DNA from: Planktotalea arctica
GTDB lineage: Bacteria > Pseudomonadota > Alphaproteobacteria > Rhodobacterales > Rhodobacteraceae
DNA length: 64,000 bases
Assembly: GCF_002105285.1 (NCBI RefSeq)
Contig: NZ_MUHR01000011.1
Location: 62,001 to 126,000, forward strand
Direction of reading: 5' to 3'
The notes beneath the pieces are model-generated. The model worked only from the letters and a program-made list of their open reading frames with translations, ran no database searches and was not told the origin of the DNA. Shown in pieces: positions 1-64,000 of the stretch (positions within the stretch are counted from its first letter, which is position 1; the number at the start of each line of letters is the position of its first letter). The position numbers and the translations under genes are program-made.

Positions 1-153
1 TTGGGGGATGGATCGCTTGGGGCATTGGCGCTGCGCAGAGGCATCGCGCCGATGCCAGCTTCGCTGACCCCCAAGGTAATGGAAGCGCTTGAACTGGTGC
101 TTGGGCAGCTGAAACAAGTGCAAACGCTGGATCGATCGTCTGCGAGGATGTGA
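1..153 (+). CDS. 3' end of an unidentified gene
   Basis: An open frame enters from the left edge and ends at a TGA at 151-153, giving the last 50 residues of a protein. The tail is Leu/Ala-rich and ends in RSSARM. It lies 76 bases before cysE on the same strand. I do not recognise the family from this fragment, and the frame is short enough that coding is likely rather than proven. Confidence 0.45.
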   Translation: MGDGSLGALALRRGIAPMPASLTPKVMEALELVLGQLKQVQTLDRSSARM

Positions 154-229
154 AACATCACCCCTTTGCATTTGTCCTGCGCCGCATAGATGGTGTAGGG
201 TAGATGTGCAGAAAAAAAGGATGAATTTC

Positions 230-1042
230 ATGGCACAGGCCAGACAACCGCTTCACCGCATCGACCCCGTTTGGGAGCGCATTTCGCACGAAGCCCAAGA
301 GGCGGTGCGCGCGGAGCCACTTATGGGCGGGCTTTTGCATGCCTGCATTCTGCATCATGACAATCTGGAAAAAGCGCTGTCCTATCGCTTTTCGGCCAAG
401 CTGCATTCCAACGAGATGAGCCAGCTGATCCTGCGCGACATCGCGGATGAGGCCTTTGCCGACAAGCCCGATATCGTCGAAGCGGCGCGCGCGGATTTGA
501 TGGCGATCTATGATCGTGATCCGGCCTGCCATCGCCTTTTGCAGCCCATCGTATTCTTCAAGGGGTTTCAGGCGATGCAGGCCTACCGGATCGCCCATTG
601 GCTTTGGGGGCAAGGGCGCGAGGACCTTTCGTATTTCGTGCAAATGCGCGTGTCGGAGATTTTCGGCGTTGATATCCACCCTGCTGCGCGCATTGGCAAA
701 GGCATCATGATCGATCACGCACATTCCATTGTGATCGGCGAAACGGCGGTTGTGGGTGACAACGTCTCGATGCTGCATTCCGTGACGCTGGGCGGAACAG
801 GCAAGCAAGAGGAAGAGCGTCATCCCAAGATCGGCGATGGAGTGATGATTGGCGCAGGCGCGAAAGTGCTGGGCAATATCAAGATCGGCGCATGTAGCCG
901 CATTGCTGCAGGCTCGGTCGTTCTGGCGGAAGTGCCGCCGTGCAAGACGGTCGCGGGCGTACCTGCGAAGATCGTGGGCGAGGCGGGCTGTGATCAGCCG
1001 TCGGTTTCCATGGACCAGTTGATCAATTCTGCGCCGAAGTGA
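230..1042 (+). CDS. cysE: serine O-acetyltransferase
   Basis: CysE transfers acetyl from acetyl-CoA to L-serine, making O-acetylserine for cysteine synthesis in the cytoplasm. The 270-residue product has the family layout: an alpha-helical N-terminal half (about 1-140, with the AEPLMGG and ILHH segments) and a C-terminal left-handed beta-helix of hexapeptide repeats (about 150-250). The catalytic DHAH motif falls at about 162-165, and LGGTGK follows. I chose ATG 230 because AAGG lies about 9 bases upstream; a GTG at 206 and an ATG at 221 are in frame but badly spaced. A hairpin terminator follows, so it is probably monocistronic. Confidence 0.95.
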   Translation: MAQARQPLHRIDPVWERISHEAQEAVRAEPLMGGLLHACILHHDNLEKALSYRFSAKLHSNEMSQLILRDIADEAFADKPDIVEAARADLMAIYDRDPACHRLLQPIVFFKGFQAMQAYRIAHWLWGQGREDLSYFVQMRVSEIFGVDIHPAARIGKGIMIDHAHSIVIGETAVVGDNVSMLHSVTLGGTGKQEEERHPKIGDGVMIGAGAKVLGNIKIGACSRIAAGSVVLAEVPPCKTVAGVPAKIVGEAGCDQPSVSMDQLINSAPK

Positions 1043-1051
1043 TCCGAGTGG

Positions 1052-1079
1052 CTGCGGGCGCGGCCCGCAGACTTGTTTT
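1052..1079 (+). terminator. probable cysE terminator
   Basis: CTGCGGGC and GCCCGCAG form an 8-bp perfect stem around a 3-base loop, ten bases after the cysE stop. The stretch after it is T-rich (ACTTGTTTT). Confidence 0.65.
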
Positions 1080-1080
1080 A

Positions 1081-1138
1081 GCCTGACCCTATGGGGGTCA
1101 GGCGGTGCCTCCGGCGGGAGTTTAAGGGCAAGATGAAG
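1081..1138 (+). repeat. 3' module copy A: hairpin plus tail
   Basis: GCCTGACCC and GGGTCAGGC form a 9-bp stem (1081-1103). It is followed by a tail at 1107-1138 that starts CCTCCGGCGGGAGTTTA and ends GGCAAGATGAAG. The same architecture recurs downstream of other genes in this window, always sense to the gene it follows; here that gene is cysE. Confidence 0.6.
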
Positions 1139-1139
1139 A

Positions 1140-2372
1140 TCAGGCGAGCATGGCGATGGGATTTTCCAGATTTTCTTTGATGGCGGCAAGAAGTTCTGCG
1201 CCGAGCGCGCCATCGATGACGCGGTGATCCACGCTGAGGGTGACGGACATGACCACGGCGATGCCAAGTTCGCCGCTATCTGTGACGACGGGTTTCTTCA
1301 CGCCAGCGCCAACCGCGAGGATCGCGCCGTGAGGCGGATTGATCACCGCATCGAAGTTGTCGATGCCCATCATGCCAAGGTTGGAAATTGCAAAGCTGCC
1401 GCCTTGATATTCATGCGGCGCAAGTTTGCGGGTTTTGGCGCGGGCTGCGAGGTCTTTCATTTCGGCCGAGAGCGAAGAAAGTGTTTTGCTTTCTGCGTCT
1501 TGCAACACGGGGGTGAATAGCCCGCCCTCGATTGCGACGGCCACAGCTACATCCGAAGCCTGCATTTGCAGAATGCGATCACCGGCCCAGACGGCATTGG
1601 CGGCAGGGACTTGTTGCAAGGCCAATGCACAGGCTTTGATGATGAAATCATTGACCGAGAGTTTGATATCGCGGCTCGACAGTTGTTTGTTGAGCTCGCT
1701 GCGAAACTCTAGCAGCGCATCGAGGTGGATATCACGGCGAAGATAGAAATGCGGGATGGTTTGTTTCGCTTCGGTGAGGCGTGCGGCGATGATCTTGCGC
1801 ATGCCGTCGAGCGCGACTTCGGTGAAGGCGCGGCCCTCGTACATGCGGGTGATCGTGTTTGGATCGGTGGGTGCAGGCACAATGGGCGTTAGTGTAGTTT
1901 TGGCCGCTTTCGGCGCAGCGCTCGTTTGCGCCGTGTCGAGGTCTGCTTTGACAATGCGGCCTTTGGGGCCAGAGCCAGCGAGCGCGCCGAGATCGATCCC
2001 CTTATCCGCAGCAATGCGGCGGGCCAAGGGAGAGGCAAAGATGCGTCTTTCGTTTGTTGGTCTGGGCTTTGTTTGTTGCACCGACTGCTCTTTCGGCTGC
2101 TGCGCTGTCATTGCCTCCGGCGCAGTTTCGCCGTCCTCCAGCAAGAGCGCGATAGGACTGTTTACTTTCACTCCAGCCGTGCCTTCGGCCACCAGCAGCT
2201 TGCCGATCACGCCGTCATCGACGGCTTCAAATTCCATCGTCGCCTTGTCGGTTTCGATTTCGGCCAAAAGATCGCCGGAGGAGACCGTGTCACCCTCCTT
2301 AACGAGCCACTTGGCCAGCGTGCCTTCTTCCATCGTGGGGGAAAGCGCGGGCATGAGGATTTCGAGTGCCAT
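1140..2372 (-). CDS. pdhC: pyruvate dehydrogenase E2, dihydrolipoamide acetyltransferase
   Basis: This is the E2 core of the pyruvate dehydrogenase complex; it moves the acetyl group from lipoamide to CoA. The 410-residue protein has one N-terminal lipoyl domain (1-80, lipoyl Lys43 in ETDKATM), an Ala/Pro-rich linker, a peripheral subunit-binding domain (about 109-146, with FASPLARR and GRIVKADL) and the catalytic acyltransferase domain ending in DHRVIDG (His383, Asp387). It is the last gene of pdhA-pdhB-pdhC, 12 bases after pdhB. The Lys43 lipoate would come from a lipoate pathway such as LipA, encoded at 35.6 kb. Confidence 0.96.
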
Positions 2373-2384
2373 TGGTATCTTCCC

Positions 2385-3749
2385 TTAACGATAGGTTACT
2401 TTTTGCACCGCTTCGATCACTTCTGCAGTGGTGGTCAGCGCGAGTTTTTCAAGGTTCGCCGCGTAGGGCATCGGCACATCTTTGCCCGTGCAATTGATCA
2501 CGGGGGCATCGAGATAATCAAAGGCCTCCTGCATCAAAGTCGCAGAGATGTAATTGCCGATCGCGCCGACGGGCCAGCCTTCTTCAACAGTCACGCAGCG
2601 GTTGGTTTTCTTGACGCTCTCGATTACGGTTTGCGTGTCCATGGGGCGCAAAGTGCGCAGGTCGATTACTTCGGCTTCGATCCCGTTTTCCGCCAATTTA
2701 TCAGCAGCTTCCAGTGCGTAAGTCATCCCGATCCCAAAGCTGACAATGGTCACGTCCGTGCCGGAGCGCGCGATGCGGGCCTTACCGATGGGAACGGTAA
2801 AATCCTCCAAGTCAGGCACATCAAAAGAGCGCCCGTAGAGGATTTCGTTCTCAAGGAAAATCACCGGATTTGGATCGCGGATCGCAGATTTAAGCAAGCC
2901 CTTGGCGTCCGAAGCGCTGTAGGGCATGACCACCTTGAGGCCGGGAATATGCGCATACCACGCGGCGTAATCTTGCGAGTGCTGCGCACCGACGCGCGCC
3001 GCAGCGCCGTTGGGGCCGCGAAACACCATAGGGGCGCCCATTTGACCGCCCGACATATAAAGCGTCTTGGCGGCGGAATTAATAATTTGATCAATGGCTT
3101 GCATGGCGAAGTTAAACGTCATGAATTCCACGATGGGTTTGAGCCCACCAAAGGCAGCGCCAACGGCGATGCCGGTAAATCCGTGCTCGGTGATCGGCGT
3201 GTCCATCACGCGTTTATGGCCGAATTCATCTAGCATGCCTTGGGAAATCTTGTAGGCACCCTGGTATTCGCCCACTTCTTCGCCCATCAGGAAAACGTCT
3301 TCGTCGCGGCGCATTTCTTCGCTCATGGCATCGCGCAAGGCCTCGCGCACGGTTTGTTGTTTCATCGCCGTGCCCTCGGGCCAGTCGGGGGCAGGCGCGC
3401 TCCACTCGGGTGTGGCCACGGGCGCGCTCACCTGTGCAGGGGCGCTCGCGGCTGGGGTCGCAGACGTGGGCGCAGACGTGGGCGCAGCAACCGCATCAGC
3501 ACTATCGCCATCCTCCAAAAGCAGGGCAATGGCGGTGTTTACAGCCACGCCAGCACTGCCCTCGGGGACCAGAATTTTACCGATGACCCCATCATCGACC
3601 GCCTCGAATTCCATCGTGGCCTTGTCGGTTTCGATTTCAGCAAGGATATCGCCAGAAGCGACTGTATCGCCTTCCTTAACAAGCCATTTGGCGAGCGTGC
3701 CTTCTTCCATCGTTGGGGACAGGGCGGGCATTAGGATTTCATTAGCCAT
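2385..3749 (-). CDS. pdhB: pyruvate dehydrogenase E1 beta subunit with lipoyl domain
   Basis: This is the beta half of the thiamine-diphosphate E1 that decarboxylates pyruvate. At 454 residues it is longer than a plain E1 beta (about 330) because residues 1-80 are a complete lipoyl domain with Lys43 in ETDKATM, nearly identical to the one in PdhC. A low-complexity Ala/Pro/Val hinge (about 84-125) joins it to the transketolase-type core, which has [11 protein letters not shown] and [12 protein letters not shown] lipoylated E1 beta is known from other alphaproteobacteria. It starts 3 bases after the pdhA stop. Confidence 0.96.
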
Positions 3750-3752
3750 GAT

Positions 3753-4754
3753 TTACACCTCTACCTCTGCATAAATATCCGTCCAAAGCTCCGAGAGATC
3801 AGGCTGCGGGCTTTCCTTGGCGAATTCAGCTGAGGCGTTCACCACTTTCTTGATCTCTTTATCAATCGCTTTCAGATCGTCCTCGCTCGCGTGTTTGCCC
3901 GTCAGCAGTATTTCGCGCACTTGCTCGATCGGGTCGCGTTCGTCGCGCATTTTCTGCACTTCTTCGCGGGTGCGGTATTTTGCGGGATCGGACATGGAGT
4001 GGCCGCGATAGCGATAGGTTTTGATCTCCAGAATGTAGGGGCCCTTGCCAGAGCGGCAGTGTTTCACCGCGCGCTCGCCCGCGTCCTTGACGGCCAGTAC
4101 ATCCATGCCGTCCACCGCTTCGCCCGGGATGCCAAAGGCCTCACCGCGCATATAGATATCTGGCGAGGATGTGGAGCGATGTTGCGACGTTCCCATGGCG
4201 TACTGGTTGTTTTCAATGACGAAAATACATGGAAGCTCCCAAAGTGCCGCCATATTGAAGGTCTCGTAGACCTGTCCTTGGTTCGCAGCGCCATCGCCAA
4301 AGTAGGTAAAGGTGACGCGCCCGTTTTCTTTGTACTTGTCCGCAAATGCAAGGCCCGCACCGAGCGGCACCTGAGCCGCAACGATCCCGTGGCCACCATA
4401 GAAATGTTTCTCTTTGGAGAACATGTGCATGGAGCCGCCCTTGCCTTTGGAATAGCCCCCCTCGCGGCCCGTAAGCTCGGCCATGACGCCGTTCGGATCC
4501 ATTCCGCAGGCCAGCATATGGCCGTGATCACGGTAGGAGGTGATGCGCTTGTCGCCTTCCTCTGCAGCGGCCTCGAGGCCCACAACGACCGCTTCCTGGC
4601 CAATATAAAGATGGCAGAAGCCGCCGATCAGGCCCATGCCATAAAGCTGGCCCGCCTTTTCCTCAAAGCGGCGGATCAGCAGCATGTCCTTGTAATAGGC
4701 AAGCAATTCGCCTGCCGAGACATTTGGTTTTGCAGATGTTTTTCGCGCGGCCAT
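3753..4754 (-). CDS. pdhA: pyruvate dehydrogenase E1 alpha subunit
   Basis: This is the alpha subunit of the E1 heterotetramer. The 333-residue product carries the thiamine diphosphate motif, GDGAANQG running to ENNQYAMG about 30 residues later. It also has GHGIVAAQVPLGAGLAFA and the phosphorylation-loop-like segment YRYRGHSMSDPAKYR seen in E1 alpha proteins. It is the first gene of the leftward pdhABC operon. Upstream is a probable sigma-70 promoter with an inverted-repeat operator lying over the expected transcription start. The SD-like GGGAGGG precedes the ATG. Confidence 0.96.
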   Translation of the reverse strand: MAARKTSAKPNVSAGELLAYYKDMLLIRRFEEKAGQLYGMGLIGGFCHLYIGQEAVVVGLEAAAEEGDKRITSYRDHGHMLACGMDPNGVMAELTGREGGYSKGKGGSMHMFSKEKHFYGGHGIVAAQVPLGAGLAFADKYKENGRVTFTYFGDGAANQGQVYETFNMAALWELPCIFVIENNQYAMGTSQHRSTSSPDIYMRGEAFGIPGEAVDGMDVLAVKDAGERAVKHCRSGKGPYILEIKTYRYRGHSMSDPAKYRTREEVQKMRDERDPIEQVREILLTGKHASEDDLKAIDKEIKKVVNASAEFAKESPQPDLSELWTDIYAEVEV

Positions 4755-4782
4755 GGTCTGCGTGCCCTCCCAGAGACAGAGA

Positions 4783-4830
4783 TAGTTTAGCGTTAAACTA
4801 CATGATACCGCATTGAATGCAGGCTGACCA
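4783..4830 (-). promoter_or_regulatory. pdhA promoter with palindromic operator
   Basis: On the minus strand TGGTCA (4825-4830) and TATCAT (4802-4807) sit 17 bases apart, a reasonable sigma-70 promoter. Directly downstream is TAGTTTA-ACGC-TAAACTA (4783-4800), a perfect 7-bp inverted repeat with a 4-base centre covering the expected +1. That position fits a repressor operator for the pdh operon. The regulator is not encoded next to it. Confidence 0.6.
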
Positions 4831-4873
4831 GAGGGGTGATTTCGAATGCAGGCCTTTTCGCGGCAAAGCCCCG

Positions 4874-5176
4874 TTAGCGCACGACGATTTCATCAGCCCG
4901 CAGCAGGCCCAGCACATCGCGCGCCTGTTGATCCAATAGATCGAGGTCGAGGAACGTATCGGAGAGCCGCTTTGTCAGGTTTTCCATATCGTCAACTTCG
5001 GCCTGCAACTCGGTCAATTGTGCGCTCAGCTCACGCGCAGCGACGGTGATTTCCGCGCGCCGGAACACGCCGTAATCGCCCTGAACCGCCGCAAATGTGA
5101 AATAGGTCGCAAGGCTGAAGGCCACTGCGAAATAGATCAATGCGCCCAGCGCGGGTTTTGCGGTTTTGGATGTCAT
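4874..5176 (-). CDS. FtsB/DivIC-family septum formation initiator
   Basis: This is a 100-residue bitopic membrane protein. A short cytoplasmic tail is followed by one membrane helix (about 9-29) and then a heptad-like coiled coil (about 40-75: LSAQLTELQAEVDDMENLTKRL). This is the FtsB/DivIC plan; such proteins bridge FtsQ and FtsL in the divisome. In alphaproteobacteria the gene typically lies just upstream of pdhA, as here, with 119 bases between them that hold the pdh promoter. Identification rests on layout and neighbourhood more than on individual residues. Confidence 0.82.
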   Translation of the reverse strand: MTSKTAKPALGALIYFAVAFSLATYFTFAAVQGDYGVFRRAEITVAARELSAQLTELQAEVDDMENLTKRLSDTFLDLDLLDQQARDVLGLLRADEIVVR

Positions 5177-5320
5177 ACTGGCCTCGGTTGGCGAGTCTTG
5201 CGCTCGCTGTGCAAAGTATGTGCCACGAAGGTTTGACGCAGGTCAGCCCCTTTTCCCCCTAAAGCGGGAAGTGAGGCAGAGGTGTGTGATGGAAGGCACA
5301 ATTCTTGGGCTTGATGCGGC

Positions 5321-6316
5321 TCAAACCGCCCTTAGCGATTTCAGAATATCAGCAGCCAATTGGAACGAGCGCACGCGCGCCGCGTGATCATGGATCATCC
5401 CCGTTACCATGATCTCATCAGGTTGGTATCGCGTGATAATTTCATCAAGCTGACGATACACACTGTCCGGCGCGCCGGTGGCAGAGCACGACAGCGCATG
5501 ATTTACGCCCTGCATAACGGGCGCGGGCACATGTGCTTCGATGTCGTTGACGGGCAGGGGCAAGGGCCCGGGCCGCCCCGTGCGCAAACGCGCGAAGGCA
5601 AGGATTTGCGAAGAGCGCAGGAAAGCAGCTTCTTCATCGCTTGGCGCAGCGCACACGCCCGCAGCAAGCATCGCGTGGGGCTTTTCGAGTGTGCTCGATG
5701 GCTGGAACGTGCTGCGATAGATATGCAGCGCTTGCTCCAGCATGTCTGGCGCAAAATGCGAAGCGAACGCATAGGGCAGGCCGAGATAAGCCGCGAGCTG
5801 TGCACCGTACAGGCTGGAGCCAAGTATCCAGACCGGCACATTTGTACCTTGCCCGGGAATCGCGCGCACGGGCGCGGTGTCATCGCCGTCTGCAAGGTAG
5901 CCGATCAATTCCTGCACATCCGTCGGGAAACTATCCTCTGGCGCCATGTGCCGGCGCAGCGCCCGCGCGGTCGCCATGTCCGATCCGGGTGCGCGGCCAA
6001 GGCCAAGGTCGATGCGATCGGGATAAAGCGTGGCCAGCGTGCCGAACTGCTCTGCAATCACCAGCGGCGCATGGTTGGGCAACATTATGCCGCCCGCGCC
6101 AACGCGGATGGTTTTGGTGGCCGCCGCGATCTGCGCAATAACAATGGAGGTCGCAGCGCTGGCGATCCCGGGCATGTTGTGATGCTCGGCCAGCCAATAG
6201 CGTTTGTAGCCTGCCGTTTCAGCCGCTTGCGCCAAAGACACGCTATTCAGGATCGCGTCGCGCGCAGTTTGGCCCTCTGGAATGGGCGATAAATCAAGCA
6301 GCGAAAAAGCATCCAT
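5321..6316 (-). CDS. LLM-class flavin-dependent oxidoreductase
   Basis: This is a 331-residue luciferase-like monooxygenase family protein, probably using reduced flavin. It has the recognisable [20 protein letters not shown] block, [20 protein letters not shown], and LGLGRAPG. The frame is open further upstream, but ATG 6316 lies one base after the mnmA stop and begins the conserved [15 protein letters not shown], so translation is probably coupled to mnmA. The substrate cannot be inferred; proteins of this subgroup are often annotated only as alkanal monooxygenase-like. Confidence 0.88.
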
Positions 6317-6317
6317 A

Positions 6318-7463
6318 CTAGTACCCGCGCCAGATCCAGCCGCCGCCAAAGATGCGGGTGCTATCAACGTCATAGAACACGCAGGCCTGACCCGGTGACA
6401 CGCCGTCTTCTGGCGTGAGCAACTCGACGCTTGCCTCCACCTCTGAAATCGGGCGAATGATCGCAGGGCGCGGCGGACGTGTCGAGCGTACGCGCACCAG
6501 CACATGCCATTCGTCCTGTGACATCAGCGGCGCATCGCCCAGCCAGTTGATCTCGCGCACGGGGATCGTTCGGGTGGACAGCAGCTCTTTCGGGCCAACG
6601 ATCACATGTTTCAGGTCTACATCAAGGCGCACCACATAAAGCGGGGTTTCCAGCCCGCCAATTCCAAGGCCGCGGCGCTGACCGATCGTATAGTGAATGA
6701 CGCCATTATGATGCCCGAGCACATTGCCCTCGGTATCGACGATATCCCCCGGCTCTGCCGCACCGGGGCGCAGTTTTTCAATCACGGCGGCATAATTGCC
6801 GTTGGGCACGAAACAGATATCCTGACTATCGGGCTTGTCCGCGACGCTAAGTCCGAATTTCTCGGCCAGCGCGCGGGTGTCGTCCTTGGAGGGCAGGTGG
6901 CCTAGCGGGAAGCGCAGATAATCCAGCTGCTCTTGCTTGGTGGAAAACAGGAAGTAGCTCTGATCGCGCGCCGAATCGGCGGCGGAGTGCAATTCCGCCT
7001 TGGCAGGCCCCATCATCCGCTGGATATAATGCCCCGTTGCCATGCAATCGGCGTCCAAGTCCTTGGCAGTTTCCAGCAAGTCCTTGAATTTCACCCGCTC
7101 GTTGCAGCGAATGCACGGCACAGGCGTCGCGCCCGCAAGGTAGCTGTCTGCGAACTCGTCGATCACCGCATCTTTAAATTTGTTCTCATAATCCAGGACG
7201 TAATGCGCAAAGCCCATTTCCTCGGCCACGCGGCGCGCATCATGAATATCGCGCCCTGCGCAGCACGCGCCCTTCTTAGCCAGCGCAGCACCGTGATCAT
7301 AGAGCTGCAAGGTCACGCCGACCACGTCATAGCCCTCAGAGGCAAGCTGGGCTGCCACAACAGAGCTGTCCACGCCGCCCGACATCGCCACGACGACGCG
7401 TGTCTCGGATGGGGGTTTGGCAAAGCCAAGACTGTTAAGCGGTGCAGTGCGGTCCAGCGCCAT
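6318..7463 (-). CDS. mnmA: tRNA-specific 2-thiouridylase
   Basis: MnmA thiolates U34 of tRNA-Lys, -Glu and -Gln at C2, using ATP and sulfur relayed to its cysteines. The 381-residue protein has the PP-loop SGGVDSS (28-34), the nucleophilic Cys120 in [10 protein letters not shown], and the second catalytic Cys217 in [12 protein letters not shown]. Start and length match the family. It reads leftward and is followed after one base by the flavin oxidoreductase gene. It ends in TAG, showing that amber is an ordinary stop in this genome. Confidence 0.96.
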
Positions 7464-7588
7464 CGCGGTAACTCCTTACCAAAGCCTAAGAAAATATAGG
7501 AAAATCCTACACACTCTCAAGAGGGGCATTTCACTTTGCTTTAAGAGATTGGGCGCAAAAAGGCCAGCAACAGAAAAGAGGTGAGTAG

Positions 7589-7867
7589 ATGTATCTCAAG
7601 AAAGTCGAAGGGCCGCGTGCGGTCACACTCCCGGGTGGCCAGGTGATGAGCCGCGCCGACCTTCCAAACGCCAAAACGCGCCGCTGGGTCGCATCGCGCA
7701 AGGCCGCCGTTGTGAAAGGTGTCACATACGGGCTGATTTCTATGGACGAGGCGCTCGAACGCTACAGTCTGAGCGAGGAAGAATTCACGCAATGGGTGCA
7801 TGCGGTTGCGATCCATGGCGAAGATGCGTTGAAAACGACCTGTTTGCAGCGCTATAGACAACTTTAA
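7589..7867 (+). CDS. sciP: SciP-like CtrA inhibitory protein (DUF1153)
   Basis: This 92-residue protein is DUF1153: it begins MYLKKVEGPRAVTLPGG, has the basic TRRWVASRKAAVVKGV helix, and ends in a helix-turn-helix with LERYSLSEEEFTQWVHAV. In Caulobacter SciP binds CtrA and blocks its activation of target promoters. That the same role applies here is inferred from homology and from the position 92 bases upstream of ctrA on the same strand. An AGAGGTGAG Shine-Dalgarno region precedes ATG 7589. Confidence 0.88.
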   Translation: MYLKKVEGPRAVTLPGGQVMSRADLPNAKTRRWVASRKAAVVKGVTYGLISMDEALERYSLSEEEFTQWVHAVAIHGEDALKTTCLQRYRQL

Positions 7868-7895
7868 GGAGAATATGTTACCTCTTTTTAACTAG

Positions 7896-7911
7896 GTAAC
7901 GTTGGGTTAAC
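7896..7911 (+). promoter_or_regulatory. near-consensus CtrA site upstream of ctrA
   Basis: GTAA-N7-TTAAC lies 49 bases before the ctrA start codon. It differs at one base from the alphaproteobacterial CtrA consensus TTAA-N7-TTAAC. The placement suggests autoregulation of ctrA, possibly modulated by the SciP made from the gene just upstream. No binding has been tested. Confidence 0.45.
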
Positions 7912-7959
7912 TATTTTCGCCGAACCTGTCCTTGAAGCACATGAAACGGAGTGACCACC

Positions 7960-8676
7960 ATGCGCGTACTCTTGGTTGAGGACGATCCCACGACTTCCAA
8001 AAGCATCGAAATGATGCTGACCCATGCAAATCTTAACGTCTATTCCACCTCCTTCGGGGAAGAGGGAATCGATTTAGCAAAACTTTATGATTACGATTTG
8101 ATCCTTCTGGATTTGAATTTACCGGACATGAACGGGCATGAGGTGCTGCGCCAATTGCGCCTTGCCCGCATTGAAACACCTATTCTGATCCTCTCGGGTT
8201 CGGATGATACAGAGAACAAGATCAAAGGTTTCGGGTTCGGTGCAGATGATTATCTTACCAAGCCGTTCCACCGCGATGAATTGGTTGCACGCATTCATGC
8301 GATCATCCGCCGCTCCAAGGGGCATTCGCAATCGATCATCAACACCGGCAAGATCGCTGTGAATCTTGATGCAAAAACGGTCGAGGTGGCAGGCATGACA
8401 GTGCATTTGACGGGCAAGGAATACCAGATGCTCGAGCTGCTTTCCCTACGCAAAGGCACGACGCTGACCAAGGAAATGTTTCTCAATCATCTCTATGGCG
8501 GCATGGACGAACCTGAATTGAAGATCATCGACGTGTTTATCTGCAAACTGCGTAAGAAACTTTGCGAGGCGACGGGCGAGGATAGTTATATCGAAACGGT
8601 CTGGGGGCGTGGATATGTTCTGCGCGATCCTGTCGATACCGCCCAAAGCGATGCGCCTTTAGCGGCCGTCGGCTAG
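7960..8676 (+). CDS. ctrA: CtrA cell-cycle response regulator
   Basis: This is an OmpR-family regulator of 238 residues. The receiver domain (1-120) has the acidic pair in VEDD, phospho-acceptor Asp51 in LLDLNLPDM and Lys in YLTKPF. The DNA-binding winged helix (about 125-230) includes [29 protein letters not shown], split here as [12 protein letters not shown] and [16 protein letters not shown]. Near identity to known CtrA makes the call firm. In Rhodobacterales CtrA commonly controls motility, gene-transfer agent and related functions and is often dispensable. ATG 7960 is preferred over GTG 7951 because GGAG lies 8 bases before it. The stop is TAG. Confidence 0.96.
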
Positions 8677-8755
8677 CGCCCGGATAAAACTTCGCACTCC
8701 TGCCTGGCTTTGCCCCTCTTGTCGCGCCAGCGCCTCCCCCCTATCACTGGGCTGA

Positions 8756-12981
<4,226 letters not shown>

Positions 12982-13089
12982 AATATTAGTTAACAAAATG
13001 TTCTCGTTTGTTCTATTTTTTTCTTTACAGATGAAGCGCTAAATGAGAACAAAGGGTCAACAAAAAGCAGATTAAGCAGGAGACACGCC

Positions 13090-13212
13090 ATGATGGATCA
13101 AATCAAAACAGTCATTGCCCGCGCGGATCGTACCTTGGTGCAGGACGCGATCGGAGCGGTGTCCCTTATGACCATTCTCATGGTTGCCCTGCACATTCCC
13201 GGATTTGCCTGA
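13090..13212 (+). CDS. 40-residue small protein with one hydrophobic helix
   Basis: A short frame begins with two tandem ATGs behind a good AGGAG (13077-13081) and encodes a polar N-terminal half (DQIKTVIARADRTLVQDA) followed by a hydrophobic segment (VSLMTILMVALHIPGFA). The polar head and C-terminal membrane-like helix suggest a small membrane-associated protein. From memory, similar unnamed small proteins occur in other Rhodobacterales, but no function is known to me. It lies 108 bases after recG and just upstream of a candidate structured RNA. Confidence 0.6.
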   Translation: MMDQIKTVIARADRTLVQDAIGAVSLMTILMVALHIPGFA

Positions 13213-13255
13213 TACCTTTTTGCCTCGTGATTTCGTGCCGACCACCGCGCATCCC

Positions 13256-13411
13256 TGTCCCAACTAAGATGCTGAAAAATCCGTCATGTCCCAACTAACG
13301 GATTGTCCTTTCAGGGAGCTTTGCCTAGCTCCGTATCTGGTGAATATCGGGTCCCACACGAAAGCACTTACCTTGCGCCGCCATCCTTTTAAGGATGTGC
13401 GGCGTTTTTTT
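13256..13411 (+). ncRNA. candidate structured RNA or long 3' UTR
   Basis: Between the 40-residue gene and the convergent NifU-like gene the plus strand carries successive hairpins. These are CTGAAA/TTTCAG stacked on AATCCGT/ACGGATT (13272-13314, 13-base loop), GGAGCT-TTGCCT-AGCTCC (13315-13332), and a terminal GC stem followed by seven T (13375-13411). The 12-mer TGTCCCAACTAA occurs twice, at 13256-13267 (single-stranded) and 13287-13298 (mostly in the first loop). No open frame of note fits. It could be an independent sRNA or a processed 3' UTR of the upstream gene. Confidence 0.45.
13375..13411 (+). terminator. intrinsic terminator
   Basis: GCGCCGC and GCGGCG pair around an inner ATCC/GGAT stem, followed by TTTTTTT at 13405-13411. 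It ends rightward transcription from the recG/40-residue gene region and abuts the stop codon of the convergent NifU-like gene. Confidence 0.75.
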
Positions 13412-13853
13412 ATGCGCCAATGATTTGCTCGATCGCTTCGCATGTTGCCTCGATCGAGAGCAAAATAGAAGCGTGACGGTTCTTGTAGGCAGAGGCGGGC
13501 AGGAAAACCTCGAAGCCGTCAAAGGGCGGATCGGGAACGATGCCGCTGCCCTTCAAGAGCGCGCGCAACTGATCACGCGCGCTTAACGCTTGCGCCTGCG
13601 TGCAGCCAATGATCGCGCCGCCTACAACGGAGGCGGCGGCCTGGCCCAAGGCGCAAGCTTTGACGTCCTGCCCGAAAGCGCTGACCTTGCCGCCCTGCAT
13701 TGCGAGATCAACCGTCACAGCCGAACCGCAAAGGGGCGAGCGTTTCTTGACGCTGGCCTGCGCATTTTGCAAACGCTCCGCATGGGGAATGTCCGCCGCC
13801 AGAGCCAGAATGCGGCCAGAATAGAGTTTGATCAGGTCGGTTTCACCAGTCAT
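13410..13853 (-). CDS. NifU-like iron-sulfur scaffold family protein
   Basis: This 147-residue protein resembles the IscU/SUF-type NifU N-terminal fold. It has LIKLYSGRILALAADIPHA, then a CGS motif in SPLCGSAVTVDLAM, the KACALGQAAASVVGGAIIGC segment, and a C-terminal helical region. The cysteines in CGS, KACALG and possibly IIGC match the family's cluster ligands, though the C-terminal Cys context differs from classical IscU (SILLSIEATCEAIEQ). ATG 13853 starts the conserved part; the frame is open upstream over hisI, which is antisense. It may assist Fe-S assembly. Its stop lies within the terminator of the opposite strand. Confidence 0.72.
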   Translation of the reverse strand: MTGETDLIKLYSGRILALAADIPHAERLQNAQASVKKRSPLCGSAVTVDLAMQGGKVSAFGQDVKACALGQAAASVVGGAIIGCTQAQALSARDQLRALLKGSGIVPDPPFDGFEVFLPASAYKNRHASILLSIEATCEAIEQIIGA

Positions 13854-13928
13854 AAATTTGCGTGCTTTCGCCTTGGTTGATGCTTTGGTAGTTAGGCGGC
13901 ACGCCGCACTTGTCAAAGGAGTAGCATG

Positions 13929-14285
13929 ATGGCTTTTGATCCCGCAACGCTGACATTTAACGAGGCCGGTCTCATTCCCGTGATTGCGCAGGCCGAAGGG
14001 TCTGGTGAGGTGCTGATGATGGCCTGGATGAACGCACAGGCCGTCGCGCGCACGATTGAGAGCCGCAAAGTGACTTATTGGTCGCGCTCGCGCAGCGTAT
14101 TCTGGGTGAAGGGCGAAACATCGGGTCACGTTCAGGAGTTGGTTGATCTGCGCATGGATTGCGACAAGGATTGCTTGTTGGCCATCGTGCGCCAGAGCGG
14201 ACCTGCCTGTCATACCAATCGACGAAGTTGTTTTTATACATCTATTTCTGAAGGTTCCGAGGTGGAATTGATGTCGCCAGAATAG
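13929..14285 (+). CDS. hisI: phosphoribosyl-AMP cyclohydrolase
   Basis: HisI opens the adenine ring of PR-AMP in histidine synthesis. The 118-residue stand-alone enzyme has MMAWMNAQAV, YWSRSRSVFWVKGETSGH and the metal-binding cysteines in DCDKDCLLAIV and GPACHTNRRSCFY. ATG 13929 is preferred to ATG 13926 because AAGGAG (13916-13921) is then 7 bases away and the protein begins MAFDPATL, as relatives do. It diverges from the NifU-like gene with a short shared promoter region and is followed at once by a 3' repeat module. Confidence 0.94.
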   Translation: MAFDPATLTFNEAGLIPVIAQAEGSGEVLMMAWMNAQAVARTIESRKVTYWSRSRSVFWVKGETSGHVQELVDLRMDCDKDCLLAIVRQSGPACHTNRRSCFYTSISEGSEVELMSPE

Positions 14286-14298
14286 GGGCGCTGCCCCC

Positions 14299-14346
14299 GG
14301 CTTGGCACAGCCAAGCCTCCCCCGAGGTATTTCTGGACCAGAAAAG
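14299..14346 (+). repeat. 3' module copy B: hairpin plus tail
   Basis: GGCTTGG-CACAG-CCAAGCC (14299-14317) is followed by CTCCCCCGAGGTATTT and then a CTGGACCAGAAAAG tail. It begins 14 bases after the hisI stop and has the same orientation. The tail is nearly the same as in copy E at 59.5 kb (GAGGTATTTTGGGACCAGA). Confidence 0.6.
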
Positions 14347-14355
14347 CATAGGGTG

Positions 14356-15195
14356 TCAGAGCCCTATCATCTGGCGAATATCCAGCGGTGTGCGCCCCTC
14401 GATGCGGTAGGCTGCGATTGCGCGGGCATCATCGCGTTTGGCGAGGCGTTTGCCGTTTTCGTCGCGGATCAGCGGGTGGTGTCGGTACTTTGGGGTTGGA
14501 TAGCCGAGCAGGCGTTGCAGCAGAATATGGATGAACGTGGCCTCACGCAAATCTTCGCCGCGGATCACATGAGTGATGCCTTGATCTGCATCATCGCACA
14601 CAATCGATAGATGATACGAGGCTGCCATATCCTTGCGCGAAAGTACGACATCGCCGATTTGGGCGATCATTTCCAACGCTGTTTTTGTATAGTTTTGATT
14701 GGATTCTGAAAATGAAATATGTTTTATATCAAATAATTGAAGGGACTTTTTCATATTCAGCCTGAGTGCAGCATGTTTGGGCATCACTCCCTCGGGATCG
14801 CAGCGACAGGACCCAGGATAGATCACGCCATCCGGCCCGATCAGCGGCGCACCTTCTTGCGGGGCATTGGCGGCGGCTTTGATATCGGCGCGTGTGCAGG
14901 TGCAGGAATAGAGCAGGCCTTTTGCCCAAAGACGTTCCAAAGCAAGGATATAGTGCGCGCTGCGTGCATGTTGCGACCAGATCGGACCATCCCAAGTGAC
15001 GCCAAGCCAGCGCAGGTCGTCTTGGATTTGCAAAGCCCACTCCGCGCGGGCGCGGCTTTGATCGATATCATCCATGCGCAGGTAAAACTGGCCAGCGCTC
15101 GCGCGTGCGGCGCTGTGTGCAAGCAAGGCAGAATATGCATGGCCAAGGTGCAGTGGCCCGGTAGGACTAGGCGCAAAGCGCATTTTAAATTTCAC
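14356..15195 (-). CDS. gluQ: glutamyl-Q tRNA(Asp) synthetase
   Basis: This paralogue of glutamyl-tRNA synthetase lacks the anticodon-binding domain and charges queuosine-34 of tRNA-Asp with glutamate. The 279-residue length fits. It shows the HIGH-type motif HLGH in FAPSPTGPLHLGHAYSAL, zinc-type cysteines (CTCTRADI and CRCD), GEDLREAT, and a KMSKS-like KRLAKRDDARAI. The start overlaps the stop of the upstream methyltransferase gene (TGA/ATG, 4 bases), so both are co-translated. Confidence 0.92.
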   Translation of the reverse strand: MKFKMRFAPSPTGPLHLGHAYSALLAHSAARASAGQFYLRMDDIDQSRARAEWALQIQDDLRWLGVTWDGPIWSQHARSAHYILALERLWAKGLLYSCTCTRADIKAAANAPQEGAPLIGPDGVIYPGSCRCDPEGVMPKHAALRLNMKKSLQLFDIKHISFSESNQNYTKTALEMIAQIGDVVLSRKDMAASYHLSIVCDDADQGITHVIRGEDLREATFIHILLQRLLGYPTPKYRHHPLIRDENGKRLAKRDDARAIAAYRIEGRTPLDIRQMIGL

Positions 15196-15806
15196 GTTTT
15201 TTCAAGCACATATACTTTGGACTTCATGTTGATACCCGGCAAATGATCACCGTAATTTTCGCTTAGCAATATCGCAGATTTACAGGAAACGCTTGCGTAA
15301 AGCCGCTGTTCGAATGCTGGGATTTTCAGCGTGCTGTCATTGAAGGATAGAACGAATTTACCACCCGTTCCAAGCGCACCGAGCAGCATATCGAAGACAT
15401 CGATCGGGGCCGCGCCAGCACCGATGACGCCAATTGCGCTGATTGCGGCGTAATCACCGCGTCGCACGGGAAATGGAACATCGGGATCTGACAGACTCAG
15501 GTTGCGATAGAGTTGTTTTTCGCCCGCGCGATCAAGCATGCCTTGCGTCAGGTCGATGCCGTCGATCGTGCTAAATCCAGCCATCGACAGGGCAAGACCA
15601 GACAGGCCCGTACCGCAGCCGAAATCAAGGATTGGCGCATCAAAATCAAGCGTAACCGCTTGCAAGGCCTCGGCGCAGCGGCGCGGCGTTGCATAGCCGT
15701 TCTGGCTTACCTCGGCCTCGTAGCTCGCAGCCCAGCGGGAATAAAGATCACGCGTCGCAGCGATGCCAGCAGTGTTGTAGGCTTTGTCCAAGAATGTATC
15801 GCTCAT
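15192..15806 (-). CDS. class I SAM-dependent methyltransferase
   Basis: This 204-residue protein has the Rossmann-type motif I ILDFGCGTGLSGLAL and acidic motif II DGIDLTQGMLDRA. A YSRWAASYEAEV segment in the N-terminus is typical of small-molecule methyltransferases. ATG 15806 begins MSDTFLDKAYN; an in-frame TTG six bases upstream is possible. Overlap with gluQ suggests an operon, but the substrate is unknown and the link to tRNA modification would be speculation. Confidence 0.85.
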   Translation of the reverse strand: MSDTFLDKAYNTAGIAATRDLYSRWAASYEAEVSQNGYATPRRCAEALQAVTLDFDAPILDFGCGTGLSGLALSMAGFSTIDGIDLTQGMLDRAGEKQLYRNLSLSDPDVPFPVRRGDYAAISAIGVIGAGAAPIDVFDMLLGALGTGGKFVLSFNDSTLKIPAFEQRLYASVSCKSAILLSENYGDHLPGINMKSKVYVLEKT

Positions 15807-15838
15807 GATCAAAAGCTAACGGCGCAGCCTACGCCTGT

Positions 15839-17182
15839 CTAGCTTTGCGCACCAAGCCAGTCGTCCCAAGCCGCTTTGGCGCGGTCTGTGTAGGCTTTGT
15901 AGCGATCCGTGCGACCGCGGCGACCACCCTTTAGGCCATCAACAGGGCGGAACAGGCCAAAATTGACGTTCATCGGCTGGAACGTTTTTGCATCTGCACC
16001 GCCTGTGATGTGATGCACCAGCGCGCCTGTGGCAGTATCCTGCGGCAGATCGGGCAGGATCTCACCCTTGATTTCAGCAGCGGCCAAACGACCCGCGAGC
16101 AGGCCCATGGCTGCGCTTTCTACATAGCCCTCAACACCAGTGATCTGCCCTGCAAAACGAATATGAGGGCGCGATTTTAGGCGCATTTGACCATCGAGCA
16201 AAGTAGGTGAGTTGAGAAACGTGTTGCGATGGATGCCGCCAAGACGCGCAAAACTTGCATTCTCAAGTCCGGGTATTGTTTTGAATACAGCAGCTTGTGC
16301 ACCATACTTCATCTTGGTCTGAAAGCCCACGATGTTATAAAGCGTGCCCAGGGCATTGTCGCGGCGCAGTTGCACGACGGCATGGGCTTTGACGTCTGGC
16401 TGATGCGGATTGGTGAGGCCCACTGGCTTCATCGGCCCATGGCGCAGGGTTTCGCGGCCGCGTTCGGCCATAACTTCGATCGGCAGGCACGCATCGAAAT
16501 ATTTTGCCGTTTCACCTTCGTGGAACTCGGCCTTTTCGGCCTCGAGCAACGCATCGATGAAGGCCTCGTACTGCGCTTTATCCATGGGGCAGTTAAGGTA
16601 GGCGGTGCGTTCTTCCTCGGTTTCGCCTTTGTCGTAGCGCGACTGCATCCAGGCTTTGCTCATATCGATGCTATCGAAATAGAGGATCGGCGCGATGGCG
16701 TCGAAAAAGGCGAGCGCGTCCTGACCTGTCTCTTGCGCTATCGCTTCTCCGAGCGCGGACGAGGTCAGAGGACCGGTCGCTATGATCCAGTGGCCACTTG
16801 AAGGAAGCGCCGTAATCTCTTTATAATCAACGGTTATCAAGGGATGTGCTTTGATCTTGGTGGTAACGCCCGCGGCAAAGGCTTCGCGGTCCACAGCCAA
16901 GGCACCGCCAGCAGGAAGGCGATGCGCTTCTGCCATGTCCATGATCAAACCGCCCGCTTGACGCATTTCCCAATGGAGCAGGCCAACGGCGTTCTGCTCG
17001 GAATCGTCAGAGCGGAAGGAATTGGAGCAGACCATTTCCGCAAGGTCGCCCGACTTATGCGCGAAAGTTTCCACCTTCGGGCGCATCTCGTGAATGACGA
17101 CGTTGACGCCAAGGTTTGCAGCCTGCCAGGCCGCTTCCGAACCGGCGAGCCCGCCGCCGATGATATGTAGAGTTTTATCCAT
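15839..17182 (-). CDS. trmFO: tRNA (uracil-5-)-methyltransferase, folate/FAD-dependent
   Basis: TrmFO makes ribothymidine at U54 of tRNA using methylenetetrahydrofolate and FAD. The 447-residue protein starts [19 protein letters not shown], a dinucleotide-binding fold. Family signatures are [25 protein letters not shown], seen here as SNSFRSD and GLLHWEMR, plus PMNVNFGLF near the C-terminus. ATG 17182 is preferred; ATG 17191 is three codons upstream and equally in frame. Confidence 0.94.
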
Positions 17183-17221
17183 GGCGCGCATGTAGGTCAG
17201 TGCGCGCCAATTAGCAAACTT

Positions 17222-18544
17222 TTAACTCGGATCCGATACAGGATCGAGAGGAAGATCAGAGGGAACACGATCCGGCACGCCAAGACGGCCATTGCGGCTA
17301 ATCGGATCCTCAAGCGCAGAAAGGAACGCCATGAGTTGATCGATCTCAACCTCGCTGAGGTCAACAGGTTCGATTTCCGCAGCCATTGCGATGCGCAGAA
17401 CTTCGGCCAGGTTTTCCATCGGCTCCCAGTCTTTGTCCTGTGCGCCAAGGTCGTGCAGCGTAGCTTGGCGGCGATCGTAATTGCCGAGACCCTCAAAGGG
17501 ATCAAGGTGGTGTCGCACCATCGCTTCGAGGTCGCTATAGGCGCCATTGTGGCCGTAGGGCGCGCTTAGCGTAACATTGCGCAAAGATGGCGTGCGAAAG
17601 CGGTATTTGTCCGCGGCCAAGCCGGTGATCATACCGCGCCCGGCATCGGAATAAGCATCGTCTTTGCCGGGGCCGAATTGGGGCAGGCCAATGGCGTGAA
17701 AGCCGTGATCGGTCTGGAACTTGCCTGAATGGCAAGAGGCACAATTTGCCGGGCCGTAAAACAGCTCCATACCGGCAAGTTGATCAGGGGCAAGCGCATC
17801 GGCCTTGCCGCTTAGGAATTGATCGAACGGGCTGTCGGTGGCGCGAAATTCATAGGTGATGAACTGCGAGAGTGCATTGCCGATATCGGTGATGTGCAGG
17901 GGCGTATCCTTGCCGATGACCCAGTCGAAGGCCATGCGATATTCCTCGACCGCTTCGACCTTGTCGGTGATCTGCTGCCATGCGCCGTTGGGGCCGTGGA
18001 TTTCTTCGGCGTCGATGGCGTCGGCAATCGGGTTTTCACCGGGATGGCCCGCCATTTCATCATGGCTTAGGATGGGCAGAATGTTCTGCGCTGCGAGGGG
18101 CGTGGCAACGGGACGTTCAAGCGTGCGTCCTTCGGGCATGGCAATACCGTACATCGCATCGCGGCTCATTTGCACGCGTCCATCATGGAACATCACGGAA
18201 AATTCGCGCGCACCAAGGTTAAAGAGTGCGGGAGCGTTGCGCGGAATGCGCGCTTTGGGCGCGTTGCCGTTCACCACTTCGCGCATGCGGCCAAGGCCAA
18301 GCCCGCCTTCACCGATGGAAAGCGACATCGCGTCGCCCGTGCCAAGAGCTGGGTGATGGCAGGTGGCGCAGGCAATATTGTCGTTGCCGGACAGAACCGG
18401 ATCAAAGAACAACTGACGTCCGATGGCGACGATTTCGGCGTCCAGTGTTGGAAAATCAGATGGCAAGACTGGATTGGGCAGATCGGAAGCAGAGGCAATA
18501 CCAGCGACAGAAGTGAGGAGAACGCTTTTGAGCAGATTTCGCAT
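17222..18544 (-). CDS. di-heme cytochrome c peroxidase/MauG-family protein
   Basis: This is an exported protein of 440 residues. Starting at ATG 18544 gives a clean signal peptide (MRNLLKSVLLTSVAGIASAS), so the product is periplasmic. Two heme-binding CXXCH motifs are present, CATCH (59-63) and CASCH (268-272), as expected for the bacterial cytochrome c peroxidase superfamily. MFHDGRVQM and RTPSLRNVTLSAPYGHNG are family blocks. It could reduce hydrogen peroxide with electrons from c-type cytochromes or act as a MauG-like maturase; there is no partner substrate gene nearby to decide. Confidence 0.88.
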   Translation of the reverse strand: MRNLLKSVLLTSVAGIASASDLPNPVLPSDFPTLDAEIVAIGRQLFFDPVLSGNDNIACATCHHPALGTGDAMSLSIGEGGLGLGRMREVVNGNAPKARIPRNAPALFNLGAREFSVMFHDGRVQMSRDAMYGIAMPEGRTLERPVATPLAAQNILPILSHDEMAGHPGENPIADAIDAEEIHGPNGAWQQITDKVEAVEEYRMAFDWVIGKDTPLHITDIGNALSQFITYEFRATDSPFDQFLSGKADALAPDQLAGMELFYGPANCASCHSGKFQTDHGFHAIGLPQFGPGKDDAYSDAGRGMITGLAADKYRFRTPSLRNVTLSAPYGHNGAYSDLEAMVRHHLDPFEGLGNYDRRQATLHDLGAQDKDWEPMENLAEVLRIAMAAEIEPVDLSEVEIDQLMAFLSALEDPISRNGRLGVPDRVPSDLPLDPVSDPS

Positions 18545-18831
18545 GGGGCACACCTTTGAGATCATAAAAATATCCCGCGCTGCAATACTCACGCGGATGT
18601 GATCAGGGTGATTGATGGGGGCTGCTGCGGCAAACCTGCTTTGGGAAACAGTGTTATACGTGAATGGAAACGCTGCACGTGAAAGCTGCGTTAACCTTAA
18701 TATTTGCTAGGGTTAATCATGCTGGCAGATGTTTGGTGTTGCGTTAGTGCCGCGATCTACGCGACACAATCAAGGCGCGATTGTTTCTTTTTTTGAAACG
18801 GAGACGGTGGAATTGGTCAAACTGTTGCCGC

Positions 18832-19620
18832 CTAATCCTGCGTCCATTCAGGTGGACGTTTATCAAGAAAGGCGGCGATGCCTTCTTCGGTGTCGCGATA
18901 GAGCATGTTTTGCACCATGACCTCGCCGGTGAACGCGTAGGCTTCGTCAAGGGGCATATCCATCTGCTCGTAAAATGCGGATTTGCCGATTTTCACGGCC
19001 GCGCCAAGTTTGTCGGCGATGGTCTGGGCAAGGGCTCGGGTCTCGGCCTCCAGCGCATCGATGGGAACAACGCGGTTAATCAGACCGAGCGTTTCGGCGC
19101 GTTCAGCCTCGATAAAACTGCCGGTCGTGAGCATCTCGAAGGCCTGCTTGCGCGCGATATTACGGCTGAGCGCGACCATAGGCGTAGAGCAAAACAGCCC
19201 GATGTTGACGCCGTTCACGCCAAAACGGGTGCCCTGCGCGGCGACCGCTAGATCACAACTGGCGACCATCTGGCAACCTGCGGCGGTCGCGATACCATGT
19301 ACCTGTGCGATCACGGGTTGGGGCAGGGCGCGGATTGTCTGCATCATGTGCGCGCAACGATCGAAGAGGTCTTTGAAATAGGCTTTGCCGCCGTCGCTCG
19401 CTTGCCGACCCGCTGTCATTTGCTTGAGATCATGCCCTGCGCAAAAAGCCTTGCCCGCACCGGAAAGAATAACTGCACGCACTTTTTCTGTCTCGCGCAG
19501 CTCGTCCAGTTGCGCTTGCAGCGCGCTAAGCATCTCATCGGAGAGCGCATTCAACCGCTCGGGGGCGTTCATATGAAGATGCGCAATCGCACCAGTGCCG
19601 CGACGTTCCAGAATTGTCAT
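18832..19620 (-). CDS. enoyl-CoA hydratase/isomerase family protein
   Basis: This 262-residue crotonase-fold protein has an oxyanion-hole segment AFCAGHDLKQM and the central QVHGIATAAGCQMVASCDLAVA. It also has LGLINRVVP and a C-terminal EGIAAFLDKRPPEW. ATG 19620 is preceded by GGAGAG. It diverges from the thioesterase gene at 19.68 kb; both are acyl-CoA enzymes, suggesting fatty-acid or short-chain acyl metabolism. The exact substrate is unknown. Confidence 0.9.
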   Translation of the reverse strand: MTILERRGTGAIAHLHMNAPERLNALSDEMLSALQAQLDELRETEKVRAVILSGAGKAFCAGHDLKQMTAGRQASDGGKAYFKDLFDRCAHMMQTIRALPQPVIAQVHGIATAAGCQMVASCDLAVAAQGTRFGVNGVNIGLFCSTPMVALSRNIARKQAFEMLTTGSFIEAERAETLGLINRVVPIDALEAETRALAQTIADKLGAAVKIGKSAFYEQMDMPLDEAYAFTGEVMVQNMLYRDTEEGIAAFLDKRPPEWTQD

Positions 19621-19678
19621 CTTGCTCTCCGTATCTGCTTGGGCAAACCCTAGAGCCAGAGTTGACGGGAGGGAAGCT

Positions 19679-20098
19679 ATGGAACTGAAATTGGACGCAG
19701 CGGCATTGAGCGACATCATGCGCACCGAATTTTCGCAGGTGGCTGAAGATTTCGTGATCGAAGAGGTGATCCCGATGCAGGTCCGCGTGCGCCTTCCCGT
19801 AGCAGAGCGGCATTTGCGCCCCGGGGGTACAATCAGCGGTCCGGCTATGTTTACTTTGGCGGATGTATCAATTTACCTTGCTACAATGGCGATGATCGGT
19901 CCTGTGACATTGGCCGTTACCACGAATTGTAGCATTGATTTCATGCGCAAACCCGCCGCTGGCGTTGATTTGATCGCAACGGCGCGACTGTTGAAGCTGG
20001 GCAGATTGCTCGCGGTTGGCGATGTAATGATACATTCCGATGGCATGGACGCGCCTGTTGCGCGCGCCTCGTTGACCTATGCGATACCACCAAGATGA
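19679..20098 (+). CDS. PaaI-type hotdog thioesterase
   Basis: This 139-residue single hotdog-fold protein has HLRPGGTISGPAMFTLADVS, where the Asp in LADVS is the likely catalytic acid, and the second strand block VTTNCSIDFMRKPAAG. A strong GGGAGGG SD is placed before ATG 19679. It overlaps the next gene by 4 bases (ATGA). Members hydrolyse acyl- or aryl-CoA thioesters. Confidence 0.86.
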   Translation: MELKLDAAALSDIMRTEFSQVAEDFVIEEVIPMQVRVRLPVAERHLRPGGTISGPAMFTLADVSIYLATMAMIGPVTLAVTTNCSIDFMRKPAAGVDLIATARLLKLGRLLAVGDVMIHSDGMDAPVARASLTYAIPPR

Positions 20099-20994
20099 GC
20101 GCGGTTGAGGGCCAACTTTCCAGCCTTGGCCTTAAGGCAATCGGGCTGTTGATCCTCACAATCCTGTGTTTTGACGCCATGTCCATTCTGGTGCGTATTT
20201 TGTCGGCCAGCTACTCGGCGCAAGAGCTTTCAGCCTATCGCAACGTGCTTGGCATCTTTCCGTCACTGGTCTTGTTGATTTACACGGAGGAGTTGAAGTT
20301 TCGCGGTAGCAGCTTAAAGATCGAGCAATGGAAACTGGCGCTGTTTCGCGGACTTGTGGTCGCCGTCGCACAGATATTTTTCTACTCGGCGCTCGCGCAG
20401 CTTGAACTGGCCACCGTAGCGACGCTGGGGCAGACCAACGCCTTCTTCGTGGTGATCCTATCGGTGCTCTATTTGGGCGAAAAAGTAGGTGCCTGGCGCG
20501 TTGCTGCACTGGTGATCGGCTTTGCCGGAGTGGTCTGGATTTTGCGCCCGGGATCGGATGCCTTCACCCTCGCGGCCTTGCTGCCGATCGGGGCAGCGGC
20601 CTGCTATGCCTTCGCCATGGTAAGCGTTCGAAAGTTCGGCCCGCAAACCTCTAATGGTTTGCTGTATCTATATTCTTCCGCAGGATCTGCCGTCGGTGCT
20701 ATTTTCCTTGCAATGTTCACAACCGAGTTTTCCCCGATCCATAGCATTGCCGATGGTGCGCTTATTTTTCTAATGAGCACAATCGGTGGCATCGGGGTTT
20801 TGTTGATGATGATCGCCTTTCGCATTGCCAGCCCATCTGTGCTGGCACCCTTCTGGTACTTCGGCATTTTGACCGCTGGACTGTTTGGCTGGTTGATCTT
20901 TGACGAAGCACCGCTGGATACGCTGTTCCCGGGCGTTTTGCTAATTGTCGGGGCAGGGGCGTTGATCATTTGGCGCGAAAAGCGGCGCACATAA
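20095..20994 (+). CDS. EamA/DMT-family permease
   Basis: This 299-residue integral membrane protein has about ten hydrophobic helices and two EamA repeats. Landmarks are LSAYRNVLGIFPSLVLL in the first half, LGEKVGAWRVAALVIGFAGV at the repeat junction and SPSVLAPFWYFGILTAGLFG in the second. It is translationally coupled to the thioesterase gene. Family members export amino acids, nucleosides or other small metabolites, but the substrate cannot be read from sequence. Confidence 0.9.
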   Translation: MSAVEGQLSSLGLKAIGLLILTILCFDAMSILVRILSASYSAQELSAYRNVLGIFPSLVLLIYTEELKFRGSSLKIEQWKLALFRGLVVAVAQIFFYSALAQLELATVATLGQTNAFFVVILSVLYLGEKVGAWRVAALVIGFAGVVWILRPGSDAFTLAALLPIGAAACYAFAMVSVRKFGPQTSNGLLYLYSSAGSAVGAIFLAMFTTEFSPIHSIADGALIFLMSTIGGIGVLLMMIAFRIASPSVLAPFWYFGILTAGLFGWLIFDEAPLDTLFPGVLLIVGAGALIIWREKRRT

Positions 20995-21029
20995 AAAGCG
21001 GCGGCCCATGATAGTCATGAAGGCCGCCG
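20993..21029 (-). terminator. terminator of the DUF1127 gene
   Basis: CGGCGGCC and GGCCGCCG (20999-21029) form a stable stem with an inner ATGA/TCAT pairing. On the minus strand it is followed by a C and TTTTT. It lies between two convergent genes and may also slow rightward transcription. Confidence 0.7.
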
Positions 21030-21072
21030 AAGTAAGAGGTTCGTGAAACTTGGGAACAGTCCGAAGCGCAGT

Positions 21073-21306
21073 TTAGCTGCGCCAGAACCTCTTGTTCGCT
21101 TCGATATCCGCAGCATTCGGCGTCAGGCCGATATCACGCAGCAGACGGGGATCGAGGTGCTTGAGCGCGCCGCGTGTACGCGATTGACGTGCCCATTTGG
21201 AGCTTGTCACAGCAACGCTTACCGCCAGCGCCGCGAGCAGGGGCATCAGGCGTTGACGATCTGAAAAAGCAAGATCGGCTGAGATCAGAGCGTGAGTTTG
21301 TGACAT
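21073..21306 (-). CDS. DUF1127-family small protein
   Basis: This 77-residue protein has a hydrophobic N-terminal part (LMPLLAALAVSVAVTSS) and the DUF1127 C-terminus with LKHLDPRLLRDIGLTPNAADIEA. DUF1127 proteins are small arginine-rich proteins common in alphaproteobacteria; some bind RNA or affect phosphate and stress responses. It diverges from the MocR regulator gene, with paired palindromes between them, so it may be the regulator's target. Confidence 0.85.
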   Translation of the reverse strand: MSQTHALISADLAFSDRQRLMPLLAALAVSVAVTSSKWARQSRTRGALKHLDPRLLRDIGLTPNAADIEANKRFWRS

Positions 21307-21319
21307 GAATATTCCTAAA

Positions 21320-21408
21320 ATTGTATTGACACAATATTGCTGACTTCCTAACCAATGGGTACAAAGTGAATCATTCCACGTCCACAGAAAGATTGTAATG
21401 AATACAAT
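21320..21408. promoter_or_regulatory. paired palindromes in the DUF1127-mocR intergenic region
   Basis: ATTGT-ATTGAC-ACAAT (21320-21335) and ATTGTA-ATGAA-TACAAT (21392-21408) share the same half-sites. The second spans the mocR ATG (21398). Their centres are about 72 bases apart, close to seven helical turns. The plausible binder is the MocR protein itself, controlling its own gene and the divergent DUF1127 gene. A TTGACA at 21326 overlaps the first site. Confidence 0.5.
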
Positions 21409-22810
21409 TTGGCTTCCCGAGATCGAAAGCCGTAATGGCCCCAAGTACAAAGCCCTTGCAGATGCCATTCGCGAAGCAGTGGCCAGTGGCACGCTAAAGG
21501 TTAAGCAAAAATTGCCCCCAGTGCGCGATCTTGCTTGGTCACTGAAAATCACCCCCGGAACCGTCGCGCGCGCCTACACGCTTTTAACGGACGAGGGCAC
21601 GCTAGAGGCAGCCGTGGGGCGCGGCACGTTCGTGAGCGCGCCGAAACCTGCACCTGCGCACCCCGGCTTTTTTACGGATGTGATAGCCGCGCCGATCCAG
21701 ACAGAAACCCACCCAGATGTCGTGCGCCTGACCTCGCCCTTGTTGCCGGACGTGGGGCAGGTGGCCCTGATCCAGAGCCTGATGGCGCAAGTTGCGGCCA
21801 GGCCGCAATCGGGCGTGATGCACTACCCCAATCGCACCACATTTCGCCCTGCGCGCGAGGCGGTGATCCACTGGCTGCGCGGCACCCCGCTCGGGGCGAT
21901 TGATCAGGAAGATATCGTGCTCTCGCATGGCGGCCAGAACGGGGTGAGCCTTGCGATGCAAGCAATTCTACATGGGCCAGAGCCTGTCATACTGATCGAA
22001 GAGCTATCCTATCCGGGCTTTCGGCGCGCCGCTGCGCTGCTACGTGCCAAAGTAATTGCCATTCCGATGGACGAGCACGGAATGATGCCGCAAGCCATTG
22101 CTAATATTGCGAAAAACCACAATGTACAGGCTATCTGCACATCGCCCGAAGTGCATAATCCAAGCGGACTTTTCACTCCCGAAACCCGCCGCGAGGAAAT
22201 CGTCGAAGTGGCGCGCGCGCATGACATCCAGATCATCGAGGATGATTGTTATCGCATGGGGGCCGCGCGCGCGCCGAGCTATCGCATGCTCGCCCCCGAG
22301 CGGGGATGGTATGTGTCCTCGATCTCCAAGACATTAACCCCGGCGCTGCGCATCGGCTTTGTGGTCGCGCCCAAGCCTCTGGTGCCTGCGCTGCGCCGCT
22401 CGGCAGAGCACGGTTTTTTCGGACTTGCCACGCCTTTGGCTGATCTAGCCGAACGCTTGCTAAGTGATCCGCGCGCAGAAACTTGCGCGCGCGATGTGAG
22501 CGCGGTGTTCAGCCAATATGCACAGACCTGCGTCAACCATCTTGGAGCCTATGACCTTACATGGCACGAAGATGTGCCCTTCGTCTGGTTGAAATTACCC
22601 GAGGGATGGCGTGCTTCTGCTTTTTGCCAAGCGGCCGAAGCACAAAAAGTGCAAATTCGCCCAGCCGAAGAATTTGCAGGGCGCGAGGCGCGCGCGCCGC
22701 ATGCGGTACGCATCGCTCTCAACGCACAGATCGCCCATGACCACTTCGAAGCTGCGGTAATGCGATTGCGCCTGTTGCTCGACAATCCCCCCGAAAGGAT
22801 CGGCGTGTGA
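21398..22810 (+). CDS. MocR-type GntR regulator with aminotransferase domain
   Basis: This 470-residue chimeric regulator has an N-terminal GntR winged helix (about 8-78: YKALADAIREAVASGTLK, LPPVRDLAWSLKI, TVARAYTLL) and a type-I aminotransferase-like domain (about 110-460). The domain has the EDDCYRMG segment and SISKTLTPALRIGF, where the Lys is the expected PLP anchor. MocR proteins sense PLP or amino compounds and regulate neighbouring genes. No Shine-Dalgarno sequence is evident before ATG 21398, so initiation may be leaderless or weak. Confidence 0.92.
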   Translation: MNTIWLPEIESRNGPKYKALADAIREAVASGTLKVKQKLPPVRDLAWSLKITPGTVARAYTLLTDEGTLEAAVGRGTFVSAPKPAPAHPGFFTDVIAAPIQTETHPDVVRLTSPLLPDVGQVALIQSLMAQVAARPQSGVMHYPNRTTFRPAREAVIHWLRGTPLGAIDQEDIVLSHGGQNGVSLAMQAILHGPEPVILIEELSYPGFRRAAALLRAKVIAIPMDEHGMMPQAIANIAKNHNVQAICTSPEVHNPSGLFTPETRREEIVEVARAHDIQIIEDDCYRMGAARAPSYRMLAPERGWYVSSISKTLTPALRIGFVVAPKPLVPALRRSAEHGFFGLATPLADLAERLLSDPRAETCARDVSAVFSQYAQTCVNHLGAYDLTWHEDVPFVWLKLPEGWRASAFCQAAEAQKVQIRPAEEFAGREARAPHAVRIALNAQIAHDHFEAAVMRLRLLLDNPPERIGV

Positions 22811-22875
22811 TGGGGTATTATTATACCTAATTTGCAAGCGATTGTTTTTACTATATAAATCGCAATTAACTGCGC

Positions 22876-22903
22876 TTGACGTGACATTCACGGCGCGTAT
22901 AAC
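22876..22903 (+). promoter_or_regulatory. rplM-rpsI sigma-70 promoter
   Basis: TTGACG (22876-22881) and TATAAC (22898-22903) are separated by 16 bases, a strong housekeeping promoter. It gives an expected transcript start near 22910 and a leader of about 57 bases. Confidence 0.7.
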
Positions 22904-22913
22904 CGCTTCATTC

Positions 22914-22933
22914 GGCGCGGGTCTCTCCGCGCC
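22914..22933 (+). promoter_or_regulatory. leader hairpin before rplM
   Basis: GGCGCGG-GTCTCT-CCGCGCC is a perfect 7-bp stem at the very 5' end of the predicted rplM transcript. Ribosomal protein L13 represses its own operon in E. coli, so this could be an autoregulatory site or simply stabilise the mRNA 5' end. Confidence 0.45.
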
Positions 22934-22967
22934 TCGTGATTCAAAAGACCTATAAGGGTATATGTCG

Positions 22968-23429
22968 ATGAAAACCTTCTCTGCAAAGCCAGCAGACATC
23001 GAGAAAAAGTGGATCCTGATCGACGCTGAAGGCGTTGTTCTGGGCCGTCTTGCCTCGATTATTGCTATGCGCCTGCGCGGCAAGCACAAGCCGTCGTTCA
23101 CCCCGCACATGGATATGGGCGACAATGTCATTATCATCAACGCTGAAAAAGTGCAGATGACCGGCAAGAAGCGCACGGACAAGCGTTATTACTGGCACAC
23201 GGGCCACCCGGGCGGCATCAAGTTCCGCACTGCGGGCGAGTTGCTTGAGGGCGACTACCCCGAGCGCGTGTTGACCAAAGCGGTTCAGCGTATGCTGCCT
23301 GGCGGTCCACTTAGCCGCCAGCAAATGACCAACATGCGTGTCTACTCGGGCCCCGAGCATCAGCACGAAGCACAAAACCCTGAAGTTCTGGATGTGAAAT
23401 CCATGAACTCCAAAAACACGCGGGTGTAA
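22968..23429 (+). CDS. rplM: 50S ribosomal protein L13
   Basis: L13 is a primary-binding protein of the large subunit. The 153-residue product has the family blocks [44 protein letters not shown] and the [20 protein letters not shown] region. ATG 22968 ([11 protein letters not shown]) lies 9 bases after AAGGG; ATG 22962 is only 3 bases away and less likely. It is followed after 2 bases by rpsI, the usual pair. Confidence 0.97.
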
Positions 23430-23431
23430 AA

Positions 23432-23920
23432 ATGGCTGATCAAATCAATTCTCTCGAAGAGCTGAGCGCAGTTGCCGAAGACGTAGCTGTTGTTGTTGAA
23501 GCAGCACCTTTGCGCGAGCAGGTTCGCGACGAGCTCGGACGCTCCTATGCGACGGGCAAGCGTAAAGACGCAGTTGCTCGCGTTTGGATCAAGCCGGGTT
23601 CCGGCAAGGTCACAGTCAACGGCAAAGAGATCAACGCCTACTTTGCGCGTCCTGTTTTGCAGATGATCCTGAAGCAGCCTTTCACGGTTTCTGGCACGGA
23701 AGATCAATTCGACGTGATGGCAACAGTCAAAGGCGGCGGCCTCTCTGGTCAAGCTGGTGCGGTCAAGCATGGTATCTCCAAAGCGCTCCAGCTTTATGAT
23801 CCCTCCTTGCGCGGCGCTTTGAAAGCCGCTGGCTTTATCACGCGCGACAGTCGCGTCGTCGAGCGCAAGAAGCCGGGCAAGCGTAAAGCGCGCCGTAGCT
23901 TCCAGTTCTCCAAGCGCTAA
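23432..23920 (+). CDS. rpsI: 30S ribosomal protein S9
   Basis: S9 contacts the P-site tRNA through its C-terminal tail. The 162-residue protein has an acidic N-terminal extension (about 1-33) typical of alphaproteobacteria, then [32 protein letters not shown] and [19 protein letters not shown]. It ends in RRSFQFSKR, matching the conserved Lys-Arg tail. A terminator follows. Confidence 0.97.
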
Positions 23921-23942
23921 ACCCGCTTCAGTATTGTTTTGC

Positions 23943-23970
23943 AAAGGGCTGCCATTCTGGTGGCCCTTTT
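23943..23970 (+). terminator. rpsI terminator
   Basis: AAAGGGC and GCCCTTT with an inner CCA/TGG pairing around TTC form a stem ending in TTTT, 22 bases after the rpsI stop. Confidence 0.8.
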
Positions 23971-23978
23971 CTTATTGA

Positions 23979-24062
23979 GCGCGCCTTAGGCGCGCACATT
24001 ACAAGCATGACCTATTGGTCATGCATTTCGCCTCCGGCGGCGATACTTGAAGAAAGAGGAAG
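23979..24062 (+). repeat. 3' module copy G1: hairpins plus tail
   Basis: Downstream of rpsI lie GCGCGCC-TTA-GGCGCGC (23979-23995), then GCATGACC-TATT-GGTCATGC (24005-24024). A tail at 24028-24062 reads TCGCCTCCGGCGGCGATA and ends AGAAAGAGGAAG. It is sense to rpsI. A near mirror copy (G2) lies 114 bases further on in the opposite orientation. Confidence 0.6.
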
Positions 24063-24175
24063 GGGACAGCCCTGCAAAAGACCATCCCCTTGGAAGCTAT
24101 GCTTCCCCTTTCACGGTCATCGGCGTCGCCGCCTGTACCGCCCGTCTTTCCTCCCCGATAAATATTAAAAAAGCG
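24063..24175. other. gene-free stretch between mirrored repeats
   Basis: This is the middle of the 338-base gap between rpsI and tetR. It holds AAGGGGA/TCCCCTT (24060-24091) and GGAAGC-TAT-GCTTCC (24092-24106) stems. It also has the words CGATAAATAT, once here and once in copy G2. No credible coding frame is present. Confidence 0.4.
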
Positions 24176-24257
24176 TTTCCTCTTTCGATAAATATCGCCG
24201 CCGGAGGCAAACTGCGTGTCTATAGACACGCTAAACCTGCGCCGCGCTTTGCGCGGC
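24176..24257 (-). repeat. 3' module copy G2: hairpins plus tail, opposite strand
   Basis: Read on the minus strand after tetR: GCCGCGC-AAA-GCGCGGC (24241-24257), then the 18-base perfect palindrome GCGTGTCTATAGACACGC (24214-24231). The tail (24176-24211) begins GCCTCCGGCGGCGATAT and ends AAAGAGGAAA. It mirrors copy G1 and is sense to tetR. Confidence 0.6.
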
Positions 24258-24258
24258 T

Positions 24259-24879
24259 CTATTTGGTATCGGGATCAATCAGGCCCAGACCGCGCAGGTA
24301 AATGCCGATCGCGCTTTCCAAAAGATCTTCAGGCGGAAACGGGCTTTGGGTGCCGGGACTATTGCGCGCAAAAAGCTCAACCACACCGTGACTTAACGCC
24401 CAGATATGCGCGCTGAACATTGATGCGGGTGGGCGCTTGTCCGCTGGGATATGCTTGTTCAAATCTTCCGCGGCTTGCTCTAAAACCGCTCGCGCGCGCA
24501 TAGAGACCAGGGCCAGTTCGGGCGTTCGGTTCACCGAAATACCACTTTCAAACATCGCGATATAATGGCCCGGGTATTTTCGGGCGAAGGCCAGATAGGC
24601 GCGGCCCGTTGCCTCGAATGCAGAGAGCGCGGAGGGTTGGCCTTTGTCGTAAGCGTATTGCATCAGATCGGCGAAAATCTCGTAGCCTTGGCGCGCAGCC
24701 TCTGCGATAAGATCTTCGCGACCCTCGAAATGGCGATAGACGGCTGCGGGGGTGACGCCCGCCTGTTTTGCAGCCTCCGATAAGGTGAAACCCGTCGGGC
24801 CTTTCATGCGGATCAGTTCCAGCGCGGCTTCCACCAGTGCTTGACGCAGATTACCGTGGTGATAGCCGCGTTTAGGCAT
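24259..24879 (-). CDS. TetR/AcrR-family transcriptional regulator
   Basis: This 206-residue protein has an N-terminal TetR helix-turn-helix: [33 protein letters not shown] (about 30-62; key residues are the AAVYRHF recognition helix). A C-terminal ligand/dimer domain carries LFARNSP. Its ATG lies 8 bases inside the end of ppk2, so it is translated with that gene. The ligand and targets are unknown. The stop is TAG. Confidence 0.9.
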
Positions 24880-25741
24880 CCCAAATCTCCGGCCCTGCGC
24901 AAATAGCGGGGTCAATTTGGCCCAGGGCTTTGGGGTCTTTATGGCTGTAATCGAACTGGCCTAGCACATGGCGGATCGCACTCAGGCGCGCGCGGCGCTT
25001 GTCATCCGAGCGCACCACCGTCCAGGGCGCGGCATCCGTGTGCGAACGCGCAAGCGTTTCTTGGATCGCGCCCGAGTAGGCGTCCCAGCGCTTCAGGCCC
25101 TCCACATCGATCCACGATAGTTTCCACTGTTTCAAAGGGTCACGCTCGCGCGCCATGATGCGGCGCAATTGCTCGGCGCGGCTCACGTTGAGCCAGAACT
25201 TCACCAGCGTAATGCCCTCGTTCACCAGCATGTCCTCGAATTGTGTGACCTGCGTGAAGAACGCCTCGCGCTGCGGCGGGGTGCAAAAATCGAACACTTG
25301 TTCGACCACGCCTCGATTGTACCAACTGCGATCGAAAAAAGCGATTTCGCCGCCCGCAGGCAAGTGGTCGATGTAGCGTTGGAAATACCATTGGCTCGCT
25401 TCGCGCTCGGTCGGTTTGGACAGGGCGATCACATTGGCCGAGCGCGGGTTCAGGTTCTCGCGAAAGCGTTTGATCGTGCCGCCTTTGCCGGCTGCATCGC
25501 GCCCCTCGAACACGATCGCAACGCGCGCGCCGCTCTCGCGCACCCAATGCTGAAAGCGCACCAGTTCGATTTGCAGCATCGCCATTTCTTTGTCGTAGGC
25601 TTTGCGTTTCATCCGCTCGGTATGGGGGTAGGCCGCGCTTAGGATGTCATCCTTATCGGCGCGCTCGATCGCGCGGCGGATATCGCTGGGCGCGGTGTCG
25701 TTGAAAAAGGCGCTAATGGCGCCGTCAAATGGCAGGTCCAT
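24872..25741 (-). CDS. ppk2: polyphosphate kinase 2
   Basis: PPK2 transfers phosphate between polyphosphate and nucleotides. The 289-residue single-domain protein has Walker [17 protein letters not shown], the lid/Walker B region [17 protein letters not shown] and the [16 protein letters not shown] segment. This size places it in the one-domain class that uses polyphosphate to phosphorylate NDPs or NMPs; which one is not readable. ATG 25741 (MDLPFDGAI) starts the conserved part. It is coupled to tetR. Confidence 0.93.
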
Positions 25742-25789
25742 GCTGCTCTCTCCCCAATGCGTTTGTCCCACTATGAAGGGCGCGCGCGA

Positions 25790-26740
25790 TTATCGCAATC
25801 CGGCGCCGCGCGCTGCGCGCTCGATTGCAGCAATGACTTCAGGCTGCGAGACATGTTGCGGCATGTGGCCGACGCCTTGTAGTACGCTAAGCTGCGCATC
25901 CTGGATTTGATCGACAAGCAAGGCCGAGTGGATCGACAGGCCAACGATTGTATCGGTGTCGCCGTGCACGAGCTGGGTCGGCACAGCGATTTGGCCATAG
26001 CGCGGGATCAGTGCTTTGATATCGTCCAAAAGCCGCACGCGTTGGCGGGCGTTGGCAATCATGGTCTCGCGGCGCAGTGTGATGCCGGGGCCAAAATATT
26101 CAGCGTAGCCAGCGGGTTCGTCCTGAGGCTCGAAAATCTCTTCCAGCGCGCCGGCAACATAGGAATTTGGCACCCAAGCCGTCAATAAAGGAACAAAGAG
26201 CTTAGCCCCAAGGCGCGAGGAGGTGGCGCGGTAGAGTCGATCGACCGGAGTTGTCCAAAGGTTTGAAGGCGCAGCCAAAAGCACCAGCGCCGCTATATTT
26301 TCAGGGTGGTGCACCGCCCATGCCAGCGCAACTGCGCCGCCAAAGGATTGGCCCAGAACGATGGGATTTTTTGCCCCGAGATGTAGCGCAGCGCCCGACA
26401 AAAGCGCAGCCTGCTCCGCAAGGCTTTCGCCGCGTTCATGCAGGCGCGGTGTATAGCCAAGGCCGGGACGATCGAGCACGATCACGCGGTAATCGCTCTT
26501 GAGTTTATCCAGGAGGGAAAATGTGTAGTCGCGCGTCGAGCCGGAAGCACCGTGGATCAACACCAGATCTGGGCCGCTCCCGCGCACCACCGCATGAACG
26601 CGGTGACCGTTAACCTCGATGAACTGCCCCTCTGGTGGGTAGCCCGCCTCTGATGCGGCTTCGCGCGCGGCTGCACGCCACCATGTGAGGGCTGCGAAAA
26701 CCGCCAGAAACAGCGCAGCATAGAGCGCGAATTTAAGCAC
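25790..26740 (-). CDS. membrane-anchored alpha/beta hydrolase
   Basis: This is an alpha/beta-hydrolase fold of about 316 residues with an N-terminal membrane helix ([20 protein letters not shown]). It has the oxyanion motif LIHGASGS, nucleophile elbow GQSFGG, an acid near HGDTDTIVG and the catalytic His in GVGHMPQHV. The start is uncertain: GTG 26740 overlaps the metA stop by 8 bases and puts the helix at the N-terminus, while ATG 26797 would add 19 residues inside metA. The substrate is unknown; it is the last gene of the metA operon. Confidence 0.82.
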
Positions 26741-27650
26741 CAATCTGCTCAAGATCGAAAGGCGTGCTTTGGTATATCTCGTTGATCCAATTGCCATAAA
26801 GCAAATGCGCGTGGCTGCGCCAGCGGTTCTGCGGCGGTTGGCTTGGATCATCGTTAGGGTAGTAATTCATTGGCACGTTTATGGCCGTTCCCTCGGCCAC
26901 ATCGCGATCATATTCCTGCTTCAACGTGCCGCTGTCATATTCAAAATGGTTAAATATATAGAGCGCGCGATGCTTTGGATCTTCCACCAAACACGGCCCA
27001 GCGGCGTCACTCGCCAGCAGCGTCACAAGCCCGTCGCCCGCATCGATCTCGCTTTGACGCATCTCGGTCCAGCGACTTACAGGGATCACGCAATCATCGG
27101 AAAACCCGCGCAAATAGGGCGAGGCATGGGCCAGATTGCGGTGGCGGAAACAGCCGAACGCTTTGGCCTCCAGCATATGTTTCTTGACGCCGTGAAAATA
27201 GTTGATCATCGCCATGCCGCCCCAGCACACGCCAAAAGTGGAATGCACGTGGCTTTGTGTCCACTCGAACACGTCGCGCAGCTCGTCCCAATAGGTGACA
27301 TCGTCAAAGGGCAGATGTTCAATCGGGGCACCCGTGATGATCAGCCCGTCGAATTTTTCGCGCCGCACCTCGGAAAACGGGCGATAAAAGCTCTCCATAT
27401 GTTCAGAAGAGGCATTCTTGGCCTGATGCTCGGTCATGCGGATCAGCGTCAGCTCGATCTGCAAAGGCGTCGCGCCAATAAGGCGCGCGAACTGGTTCTC
27501 GGTCTGGATCTTCTTCGGCATCAGATTGAGCAGCGCGATACGCAAGGGCCGGATGTCCTGACGCGCAGCTTGATCCTCGGAAACCACCATAACGCCCTCG
27601 CGCGAGAGCACGTCGAAGGCAGGCAGATCGGAGGGCAATTTGATGGGCAT
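26733..27650 (-). CDS. metA: homoserine O-acyltransferase (MetA family)
   Basis: MetA acylates homoserine in the first committed step of methionine synthesis. The 305-residue protein has [36 protein letters not shown], the catalytic Cys in [11 protein letters not shown] and the His/Glu-bearing [11 protein letters not shown] segment. MetA proteins use succinyl- or acetyl-CoA; the acyl donor cannot be assigned from this reading. It lies 37 bases after a P-loop gene and overlaps the hydrolase gene. A trans-sulfuration enzyme is encoded at 50.3 kb. Confidence 0.94.
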
Positions 27651-27687
27651 GATAGGTCTTTCATTCAGGCGAAGGTGTCAGATAGGT

Positions 27688-28554
27688 CTATGCAGGGCGT
27701 GCGGCAAGGGCATCGGCAATCACGTCTGTGAACGAGGCCGCATCGTGCACGCGCGCCATGTCGCCCGCCTGCACCGTGATCCCGAAATTGCGCGCCATCG
27801 CAGCGTAGCGCGGCTGGCGGTGCGCAAGCGCCTGCGCATAGGTCCACCGGATAAAATCATCCGGATTAACCTCGTCTTCTTTCATGTTGTTTTTGCTTAA
27901 ATATTCATGCCAAGTTCGCAGCAAGAATTCAGGCTGGTAGGACATGGGTTTGGGCGCTTTGTCAAAGCGTGCGATCAGCTCTTCGGTATGCGCTTCGCTG
28001 CCCTCGATCCAGACCATCAAACAGTCTTGCGCAAGTGCGCTCAGCAACGGGTCATCGGGGTCTTCGGGATCAACCCATTCGCAGATCGACCCGCCAGTGT
28101 CGCATATGAAGTGATCGTAGCCATAGATCGCCTGTGCACGCTCGATAAAATGGTGCGTGTCCTGCAAGGCGGCGATTTCAGCCGAGCGAAACTGGTCCTG
28201 GCGGCGCTGATATTCGGCAAAGGGCAGGCCGCCCTTGGCGTGCTCGCCCGGTTTACCAAGATAGCTCGACACCGGCGCAAGGTTTTCGAAGCTGATGTTA
28301 GAGCCGATATAGATACTGTCGGACATCAGCAAATCGCGCAGGAACGGCACTTTCATCGCTTCGCGCTTGGCATTGTCGGTAATATGCTCGCCCATGTAGC
28401 GCGTGCCGATGCGGTAATCGACCGAGTAATGAAACCAATTGCCTGCGCCGCGCAAGATATTGGAAACATGGGTTTTCCCAAGACCGGACATGGCAAAGAA
28501 AAGCACGCGCTTTTGCGGCGCATCGCGCCAGCTTTGGGCAGTGGGGTACAGCAT
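27688..28554 (-). CDS. P-loop protein of unknown function upstream of metA
   Basis: This 288-residue soluble protein has a Walker A-like motif, FFAMSGLGKTHVSNIL (about 19-34). It is followed by HYSVDYRIGTRYMGEHI and ICDTGGSICEWVDPEDPDD, which could supply a Walker B-type acid. The C-terminal half contains YQPEFLLRTWHEYL and a conserved-looking DDFIRWTYAQALAHR. I recognise no named family; it looks like an ATP- or GTP-binding kinase-like protein. The close spacing to metA suggests an operon, but a methionine role is only inferred. Confidence 0.75.
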   Translation of the reverse strand: MLYPTAQSWRDAPQKRVLFFAMSGLGKTHVSNILRGAGNWFHYSVDYRIGTRYMGEHITDNAKREAMKVPFLRDLLMSDSIYIGSNISFENLAPVSSYLGKPGEHAKGGLPFAEYQRRQDQFRSAEIAALQDTHHFIERAQAIYGYDHFICDTGGSICEWVDPEDPDDPLLSALAQDCLMVWIEGSEAHTEELIARFDKAPKPMSYQPEFLLRTWHEYLSKNNMKEDEVNPDDFIRWTYAQALAHRQPRYAAMARNFGITVQAGDMARVHDAASFTDVIADALAARPA

Positions 28555-28590
28555 TCTCGGGCTCCTCGGGCAGGCGGTCTGATTGCCTTG

Positions 28591-29511
28591 CTACTTGCCC
28601 TGCCATTTAGCGTCAACGGCGCGCAGCGCGCGGCCATCCAGAATGATCAGGCCAAGCGCAAGTAGCGCAAAGCCGAGGTAGGCGCGCGGGTGCAGCGTTT
28701 CGCCCAAGAACAGCGTCCCAAGCAGGATCGCGATGGGCGGCACCAACAGCGTCACCAGCATCAGAGTGCCGCTGCCTGCCAGCGCCAGAATGCGGTAATA
28801 GAGCAGATAGGCCAGCGCCGTGGCGATCACCGTGTAGTATCCGATGGCAAGCCATGTAATCGGTTGCAGGTTCAGCGTGATCGGCCCTTCAATCAGCCAT
28901 GCTGCGGGCAACATGATAAACGTCGATCCGGTGAGCATGCCCGTTGCCGCGACTTCGGGCTTGAGGCCCGAGAGCCGTTTGCGCGCCCAGATGCCAGCGA
29001 AAGCGTAGGATATTGTACCGCCGATCACCGCAAGCTGCGCAAGAGAGCGTGGATCAAAGGCCAGCAAATGCTCCAGCCCTATGGCTGTCGCAACGCCGAA
29101 AAAGCCAACGGTGACACCAATTACTTTACGCGCGCTCAGGCGCTCATCGGCAAAGAAAAGCGCGGCAAGCACCACACCGAAAATCGCCGTCGCCGCATTG
29201 AGGATCGAGGTTAATCCGCTCTCGATATAAAGCTGGCCCCAGGCCATCAGCGAAAAGGGAATTGCATTGTTCAAAAGCCCCATGCCGAGAAAACCGATCC
29301 AGATGCGCCGATCTGTCGGGACGGGCAGGCGTCGGATCAACACATAGCTCCACAGGATAACCATCGCCCAGCCGGTGCGATGCGCGACGGATGTCAGGAA
29401 CCCCACCTCATTGAGCGCGATGCGAATGGACAAGAACGAGCCGCCCCAGATCAAACCGAGCAGCGCCAGCAGCCCCCAAGCGAGCGGCGAGATATCTTTG
29501 CTTTGCGTCAT
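28591..29511 (-). CDS. EamA/DMT-family permease
   Basis: This 306-residue protein has ten predicted membrane helices and two EamA repeats. It includes LGLIWGGSFLSIRIALNEVG near the N-terminus, the FFADERLSARKVIGVTVGFFGV junction and FLGETLHPRAYLGFALLALGLI at the end. ATG 29511 (MTQSKDISPLAWG) is chosen over an upstream in-frame start. It is next to a second EamA gene in the same direction, 31 bases apart. The substrate is unknown. Confidence 0.9.
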   Translation of the reverse strand: MTQSKDISPLAWGLLALLGLIWGGSFLSIRIALNEVGFLTSVAHRTGWAMVILWSYVLIRRLPVPTDRRIWIGFLGMGLLNNAIPFSLMAWGQLYIESGLTSILNAATAIFGVVLAALFFADERLSARKVIGVTVGFFGVATAIGLEHLLAFDPRSLAQLAVIGGTISYAFAGIWARKRLSGLKPEVAATGMLTGSTFIMLPAAWLIEGPITLNLQPITWLAIGYYTVIATALAYLLYYRILALAGSGTLMLVTLLVPPIAILLGTLFLGETLHPRAYLGFALLALGLIILDGRALRAVDAKWQGK

Positions 29512-29542
29512 GTCTTTGGCTTGGCCGCGCAATATGCGCGCT

Positions 29543-30427
29543 TCAACCCGAAACCTGCGCTTTGCGCGTTTCCGACCAGATATTGTAGTAATTTCCCGCA
29601 AAAATCAGCGCCGCGCCGACGAACACCCAAGGGTCGAGCATTTCGCCAAAGACCAGCATCCCGATGACCGCGATCATCGGCAAGCGAGTGAAATCTATCG
29701 GCATCACCACGGTCGCAGGCGCAATCGACAGCGCCTTGGTCAAACAAAGATGCGCAATAAGACCCGCAAGGCCGACCATCGCCAAAAGCGGCGCGCTCTG
29801 CGCCGTCGGAAGCGCGATATCGCCGTCATACCCCGCGCAGATGATCCCGAAAACCAACTGCGTGACGGTGAGATAGGCCAGAATGCAGGTCAGGCTTTCG
29901 GTGCGCGTAAGCCGCTTGGTCAACATGCCTGTTGCTGCGAAGCAGATCGCCGAAAGCGCCGCGGCGACGATCCCGATATTCATCGGCGTTGCCCCGGGCC
30001 GTGTCACGATCAGGATGCCGATGAAACCCAAAACAGCCGCGATCACCCTTGGCCGCGTCAAACGCTCACCCAGAAAGATCGGCGACAGGATCAGCACCCA
30101 GATCGGGGATGTAAATTCCAGCGCAAAAACCTGCGCCAACGGAATCACTGTGATCGCGAAGAACCACAGGTTTTGCCCTGCAAAATGAAACAGGTTGCGC
30201 ACCAGTTGCACAGGCGCGGTCGCACGGGTGATTTGCCCGAGCGTTCCAAATGCCGCGCCAAAGGCAAAAACCACGACAACCCCCATGAGCGAGCGATACA
30301 GCATGATTTCGAACGTATCATACTCCGCCGCGAGCCACCGCCCCGCAACCGCCATGAAGGAGAACGACACGATCGAGCCGATCATCCAGATCGCTGCACG
30401 TAATTCAGGGGCGAGCGGGCTCTTCAT
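29543..30427 (-). CDS. EamA/DMT-family permease
   Basis: This 294-residue ten-helix permease has MIGSIVSFSFMAVAGRWLAAEY at the N-terminus, FLGERLTRPRVIAAVLGFIGIL at the repeat junction and LVFGEMLDPWVFVGAALIFAGNYYN at the end. It differs enough from its neighbour at 28.6 kb to be an old paralogue rather than a recent duplicate. The substrate is unknown. Its start is 37 bases after the guaA stop, on the same strand. Confidence 0.9.
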   Translation of the reverse strand: MKSPLAPELRAAIWMIGSIVSFSFMAVAGRWLAAEYDTFEIMLYRSLMGVVVVFAFGAAFGTLGQITRATAPVQLVRNLFHFAGQNLWFFAITVIPLAQVFALEFTSPIWVLILSPIFLGERLTRPRVIAAVLGFIGILIVTRPGATPMNIGIVAAALSAICFAATGMLTKRLTRTESLTCILAYLTVTQLVFGIICAGYDGDIALPTAQSAPLLAMVGLAGLIAHLCLTKALSIAPATVVMPIDFTRLPMIAVIGMLVFGEMLDPWVFVGAALIFAGNYYNIWSETRKAQVSG

Positions 30428-30464
30428 CTTGCTTTTAAACTCTTCCCGAAGGGCCGGTCAGCCA

Positions 30465-32039
30465 TTATTCCCACTCGATCGTTCCGGGAGGTTTGGAGGT
30501 GATATCATAGGTGACACGGTTAATGCCCGGCACCTCGTTGATGATCCGCGTCGCAGTTTCACCCAGAAACTCATGGGTGAAGGGATAATAATCTGCCGTC
30601 ATCCCGTCTACCGAAGTCACCGCGCGCAAAGCGCAGGCAAAATCATAAGTGCGCCCGTCGCCCATGACGCCAACCGTGCGCACAGGCAGAATGGCGACGA
30701 AGGCCTGCCATATCTCATCGTAAAGCCCATGCTTGCGGATCTGGTCGATATAGACCGCGTCCGCCTCTCGCAGAATTTCGAGCTTGGGACGGGTGATTTC
30801 GCCAGGACAGCGGATCGCAAGGCCGGGGCCGGGGAAGGGATGACGCCCGATGAAAGAGGGCGGAAGACCCAGCTCGCGGCCAAGCGCGCGCACCTCGTCC
30901 TTGAACAACTCGCGCAAAGGTTCGACCAGTTTCAGACCCATCTTTTCAGGCAAACCGCCGACATTGTGATGCGATTTGATCGTCACCGACGGACCGCCGG
31001 AAAAACTCACGCTCTCGATCACGTCCGGATAAAGCGTGCCTTGCGCCAAAAACTCCGCGCCCTCGATCTCGCTCGCATGTTTCTGGAACACATCGATGAA
31101 CAAGCGGCCAATGATCTTGCGCTTGGTCTCGGGGTCGCTTTGCCCGTCAAGCTCGCCAAGGAACAATTCCTGCTCGTCCGCATGAATGAACTGCATGTTA
31201 TAATTGTCGCGGAACATCGTGACGACTTCTTCCGCCTCGCCTTTGCGCAGCAGACCGTGATCAACGAAGACGCAGGTCAACTGATCGCCGATCGCTTCAT
31301 GGATCAGAACCGCCGCAACAGAGCTGTCGACGCCGCCCGAAAGACCGCAAATGACTTTTTTGTCGCCCACCTGTTCGCGGATCGCCTCGATCGCTTGCTC
31401 GCGGTAGGCGTCCATCGTCCAGTCACCGCTAAAGCCTGCCAGCTTCACGAAATTTTCGTATAGTTTCGCACCGTTGGGCGTGTGATGCACTTCGGGGTGG
31501 AACTGCACCGCATAAAAATTGCGCGACGCATCGCCCGTAATCGCAAAGGGCGCGTTGGGCGAAGTGCCGTAAACCTCGAAACCGGGGGCGAGCATGCTGA
31601 CGTGATCGCCGTGACTCATCCAGACCTGTTCTTTACCGTCCTTGAACCAGCCATCAAGCAAAGGCAGATCATTGGCCTGCTCGACGTAGGCGCGCCCGAA
31701 TTCAGCGGTGCCGCCGCCGCCGGAAATCTTGCCGCCCAAGACCTTGCCGCCCAGCTGCTCCATCATCACTTGCTGGCCATAGCAAATGCCAAGGACAGGC
31801 ACGCCATATTCGAACAATGCCTTTGGCGCGCGCGGGCTACCGGCGCGGGTGACGCTGTCAGGCCCGCCCGACAGAATCACCGCTTTTGGCGCGAACTCGG
31901 CCAGAAACGCATCCGTGACGTTTTGATAGGGGTGAATTTCGCAAAAGACATTCAACTCACGCAGGCGGCGCGCGATAAGCTGCGTTACCTGGCTGCCGAA
32001 GTCGATAATCAGAAGGCGGTCATGGGATATATCTGTCAT
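30465..32039 (-). CDS. guaA: GMP synthase (glutamine-hydrolysing)
   Basis: GuaA converts XMP to GMP. The 524-residue protein has a class I glutamine amidotransferase domain (about 8-200; nucleophile Cys86 in [10 protein letters not shown] and [10 protein letters not shown]). This is followed by an ATP pyrophosphatase domain with the PP-loop [12 protein letters not shown] and a C-terminal dimerisation domain ending PPGTIEWE, the family's usual tail. It diverges from the MttB-like gene. Confidence 0.97.
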
Positions 32040-32238
32040 GTTTACCCTCTATTGCGGGTCTGCGCCCTTCGCAAGAGAGGCGCGGTGCGGATGCGTCAAA
32101 AAGAGCGTTTCAAGCCTGATATGTCGGATTTGCATCTGAAAGGGCGCTAACTGCGCGCGCGGCTTTGATTTGGCGCGCTATTCGGAAGGAGAAAACGAAC
32201 AGCTGGCCGCGAGGCCCATTTTCAGAGGATCACAGATT

Positions 32239-33792
32239 ATGGCAGATGCAGCAGCAGCGCACGGTACACGGCGGGCACGTGGAGGCGGCGGCGCAGCGCG
32301 CCGGGCAGAGCGCACCAGCGTCAGCTTTGACACTGCGAAATACATCGAGCGCAACATACCGAATTTCGAAATTCTGACCGAAGAGGCGCTTCAGATCATC
32401 GAAGCCAATGCCGAGCAGATTCTTGAAGAGGTGGGCGTGAATTTCGTCAACAATCCCGCGGCGCTTGATCGTTGGCGCGAGGCGGGCGCGATGATCGAGG
32501 GCGAGCGCGTGCGCATTCCCAAAGGACTGGCGCGCCAGCTCTGCAAAACCGCGCCAAGCAGCTACACACAACACGCGCGCAACCCTGATCGCAACGTTGT
32601 CATCGGCGGCAACACTCTGGTCTGTGCGCCTGTGTACGGCCCGCCCTTCGTGCGCGACGCCGCAGGCGGGCGCCGCTACGCAACCATGGACGATTTCAAC
32701 AAATTCGTGAAACTCGGGTATATGTCCAAGTGGCTTCACCATTCGGGCGGCACCGTGTGCGAGCCGACGGACGTAGCGGTGAACAAACGTCACCTTGATA
32801 TGCTGCACGCGCATATGACCCTGTCGGACAAGCCGTTCATGGGGTCGGTGACAGAGCCGAGCCGCGCGCAGGACAGTGTAGAGATGTGCGAAATCCTGTT
32901 CGGCAAGGACTTCATCCAAGAGAATACGGTGATGACCTCGCTGATCAACATCAACTCGCCCATGACGTTCGACGATGTGATGATGGGCGCGATGGAAGTC
33001 TATGCGCAGAACAACCAAGCCTGCATCATTTCGCCCTTTATCGTCGGCGGCGCGATGGCGCCCGTCTCCGTTGCCGGCACGCTGACGCAGGTTCTTGCCG
33101 AAGTGCTTGCCGGCATTGCCTATAGCCAGCTCGTCAAACCCGGCGCGCCAGTGATCTTCGGCGCATTCGTGACCTCGATCGACATGAACTCGGGCGCGCC
33201 TACCTTCGGCACCCCCGAAGCGAGCCATATTCTATATGGCGCTGGCCAGCTTGCGCGCCGCCTTGGTCTGCCATTCCGTTCCGGCGGCGGGCTTTGCGGC
33301 TCTAAATTACCCGATGCGCAGGCCGCTTACGAGACGGCGCACACGCACAACGCAGCATTGCTGGGCGGTGTGAACTTCATGTTGCACTCTTGTGGCTGGC
33401 TGGAGGGGGGGCTTGTGTCCTCGTTCGAGAAATTCGTGATCGATGCGGATCAGCTTGGCATTTTGCACCACCTCGCCAAAGGCGTCGCGCATGATGAAAA
33501 TGCGCAGGCCATGGATGCGATCCGCGAAGTCGGACCGGGCGGTCACTATCTTGGCTGCGCGCATACCCAGGCCAATTTCAAAGAAGCGTTCTGGCGCACC
33601 GAAGTGTTCGATTACAAACCCTACGAGACATGGCACGACGAGGGCGCGCGCGATACGCAAACCCTTGCCAGCGCGCGGGTCGAGCGGATGCTGGCGACCT
33701 ACCAGCAACCCGCGCTCGACCCTGCAATTGCAGAGGCGTTGAAGGATTACATCGCGAATAAAAAAGCCTCCATGCCGGACGCTTTTGTTTAA
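32239..33792 (+). CDS. trimethylamine methyltransferase (MttB) family protein, no pyrrolysine
   Basis: This 517-residue member of the MttB superfamily has KFVKLGYMSKWLHHSGGTVCEP, TSLININSPMTFDD, FMGSVTEPSRAQD and GGLCGSKLPDAQAA. True trimethylamine methyltransferases carry an in-frame TAG for pyrrolysine; here the frame is unbroken, so this is the non-Pyl type. Characterised non-Pyl members demethylate glycine betaine or related quaternary amines to a corrinoid protein. No corrinoid protein or reactivase gene is nearby. ATG 32239 follows a GAGGA SD; an upstream in-frame start at 32170 is less likely. Confidence 0.86.
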   Translation: MADAAAAHGTRRARGGGGAARRAERTSVSFDTAKYIERNIPNFEILTEEALQIIEANAEQILEEVGVNFVNNPAALDRWREAGAMIEGERVRIPKGLARQLCKTAPSSYTQHARNPDRNVVIGGNTLVCAPVYGPPFVRDAAGGRRYATMDDFNKFVKLGYMSKWLHHSGGTVCEPTDVAVNKRHLDMLHAHMTLSDKPFMGSVTEPSRAQDSVEMCEILFGKDFIQENTVMTSLININSPMTFDDVMMGAMEVYAQNNQACIISPFIVGGAMAPVSVAGTLTQVLAEVLAGIAYSQLVKPGAPVIFGAFVTSIDMNSGAPTFGTPEASHILYGAGQLARRLGLPFRSGGGLCGSKLPDAQAAYETAHTHNAALLGGVNFMLHSCGWLEGGLVSSFEKFVIDADQLGILHHLAKGVAHDENAQAMDAIREVGPGGHYLGCAHTQANFKEAFWRTEVFDYKPYETWHDEGARDTQTLASARVERMLATYQQPALDPAIAEALKDYIANKKASMPDAFV

Positions 33793-34076
33793 GGCCTGAA
33801 CTCTGAATTGCGCTGTGCTTCAATGATCAGCGCAACCAGCACTTCTACATGACGCGCGGCGCTGTAGGCAGCATCGCGCGTTTTGCGTAGCGCGTTCATG
33901 TGGTTTTCCAGATCGCACAATTGCACCAGAACCGCGTTTGCCTTGGGCGGGACCGGGCCACGCAGCACGCGGGGCAGGTGGATTTTGCGGCGGTAATCCT
34001 TGGCAGCGATATTGGCCGCCTTGACCAAAAGCTTGGGACGTCTGAGAGCGGCAATTTGCGAGGCAGTGTCAAGCAT
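33789..34076 (-). CDS. DUF6477-like small protein
   Basis: This 95-residue protein has an N-terminal QIAALRRPKLLVKAANIAAKDYRR segment (key: LRRPKLL, DYRR) and a C-terminal helical part AAYSAARHVEVLVALIIEAQR. The pattern matches a Rhodobacterales-specific family I know as DUF6477, of unknown function. Its stop codon overlaps that of the MttB-like gene (convergent, 4 bases shared). It diverges from the DUF6456 gene, a frequent neighbour in this order. Confidence 0.72.
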   Translation of the reverse strand: MLDTASQIAALRRPKLLVKAANIAAKDYRRKIHLPRVLRGPVPPKANAVLVQLCDLENHMNALRKTRDAAYSAARHVEVLVALIIEAQRNSEFRP

Positions 34077-34215
34077 GTTCGATCCTTTTCAAAGATGTTG
34101 AATTGGATTTAGATTACGCAACCTTAAGATGTGTTGCGCTGGGCGTATGAACAACGCACGGCCTGTTCAGTTTTGTTTATCATTTGGAAACAATACTTAA
34201 CGAAACGGAAGATTG

Positions 34216-34231
34216 TTAACCATTAGGTAAC
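34216..34231 (+). promoter_or_regulatory. near-consensus CtrA site upstream of the DUF6456 gene
   Basis: TTAA-N7-GTAAC lies 17 bases before GTG 34248, one mismatch from TTAA-N7-TTAAC. The gap between the divergent DUF6477 and DUF6456 genes is AT-rich here and likely holds both promoters. Confidence 0.4.
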
Positions 34232-34247
34232 AATTACCGTTCAGGTT

Positions 34248-35429
34248 GTGGATAAACCTATGGGCAAATCTTGTATAACAGGGTCAAAACTCGTGACACA
34301 TCACTCTTCGCACAGCAATATGGACAGACATTCGAACCAGCATTCGGATATGACAGCGCAGGGCAAAGCCCCGCTGCAAACAGCGTCAATCCCAGCATGG
34401 GTGCCCGAAGCGGTGCAACGCTATCTGACCCATACCGAAGAAGGGCTGACCATTCGCGAAGTGGCGCGCCGCTCTGGCGCTCACGCTTCGACTGTGTTGC
34501 GCCAGATTCGCAAAATCGAAGTGCGCCGCGACGATCCCATGGTGGATCGCGCGCTGCATGCGCTCAGCTCGCAGTTTTTCCACACCGCATCCCCTCAATG
34601 CGCCAAGGATACCTCTCACATGAAACACACGCAGCTGCCCGCCGCCGATGCCACCTACAACCCTGATATGGATCGCCAATGCGTTCGCATTCTGCGCCGC
34701 CTTTGCGAAACGGGCGCGGTGCTTGCGGTCGCTAAGGGTATGGAAACCGCTGTGGTCGTGCGCGAAACCAGCAGCGGTGCAACAAGCAAAACCGCCGCTG
34801 TTTCGGCTGAATTCGTCTCTGTTCTGGCGCTGAACGCCTGGGTAGAGTGCGCCAATCCGGGCCGCATTTCGCGCTATCGCATCACCCATGCGGGCCGGAT
34901 GAAACTGGCACAGCTCTCCGAGAGCATCGCACCAAGCGAGAGCCTCGAGGCGGGCTTGGCGAGACAGGACAATACTCGCCGCCGCGTGCGCTATAACGCC
35001 GCCGAATCTCCCGTCGGTGCCTTGTCACGGCGCAAGGGCAAGGACGGCAAAGCCTTTCTAAGCGATGATCTGGTCAACGCGGCAGAGCGGCTGCGCGAGG
35101 ATTTTGAACTATCGCAAATGGGGCCGCGTGTGACGCAAAACTGGGACATGTTTCTAACCGCAGGCACCAAACGTGGCAGCGAAAAGGGCGACGGCGTGAT
35201 CGGCAACGGCCCTGGCGATGCCCGCGAGCGCGTGGCCAAAGCGCTGCGCTACCTCGGCCCCGGGCTTGGCGATGTGGCGCTGCGGTGTTGTTGCTATCTC
35301 GAAGGGCTGGAGAGTGCGGAAAAGCGTATGGGCTGGTCCGCGCGTTCGGGCAAGATCGTACTGCGCATCGCGCTGGGGCGCCTGCAGCAATTTTACGACA
35401 CGGAACTCGGGGATGTGTTGATCGGTTGA
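34248..35429 (+). CDS. DUF6456 helix-turn-helix protein
   Basis: The frame codes for up to 393 residues. The conserved part begins near residue 48: AWVPEAVQRYLTHTEEGLTIREVARRSGAHASTVLRQIRKIE is a helix-turn-helix (recognition helix AHASTVLRQIRKIE). The C-terminal DUF6456 core has GPRVTQNWDMFLTAGTKRG and RSGKIVLRIALGRLQQFY. It looks like a DNA-binding regulator. The start is uncertain (GTG 34248, ATG 34260, ATG 34320 or ATG 34350 all precede the conserved part). From family knowledge, the role is unknown. Confidence 0.8.
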   Translation: MDKPMGKSCITGSKLVTHHSSHSNMDRHSNQHSDMTAQGKAPLQTASIPAWVPEAVQRYLTHTEEGLTIREVARRSGAHASTVLRQIRKIEVRRDDPMVDRALHALSSQFFHTASPQCAKDTSHMKHTQLPAADATYNPDMDRQCVRILRRLCETGAVLAVAKGMETAVVVRETSSGATSKTAAVSAEFVSVLALNAWVECANPGRISRYRITHAGRMKLAQLSESIAPSESLEAGLARQDNTRRRVRYNAAESPVGALSRRKGKDGKAFLSDDLVNAAERLREDFELSQMGPRVTQNWDMFLTAGTKRGSEKGDGVIGNGPGDARERVAKALRYLGPGLGDVALRCCCYLEGLESAEKRMGWSARSGKIVLRIALGRLQQFYDTELGDVLIG

Positions 35430-35493
35430 AGACGTAGGGCATCTGCGACCCTGTGCGATCCTCCCGCGCACTCGGCCTTGATGTTTTGCCATA

Positions 35494-35528
35494 GGCGGCG
35501 CGCGATATGCTTGCGTGCCGCCTGTTTT
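35494..35528 (+). terminator. terminator of the DUF6456 gene
   Basis: GGCGGC and GCCGCC pair around a 17-base loop and are followed by TGTTTT, 65 bases after the stop codon. Confidence 0.6.
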
Positions 35529-35602
35529 ATGTCACGTTTCCATGTGTAAGCACGCAGAGCGGCTATGCGCCGCGCTGACTGGCGCGCGCGCTCTTCTATG
35601 TT

Positions 35603-35621
35603 ATAAGACAAGAAATCTTAT
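35603..35621 (+). promoter_or_regulatory. inverted repeat before lipA
   Basis: ATAAGA-CAAGAAA-TCTTAT lies 19 bases before the lipA start codon. It could be an operator or a short leader hairpin; no regulator can be named. Confidence 0.4.
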
Positions 35622-35640
35622 CCCAGCGAGGGCCGAGCAC

Positions 35641-36585
35641 ATGCGCGATCTTAAAATTCCAGACCAGCGTCACCCCGAAAAGGCGCATCGCCCCGACAAT
35701 GCGCAGCCCAAGAAACCCGACTGGATTCGCGTCAAGGCACCCACGGGGGCAGGGTATAAACAGACCCGCGATATCATGCGCGAGAACAAGCTGGTAACGG
35801 TGTGCGAAGAGGCCAGTTGCCCCAATGTCGGCGAGTGCTGGAATCAAGGCCATGCCACGATGATGATTATGGGCGATATTTGCACGCGCGGCTGCACATT
35901 TTGCAACATTGCGACGGGCAAGCCCGAAACGCTCGATGCGTTCGAGCCGGGGCGCGTGGCCCATGCGGTCGACACGCTTGGGCTCAAGCATGTGGTTATC
36001 ACTTCGGTGGATCGCGACGATCTGGCCGACGGCGGCGCAGAACATATCGCGCAGACCATTCGCGCCGTGCGCCACCGCGCCCCCGGTACAACGATAGAAG
36101 TGCTGACACCTGATTTTCTGAAATGCCCCGATAGTGCGCTTGAGGCAGTGATCGAAGCGCGCCCGGATGTGTTCAACCACAACCTTGAAACAGTGCCCGG
36201 CCTTTATCCCACCGTGCGCCCCGGCGCGCGCTATTTCCATTCCTTGCGGCTTTTGCAGCGCGCCAAAGAGCTTGATCCGACGATTTTTACAAAATCGGGC
36301 ATCATGGTCGGCCTTGGCGAGGAAAAGCAGGGCGTGGGTCAAGTGATGGACGACATGCGCGCGGCGGATGTGGATTTTCTGACCATTGGCCAGTATTTGC
36401 AGCCCACTCCCAAGCATCACCGCGTTGACCGCTTTGTCGATCCGGCCGAGTTCAAAGCCTATGAAAAAGCGGCTTGGGGCAAGGGGTTCTTGATGGTTTC
36501 GGCCACGCCACTGACGCGCTCGTCCTACCATGCGGGCGATGATTTCGCACGCCTGCGCGATGCGCGCGCGGCGAAATTGGGCTGA
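35641..36585 (+). CDS. lipA: lipoyl synthase
   Basis: LipA is a radical SAM enzyme that inserts two sulfurs into protein-bound octanoyl groups. The 314-residue protein has the auxiliary-cluster cysteines in [12 protein letters not shown] and the radical SAM triad CTRGCTFC. It also has [25 protein letters not shown] and a C-terminal RSSYHAGDD with the conserved RSSY serine. ATG 35641 follows a GAGGG SD. Its clients probably include PdhB and PdhC, encoded at 1-4 kb. Confidence 0.97.
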
Positions 36586-36591
36586 ACCCGC

Positions 36592-36609
36592 GATTTTTCT
36601 AGAAAAATC
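36592..36609 (+). terminator. short palindrome after lipA
   Basis: GATTTTTCTAGAAAAATC is an 18-base perfect palindrome 7 bases after the lipA stop. It is a weak, AT-rich stem without a T-tract, possibly a 3' end or processing element. Confidence 0.4.
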
Positions 36610-36632
36610 ACCCCGCGCGCTGCTCAAATGGC

Positions 36633-36661
36633 TTGCGCCTCAAACGTGGCTGTTCTATCTG
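36633..36661 (+). promoter_or_regulatory. probable rpsB promoter
   Basis: TTGCGC (36633-36638) and TATCTG (36656-36661) are 17 bases apart, a fair sigma-70 match. This gives a leader of about 110 bases. Confidence 0.5.
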
Positions 36662-36680
36662 CGCGCTATTAAATCCCGCA

Positions 36681-36752
36681 AGTGGGGATGGGCTCTTGGG
36701 GGAGAAATCCTCGCAGCAGTCCGCCGGTTGAGCAAACGCTCATACCCCCACT
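36681..36752 (+). promoter_or_regulatory. rpsB leader inverted repeat
   Basis: AGTGGGG (36681-36687) and CCCCACT (36746-36752) could close a 72-base domain just before the rpsB ribosome-binding site. An internal GAGC-AAAC-GCTC stem sits inside. rpsB leaders mediate S2 autoregulation in other bacteria; whether this one does is inferred. Confidence 0.4.
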
Positions 36753-36779
36753 AAGGCGAAACCGGAAAAGGAAAACGAC

Positions 36780-37550
36780 ATGGCTCTTCCAGAGTTCACC
36801 ATGCGCCAACTGCTTGAAGCAGGCGTACACTTCGGCCACCAAACGCAGCGTTGGAACCCACGTATGGGTCCGTTCATCTACGGCGCGCGTAATGGCATTC
36901 ACATCATGGATCTTACACAGACCGTTCCAATGCTCGACGCAGCACTGGGCGCGATCCGTGACACAGTCGCCAAGGGCGGCCGTATCTTGTTCGTTGGGAC
37001 CAAGCGCCAGGCGGCACAGCCCGTCGCGCAGGCCGCAGAGCAGTGCGCACAGTATTACATGAACCACCGTTGGCTCGGCGGCACATTGACCAACTGGAAA
37101 ACAGTTTCCCAGTCGATCAATCGCCTCAAGTCCATCGACGAGAAGTTCGAGACTGGCTTTGAAGGTCTGACAAAGAAAGAGCGCCTCGGCATGGAGCGCG
37201 ATCAAGGTAAACTTCAGGCGTCCCTCGGCGGCATCCGCGAAATGGGCGGCGTGCCTGACCTGATCTTCGTCATCGACGTGAAAAAAGAGGCACTGGCCAT
37301 CGCAGAAGCCAACAAACTGGGTATTCCCGTTGTTGCAATCGTCGATTCAAACTGCTCGCCAGACGGCATTGACTACATCATTCCGGGCAACGACGACGCG
37401 GCGCGCGCAATCGCGCTCTACACAGACCTCGCAGCACGCGCAGCGCTGGACGGCATGTCCGCACAGCTTGGCGCAGCCGGTGTTGATCTGGGTGCGATGG
37501 AAGAAGCGCTTGTTGAAGAAGTTGTCGCAGACGCGCCAGCAGCCAGCTAA
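36780..37550 (+). CDS. rpsB: 30S ribosomal protein S2
   Basis: S2 binds the head-body junction of the small subunit with S1. The 256-residue protein has [53 protein letters not shown] and the [19 protein letters not shown] region, all typical. The acidic C-terminal tail ([14 protein letters not shown]) is common in alphaproteobacteria. It is the first gene of rpsB-tsf; a hairpin separates the two. Confidence 0.97.
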
Positions 37551-37571
37551 GCCACGCCTGACCTTTAAGAG

Positions 37572-37601
37572 CGAGGGCAGGGCACACCCGCCCTCGTTTT
37601 T
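37572..37601 (+). terminator. rpsB-tsf intergenic terminator/attenuator
   Basis: CGAGGGC and GCCCTCG (37572-37596) with an 11-base loop are followed by TTTTT, between rpsB and tsf. Partial termination here would lower EF-Ts output relative to S2. Confidence 0.65.
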
Positions 37602-37622
37602 CCCATTCTAGGAGATATGAAA

Positions 37623-38498
37623 ATGGCAATCACAGCAGCCATGGTTAAAGAACTGCGCGACACATCCGGCGCAGGCATGATGGACGCCAAGAAGGCGCTT
37701 ACAGAAACAGCAGGCGACATGGAGGCAGCAATCGATTGGCTGCGCACCAAGGGCCTTGCGAAAGCTGCCAAAAAATCCGGCCGTACAGCCGCAGAGGGCC
37801 TTGTTGCTGTCGCGGTGACCGGCGGCAAAGGCGTTGCGGTTGAAGTGAATTCCGAGACGGATTTCGTTGGCAAGAACGCTGAATTTCAAGAGATGGTCGG
37901 CGGAATCGCTGCGACTGCAATGGGCGTTTCCGACGTTGAAGCGCTGGCCGCTGCAGACATGGGCGGCAAATCTGTCGCTGACGTGTTGAACGCCAAGATC
38001 GCGACAATCGGCGAGAACATGTCCCTGCGCCGTATGGCCGTTGTCGAGAGCACGTCCGTCGTGTCCTACGTGCACAACGCCGTCACAGGCGGCATGGGCA
38101 AGATTGGTGTTCTGGTCGGCCTGTCCGGCGAGAACGAGGCATTCGGCAAGCAGGTTGCGATGCACATCGCCGCTGCAAACCCCGTGTCTTTGTCCGAAGC
38201 CGATCTGGACCCGGCCGTTGTCGAAAAAGAGAAGCAAGTGCAGATGGATATCGCCCGCGAGTCCGGTAAGCCCGAGCAAGTGATCGAAAAGATGATCGTC
38301 GGCCGTATGAAGAAATACATGTCCGAAGTCACGCTTTTGGGTCAGGCGTTTGTTGTGAATCCAGATCTGACCGTTGGCGAAGCGGCGAAAGAAGCGGGCG
38401 TTGAAATCACCGGCTTCCATCGCCTTGAAGTCGGCGAAGGCATCGAAAAGAAAACAGAAGATTTCGCAGCCGAGGTTGCGAAAACAATGAAGGGCTAA
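37623..38498 (+). CDS. tsf: translation elongation factor Ts
   Basis: EF-Ts recycles EF-Tu by nucleotide exchange. The 291-residue protein has an N-terminal UBA-like domain ([19 protein letters not shown]), the ETDFVGKN motif whose Asp-Phe pair contacts EF-Tu, and the C-terminal dimer module. ATG 37623 ([11 protein letters not shown]) is 8 bases after GGAG, whereas ATG 37617 is only 2 bases away. It is followed by a strong terminator. Confidence 0.96.
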
Positions 38499-38522
38499 GG
38501 CGCTTTCATTGCTTCAGTGATT

Positions 38523-38561
38523 AGGCCGCTGTGTGATTTGGTTCGCGCAGCGGCCTTTTTT
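38523..38561 (+). terminator. tsf terminator
   Basis: AGGCCGCTG and CAGCGGCCT form a 9-bp stem with a 16-base loop, followed by an uninterrupted T-tract. Confidence 0.85.
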
Positions 38562-38704
38562 GTCCTTGAGGGAACGAAAGGGCCGTGGAGATATCGTGTG
38601 CGCCTCGACGGGTTACGCGAAAAGTCCAGGACTTGATATCTAATTTCTCTCCAAAGCAGTGGTTCTGACCGGTCACTGTTCCGCACGCTCTGCCGATTAA
38701 AACG

Positions 38705-38880
38705 AAAAAGGCGACGTACCCCGAGGGGGGAACGCCGCCAAAGAAGATCGCCAGCCCGAACATTGGGGATGAGGCAGGCTCGCGATACACACCGGTCAGG
38801 CGGTGAACTATACACCGCCCGAACCGGCACCGGATTGCTCCGGTAGAAGGATGTCATGGCCTTGAAATCACAAGGTTAAC
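38705..38880 (-). ncRNA. candidate structured small RNA with intrinsic terminator
   Basis: On the minus strand a chain of hairpins runs leftward: CCTTG-TGATTT-CAAGG (38860-38875), ACCGG-AGCAAT-CCGGT (38829-38844) and GGCGGTG-TATAGTT-CACCGCC (38799-38819) extended by CCGGT/ACCGG. It ends in a terminator, a 13-bp near-perfect stem GGCGGCGTTCCCC/GGGGTACGTCGCC (38710-38739) followed by TTTTT. Minus-strand frames cross it but run straight through the hairpins and resemble nothing known. The 5' end is not defined. It could also be a long 3' UTR of luxR, whose stop is at 39188. Confidence 0.5.
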
Positions 38881-39187
38881 TTCCAAAGTTCCTAGGCTAA
38901 AGCCACCACTCACGGAACCCGTTTACTATGCGTCACTTTGAAGTTGAGAAAAAGTAAAGGATTCCATACCTTTCTAGTTTTCACGGTAAATTCACGCTAG
39001 CGATGATCCGCAGGATTAGCGTCAAAATCTGCAAGTTCGAACCGGCTAAAACATCAACAAATTAGCCCACTTTCGAGCGCCGGCTAAGCACAAAGGAAAT
39101 TAACGCTGGCCGTCTGGCGGCAAAATCCGGCCAGTGCCAAGCAAATTTTCTGTAGATTTGTGTGAAGTGAACGCGTGCGCTGGCGCG
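38881..39187. other. gene-free, AT-richer stretch with inverted repeats
   Basis: About 300 bases between the candidate RNA and the luxR stop hold no credible gene. They carry AAAGG-ATTCCATA-CCTTT, ACGCTA/TAGCGT with an inner ATCC-GCA-GGAT (about 38995-39023), and CTGGCCG/CGGCCAG with a 15-base loop (39107-39135). The last could be a weak luxR terminator. Base composition is visibly richer in A and T than the flanking genes. Confidence 0.4.
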
Positions 39188-39949
39188 TCATAGCCCATCG
39201 ACGATAAACATCTGATTCTGGAACGAAGCCTTTAGAACTGCCTGCGCCGTCGTTTCCACGCTCAAGGCCTCGCGCGCGAGGCGCAGATGCTTTTCAACCG
39301 TCGCAGCCGTCAGCCCCATCAACAGCGCAATGTCCTGCGTGGTCTTGCCATCGCCAACCCATTCAAGCGCCTCGCGCTGGCGCTTGGTCAACGAGCGGCC
39401 TTCGGTCTGCTGGGGCAGGGTGACGATCTTCAGATGCGCCACATTGTTCATCACCACGATATCACTGCCATGCTCGGCCCAGATCGCATCGACCTCGTCC
39501 TGGCTCATACCTTTGCGCGCAGTCAGCGCAATCGCGCCTTTTGAGCGCGATGTAATCGCCTTAAAACTGATCGAATAGCCCGCCGTCACGCCGTGCATCT
39601 GATTGATCTCGATGATGTGTTTTTCGCGCTCCGTCAACGTTCCGCGCGCCATTTCGTCCCAAAGGTAACGCCAGGAACAGGCTCCAACATTATGCAGCGC
39701 CCAACGCACCATAGGCGCATCGCGATAGAGGTTGTTGCCCATGAAAAGCTGCATATAGGCGGGGTCATGATTGGTCAGCAAAACGAAGTCCGCAGGATCG
39801 CCCATGGAGGTTTCGGACATGTAATGGGAAAATCCGTAGATGATGCGGTCAAAGCCGTATTCGGCCATTTTCTCGCAGTGCAATCGCCACAGAACTTCCG
39901 CCGTTGGCGCGCCCGTCAAGGTTTCAAGAAATCTGCGCAGCTCGCTCAT
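39188..39949 (-). CDS. LuxR-family regulator with autoinducer-binding domain (solo)
   Basis: This 253-residue protein has an N-terminal autoinducer-binding type domain (about 15-165: [37 protein letters not shown]) and a C-terminal LuxR helix-turn-helix (about 183-240: [41 protein letters not shown]). No luxI-type synthase gene lies in this window, so it is a solo here. The start overlaps the aroQ stop by 4 bases (ATGA). The signal and targets are unknown. Confidence 0.9.
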
Positions 39950-40383
39950 ACAGCCGCGTGCAAATGCGCATGCAGCGCATCAAGCGCAAGCAGATAGCCC
40001 AACGCGCCAAAGCCCGCAATTTGCCCTAGCGCAACAGGCGCGATGTAGGAATGGTGGCGAAAGCTCTCGCGCGCATGGATATTGCTAAGGTGCACCTCAA
40101 CGCAGGGCAGCTCGATCGAGGCAAGCGCGTCATGCAGCGCCACAGAAGTATGCGTATAAGCGCCTGCATTCAGGATGATACCGTCTTGCGCGCCCTTGGC
40201 GGCGTGGATCGCATCGATCAACGCGCCTTCATGATTTGATTGAAGGAACGCTAGCGCGCTCGAGGGCGCGTGAGCGGTACACATGATTTCGATATCTTGC
40301 AACGTCGTCGCTCCGTAAACCTCCGGCTGACGCGTGCCCAGCAGGTTGAGATTGGGACCGTTAAGGATAAGAATGCGTGCCAT
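39946..40383 (-). CDS. aroQ: type II 3-dehydroquinate dehydratase
   Basis: AroQ dehydrates 3-dehydroquinate in the shikimate pathway. The 145-residue protein begins [24 protein letters not shown] with the catalytic Tyr in the lid, and has [29 protein letters not shown] and [12 protein letters not shown]. It is the first gene of a two-gene unit with luxR. Confidence 0.96.
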
Positions 40384-40684
40384 TGGATATGCGCCTTTGT
40401 TAGTGCTCCAACCTTGCGCATTCGCGCACAGGGTGTCCAGTAGTCAAAGCGCTTGTTCGACGCGACTTCATGAACTATTTCGCAAAGCATTGCATATCAA
40501 GGGGATCGGCTTGTTATAAAAGTTACATAATACTGATTATGCGTGCTTTTCATGCGTAAAGGTGCGCGCTACCTTGAAGTGCGACTCCTATTAGAAAACA
40601 ATGAGTTATCTAATGAGGCAATATCTGCCCCAGCGCCGCACACGTTTAACAAACCACATTAACTAAGTCTCGCTAACTAATAGT
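40384..40684. other. aroQ-luxR upstream region, no gene seen
   Basis: This 300-base stretch is AT-rich. It contains CATAAT-ACTG-ATTATG (40526-40541), a perfect 6-bp inverted repeat, and two TAACTAA words near 40665-40685. It probably holds the promoter of the aroQ-luxR unit on the minus strand, but I see no convincing -35/-10 pair and no lux-box-like palindrome. Confidence 0.4.
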
Positions 40685-40719
40685 AAAAAAAGAAAAATAG
40701 GCAGATCCTAAGATCTGCC
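40685..40719 (-). terminator. gcdH terminator
   Basis: GGCAGATC-CTAA-GATCTGCC is an 8-bp perfect stem, 13 bases past the gcdH stop. On the minus strand it is followed by a T-rich tract (TATTTTTCTTTTTTT). Confidence 0.85.
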
Positions 40720-40731
40720 CACCAAGCCCTA

Positions 40732-41955
40732 TTAAAAGAACGCCTGCAAACCGGTCTGCGCGCGGCCAAGGATAAGCGCGTGCACATCATGCGTGCCCTC
40801 ATAGGTGTTTACGGTTTCGAGGTTCATCATGTGGCGGATTACGTGGAACTCGGCAGAAATGCCGTTGCCGCCGTGCATGTCGCGCGACATGCGTGCGATA
40901 TCTAGCGCCTTACCGCAATTGTTGCGCTTGACGATGGAAATCATCTCCGGCGCCGCATTTGCGCTGTCCATCAAACGGCCCACTTGCAAGCTGGCCTGTT
41001 GGCCCAGCACGATCTCCGTCTGCATATCCGCCAGCTTTTTCTGGAACAATTGTGTTTGCGCCAGCGGCTTGCCGAACTGCTTGCGATCAAGCCCGTATTG
41101 ACGCGAGGCGTGCCAGCAAAATTCAGCGGCGCCCAGAACGCCCCAACTGATGCCATATCGCGCACGGTTAAGGCAGCCAAACGGCCCCTTGAGACCCTGC
41201 ACATGTGGCAACAGCGCATCCTCGCCCACTTCGACGTTGTCCATCACGATTTCACCGGTGATCGAAGCGCGCAAGGACAGCTTGTTGCCAATTTTCGGCG
41301 CGGACAAGCCTTTCATGCCTTTCTCAAGCACAAAGCCACGGATTTTACCGCCATGCTCTTCGGACTTCGCCCAGATCACGAAAACATCTGCGATGGGGCT
41401 GTTGGAAATCCACATTTTCGAGCCAGTGAGCTTATAGCCCGTCGCCGTTTTTACTGCACGGGTTTTCATGCCGGCAGGGTCTGATCCGGCATCCGGCTCG
41501 GTCAGACCGAAACAGCCGATCCACTCGCCGGAAGCCAGTTTAGGCAGGTATTTCTTACGTTGCTCTTCCGATCCATAAGCATAGATCGGATACATCACCA
41601 AGGAGCTTTGCACAGACATCATCGAGCGATAGCCACTGTCCACACGCTCCACCTCGCGCGCGACAAGGCCGTAACCGACATAACCGCCGCCCAGCCCGCC
41701 GTATTCTTCGGGAATGGTCGTTCCAAGCAGGCCCATCTCGCCCATTTCGCGAAAAATCTCGACGTCTGTCTGCTCGTTCTGAAACGCCTCGAGCACCCGT
41801 GGCTGCAGCTTTTCCTGCGCATAGGCGCGCGCGCTTTCGGCGATCATACGCTCGTCTTCGCTCAGTTGATCCGCCAGGCGGAACGGATCGTCCCACTGGA
41901 ATGTGCTTAGATCGGGCTGGTCTTTGGGTTTCAAGATGGGGGCAGTTTCAAACAT
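40732..41955 (-). CDS. gcdH: glutaryl-CoA dehydrogenase-type acyl-CoA dehydrogenase
   Basis: GcdH oxidises and decarboxylates glutaryl-CoA to crotonyl-CoA in lysine and tryptophan catabolism. The 407-residue FAD enzyme has [59 protein letters not shown] and the catalytic Glu in [10 protein letters not shown]. Length and motifs match the GcdH subgroup. It diverges from a LysR regulator that likely controls it. Confidence 0.92.
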
Positions 41956-42054
41956 TTTTGTCTCCCTGAGTGATGACGGTGTTGATTGCCTTGTAGACCA
42001 ATGCAGCGAAGGGAGCTAACAAGATGATCACCCCAGTTGATGAGTTTTTAGAAT

Positions 42055-42972
42055 ATGCTAGCCACATCCCTGCCCCGGCGCTACCTGCCCTCGCTCGCTT
42101 CGTTGCGCGCGCTCGAAGCGCTCGATCGCCTTGGCACGGCCACTGCTGCGGCTGAAGAATTGTCGCTGACGCAAAGCGCGGTCAGTCGCCAGCTTCAGGT
42201 TCTGGAGGAACAACTCGGCACTGCGCTGATATTGCGCGTAAAGCGCCGCATGCGCATGACAGAAGCGGGCGCGCGCTATGCGGGCGAAGTACGCGCTGCG
42301 CTCGATCTGATCACGCGCGCCTCGATGCAGCTTCATGTGCAGCCCGGCGCTGGCGGACTTAGCCTTGCCATTCTGCCCAGCTTCGGAATGCGCTGGCTGG
42401 TGCCGCGCCTGGCGCAGTTCGCGGCGCTTCACCCCGATGTGACTGTGAACCTGTCAACGCGCCTCACCCCCGTGGCCTTTCAAAGCGAACCCTTCGATGC
42501 CGCCATTCAATACGGAAGCGGCCATTGGCCATCGTGTCAAAGCCTGCTTTTGCGCGAAGAAACCCTGATCCCCGTTTGCGCGCCAAGCCTTTTAGAACAA
42601 ACAGACATCACGCAGCCAGCCGATCTAGCCGCCCTGCCCTTGCTGCATATCCAAACCCGTCCCGAGGCTTGGAACACTTGGCTTGCAGCTCACGGCGCGC
42701 CGCCGCCCAAAACCTCAGGCGCGCGCTTTGATCAATTCTCCACCATCACCCAAGCCGCCATTCACGGCCTTGGTGTCGCGCTTTTACCAGATTTCATCGC
42801 TGAACAAGACCTCGCCGCTGGCCGACTTGTCACAGCCTGCGGCGGCCCGACCCGCGCGCTCGGCGCATATTATCTCGTCTGGCCGGACAGCAACGCAGCC
42901 AGCCCCGCGCTGCGCCTGTTTCGCGACTGGATCGCGACCCAGTCAGAGGGCGAAGACGGCCTTCCCCGTTGA
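42055..42972 (+). CDS. LysR-family transcriptional regulator
   Basis: This 305-residue protein begins with a LysR winged helix (about 11-70: SLRALEALDRLGTATAAAEELSLTQSAVSRQLQVLEEQLG, recognition helix TQSAVSRQLQVLEE). It is followed by a periplasmic-binding-like effector domain; the order resembles the GcvA subgroup. It is 99 bases from the divergent gcdH start, so gcdH is its probable target. The effector is unknown. Confidence 0.92.
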   Translation: MLATSLPRRYLPSLASLRALEALDRLGTATAAAEELSLTQSAVSRQLQVLEEQLGTALILRVKRRMRMTEAGARYAGEVRAALDLITRASMQLHVQPGAGGLSLAILPSFGMRWLVPRLAQFAALHPDVTVNLSTRLTPVAFQSEPFDAAIQYGSGHWPSCQSLLLREETLIPVCAPSLLEQTDITQPADLAALPLLHIQTRPEAWNTWLAAHGAPPPKTSGARFDQFSTITQAAIHGLGVALLPDFIAEQDLAAGRLVTACGGPTRALGAYYLVWPDSNAASPALRLFRDWIATQSEGEDGLPR

Positions 42973-43020
42973 TGCTTCATCTTCCTGAATAAACTTCGGG
43001 GGCACGGGGGCTGGCCCCCG
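42971..43020 (-). repeat. 3' module copy C: hairpin plus tail
   Basis: On the minus strand, downstream of phoB, GGGGGC-CA-GCCCCC (43006-43019) is followed by CCCCCGAAGTTTATTC and a GGAAGATGAAGC tail ending at 42971, next to the lysR stop. It is sense to phoB, antisense to lysR. Confidence 0.6.
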
Positions 43021-43028
43021 CCCCTCAA

Positions 43029-43718
43029 CTAGCTGAGCGCATAGCCCGCGCCGCGCACCGTGCGCACGGGATCGCTGCCGCCAGCGCCTGTAAGCGCCTT
43101 GCGAAGACGCCCCACATGCACGTCCACCGTGCGCGTATCCACATAGACATCGCGCCCCCAGACACGGTCCAACAGCTGATCGCGCGACCAAACCCGCCCG
43201 GGTTTTTCCATGAAGTTGCTAAGTAGGCGAAATTCGGTCGGCCCCAGTTTCACCTCCGCACCCGCGCGCGTCACCTTATGGGTTTCGCTGTCCAGCACGA
43301 TATCCTCGAACATCAGCCGGGCACCGGTTGCGGCAGCGCGCGTGCGCCGGAGCTGTGCGCGCACACGCGCCATCAACTCGTTCACCGAATAGGGTTTAAC
43401 CACATAATCATCCGCGCCCGTCTCAAAGCCGCGCACCCTGTCGACCTCTTCGGATCGCGCCGAAAGCATGATCACCGGAGTGGCGCGCGTTTCGAGCCGC
43501 ATCTTGATCTGGCGGCATACTTCGATGCCCGACACGCCCGGCAACATCCAATCGAGCACGATCAGATCGGGCATTTCCTCGTCCAGCAACAACAGCCCTT
43601 CATCACCGCTTTGGGCCTGCACCACGCGGTAGCCCTCGGCCTCAAGATTATAGCATAGCACCTCGCGCTGCGCGGGTTCATCCTCAATCAAAAGCACGCA
43701 AGGCCGCGGCGCGCTCAT
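43029..43718 (-). CDS. phoB: phosphate regulon response regulator PhoB
   Basis: This is an OmpR-type regulator of 229 residues. The receiver domain (1-120) has IEDEPAQREV, phospho-acceptor Asp56 in LIVLDWMLPG and Lys in DDYVVKPY. The winged-helix C-terminus has GPTEFRLLSNFMEKPGRVWSRD split across LGPTEFRLLSNF and VWSRDQLLDRVWG, then VDVHVGRLRKAL. It is the last gene of the phoR-pstSCAB-phoU-phoB cluster and would bind the Pho box at 49.2 kb. Confidence 0.95.
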   Translation of the reverse strand: MSAPRPCVLLIEDEPAQREVLCYNLEAEGYRVVQAQSGDEGLLLLDEEMPDLIVLDWMLPGVSGIEVCRQIKMRLETRATPVIMLSARSEEVDRVRGFETGADDYVVKPYSVNELMARVRAQLRRTRAAATGARLMFEDIVLDSETHKVTRAGAEVKLGPTEFRLLSNFMEKPGRVWSRDQLLDRVWGRDVYVDTRTVDVHVGRLRKALTGAGGSDPVRTVRGAGYALS

Positions 43719-43721
43719 CGG

Positions 43722-44432
43722 TTAAACCTTTGCCGCATCAGCCGTGTAGAAATCACCTTTCGGGCGGTTTTCCTCGGGCACCGATCCGGTCACCAGATAG
43801 ACCACCTGCTCGGCAATATTCGTGACCAGATCACCCATGCGCTCGGTGTTCTTGGCGATGAAATGCAGGTGCATGCAGGGCGTGATATTGCGCGGATCTT
43901 CCATCATGAAGGTCAGATACTCGCGAAACAGCGCATTATACATCTGATCCACATCCGCGTCCTGCTGGATCACGTTCATCGCCAGCTCCGGATCGCGCTG
44001 CACATAGGCATCCAGCGCGTCCTTGAGCATGCTTTGCACTTGGCGCGCCATGCGGCGCAGCGCCGATTGCGAGCCTGCGACCTCCGTCATGCCAGCCAGA
44101 ACCGACGTGCGCTTGGCCATGTTCTTGGCGTAATCGCCGATCCGTTCAAGCGCAGCGCTGATTTTGATGACCGACAGGATCAGACGCAGATCAATCGCCG
44201 TTGGCGCGCGCAGCGCGATCACACGCGCGGCTTGCTCGTTGATCTGCTCTTCCAGCGCATCGATCGCCTTATCTCCGGCGCGCACCTGTTCGGCCAGTTC
44301 CACGTCGCGCGTTTCCAGCGATTTAGCCGCGTCCAGAATAGCGCGCTCGACCATGCCGCCCATCTTCATGATCTGGGCTTGGATCGCCTCGAGATCACGA
44401 TCGAAGGCGGATGAAATATGTTTGGGGCTCAT
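43722..44432 (-). CDS. phoU: phosphate signalling protein PhoU
   Basis: PhoU restrains PhoR-PhoB signalling through the Pst transporter. The 236-residue all-helical protein has two similar halves with the metal-binding-type blocks, GDKAIDALEEQINEQAARVIALR and ERIGDYAKNMAKR in the first and TPCMHLHFIAKNTERMGDLVTNIAEQV in the second (key: ERIGDYA, ERMGDLVT). ATG 44432 (MSPKHISSAFD) is 4 bases after the pstB stop. The frame is intact although pstS and pstC are not. Confidence 0.94.
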   Translation of the reverse strand: MSPKHISSAFDRDLEAIQAQIMKMGGMVERAILDAAKSLETRDVELAEQVRAGDKAIDALEEQINEQAARVIALRAPTAIDLRLILSVIKISAALERIGDYAKNMAKRTSVLAGMTEVAGSQSALRRMARQVQSMLKDALDAYVQRDPELAMNVIQQDADVDQMYNALFREYLTFMMEDPRNITPCMHLHFIAKNTERMGDLVTNIAEQVVYLVTGSVPEENRPKGDFYTADAAKV

Positions 44433-44436
44433 GAGG

Positions 44437-45213
44437 TTATCCAATCCGTCCAGTGATATAGCTTTCCGTGCGTGGATCGCTGGGGCTCGTGAAAATCGTA
44501 TCGGTGTCGCCATATTCCACGAGGCTGCCAAGGTGGAAGAAGGCGGTATTCTGCGACACACGCGCGGCCTGCTGCATCGAATGGGTCACGATCACCACTG
44601 CAAAGCTCTGACGCAGCTCGTCGATAAGTTCCTCGACCTGCGCCGTCGCAATCGGGTCAAGCGCAGAGCATGGCTCGTCCATCAGCAAAACCTCGGGCGC
44701 GGTCGCGATGGCGCGCGCGATGCAAAGTCGCTGTTGTTGGCCACCCGACAGGCCGGTGCCGGGCGCGCTAAGGCGGTCCTTTACCTCATTCCAAATCGCG
44801 GCGCGGCGCAGGGATTTTTCAACGATCTCGTCAAGCTCCGCCTTGGAGCGAGACAGCCCGTGAATACGCGGGCCGTAAGCGACATTGTCATAGATCGATT
44901 TCGGGAACGGGTTGGGTTTCTGGAACACCATCCCCACTTTGGCGCGCAGTTGCACCGGATCAACGCGGCGGTCATAAATGTCCTCGCCGTCAATCGCGAT
45001 ATCACCCGTGACGCGGCAAATGTCGATCGTGTCGTTCATCCGGTTCAAGCAGCGCAGAAACGTTGACTTGCCACAGCCGGAGGGGCCGATAAAGGCCGTC
45101 ACCGTCTTGTCCTCGATCTGCACATCCACGTCTTTGATCGCATGGTTGTCGCCGTAATAGACCTGCACATTATTGGCAGAAATCTTGATCTTGTTCATGG
45201 TTACGTCTTTCAT
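44437..45213 (-). CDS. pstB: phosphate ABC transporter ATPase
   Basis: This is the ATPase subunit of the high-affinity phosphate importer. The 258-residue protein has Walker [11 protein letters not shown]-loop and [13 protein letters not shown], signature [14 protein letters not shown] and Walker [13 protein letters not shown]. All are intact. An in-frame ATG at 45198 is the alternative start. It is coupled with pstA and phoU. Confidence 0.96.
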
Positions 45214-45222
45214 ATCAGCGCC

Positions 45223-46548
45223 CTACCAGCGGCGTTCAAAACGGCGGCGCAGAAGAACCGCAATCGTATTCATCGTAACGAGGAAGGCCAGAAGAATGAT
45301 AATTCCGCCCCATGCACGCTCGTAAAATGCCGGATCGGCGCGCTTGGCCCACTCATAAATTTGCGCAGGCATGGCTGAGTTGGGATCCAGCAGGCCGCTG
45401 GCCACGCTATCGGGCGCGTTGGAAGCAATGTATCCGATCATCCCGATGAGCAAAAGCGGCGCGGTTTCCCCCAGTGCCTGCGCAAGGCCAATAATCGTCC
45501 CTGTCAGAATGCCTGGCGCGGCAAGCGGGAGAACATGGTGAAACACGCTCTGCATCTTGGACGCGCCAACCCCGAGCGCGGCATCGCGGATGCTGGGCGG
45601 CACCGCTTTCAAGGACGCGCGCGTCGAGATGATAATCGTCGGCAGTGTCATCAGCGTCAGAACAAACCCACCCACCAGCGGCGCAGATTGCGGCAAGTGC
45701 ATGTAATTGATAAACACTGCAAGCCCAAGGATACCAAACACGATCGAGGGGACTGCCGCCAGGTTCGAGATATTCACCTCGATGATATCGGTGATCCAGT
45801 TCTTTGGAGCGAATTCCTCAAGGTAGATCGACGCAGCCACGCCAATCGGTAATGCCAGCGCCAAAACCACCAGCATCATGAAGAAACTGCCCATCATCGC
45901 CACGCCCATGCCAGCGGCCTCGGGGCGCGCATCAGAGGCATCTGCACCAGTGATAAACGCAAGGTTAAAGCGCTTTTCAATGACGCCTGCCACCACCAGT
46001 GCATCAACCAGATCAAGCTGCTCCGCATCAATGCTCTTGTCGTCCGCAATGCTTTCCCGCGTCACGCGTTCCTTCAGATAACCATCGACGCGCGAATTGG
46101 CGAGAAAAGTGAACGCGACCGTTTTGCCGATCATGCTCGGATCATTGATAACGAAATCGCGTAAATCAGCGGCTGCACTTTTCGACAAAAGCGCCGCCTG
46201 CTTTTTGCCCTTCAACTCTGTCTCGATGCCATTTGCGGCCAGCGCATCCTCCATCGCCTGTACCATCAGGGGCGCGTACCCGAAGGTGGACACCTTCTTG
46301 ATCTTCTCCAGATCGCGCTCACCGGACTTGTCCAGCTTGCCCTCCAGAAGCGGCACATTGAGCGTGATAAAGGTCTGCTGGAACGCGCCAAGACCGTTGC
46401 CAAAGATTGTCACCAGCAAAAGCACCAGCATCGCCAGCCCTGCGCCAATCGCGCTTAGCCCGTAAAAACGGAACCGCTTTTCTGCCGCGTTGCGTTTGCG
46501 CGTGCGCGCATCGACGGACAATAACGAGGATGTCACAGGATCGCTCAT
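45223..46548 (-). CDS. pstA: phosphate ABC transporter permease PstA
   Basis: This 441-residue membrane permease has a long N-terminal non-core region with one membrane helix and a hydrophilic loop (about 60-200) that is much larger than in the E. coli protein (296 residues). It is followed by the MetI-like permease core (LALPIGVAASIYLEEFAPKN, the EAA-like LKAVPPSIRDAALGVGASKMQ, then GQALGETAPLLLIG-like ALGETAPLLL). The frame is open. Its start overlaps the end of pstC by 4 bases. Confidence 0.93.
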   Translation of the reverse strand: MSDPVTSSLLSVDARTRKRNAAEKRFRFYGLSAIGAGLAMLVLLLVTIFGNGLGAFQQTFITLNVPLLEGKLDKSGERDLEKIKKVSTFGYAPLMVQAMEDALAANGIETELKGKKQAALLSKSAAADLRDFVINDPSMIGKTVAFTFLANSRVDGYLKERVTRESIADDKSIDAEQLDLVDALVVAGVIEKRFNLAFITGADASDARPEAAGMGVAMMGSFFMMLVVLALALPIGVAASIYLEEFAPKNWITDIIEVNISNLAAVPSIVFGILGLAVFINYMHLPQSAPLVGGFVLTLMTLPTIIISTRASLKAVPPSIRDAALGVGASKMQSVFHHVLPLAAPGILTGTIIGLAQALGETAPLLLIGMIGYIASNAPDSVASGLLDPNSAMPAQIYEWAKRADPAFYERAWGGIIILLAFLVTMNTIAVLLRRRFERRW

Positions 46549-48003
46549 TCGTATTGCTCCCGATATGTGCGCACGATGTAAAGCGCGATAATGTTAAGGC
46601 CAAGGGTCAACACAAAAAGCGTGAGGCCGAGGGCAAACGCGACCAGCGTCTCGGGGCTGGCGAAATCGCCGTCTCCGGTAAGCTGGCTTACGATACGGGT
46701 GGTGATTGTGGTCATCGCCTCAAGCGGATTGGCGGAAAACTTGGCAATCGCCCCTGCCCCTAAAACTACGATCATCGTCTCGCCGATAGCGCGGCTTGCG
46801 GCCAGCAAGATCGCGCCGACAATGCCGGGCAATGCGGCGGGAATGACCACCTGTCGGATCGTCTCGGATTTCGTCGCACCCAGCCCGAGCGAGCCGTCGC
46901 GCATGCTCTGCGGCACCGCGTTGATAATATCATCAGACAGGGAGGATACGAAAGGGATCAGCATGATGCCCATCACGCGCCGTCAAAACCGCCGTCGCGC
47001 CGCTCATCCAATCGACGCCAAGATAGCCGCCGCCGCCAAACGTGCGCAAAAGCAGAGGTCCTACCGTCAGCAACGCAAACAGGCCATAGACGATGGTCGG
47101 AATACCAGCAAGAATTTCAAGCAGCGGCTTGGCCACGCCGCGCGTCTTCGGACCCGCATATTCACTGAGAAAAATCGCAGCGAACAAGCCGATGGGCACC
47201 GACACAAGCAGCGCGATGATGGAGATGTAGATTGTCCCCCAAAGTAGCGGCAGGATCGACAGATCACTGTCACCGCGAAAATTCGGAGCCCATTTCACGC
47301 CAAAAAAGAAGTCCTTCCAGCTGTGCAGCCCAAAGAAATTGCGCGTCTCGAAGATCATCGACAGAACGATGCCCAGCGTCGTCAAAATCGCCAGCGAGGC
47401 TGCGGTCATCAGCAGCGCCAGCACCACGCGCTCGACCCCATTGCGTGCACGAAACTCGGGGTCGATCTTGCTCAGCGCAAAGGCCAGACCAGCCCCCGCA
47501 AGCATCAGAACCGCCAGCATACGCCAGAAATCTGCGCGCATATCTGCCGCGCGGTAGCGTTGCGCCGCTTGCAAAACCTCTGGCACGATATCGCCGCCAA
47601 GCGCGATACCGACGTCGTTCAAAGTCTCGCGCAGCCCCGTCAGTGCCGACCCGGCCTGCGCTTCGCTGAGGCTTCCCGCGGCCACTGCAAGGCTCAATCC
47701 TTCGGACACACGGCGCACATCGCTCATCATCAGCGAGGCGTCCGCCCCCTCGCTTGCGCTGTCCACCGGAAGCATCGCAGCGACGCTGCGCTCAATCAAC
47801 ATGGGCTGCGCGATCAGCCATACGGCAAGGACGCCAATTGCTGGCAAAGCCGTGCTAAGCGCAGCGAAACTGCCATAATACTTCGGCAGGGAATGTAGCT
47901 TGCGCACATCCCCCCCCGCAGCGCCAAGCGCGCGGGCGCGTCCCAAGTATGCTGCGAGCGCGGCAAGGGCCAGAACGATCACAGTGAGCCAGAATGCGGG
48001 CAT
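46545..48003 (-). pseudogene. pstC: phosphate ABC transporter permease PstC, frameshifted
   Basis: Two minus-strand frames together encode a PstC permease. The first runs from ATG 48003 (MPAFWLTVIVLAL) to SGATAVLTA near 46982, then goes out of frame to a TGA at 46935-46933. The second resumes at VMGIMLIPFVSSLSDDII (46978 onward) and continues to 46545. The join lies at about 46975-46982. The span of 1459 bases is one over a multiple of three, consistent with loss of two or five bases. Relatives read LTAGVVMGIM here, so about five bases may be missing. PstC would not span the core membrane segments; it could be a real mutation or a sequencing error. Confidence 0.82.
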
Positions 48004-48069
48004 AAGACCTCCAGAAAAGCGAAGAGCGGCGCAGGCTGTGATAAGCCTGCGCCGCACCCCGTTAGGTGT

Positions 48070-49119
48070 TTACATGTTCAGATCGAGAACCGCCTCGTTC
48101 GCAATCACTTCCTGCGTCGCTGCCAGTTCAGGATCGGCCACAAGCCCGTATTCCGCCAGCGGGCCGTCCTCACCTGCGATCTCGTCCAGAACGAAGAATT
48201 CCGCAAAGTCCTTAAGGCCGGGGATTACACCGATATGCGCTTGTTTAACATAGATAAACAAAGGGCGCGACACGGGGTATTCACCGCTGGAAATGCTCTC
48301 TACGCTTGGCACCACACCGCCCATCGTCGCCACGCGCAGCTTGTCGGTGTTGTTCTCGTAAAACGCGAGGCCGAACACGCCGATACCGTCTTTGTTGCTC
48401 TGGATGCGGGCCAAAGTCTCGGTGTAATCGCCATCGATATCAACCGAAACCCCGTCGCTGCGCAGGGTGATGCAGGATTTCTCTGCCGCCTTTTTGTCAC
48501 CGCCGTTGGCCGCCATGAACGCTTCGAATGCGCCAGTCTGCTCGCAGCCTGCGATCAGTACTTTGTCTTCGAAAACTTCACGCGTGCCGTGCTTTGTGCC
48601 GGGGATGAAGGCTTGCAAATTCTGCACAGGAAGTGCGGCGTTCACATCTGCCCACGTCTTGTTAGGGTTGGCGGCCAATGCGCCGTCTACCATGACCTGC
48701 TCGGCTAGCGCGCCGTACCAATCAGACGGTGTAAAGCCGAATTCATTGCCCGCCTTTTCGGAAGCGAAGACGATGCCGTCATAGCCGATACGCACTTCGA
48801 TAATCTCCGTTACGCCATTGGCAACGCAAACTTCAATTTCGCTTGGCTTGATCTAGCGCGAGGCATTGGCGATGTCGATCGTGTTCTCGCCCACGCCCTC
48901 GCAGAACCGCTTGAGACCCGCAGAAGAGCCACCGGATTCAACCACAGGCGTTGGATAATCAAAGTTCTCGCCAAACGCTTCGGCCACAATGGAGGCCTAG
49001 GGCAGAACCGTAGAGGAGCCTGCGATCTGCACCTGATCGCGCGCAGAGGCGGAACTGGCTGCGGCGCTGAGCGCCAGCGCGGATACGGTTAGGGATACGC
49101 TGTTCTTGAAGAAGGACAT
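48070..49119 (-). pseudogene. pstS: phosphate-binding protein PstS, two in-frame amber stops
   Basis: From ATG 49119 the frame reads a signal peptide (MSFFKNSVSLTVSALALSAA, ending near SASA) and then mature PstS. TAG occurs at codon 41 (48997-48999) after AGSSTVLP and at codon 89 (48853-48855) after NTIDIANASR. The frame is otherwise open to 48070, 349 codons, with family blocks VESGGSSAGLKRFCEG, FIPGTKHGTREVFEDK and LFIYVKQAHIGVIPG. Relatives have an aromatic residue at the first site. TAG ends other genes here, so readthrough is unlikely. The stop pair indicates a recent knock-out or base errors. Confidence 0.85.
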
Positions 49120-49172
49120 CACTGTCTCCTGTTTGCTTTCGATGCCTATTGGCTAAGCCGTTTGAACCGAGA

Positions 49173-49205
49173 TTTTGTGACAGGTTTGTAAAAGTTTTAT
49201 GACAG
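49173..49205 (-). promoter_or_regulatory. Pho box upstream of pstS
   Basis: On the minus strand three consecutive 11-base units read CTGTCATAAAA, CTTTTACAAAC and CTGTCACAAAA. This is the classic tandem PhoB-binding pattern, 54 bases before the pstS start. It is intact and in the usual place, so the damaged pst operon should still be phosphate-regulated. Confidence 0.85.
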
Positions 49206-49234
49206 ATGTCTGGATCGCTATGATATTTCATCCC

Positions 49235-50287
49235 TCAGTCATTACTTAGCGGCAAAACAACAATAAATTCAGAGCCTTGCCCAAGCGCGCTATGCACCTC
49301 CAAACGTCCGCGATGACGGTTTAAAATGTGCTTCACGATGGCAAGGCCAAGTCCCGCACCGCCCATTTCGCGGCTTCTGTGACTGTCGATGCGATAGAAT
49401 CGCTCGGTCAGGCGCGGGATATGCACCGGATCGAATCCTACGCCCGTGTCACGCACCGAAATGCGCGCGCTCTGCCTGCGCAAACGCGGCTCAAAGCGCG
49501 GGCCGTGCAGCGTCACGGCAACCTTCACCCCGGCGCCGCCATATTTTACGGCGTTCTCAATCAGATTGGTAAACACCTGCCGCAACTGGTCCGCATCCGC
49601 AGCTAGCGATAGATCCTCTGCATCCGGCAGGATCGCAAGCGTCAACGCACCCTGCGAATCTTCGGCCAGAGCGCCCAACGTATGCACCACCGAGCCAAGC
49701 AGCGCAGCAAGGTCCACTTGCTGCGTCGGGCGTTTGCGCGCGTCGCTTTCCACGCGCGAGAGCGAGAGAAGTTCATCCACCAAACGGTTCATGCGCGCCG
49801 TTTCGCGTGCCATGATCCCTAGGAAACGCGTCTGCGCCGCCGCGTCGTCCTTGGCTGGCCCTTGCAGCGTTTCGATAAAGCCGATCACGGAGGTCAAAGG
49901 TGTGCGCAGCTCATGGCTGACGTTGGCGACGAAATCACGGCGCATCTGGTTGGTCTGCTCCAGATCGGTCACATCGGTGAAAGTGACCAGCGCGCCGGTC
50001 AGGCCTTGGGCCGTGACATAGGCGCAGCGCAGCTCGAAACTGGTGTCCTTGGGCCCGTCACTGCCAAGGTAGCGTGCGCGCGTGTCCATTTCGCTTTGCA
50101 TACAACGCTCGATCGCGCTCAACACGGCTGGCTGCCTTAATGCTGTGATATAATTACGCCCCGTAAGCCCCTCACCTAGAATGTTTTTTGCAGATATATT
50201 CGAGGCAATAATGTGCTCGCCTCTGTCTATAAAAAGGGCTGGCATTGGCAGCGCGCCGATCAGGGCTTCGATCTGCGCGCTGGACAT
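49235..50287 (-). CDS. phoR: phosphate regulon sensor histidine kinase PhoR
   Basis: This 350-residue kinase has a PAS-like N-terminal sensor (about 1-110, with FIDRGEHIIASN and TDVTDLEQTNQMRR), a HisKA domain with the phospho-acceptor His in FVANVSHELRTPLTS, and an HATPase domain (NLIENAVKYG, DTGVGFDP, REMGGAGLGLAIVKHI). It lacks the obvious N-terminal transmembrane pair of E. coli PhoR. ATG 50287 is preferred over an upstream in-frame start. It lies just upstream of the Pho box on the same strand. Confidence 0.92.
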   Translation of the reverse strand: MSSAQIEALIGALPMPALFIDRGEHIIASNISAKNILGEGLTGRNYITALRQPAVLSAIERCMQSEMDTRARYLGSDGPKDTSFELRCAYVTAQGLTGALVTFTDVTDLEQTNQMRRDFVANVSHELRTPLTSVIGFIETLQGPAKDDAAAQTRFLGIMARETARMNRLVDELLSLSRVESDARKRPTQQVDLAALLGSVVHTLGALAEDSQGALTLAILPDAEDLSLAADADQLRQVFTNLIENAVKYGGAGVKVAVTLHGPRFEPRLRRQSARISVRDTGVGFDPVHIPRLTERFYRIDSHRSREMGGAGLGLAIVKHILNRHRGRLEVHSALGQGSEFIVVLPLSND

Positions 50288-50291
50288 TTTC

Positions 50292-51476
50292 CTAAGCCTT
50301 CGCTGCGGCCTGCACCGCATTTGTAAAGACAGAGTTCAAGGCCGCGCTATCCTCCAGTCCGACGGAGACGCGAAAGAACCCCTCGCTCATTCCGAGGGCT
50401 TCGCGCGCAGATGGCGTCAAAGCGCGGTGCGAAGAACTGGCGGCATGGCTCAGCGTCGTGCCCACATCGCCCAGCGTCGGCGCAAAGGCGATGCCCTCAG
50501 CGGCGCGCGCCAAGGCGTTGGCGGCGGCGCGTCCGCCCTCCACCTCGAAACTCACCATATTGCAGCCCCGACCGCCCAGCAGCGCATTCGCGCGGGCATG
50601 ATCGGGATGATCGCGGCGCATCGGATAGAGCACACGTTTGACGCCGGGCAGCCCGGCCAGATGATCCGCCAGCGCGACCGCATTGGATTGCGCGCGCTCG
50701 AAGCGCAGATCGAAGGTGGCAAGGCCGCGTTCGGCCAGCCAGCAATCAAACGGGCTTGCGGTGAGGCCCGTGGTGACAGCAAAATCATAGAGCTTCTTTT
50801 GCAAAGCCGCGTCCTTGGCAGCCACATAGCCCAGCGTCACGTCCGAATGCCCCGCCAGCAGCTTGGTGACCGAATGGATCACCACATCCGCACCGTGATC
50901 GAACGGACGGTACGCGCGCGGCGTGGTGAAGGTGTTGTCGACCATCAAAAGGATACCCTTCTCGGCGCAAAGCGCGGCAATCCCCTCCATATCCGCAACC
51001 CGCAGCGTGGGGTTGGAAACTACCTCCACCAGCACTGCTTTGGTGTTCGGCTGAATCGCCTTGGCAAAGGCGCGTGCATCGGTCGGATCGGCCAGTGAGG
51101 TTTCAATCCCGAGGCGCGGCAGGTCTTCTTTCATCAAGCGCAAGGAACGGCCATAAAGCTGATCGCCGCCGATCACATGCCCCCCCGCATCGAGCAAAGC
51201 CGCCAGCGCCGCAAAGACGGCCGACATGCCCGATGAGGTCACGATGCCGCCAGAGACCCCCTCAAGCGCATCAATGCGCTGCGCCAGAACCGAGGCGTTG
51301 GGATGGCCCTCGCGCGCATAGGTGAACCCCTGCTCGCGCCCCTCGTATTGCGCATCCAGCTCGTCGGGCGTGTTTGAGGCAAAGGCAACGGCGGTGCTCA
51401 GCGGCGTTACGATGGGCGTGCTCAGGCTTTGGGGATACCCGACAGGGCGGATCAATGTGTCTTTGGCTTTCTTCAT
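50292..51476 (-). CDS. PLP-dependent trans-sulfuration enzyme (cystathionine gamma-synthase/O-acylhomoserine sulfhydrylase family)
   Basis: This 394-residue fold-type I enzyme has YAREGHPNASVLAQRIDALEG, GGDQLYGRSLRLMKEDL, NPTLRVADMEGIAAL and the PLP lysine in HSVTKLLAGHSDVTLG. It could make cystathionine or homocysteine from O-acylhomoserine made by MetA (26.7 kb), or be a related lyase; sequence reading alone does not decide. It is 4 bases from the phoR start. Confidence 0.88.
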   Translation of the reverse strand: MKKAKDTLIRPVGYPQSLSTPIVTPLSTAVAFASNTPDELDAQYEGREQGFTYAREGHPNASVLAQRIDALEGVSGGIVTSSGMSAVFAALAALLDAGGHVIGGDQLYGRSLRLMKEDLPRLGIETSLADPTDARAFAKAIQPNTKAVLVEVVSNPTLRVADMEGIAALCAEKGILLMVDNTFTTPRAYRPFDHGADVVIHSVTKLLAGHSDVTLGYVAAKDAALQKKLYDFAVTTGLTASPFDCWLAERGLATFDLRFERAQSNAVALADHLAGLPGVKRVLYPMRRDHPDHARANALLGGRGCNMVSFEVEGGRAAANALARAAEGIAFAPTLGDVGTTLSHAASSSHRALTPSAREALGMSEGFFRVSVGLEDSAALNSVFTNAVQAAAKA

Positions 51477-51477
51477 C

Positions 51478-51999
51478 TTAAAGTGCTTTCAAATTGTCGC
51501 GAAAATGGCGCATGTTTTCCATGTAGTGCTCTGCTGAAGCCTTGAGCGCGGCAATCCCTTGCTCATCTAGCTGACGCACAACCTTGCCTGGTGCGCCCAT
51601 AACGAGAGAACCATCGGGGATCACCTTATTCTCGGTAATCAGCGCCCCCGCGCCGATAAGGCAATTCTTGCCGATCGTGGCCCCGTTCAGAACCGTTGCG
51701 CCCATACCGATCAGGGAATTCTCGCCGATTGTGCAGCCATGCAGCATGACCTTATGGCCAATCGTGCAGCCCGCACCGATGGTCAAGGGATAACCGCGAT
51801 CGATGTGCATGACCGTGCTTTCCTGCACGTTGGTGCCTGCGCCGATGTGGATCACCTCGTGATCTGCACGGATGGTCGCGCCGAACCAGACAGAGGCGCC
51901 CGCCTCCATCACCACTTGGCCGATCACGTTGGCATCAGGCGCAATCCATGTGTCATCATCAACGTCGGGGCGTTTATCGCCAAGGGCATAAAGGGTCAT
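51478..51999 (-). CDS. gamma-class carbonic anhydrase family protein
   Basis: This 173-residue left-handed beta-helix protein has hexapeptide repeats and metal-binding histidines in [25 protein letters not shown]. PaaY, YrdA and gamma carbonic anhydrases share this plan. Activity on CO2 is not assured, since many members lack the catalytic Glu loop. It overlaps the gmk stop region: gmk ends at 51996 and this gene starts at 51999. Confidence 0.88.
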
Positions 52000-52637
52000 G
52001 ATATATCCTCGAATTGGCTTTGCAGGGCGCGCACATGTTCGTTCAGATCGGGCTGCTGGCTGCGGCGCAGGCGCGTGGCGGTGATAATGGTCTTTAGCTG
52101 TTCTTCCGTGCGATCCAGATCATCATTGACCAGCACGAAATCATAGCCGTCCCAATGCGAAATCTCGTCCCAGCTTTTGGACATGCGCCGCTCGATGATT
52201 TCTTCGCTGTCCTTGGCGCGGCTGACAAGGCGGCGGTGCAGCTCGGTGATCGAGGGCGGAAGCAGGAAGATCGACAGTGTATTCTGCCCCAGCGCAGAGT
52301 TGCGAATTTGTTGCGCGCCCTGCCAGTCGATATCAAAGAGCACGTCCTGCCCCGCCTCGATCGCGGCCTGTACGGGGCCTTTGGGTGAGCCGTAGAAATT
52401 ACCAAAGACATGAGCGTGCTCGAGCATACCGCCGTCGGCCACAGCGTTCTTGAACTCCGGCTCGCTGATAAAATGGTAATCCTGCCCATCTACTTCGCCC
52501 TCGCGGGGCGCGCGTGTGGTGGCGGAGACGGAAAAGCGCACACTATCGTCCCAAGCGCGCAAACGCCCGGCTAGCGTGGATTTACCCGCGCCCGAGGGCG
52601 AAGAAAGAATGATCAAAAGGCCGCGTCTATCGCTCAT
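51996..52637 (-). CDS. gmk: guanylate kinase
   Basis: Gmk phosphorylates GMP to GDP. The 213-residue protein has P-loop [15 protein letters not shown], the GMP-binding [16 protein letters not shown] and [10 protein letters not shown]. It is coupled by overlap to the carbonic anhydrase-like gene and sits 3 bases after yicC, the common yicC-gmk pair. Confidence 0.96.
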
Positions 52638-52640
52638 GAG

Positions 52641-53531
52641 TTACTCCACATTCTGCACTTGTTCGCGCATTTGATCGATCAGCACCTTAAGCGCGAGGCC
52701 AATCTCTGTCAGCGCCGCGTTTTGCGCTTTGGAGCAGAGCGTGTTGGCCTCTCGGTTGAATTCCTGACACAGAAAATCGAACTTGCGGCCCACTGGATCG
52801 CCGCTGGCCATCAGATCGCGCGCGCCCTTTATATGGGCGTGCAGGCGGTCAATCTCTTCGGTGATGTCGGATTTGACCGCAAGCACCGCTATTTCTTGCG
52901 CGATGCGGGCCTCGTCCATATCGGCGCGCGCGCCCATGACGCGGGCGATGGCCTCTTCAAAGCTGGTGCGCATTTCATCGGCGCGCTCAGAGAGCAAGCC
53001 CTGCGCCTTGAGAGTGAGCGTTTCTATCTCGCCGAGTTGGCGGGAGAGCACCGCCTCGAGCGATGCCCCTTCCGCGTGGCGCATTGCGTTAAAGCTCTCG
53101 AGCAGCGGCGCGATATCGGCGCGCAGCGCGTTCAGCAGCTCATCGCTGGCCTCGCGGTTTTGCGGTGCATCCATGACGCCGCGAAAATTCATGACATCGC
53201 TGGCGCTTGCGGGGGTCAAGTTCACGCCCGTTGCGCCTGCGCGCTCCTCGATCTGGGCAATCGCCTCCAGCACGCGGTTCAGGGCATCGGGATTGATCTC
53301 AACCGCGTTTTCACCCGCCTCGCGCGCGATGCGCAGGTTCAGGCTGATCGAGCCGCGTGCGGCGCCTGCGCCGATCTGCTTGCGCAAATCCGCCTCCAAG
53401 GCGCCAAGCCAGTCCGGCATACGAAAGCGCAGATCAAAGCCTTTGCCATTGACCGAGCGTAGCTCCCAACTCCATGAAAACCCATCAGCGCGCCCTGTGC
53501 GCGCGGCGAACCCTGTCATGGAAGTGAGCAT
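52641..53531 (-). CDS. yicC: YicC-family endoribonuclease
   Basis: This 296-residue protein begins MLTSMTGFAAR, the YicC signature start. It has SVNGKGFDLRFRMPDWL and a C-terminal DUF1732 domain with LHAHIKGARDLMASGDPVGRKFDFLCQEFNREANTLCSKAQN (key: GRKLDF-like GRKFDFLCQE and REANTLCSK). YicC cleaves RNA in E. coli. It is paired with gmk. The gene before it on the plus strand is divergent. Confidence 0.95.
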   Translation of the reverse strand: MLTSMTGFAARTGRADGFSWSWELRSVNGKGFDLRFRMPDWLGALEADLRKQIGAGAARGSISLNLRIAREAGENAVEINPDALNRVLEAIAQIEERAGATGVNLTPASASDVMNFRGVMDAPQNREASDELLNALRADIAPLLESFNAMRHAEGASLEAVLSRQLGEIETLTLKAQGLLSERADEMRTSFEEAIARVMGARADMDEARIAQEIAVLAVKSDITEEIDRLHAHIKGARDLMASGDPVGRKFDFLCQEFNREANTLCSKAQNAALTEIGLALKVLIDQMREQVQNVE

Positions 53532-53681
53532 GTCGGTGCCTCTTTTTGATTGCTGTGCGCACCTAAGCCAAATGCGGCGACCAGTGCAAGTTTAGCCGTG
53601 CAAGTTATCCGCTGCGCACTGGCCAGCGCAGGATTAACCAATCTGGCACAATTGCCTCAATTTTTCGAGGAACTTGCGCTA

Positions 53682-53697
53682 TTAAGGCTTCAGTAAC
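53682..53697 (+). promoter_or_regulatory. near-consensus CtrA site upstream of the PAS-protein gene
   Basis: TTAA-N7-GTAAC lies 101 bases before ATG 53798, with the same single mismatch as the site at 34216. The 266-base gap between yicC and this gene otherwise shows no clear element. Confidence 0.4.
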
Positions 53698-53797
53698 CTT
53701 CGTTCCCATAAGTTTAATCAAATCGAGCAAGCATCTCCTCCATCGCGGCGTGTCGGTGCCAAGGCTTATCCGGTTTCAAAGTAAAGGTCGCAAGCGC

Positions 53798-54571
53798 ATG
53801 ACAACTGACACCCCCCTTCTTCCAATCCGCTCTGCGTTCAGCAATGTTATCACCCTTGGCCGCAACGAGGGCGCAGACGATGCGCCGCTCAATTTTCCCG
53901 CTTGCCGTGATCTACAGGCCTATTGGGAAGCGCTGCGCGGGACCCGTCAAATGCCTGCGCGCAGCGAATTCGATCCGCGCGGGATCGAGCAGACGCTAGC
54001 CTGCACATTCGTCGCAGAAAAGGTTGCGCCCTCGGTCGCACGTATTCGCGTCGCAGGCTCGGTGATGAACGACGCGCTTGGTATGGATGTGCGCGGCATG
54101 CCGATCACTGCCTTTTTTGATCCGGCTTCGCGCGATGCGCTTGGCGAAGCGACCCGAGATCTTTTTGCCAGCCCTGCGATGGTAATTTTAGAACTTAGCG
54201 CACGGCGCAGTTTCGGGCGCAAACCGATCCGCGCGCGCCTTTTGCTGCTGCCGATGAGCGACGGCGAGGGCAACATTTCGCGCCTCGTTGGCTGCCTTGA
54301 TATCGCGGGCGGCCTTGGCAAGGCACCGCGCCGTTTCGAGGTGACGTCGCTGCGCCGCTCTAAGCTAAGCGGCAACGCCCCGCAAGCGCGCCCTGCGCAT
54401 AATCCCTTCACACCGCGCGAAGCCGCGCCGTCAACGCCGGGCTACGCGTTTGCCGAAGCCCCCATGACCTTTCGCTCGTCAAGGCGCGCGGATACGTCTG
54501 CACAAGAACAGCCGCAGGAAAAATCACTGATAAGCCGCGGCGGTTTGCGCCTCGTTGTGTCGAACGATTGA
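53798..54571 (+). CDS. PAS-domain protein (PAS_5 type)
   Basis: This 257-residue protein has an N-terminal PAS_5-like domain (about 28-175): DLQAYWEALRGTRQMPARSEFDPRGIE (key: YWEALRGTR, DPRGIE), then MDVRGMPITAFFDP and LLLLPMSDGEGNISRLVGCL. The C-terminal 80 residues are Arg/Pro-rich and low-complexity. In related proteins this fold occurs as a stand-alone regulator of unknown output. ATG 53798 follows AAAGG; an in-frame start 48 bases upstream is weaker. Confidence 0.82.
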   Translation: MTTDTPLLPIRSAFSNVITLGRNEGADDAPLNFPACRDLQAYWEALRGTRQMPARSEFDPRGIEQTLACTFVAEKVAPSVARIRVAGSVMNDALGMDVRGMPITAFFDPASRDALGEATRDLFASPAMVILELSARRSFGRKPIRARLLLLPMSDGEGNISRLVGCLDIAGGLGKAPRRFEVTSLRRSKLSGNAPQARPAHNPFTPREAAPSTPGYAFAEAPMTFRSSRRADTSAQEQPQEKSLISRGGLRLVVSND

Positions 54572-54590
54572 AGTTACAGCCATAGTCGCA

Positions 54591-54621
54591 GAAAAAAGCC
54601 CCACCAAAGTGGGGCGTTTTT
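54591..54621. terminator. bidirectional terminator
   Basis: GCCCCAC-CAAA-GTGGGGC is flanked by AAAAAA on the left and TTTTT on the right. It would end both the PAS-protein transcript (plus) and the aroG transcript (minus). Confidence 0.88.
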
Positions 54622-54650
54622 CGTATCTAAATAGCTGCGACTGATTGCGA

Positions 54651-56018
54651 TCAGCCCGCTTTGACAGCCACGCTTTCGCGGCGCGCAGACAGCTCTTCCG
54701 CCACCAAGAACGCAAGTTCCAGCGATTGACTGGCGTTCAGGCGCGGATCGCAGGCCGTGTGATAGCGATCCGAGAGATCCTCGTCGCTGACCGCCCGCAC
54801 GCCGCCCGTACATTCGGTCACGTCTTGACCCGTCATCTCGAAATGCACGCCGCCCGGGATCGTGCCCTCTGCGCCGTGCACGCCAAAGAACTCGCGCACT
54901 TCGCGCAGTACGCTCTCGAAGGGGCGGGTTTTATAGCCCGTAGAGGATTTGATCGTATTGCCGTGCATCGGATCGCAGGTCCAAAGGACGTTTGCACCTT
55001 CCTCGTTTACCGCTTTGATCAAACGCGGCAAATGCTCGCCCACATTGCCCGCGCCGAAACGCGCGATCAGGGTCAGGCGGCCTGCCTCGTTTTCGGGATT
55101 AAGCTTGGCCATCAACACTTTGAGATCATCCGCCGTGGTCGTGGGACCACATTTCAGGCCGATGGGATTGAGAACGCCACAGGCGAATTCCACATGGGCG
55201 CCGTCAGGCTGGCGCGTGCGATCGCCGATCCAGATCATGTGACCGGAGCCCGCGAGCCATTTACCGGAGGTGCTGTCCAGACGGCACAGTGCCTCTTCAT
55301 ACTCAAGCAGCAGGGATTCGTGTGATGTGTAGAAATCGACGGTCTGCAAGGACGGCTCATGCTCGCTATCAAGGCCTGCGGCCTTCATGAAATCGAGCGC
55401 GTCGCTGATGCGGTTGGCAAGCTCGCGGTATTTCGCCGCCTTCTCGCCCTCGGTAAATCCGAGCGTCCAGGAATGCACTTGATGCACATCCGCATAGCCG
55501 CCCGTCGAAAAGGCGCGCAGCAGGTTCAGCGTGGCGGCGGCCTGAGTGTAGGCTTGCAGCATTTTCTTGGGATCGGGGAGTCGCGCCTCTGGGGTAAAGG
55601 CCAGCTCGTTGATGATATCACCGCGGTAGCTTGGCAGCTCCAGACCGTTGATGGTTTCGGTATTGGCCGAGCGCGGCTTGGCGAACTGGCCAGCCATACG
55701 GCCAACTTTGACCACGGGCACTTTGGCCCCGAACGTCAGCACCATCGCCATTTGCAACATCACTTTAAACGTGTCGCGAATGCCATCTGCGCTGAATTGC
55801 TCAAAGCTCTCGGCGCAGTCCCCGCCTTGAAGCAAAAACGCCTCGCCGCGCGCAGCTGCGCCCAGTTGCTTTTTCAACTTGCGTGCTTCGCCTGCAAAAA
55901 CCAGCGGTGGATAAGCAGAAAGCTGCCCCTCGACTGCGGACAGTGCCGCCGCGTCGGTATACTCGGGCATTTGGACCCGTGGCTTGGTGCGCCAGTCCGA
56001 TTTCTGCCAATCGCTCAT
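54651..56018 (-). CDS. aroG: class II DAHP synthase (3-deoxy-7-phosphoheptulonate synthase)
   Basis: This enzyme joins phosphoenolpyruvate and erythrose 4-phosphate, the first step of the shikimate pathway. The 455-residue protein is the plant-like class II type: [50 protein letters not shown] and [14 protein letters not shown]. AroQ at 40 kb works later in the same pathway. Two upstream inverted repeats may be regulatory. The symbol aroG is used loosely; aroF or aroH are possible names. Confidence 0.95.
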
Positions 56019-56082
56019 CTGTTGTCTCCTGCGAAGGGTTAGCTTGGAAGCGGGTTTATATCCGTCCCTTTGCTGTATGACC

Positions 56083-56134
56083 AGACGCTAAAGCGCCAGC
56101 GTCTCTTGACCTTGGTGCGCCGATGCGATCAAGG
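56083..56134 (-). promoter_or_regulatory. two inverted repeats upstream of aroG
   Basis: AGACGCT/AGCGTCT (56083-56104, 8-base loop) and CCTTG/CAAGG (56110-56134, 15-base loop) lie 65 to 116 bases before the aroG start. They may form a leader structure or operators. No leader peptide rich in aromatic residues is visible. Confidence 0.4.
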
Positions 56135-56220
56135 TGGAGAACCTGAATAGGCGCTGAACCCCCCATTATATTTAGGCCGAAATTAAGCGCGCAGCCTGCG
56201 CATGTAAGGAATAATCGTCT

Positions 56221-57225
56221 ATGATGCCAGATGACGTAAAGGTAGAAGTAGAGACCGAAACCGACAAACCCCGTCGTTTCGTGTTCGTGCTTTTGCATGA
56301 TTTCACGCTGCTGTCCTTTTCGGCGGCGCTGGAAAGTTTGCGCATTGCGAACCGTCTTTCTGGAAAAGATCTTTATAGCTGGCGCTTGATTGGCGAGGGC
56401 GGTGTGAGCGCCGTGTGTTCCGGCGGCACGGAATTCAAGCTGGATGGCGAGTTGAGCGAGCTTACCCGCGATGACACCGTAATGCTGTGCGGCGGGATCA
56501 ATATCCAATATGCCACGACCAAGAAACTGCTAAACTGGCTGCGCCGTGAAGCACGCCGCGGGCTTGTGGTCGGGGGGCTATGCACTGCCTCGTACACGCT
56601 GGCCAAGGCGGGCATGCTCGATGGCAAACGCGCAACGATCCATTGGGAAAATCAGGATAGTTTTCTGGAAGAATTCGACGAGGTCGAGTTGACGAAATCT
56701 GTCTTTGTGGTGGATGGCAATCGCTTGACCACTGCGGGCGGAACGTCTTCGATTGATCTGATGCTCAAGCTGATCGCGGATGATCATGGCGAGGACCTCG
56801 CGAATGCGGTCGCAGATCAGTTGATCTATTCCTCTATTCGCACCGATCAGGACACGCAGCGCTTGTCCGTGCCCACGCGCATCGGCGTGCGTCACCCCAA
56901 GCTGAGTGCAGTCATCCAAATGATGGAGAGCAATATCGAAGAGCCGATCAGCCCGTCGGTTCTGGCCAAGGACGTCAGCATGTCCACGCGCCAGCTCGAG
57001 CGTCTGTTCCGCCGCTACCTCAACCGCTCGCCCAAGCGCTATTATATGGAGCTACGGCTGCAAAAGGCGCGAAACCTGCTGATGCAGACGGATATGAGCG
57101 TAATCAACGTGGCGCTGGCCTGCGGCTTTGCTTCGCCCTCGCATTTCTCCAAATGCTATCGCGCGCACTATGATACCACCCCCTACCGCGAACGCGGATC
57201 ACAAGCGGCTCGTTTGTCGATTTAG
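56221..57225 (+). CDS. GlxA-family AraC-type transcriptional regulator
   Basis: This 334-residue protein has an N-terminal class I amidotransferase/DJ-1-like domain (about 20-210, with FVLLHDFTLLSFSAALESLR, GGLCTASYTLAKAGMLDG and TTAGGTSSIDLMLKLI). It is followed by an AraC domain with two helix-turn-helix units (about 240-330, VLAKDVSMSTRQLERLFRRYLNRSPKRYY and ALACGFASPSHFSKCYRAHYDTTPYRER; key: LERLFRRY, HFSKCYRAH). Homologues regulate choline, carnitine and glycine betaine use. The target is not clear here. Confidence 0.92.
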   Translation: MMPDDVKVEVETETDKPRRFVFVLLHDFTLLSFSAALESLRIANRLSGKDLYSWRLIGEGGVSAVCSGGTEFKLDGELSELTRDDTVMLCGGINIQYATTKKLLNWLRREARRGLVVGGLCTASYTLAKAGMLDGKRATIHWENQDSFLEEFDEVELTKSVFVVDGNRLTTAGGTSSIDLMLKLIADDHGEDLANAVADQLIYSSIRTDQDTQRLSVPTRIGVRHPKLSAVIQMMESNIEEPISPSVLAKDVSMSTRQLERLFRRYLNRSPKRYYMELRLQKARNLLMQTDMSVINVALACGFASPSHFSKCYRAHYDTTPYRERGSQAARLSI

Positions 57226-57230
57226 AGGCG

Positions 57231-57316
57231 AAAACTTTTACGAAAAAGTTTTGAAAATTCCTTTTGGAGAAATTTATTTCGCCTGCGGCGAGAGTTTACT
57301 TGGCAAGATGAAGCAT
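57231..57316 (+). repeat. 3' module copy D: hairpin plus tail after the GlxA-family gene
   Basis: AAAACTTTT and AAAAGTTTT form a stem (57231-57252) just after the stop codon. The tail starting GCCTGCGGCGAGAGTTTA and ending GGCAAGATGAAGCAT (57281-57316) follows. It is sense to the regulator gene, and the hairpin probably acts as its terminator. Confidence 0.6.
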
Positions 57317-57320
57317 ACGC

Positions 57321-58412
57321 CTAATCGGGCGTTATCTTGTAAAGCGCGCCATTGCCGACGGAGAGAAACCAGATAGAGCCATCCGGCGCCTCGCGGATAT
57401 CGCGGATGCGCTCTGTTTCAACGGATTTGATCTGGGCGACTTCGCTCAAGGGGCTGCCCGAGAGCCGCGCAATATAGTCGAACTTGAGGCTGCCAACAAA
57501 ATGATGTCCGCGCCATTGAGGCCAGAGCTTGCCCGAATAAATCATGTAGCCCGAGGGCGCGATGGAGGGGTCCCAGTAGTGCACTGGTTGCTCCAAGCCG
57601 TCTTTTGCAGTGCCCTCTCCGATCTTGCGCCCCGAGTATTGCGTGCCGTAGGAAATCACCGGCCAGCCGTAATTCGCGCCTTTGGTGATGCGGTTCACTT
57701 CATCGCCCCCGCGCGCACCGTGCTCGTGGGCCCAGAGGCGGCCGTCCAGATCAAGCGTCATGCCTTGGGGGTTGCGATGCCCGTAGGACCAGATTTCATT
57801 GCGCGCGTTTGCCGTGTTGGTGAACGGGTTGTCAGCGGGCGCAGCGCCGTCCTTGGTGATGCGCAGAATGCTGCCGTTGTGCATGCTTAGGTTTTGGGCC
57901 GAGGCGTCATTACCGCGATCCCCGACGGAGACGAAGAGCGTGCCATCGCGCGCTTCCACGATGCGCGAGCCAAAGTGAAAGCCGCCGCTGGACCCTTTGC
58001 TGATTTCGAAAATCGTCTCGAGCGCGCTGAGGCTGGCGCTGGCAGGATCGAACACCGCGCGCATCACGGCTGTGCCTTCACCGCGTCCTTGCGGTTTGGC
58101 GTAGGTCATGAAGAGCGTCTTGCTGCGGGCAAAATCGCGCGGGATCAACAGATCGAGCAGGCCGCCCTGCCCGTTCGCCGCAATCACCGGTAGGCCCAAG
58201 ACGGCGCGGCGCGCACCGCCCGAGAGGTAGATCAAACGCCCCTCGCGTTCTGTCACCAATATGCCATCCGGGGTGAAGCCCAAGGCCCAGGGTTCGTCAA
58301 AGCCGTTGGCCATCATCGTAATCTTGGAGCCAGCTTGAGCACCCGCAAGGGACGGCGCGAGCAAGGCGAGGGATGTGGCGGACAAAGTGAAGGCGCGGCG
58401 CGTGAGGGGCAT
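57321..58412 (-). CDS. PQQ-dependent aldose sugar dehydrogenase-like protein, exported
   Basis: This 363-residue six-bladed beta-propeller belongs to the glucose/sorbosone dehydrogenase family: NGFDEPWALGFTPDG, GRLIYL, GGFHFGSRIVEARDG, ELWSYGHRNPQG-like IWSYGHRNPQGMTLD, HEHGARGGDEVNRI. The N-terminus LTRRAFTLSATSLALLAPSLAGAQA is a signal peptide with an RR motif, so export may use the Tat route (key: TRRAF). The periplasmic enzyme would oxidise aldoses using PQQ. Confidence 0.88.
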   Translation of the reverse strand: MPLTRRAFTLSATSLALLAPSLAGAQAGSKITMMANGFDEPWALGFTPDGILVTEREGRLIYLSGGARRAVLGLPVIAANGQGGLLDLLIPRDFARSKTLFMTYAKPQGRGEGTAVMRAVFDPASASLSALETIFEISKGSSGGFHFGSRIVEARDGTLFVSVGDRGNDASAQNLSMHNGSILRITKDGAAPADNPFTNTANARNEIWSYGHRNPQGMTLDLDGRLWAHEHGARGGDEVNRITKGANYGWPVISYGTQYSGRKIGEGTAKDGLEQPVHYWDPSIAPSGYMIYSGKLWPQWRGHHFVGSLKFDYIARLSGSPLSEVAQIKSVETERIRDIREAPDGSIWFLSVGNGALYKITPD

Positions 58413-58680
58413 TGGCGGGACTCCCGAGAGGATTTACGTCTTAACAGTTCAAATATGATCGCATTTTCATTTGTCCAGATTGCAGCCACGATAAGAAGGG
58501 CGCAACAAATCTGCACAAAATCTTCTAGCGGCTGCTGCGTCAGGGCTTTTCAAATGCGCCCCTCGCGCATAGGGTCCAGCGTTAACTTGCACCTTGAAGC
58601 AGCGCCGGCGAGCGACATGCACGAGGCTGCGGGCACAGATATGAAGCGCGCAAAGACGCTTTGGGAACGGGGGGTACGTC

Positions 58681-59457
58681 TTGATCAGGGTTGAAAACCT
58701 GCACAAGCACTTTGGCGGCTTTCATGCTGTCGATGGTGCATCGCTTGAGATTGCAGAGGGGTCGATCACCGGCCTTGTAGGCCCGAATGGTGCCGGAAAG
58801 ACCACGCTGTTCAACGTGATCGCGGGTGTTCTGCCGCCCACATCTGGACGCGTGTTTATGGCGGGTGAAGAGATCACCGGCCTGCCGCCGCATGAGTTGT
58901 TCCACAAGGGCCTCTTGCGCACATTCCAGATCGCCCACGAGTTTTCATCGATGAGTTGCCGCGAGAACCTGATGATGGTGCCGGCTGCGCAATCGGGGGA
59001 AACGCTATGGAACACATGGTTCGGGCGCAAACGGATTGCCGAGGAAGAGCGCGCATTGGCGGCGAAAGCCGACGAAGTGCTGGAGTTTTTAACTGTTGAG
59101 CATCTCTCGGACGAGAAAGCGGGCAACCTGTCGGGCGGTCAAAAGAAGCTGCTCGAGCTGGGCCGCACCATGATGGTCGATGCGCGCATCGTGTTTCTGG
59201 ACGAAGTGGGCGCGGGCGTGAACCGCACGCTGCTTAACACCATTGGCGATGCGATTTTACGGCTTAACCAAGAGCGCGGGTACACGTTTTGCATGATCGA
59301 GCATGACATGGAATTCATTGGACGGCTGTGTGATCCGGTGATCGTCATGGCCGAGGGCAAGGAATTGGCCACCGGCACGATCGAGCAGATCAAAGCCAAT
59401 GAACAGGTGATCGAGGCTTATCTTGGCACGGGTCTCAAGAATAAGGAGAGCGCTTGA
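58681..59457 (+). CDS. livG: branched-chain amino acid-type ABC transporter ATPase LivG
   Basis: This is one of two ATPases of a HAAT-family importer. The 258-residue protein has Walker A GPNGAGKTTLFN, signature LSGGQKKLLELGRTMM, Walker B IVFLDEVGAGVN and H-loop MIEHDM. The start is a TTG (MIRVENLHKHFGG) behind a strong GGGGGG SD at about 58666-58672. The binding protein gene is not in this window, so the substrate is uncertain (amino acids or urea/amide-like). Confidence 0.92.
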   Translation: MIRVENLHKHFGGFHAVDGASLEIAEGSITGLVGPNGAGKTTLFNVIAGVLPPTSGRVFMAGEEITGLPPHELFHKGLLRTFQIAHEFSSMSCRENLMMVPAAQSGETLWNTWFGRKRIAEEERALAAKADEVLEFLTVEHLSDEKAGNLSGGQKKLLELGRTMMVDARIVFLDEVGAGVNRTLLNTIGDAILRLNQERGYTFCMIEHDMEFIGRLCDPVIVMAEGKELATGTIEQIKANEQVIEAYLGTGLKNKESA

Positions 59458-59473
59458 TGTTGGCTAACGGTTT

Positions 59474-59532
59474 GGGGGGCTCTGCCCCCGCGCCACGGGC
59501 GCTCCCCCGAGGTATTTTGGGACCAGAGAAGG
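59474..59532 (+). repeat. 3' module copy E: hairpin plus tail between livG and livF
   Basis: GGGGG-GCTCTG-CCCCC-type stem (59474-59489) is followed by CTCCCCCGAGGTATTTTG and a GACCAGAGAAGG tail. It sits inside the liv operon between livG and livF, sense to both, so it may act as an internal mRNA element. Confidence 0.6.
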
Positions 59533-59541
59533 AATGGAGCC

Positions 59542-60255
59542 GTGGCTGAGCCGTTTCTGATTGGTGAGAACATGACCGGCGGCTACGGCAGCGGCGCGGA
59601 TATTTTACATGACTGCACTTTGGCGGTCGAAAAGGGTGAGATCGCTGTGATCGTCGGACCGAACGGCGCTGGCAAATCCACGGCAATGAAGGCGGTCTTC
59701 GGCATGCTCAATCTGCGCGGGGGCGCAGTGCGTTTGAACGGTGAGGACATCACCAAGCTCACGCCGCAGGCGCGGGTTGGCAAGGGTATGGGTTTTGTGC
59801 CGCAGACCTCGAATATCTTCACATCGCTGACGGTAGAAGAGAACCTGGAGATGGGAGCCTTTATCCGGCACGATGATTTTGCGCAGACCATGGCGCAGGT
59901 CTATGAGTTATTCCCGGTCCTCAAGGAAAAGCGTTTGCAGGCCGCGGGTGAATTGTCCGGTGGGCAACGTCAGCAGGTCGCCGTAGGGCGCGCGTTGATG
60001 ACCCAGCCGCAGGTCTTGATGCTTGACGAGCCGACGGCGGGTGTCTCGCCTATCGTGATGGACGAGTTGTTTGATCGCATCATCGAGGTGGCGCGCACAG
60101 GAATTTCGATCCTGATGGTCGAGCAGAACGCCCGCCAAGCCCTTGAGATTGCAGACAAGGGTTATGTTCTGGTGCAGGGTCGCAATGCGTTTACCGACAC
60201 AGGCAAGGCGCTGTTGGCCAACCCCGAAGTGCGCAAGAGTTTTCTGGGGGGATGA
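59542..60255 (+). CDS. livF: branched-chain amino acid-type ABC transporter ATPase LivF
   Basis: This is the second ATPase of the HAAT importer, 237 residues. It has Walker A GPNGAGKSTAMK, GKGMGFVPQTSNIFTSLTVEENLEMGAF, signature LSGGQRQQVAVGRALM and Walker B VLMLDEPTAGVSP. GTG 59542 is the start, preceded by AAGGAATGGAG. It is separated from livG by repeat copy E, and its stop overlaps the small exported protein gene. Confidence 0.93.
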   Translation: MAEPFLIGENMTGGYGSGADILHDCTLAVEKGEIAVIVGPNGAGKSTAMKAVFGMLNLRGGAVRLNGEDITKLTPQARVGKGMGFVPQTSNIFTSLTVEENLEMGAFIRHDDFAQTMAQVYELFPVLKEKRLQAAGELSGGQRQQVAVGRALMTQPQVLMLDEPTAGVSPIVMDELFDRIIEVARTGISILMVEQNARQALEIADKGYVLVQGRNAFTDTGKALLANPEVRKSFLGG

Positions 60256-60614
60256 GGATGCACGCGATGACAGCCAGTTTGGCATTTTGCACATTCGCCG
60301 ATACGCTTGTGGCACAAAGCTGGGAATGCGTTATGACGTCAAAATGCCTTGACGCCGAAGCCTGCACAGAAAAGACATATAGGCTTGGGCTTGGTAAACT
60401 GGGCAATCAGTTCCTTCTCTCTGACATCGCCGGAGAGCGGCCCATGAGCGAAGTTGCCGTCTTGGATGACCCAGCGCAGATGGCGTTTGTTTCAAGCGTT
60501 CAAGACACTGTGGTCGGGCTGTTTAGCCTCTATCGGGACGGTCGCGCGCACTACACGCTTCATAGCCCAGATTTTTCAGCACGATATTCCGGCACTTGCG
60601 AGGCACATTCATGA
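60252..60614 (+). CDS. small exported protein in the liv operon
   Basis: A protein of up to 120 residues with a probable signal peptide (MTASLAFCTFADTLVAQS) and a Cys-containing mature part (WECVMTSKCLDAEACTE), then FLLSDIAGERPMSEVAVLDD. ATG 60252 overlaps the livF stop; ATG 60267 is an alternative start with GAGG 9 bases upstream and a shorter N-terminus. It is coupled to livF and to livH by ATGA overlaps on both sides. I believe it is a Rhodobacterales-type hypothetical; the function is unknown. Confidence 0.75.
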   Translation: MRMHAMTASLAFCTFADTLVAQSWECVMTSKCLDAEACTEKTYRLGLGKLGNQFLLSDIAGERPMSEVAVLDDPAQMAFVSSVQDTVVGLFSLYRDGRAHYTLHSPDFSARYSGTCEAHS

Positions 60615-61624
60615 TTGATTTTCTCAACGCGGTCGTCGCGCTTTCCAATTTCGTGCTGGTCCCCGCGATCGCCTACGGCTCGCAACTGGCACTAGGAGCA
60701 CTGGGTGTCACCTTGATTTACGGTATCCTGCGCTTCTCCAACTTTGCCCATGGCGACACCATGGCAGCGGGTGCTATGTTTACCATCTTCGTGACCTGGT
60801 GGATGCAGTCCATGGGCATCAGTCTTGGCCCCCTTCCTACGGCCCTGCTCGCCCTGCCCTTCGGAATCCTTGGCTGCATGGCGCTGGTGCTGTTCACCGA
60901 TCGCTTCGTTTATCGCTTTTACCGCCAACAAAAGGCAAAACCCGTGATCCTCGTTATTGTCTCCATGGGCGTTATGTTCATCATGAACGGCTTGGTGCGT
61001 TTCGCGATAGGCCCGGGCGAGCAGCGTTTTGCCGATGGTGAGCGCTTTATCGTCAACGCACGCGAATTCAAGGCATGGTCCGGCCTGCGCGAAGGTTTGG
61101 CGATCAAGACATCCCAAGGCATCACCGTGATCACCGCCGTGATCGTCGTGGCGCTGCTGTTCTGGTTTCTCAATCGCACGCGCACTGGAAAATCCATGCG
61201 CGCCTATTCTGACAATGAAGATCTGGCGCTGCTGTCAGGCATCAATCCGGAGCGCGTGGTGATGTACACCTGGCTGATCGTGGCAGCGCTGGCGACGACG
61301 GCAGGCGTTCTTTATGGCCTCGACAAGAGCTTCAAGGCCTTCACTTATTTCCAACTGCTTTTGCCGATTTTCGCCTCTGCGATCGTGGGCGGCCTTGGCA
61401 GCCCCATCGGCGCGATCACCGGTGGCTTCGTCATTGCGTTTTCGGAGATCACCATCACCTATGCGTGGAAAAAAGTGCTGACCTATCTGGTGCCGGAAAA
61501 CCTTGAACCGGACAGTCTCGTGCAGCTTTTGAGCACTGATTACAAATTCGCGGTCTCCTTCGTGATCTTGCTGATCGTGCTGCTGTTCAAACCAACAGGT
61601 CTGTTTGCGGGGAAAGCGGTATGA
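60611..61624 (+). CDS. livH: branched-chain amino acid-type ABC transporter permease LivH
   Basis: This is a 337-residue inner-membrane permease with about eight hydrophobic helices. It has the LivH-like GVTLIYGILRFSNFAHGDTMAAGAM segment near the N-terminus (key: LIYGILRFSNFAHGD), GINPERVVMYTWLIVAALA and IVGGLGSPIGAITGGF near the end. It starts by ATGA overlap with the small exported protein gene and overlaps livM by 4 bases. Confidence 0.93.
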   Translation: MIDFLNAVVALSNFVLVPAIAYGSQLALGALGVTLIYGILRFSNFAHGDTMAAGAMFTIFVTWWMQSMGISLGPLPTALLALPFGILGCMALVLFTDRFVYRFYRQQKAKPVILVIVSMGVMFIMNGLVRFAIGPGEQRFADGERFIVNAREFKAWSGLREGLAIKTSQGITVITAVIVVALLFWFLNRTRTGKSMRAYSDNEDLALLSGINPERVVMYTWLIVAALATTAGVLYGLDKSFKAFTYFQLLLPIFASAIVGGLGSPIGAITGGFVIAFSEITITYAWKKVLTYLVPENLEPDSLVQLLSTDYKFAVSFVILLIVLLFKPTGLFAGKAV

Positions 61625-62925
61625 CCCTACCTTTGAAAAACATCGGATTGTTCGCCGTCATGGGCCTGCTTTTGCTCTATACGGGGATGAGCGAGAGCTG
61701 GAACACGGCGCTTGGGCTGGTCAACATGTGCCTGATCTCCGCGATCATGGCGCTGGGCGTGAATTTGCAATGGGGCTTTGCGGGCCTGTTCAACGTGGGT
61801 GTCATGGGCTTCGTGGCTTTGGGCGGCCTTGCTGCGGTTCTCGTCTCGCACGCGCCTGTGGGCGAGGCTTGGCGCGCGGGTGGTTTTGGCGTGATTGTCG
61901 CGCTTTTGACGGGCGCTGCGACGATCGTGTTGGCGACGATGATCATGAAGCGCAAAGCGCATTCGCGCGCGCGCACGCTGGCGATGCTCACTGTGCTGCT
62001 TGGCGGGTTCTTGCTGTTTCGCGCGCTCTTTGATCCCTCTGTACTGGCGATTGAAAGCGTCAACCCTGCGGCCACGGGCTTTCTTGGCGGGCTTGGCCTG
62101 CCGATCATGCTGTCCTGGCCTGTGGGCGGTCTGCTTGCGGCAGGCGCGGCTTGGGTGATTGGCAAGACGGCGCTGGGACTGCGCTCGGACTATCTCGCGA
62201 TCGCGACGCTGGGCATTGCAGAAATCACCATTGCGATCCTCAAGAACGAGGACTGGCTGACACGCGGGGTCAAGAATGTAGCCGGGCTTGAACGCCCCGT
62301 GCCCTATGAGGTCGATCTGCAAAACTCCCCCGCCTTTGTGGAGCGCGCATCCTGGCTTGGCATCGACGCGGTCGAAGCCTCTACGCTTTTTGTGAAGGCC
62401 AATTACTCCGTGCTCTTCGCCGCAGTGCTGGTCGTTCTGCTGGTCATGGCGCAGCTCGCGCTTAAAAGCCCTTGGGGGCGCATGCTGCGGGCGATCCGTG
62501 ATAATGAAGTCGCGGCCGAAGCCATGGGCAAGGACGTCACCGCGCGCCACTTGCAGGTCTTCATCCTCGGCAGCGCCATTTGCGGCCTTGCCGGCGCTAT
62601 GATGACCACCCTCGATGGCCAACTCATCCCCGGCACCTACCAACCCCTGCGCTTCACATTCCTTGTCTGGGTGATGGTGATAGTGGGCGGCTCTGGCAAT
62701 AACTTTGGCGCTGTACTCGGCGGCTTCCTGATCTGGTTCCTGTGGATTCAGGTCGAACCCCTTGGCCACTGGCTCATGAGCTGGATCACCGCAGGCATGG
62801 CCGATGGCAATGCGCTCAAGGAACACCTGCTGGAAAGCGCAGCGCATATGCGCTTGCTGACCATGGGCCTCGTGCTGCTTCTGGTGCTGCGCTTCAGCCC
62901 GCGAGGCCTGATCCCGGAGAAATGA
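61621..62925 (+). CDS. livM: branched-chain amino acid-type ABC transporter permease LivM
   Basis: This is the second permease, 434 residues, with about ten helices. It has NLQWGFAGLFNVGVMGFVALGG near the N-terminus (LQWGFAGLFNVG is key), RSDYLAIATLGIAEI, RAIRDNEVAAEAMGKDVTARH and MVIVGGSGNNFGAVLGGFLIW. It completes a livG-livF-X-livH-livM operon lacking the periplasmic binding protein, which must lie elsewhere. Confidence 0.93.
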   Translation: MTLPLKNIGLFAVMGLLLLYTGMSESWNTALGLVNMCLISAIMALGVNLQWGFAGLFNVGVMGFVALGGLAAVLVSHAPVGEAWRAGGFGVIVALLTGAATIVLATMIMKRKAHSRARTLAMLTVLLGGFLLFRALFDPSVLAIESVNPAATGFLGGLGLPIMLSWPVGGLLAAGAAWVIGKTALGLRSDYLAIATLGIAEITIAILKNEDWLTRGVKNVAGLERPVPYEVDLQNSPAFVERASWLGIDAVEASTLFVKANYSVLFAAVLVVLLVMAQLALKSPWGRMLRAIRDNEVAAEAMGKDVTARHLQVFILGSAICGLAGAMMTTLDGQLIPGTYQPLRFTFLVWVMVIVGGSGNNFGAVLGGFLIWFLWIQVEPLGHWLMSWITAGMADGNALKEHLLESAAHMRLLTMGLVLLLVLRFSPRGLIPEK

Positions 62926-62932
62926 CGCATCC

Positions 62933-62955
62933 GCTTCATCTTGCCAATTAAACTC
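62933..62955 (-). repeat. 3' module copy F: tail
   Basis: On the minus strand GAGTTTAATTGGCAAGATGA, continuing AGC, lies just after the livM stop. It follows, in the direction of hbdH, the stems at 63004-63032 and 62963-62990. It is sense to hbdH. Confidence 0.55.
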
Positions 62956-62962
62956 AAATTCC

Positions 62963-62990
62963 AAACGCCGGCCCTATTGGACCGGCGTTT
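62963..62990 (+). terminator. livM-hbdH hairpin
   Basis: AAACGCCGG and CCGGCGTTT form a 9-bp perfect stem with a 10-base loop, 37 bases after the livM stop. A weak T-rich tract follows (GCTATTTCT). Confidence 0.6.
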
Positions 62991-63003
62991 GCTATTTCTA
63001 GGC

Positions 63004-63032
63004 GGCAAAATTCTTGGCTAAGAATTTTTGCC
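63004..63032 (-). terminator. hairpin after hbdH
   Basis: GGCAAAATTCTT-GGCT-AAGAATTTTTGCC forms a stem of 12 pairs with one bulged base, ending 5 bases past the hbdH stop on the minus strand. It is the hairpin part of 3' module copy F. Confidence 0.55.
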
Positions 63033-63036
63033 CCGA

Positions 63037-63810
63037 TTAAAGCGCGGTCCAGCCGCCATCGACGGAAATCGTCGTGCCCGTAATCTGCGCCGCGGCATCC
63101 GAGGCCAGGAACACCGCTGTACCACCCAACTGCTCCACCGTTGCGAATTCCTTGGAGGGCTGACGCTTGAGCATGACATTCTTGATCACATCCTCGCGCG
63201 ACATGCCGTATTCCTTCATCGTCGCGGGAATCTGCGCTTCCACAAGCGGCGTCAAAACATAGCCCGGACAAATCGCATTGGCCGTGATTGGTTCCTCAGC
63301 GGTTTCAAGCGCGACAGATTTCGTCATGCCGACCACGCCGTGTTTTGCAGCGATATAGGCCGATTTGAACGGCGATGCTGTCAGCCCGTGCGCAGAGGCG
63401 ATGTTGATCACCCGGCCCCAGCCTGCCGCGCGCATCAGTGGCAGTGCAGCAGCCGTCGTGTGAAAGGCCGAGGACATGTTGATCGCGATGATCGCATCCC
63501 ATTTATCCACCGGAAACTCATCGATCGGCGCAACATATTGAATGCCAGCGTTGTTGATCAGGATATCGCAAACTCCTGCCGCCGCGATCAGCGCGCGGCA
63601 TTGATCGCCCTTGGACATGTCCGACTGAATATAGCGCGCCTCGACGCCATGCTCTTTGGCGATTGCTGCGGCAATGGCGTGGTCTTCTTCGCGGTCCGTG
63701 AAGGAATTCAGCACGACATTGGCACCCGCCTTGGCCATCTCGCGTGCGATTCCCAGACCGATTCCCGAATTTGATCCTGTGATGACCGCGGTTTTTCCAT
63801 TCAGTGACAT
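63037..63810 (-). CDS. hbdH: 3-hydroxybutyrate dehydrogenase
   Basis: This 257-residue short-chain dehydrogenase has the NAD-binding GSNSGIGLGIA near the N-terminus, NNAGIQYV, the catalytic Ser-Tyr-Lys set with Ser in NIASAHGL and YIAAKHG, and the C-terminal ISVDGGWTAL. The match to bacterial 3-hydroxybutyrate dehydrogenase is strong (NNAGIQ with HGLTASPFKSAYIAAKHG). It oxidises 3-hydroxybutyrate from PHB breakdown to acetoacetate. The name bdhA is also in use. Confidence 0.93.
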   Translation of the reverse strand: MSLNGKTAVITGSNSGIGLGIAREMAKAGANVVLNSFTDREEDHAIAAAIAKEHGVEARYIQSDMSKGDQCRALIAAAGVCDILINNAGIQYVAPIDEFPVDKWDAIIAINMSSAFHTTAAALPLMRAAGWGRVINIASAHGLTASPFKSAYIAAKHGVVGMTKSVALETAEEPITANAICPGYVLTPLVEAQIPATMKEYGMSREDVIKNVMLKRQPSKEFATVEQLGGTAVFLASDAAAQITGTTISVDGGWTAL

Positions 63811-63951
63811 AGCCCACCTCTTTCTCTTCTGGTTTCAAGACGGTATTGGCCAGTAACATAACATGCTGCGCCCGCAAAATAAGGGGCAAACGGCTGTTTC
63901 AACGCCACCTTCATATTTTGGGAACAACGCCATCGCACCTGTCGATAAGAC

Positions 63952-63978
63952 AAAAAAAACCCCAGCACGAAGCTGGGG
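63952..63978 (-). terminator. terminator of a leftward gene beyond the right edge
   Basis: CCCCAGC-ACGAA-GCTGGGG (63960-63978) has eight A to its left, so on the minus strand a stem is followed by TTTTTTTT. The adjoining 22 bases may hold the end of that gene: a minus-strand frame ends in TAA near 63983. Confidence 0.8.
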
Positions 63979-64000
63979 TTAAGTTATTGAGGCAGGTTTC

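Follow-up and report, generated by a model that had tools for sequence, protein, structure and literature searches.

A candidate small RNA gene next to a LuxR-type regulator in Planktotalea arctica and its conservation in the Rhodobacteraceae

GacA/UvrY boxes are dyads of the GTAAG-N6-CTTAC type that lie upstream of small RNAs (sRNAs) of the RsmY/RsmZ/CsrB type. Vibrio Qrr1-5 and Staphylococcus RNAIII are also sRNAs driven by a signalling regulator, and RNAIII uses C-rich loops against ribosome-binding sites. Two sRNAs of the Rhodobacteraceae are relevant here. One is trans54, which is given as 207 nt in an experimental sRNA list of Ruegeria pomeroyi (Rivers et al. 2016, PMC4809877). The other is sRNA-29 of Paracoccus denitrificans, which is described as an 84-nt RNA, antisense to a transporter gene and conserved in Rhodobacteraceae (PMC6686037).

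The window analyzed in this work is a stretch of 64,000 nucleotides from Planktotalea arctica (contig NZ_MUHR01000011.1). It contains a gap of 689 bases between tsf, which ends at 38498 on the plus strand, and luxR, which ends at 39188 on the minus strand. The best overall explanation of the gap, and in our opinion a fairly probable one, is that it holds an autonomous, Rhodobacteraceae-wide sRNA gene that is activated by LuxR and whose product may act in trans. The features of the locus are listed in Table 1.

Table 1. Coordinates of the genes and of the predicted elements of the tsf-luxR locus
Feature	Positions in the window	Strand	Description
tsf (EF-Ts)	37617..38498	plus	convergent neighbour; Pfam
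Predicted tsf terminator	38523-38556	plus	terminator scan
Intrinsic terminator of the RNA	38705..38739	minus	stem 38739-38710, 8 + 4 pairs, U/U mismatch; T5 at 38709-38705; from the fold
H5	38747..38786	minus	presents a C-rich loop; AUCCCC at 38770-38765
H4	38791..38828	minus	long hairpin with UAU... loop; GGCGGTG/CACCGCC + CCGGT/ACCGG stem
H3	38829..38844	minus	small ACCGGA/UCCGGU hairpin; from the fold of the window
H2	38849..38884	minus	two-tier stem, loop NRAUWW
H1, 5' hairpin	38888..38918	minus	31 nt; GUUCCGUGAGUGGU-GGC...GCC-NN-GGAAC; unpaired GUGAGUGGU invariant
Small RNA gene	38705..38918	minus	214 nt; start (G of GTTCC) inferred from the spacing to -10; includes the whole T run
-10 element CATAGT	38925..38930	minus	pattern CANNNT; A at -11 in 82/82 and T at -7 in 78/82 homologs
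Promoter dyad GGTATGGAATCCTTTACTTT	38951..38970	minus	proposed LuxR site; centre near -43.5
luxR-type regulator	39188..39949	minus	Autoind_bind and GerE (Pfam); RNA downstream on the same strand; proposed activator
aroQ, type II dehydroquinase	39946..40383	minus	Pfam; 4-base overlap with luxR

The locus resembles the GacA/UvrY-RsmY/RsmZ/CsrB systems in having a GerE-domain regulator, an upstream dyad and a structured sRNA that ends in a terminator. Here, however, the neighbour is a LuxR protein with an autoinducer-binding domain and not a response regulator. The RNA also differs from CsrA-sponge RNAs: no GGA was found in the hairpin loops predicted for the window RNA, and thus it carries no sponge signature. 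It shares C-rich loops with RNAIII, but it has no Rfam relation to Qrr1-5 or RNAIII and its putative regulator is different. Two Ruegeria homologs measure 197-200 nt up to the T run, which is similar to the size given for trans54; size alone makes the identity of the two RNAs only a lead. The RNA sRNA-29 shares the conservation in Rhodobacteraceae but differs in locus, in its 84-nt length and in its antisense position. An activator-controlled sRNA is a known kind of system; what would be new is an RNA family that Rfam does not contain and that is linked with a LuxR solo. A search of Rfam 15 at gathering cut-offs returned no member in the window or in 20 homologous loci, and no published description of the RNA was found among open-licence PMC papers.

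The predicted tsf terminator precedes the 3' end of the RNA, so that a cis effect on the tsf transcript does not readily suggest itself. The 4-base overlap of aroQ and luxR indicates that these two genes are probably co-transcribed. Judging by LuxR, the nearest named relatives are Rhodobacteraceae bacterium HTCC2083 and Planktotalea frisia. Among 29 loci compared for synteny (L036-L064), tsf is present in 27 and luxR is also present in 27.

The minimum-energy structure of a single sequence predicts an RNA of about 214 nt with five hairpins (H1-H5) and a terminator. An earlier sequence-only reading had noticed several stable hairpins and a terminator-like GC-rich stem followed by TTTTT on the minus strand at 38705-38880. 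This was confirmed: the minus strand of 38696-38890 folds with -91.4 kcal/mol (z -7.4), and none of 200 shuffled sequences was equally stable. The 218 nt from 38918 to 38701 on the minus strand gave z -5.3, again with 0/200 equally stable shuffles. The plus strand has a stable fold as well, weaker than that of the minus strand (z -4.7). The span that was proposed does not reach far enough in the 5' direction: it omits the best-conserved hairpin H1 (from 38918) and the whole promoter, from the dyad to the -10 element (38925-38970). The terminator was thought to have 13 bp and actually has 12 pairs, 8 and 4 around the mismatch; the GGCGGTG/CACCGCC stem with its CCGGT/ACCGG extension, which had been assigned to it, belongs to H4. 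The simple terminator scan does not list the terminator of the RNA. According to the alignment, H3 is missing in some relatives.

When 221 bases were used as a DNA query, three of the five other genomes of the genus contained the stretch, and no match was obtained in 55 further relatives beyond it. A query of 291 bases that included the upstream part matched 136 of 295 genera of the family. Most of these matches cover 31 bases at 38918-38888, i.e., beyond the span of the sequence-only reading, and a few short ones lie elsewhere in the query. Loci with the conserved core were extracted (101 in total), and 82 of them were kept after a redundancy filter. Conservation begins at 38918. We built a covariance model, R1, of the first 74 positions of the RNA; its match in the window spans 38846-38918. 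R1 matches 178 of the 295 Rhodobacteraceae genera, mostly with a single copy per genome, and in a class-wide sample it matches only three of 289 genomes, all of which are members of Rhodobacteraceae. The number of 178 RNA-positive genera is a lower bound, because several R1-negative and luxR-positive genomes (G084, G077, G190) carry the dyad and then a diverged GTTCC-type start.

In the promoter numbering, +1 is the G of GTTCC. The two nearly invariant bases listed in Table 1, A at -11 and T at -7, occupy the key positions of a -10 element. The region from -52 to -32, GGTAAGGAATCCCTTACTTTC, contains a dyad of the form GTAnGG-N4-CCnTAC that takes the place of a -35 box. Conservation reaches 83% or more at twelve dyad positions among the 82 homologs, and the pattern GTAnGGA-N6..8-ACT occurs with at most two mismatches in all of them. 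In the genome of the window, the form GGTANGGAWTNNNNNACTTT with at most one mismatch is found in a single place. When second sites were sought with a looser pattern in 12 genomes, only background numbers were obtained; second dyads in G121 and G135 were rejected, as both fall within the coding region of apparently one and the same gene and reflect protein homology. Class II activators bind around -42 and overlap the -35 region, and the centre of the dyad, about -43.5 from the inferred start, agrees with this geometry. A weaker second dyad, TNAC-N5-GTNAA, recurs with about half conservation in the homolog promoters at -30 to -17 (about 38948-38935 in the window), i.e., between the first dyad and the -10 element; perhaps it is a site for a repressor or for a second activator.

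Thus the locus has the predicted composition of an autonomous intergenic sRNA gene, in which a structured non-coding RNA is flanked by its own promoter and an intrinsic terminator. This promoter would direct minus-strand transcription that starts near 38918 and ends at 38705. The small-RNA interpretation of the sequence-only reading is supported by the fold, by covariation (see below) and by the promoter signature, all of which are evidence from sequence.

The neighbouring LuxR-type regulator is most likely the activator of the RNA. We name it mainly because the loss of the dyad is replicated across lineages that lack luxR. With orthologs accepted at E up to 1e-45, 173 of the 178 genera with the RNA have luxR versus 35 of 117 RNA-negative ones, a co-occurrence whose P values are inflated by shared ancestry. 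The five RNA-positive genera without an ortholog (G029, G134, G147, G246, and G252) are the most informative. In four of them no related protein was detected even at E 1e-5, and G147 offers no more than a 31% relative, plus a weaker one elsewhere. The start of the RNA is recognizable in these genera, while the dyad is present in none of the five, the best match having 3-4 mismatches, as in shuffled sequence. In comparison, all 88 examined RNA-positive promoters from genomes with luxR have the dyad. On the EF-Ts tree the five losses correspond to five changes, at least four of which are forced by well-supported branches. The dyad also stays in place, with 0-2 mismatches, in seven of seven special cases: luxR is at a distance of 12.7 kb or on a different contig in G317, G085, and G142, and in G262, G098, G153, and G143 luxR is strongly diverged or the RNA score is weak. 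In the three genera where luxR has moved (loci L230/L231 in G317, L234/L235 in G142, and L232/L233 in G085), the RNA is still beside tsf. The link to luxR suspected in the sequence-only reading is thereby strengthened, as relatives conserve the locus next to luxR, and the dyad of the promoter is gone where luxR has been lost. The LuxR-type protein would bind the dyad and recruit RNA polymerase to a promoter that seems to have no -35 box.

The dyad could instead bind another GerE-type regulator that was lost together with luxR. The sRNA gene would then be genuine, and luxR would be a neighbour sharing its fate. The GTAnG-N6-CnTAC half-site arrangement resembles the geometry of GacA/UvrY boxes, so that any GerE-type regulator may be considered. 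In addition, three (G255, G097, and G283) of the nine luxR-positive, R1-negative genomes that were fetched have no dyad near luxR; hence LuxR can exist there without this target. We nevertheless regard a different regulator as unlikely, since the dyad was lost in five of five luxR losses on separate branches and was retained where luxR had moved.

A further alternative is that the RNA is a processed or read-through 3' UTR of the luxR mRNA and has no promoter of its own, as the sequence-only reading also suggested. The RNA does lie downstream of luxR on the same strand, and the arrangement is syntenic in most loci. This explanation is very improbable in view of the promoter signature at a fixed spacing and of the retention of the RNA in five genera without luxR and in three with luxR 12.7 kb off or on another contig.

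Activation by LuxR thus being the preferred reading, we turn to the RNA itself, which, as comparison of homologs demonstrates, is a structured RNA under selection. Covariation, a check proposed in the sequence-only reading, was assessed in 28 rows chosen from the 101 extracted loci for similar or equal spacer lengths. Folds of single sequences served to draw up the consensus structure by hand; RNAalifold did not recover it from the plain sequence alignment. The structure of H1 and H2 pairs 90.5% of cells in these rows versus a shuffled mean of 80.5%. Changes on both sides are seen in 11 of 20 H1-H2 pairs, a covariation score reached by none of 500 shuffles, and the signal is destroyed if partners are shifted by 1 to 3 columns. 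The both-side changes are confined to H2 (11 of its 12 pairs), whose helices therefore covary. H1 has none because it is too invariant: both of its stems are kept in 28/28 rows, and its two variable pairs alternate only between U-A and U-G. H4 was located in 69 of 81 homologs, where its eight innermost pairs are 91.7% paired versus 49.6% with arms swapped between species, and H5 is 76.2% paired versus 47.6% with swapped arms in 61 homologs; these percentages are raised by construction, as the hairpins were located by folding, and stronger evidence comes from how diverse the pair types are.

The family ar7 (RF02342) of alphaproteobacterial sRNAs is similar to our RNA in its multi-hairpin architecture, length, C-rich loops, and terminator, and a full-length sub-threshold match to it covers 38705-38845 (23.9 bits, E 0.014). 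Distant membership in ar7 is scarcely credible and was rejected: the score is far from the gathering score of 60, the match omits the conserved 5' hairpins, ar7 is found without this 5' hairpin and this locus, none of 100 genomes of the family reaches the cut-off, and in 18 genomes compared ar7 matches never occur within 5 kb of the RNA (0/18). Separately, three overlapping sub-threshold ar7 matches with a spacing of about 88 bases lie in L005 (G124:C1:21540-21854), the best with 41 bits, the top score in the family sample; possibly they are tandem copies of an ar7-like RNA.

Equally hard to believe is a small protein encoded by the conserved piece from the GTG of GUGAGUGG, a possible start codon within a context in which GTGAGTGGTGGC is identical in 27 of 28 alignment rows: the stems covary, and in 81 homologs the frame from the conserved GTG (+6) ends at scattered places and varies from about 5 to more than 80 codons, so this candidate was also rejected. 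The claim that the gap has no protein signal holds in that the homologs speak against a conserved frame, and needs amending in that two mechanical minus-strand ORFs, 38495-38857 (120 codons) and 38521-38790 (89 codons), cross the RNA; they could mislead gene callers.

The LuxR protein has an autoinducer-binding domain (PF03472) and a GerE domain (PF00196), both above cut-off. The pocket residues of AHL receptors are given as W57, Y61, D70, P71, W85, and G113 (PMC11655674). In an alignment with RhlR, the pocket of the present protein departs from this set: D70 is replaced with Ala78, which is invariant in 13 of 13 LuxR orthologs, and Y61 with Phe69, while P79 and W93 are retained. The DNA-binding domain of the orthologs is almost invariant. 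AHL synthase genes above cut-off were found in 38 of 40 RNA-positive genomes; the genome of the window has two, neither adjoining this luxR. LuxR may respond to another ligand, or to none, and the quorum link proposed in the sequence-only reading is therefore, in the strict AHL sense, no more than a possibility.

As for the function of the RNA, 71 of 81 homologs contain AUCCCC somewhere from +100 to +230, with a shuffle expectation of 3.4. From the loop, antisense pairing with purine-rich ribosome-binding sites may be guessed. The RNA would then act in trans, its C-rich H5 loop pairing with GGGGAU at ribosome-binding sites and blocking translation. The invariant GUGAGUGGU of H1 might, again as a guess, be a second contact site for RNA or protein. 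Exact complements of the H1 motif GUGAGUGGUGGC in 16 genomes revealed no shared target gene; there were 18 such places besides the RNA gene, 15 of them were compared, and two weak protein similarities appeared elsewhere in the loci.

A broader view, which is conceivable but doubtful, is that most Rhodobacteraceae have a module of one regulator and one sRNA, in which a LuxR solo with a reshaped pocket perceives a non-AHL ligand and the RNA is its whole output, possibly directed towards translation. The LuxR solo would drive a single promoter, and the output would pass through the unpaired GUGAGUGGU of H1 and the AUCCCC loop. Roseobacters abound in the sea and carry numerous LuxR solos whose output is not known. 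A widely kept LuxR solo now gains a concrete candidate target promoter and an RNA product, from a family outside Rfam 15 in 178 of 295 sampled genera, and the RNA is usable for deletion, for overexpression and as a reporter for the ligand of LuxR.

Two R1 matches in one genome are listed only for G269 and G306; each of these genomes has two luxR matches as well, a pattern that would be consistent with duplication of the pair.
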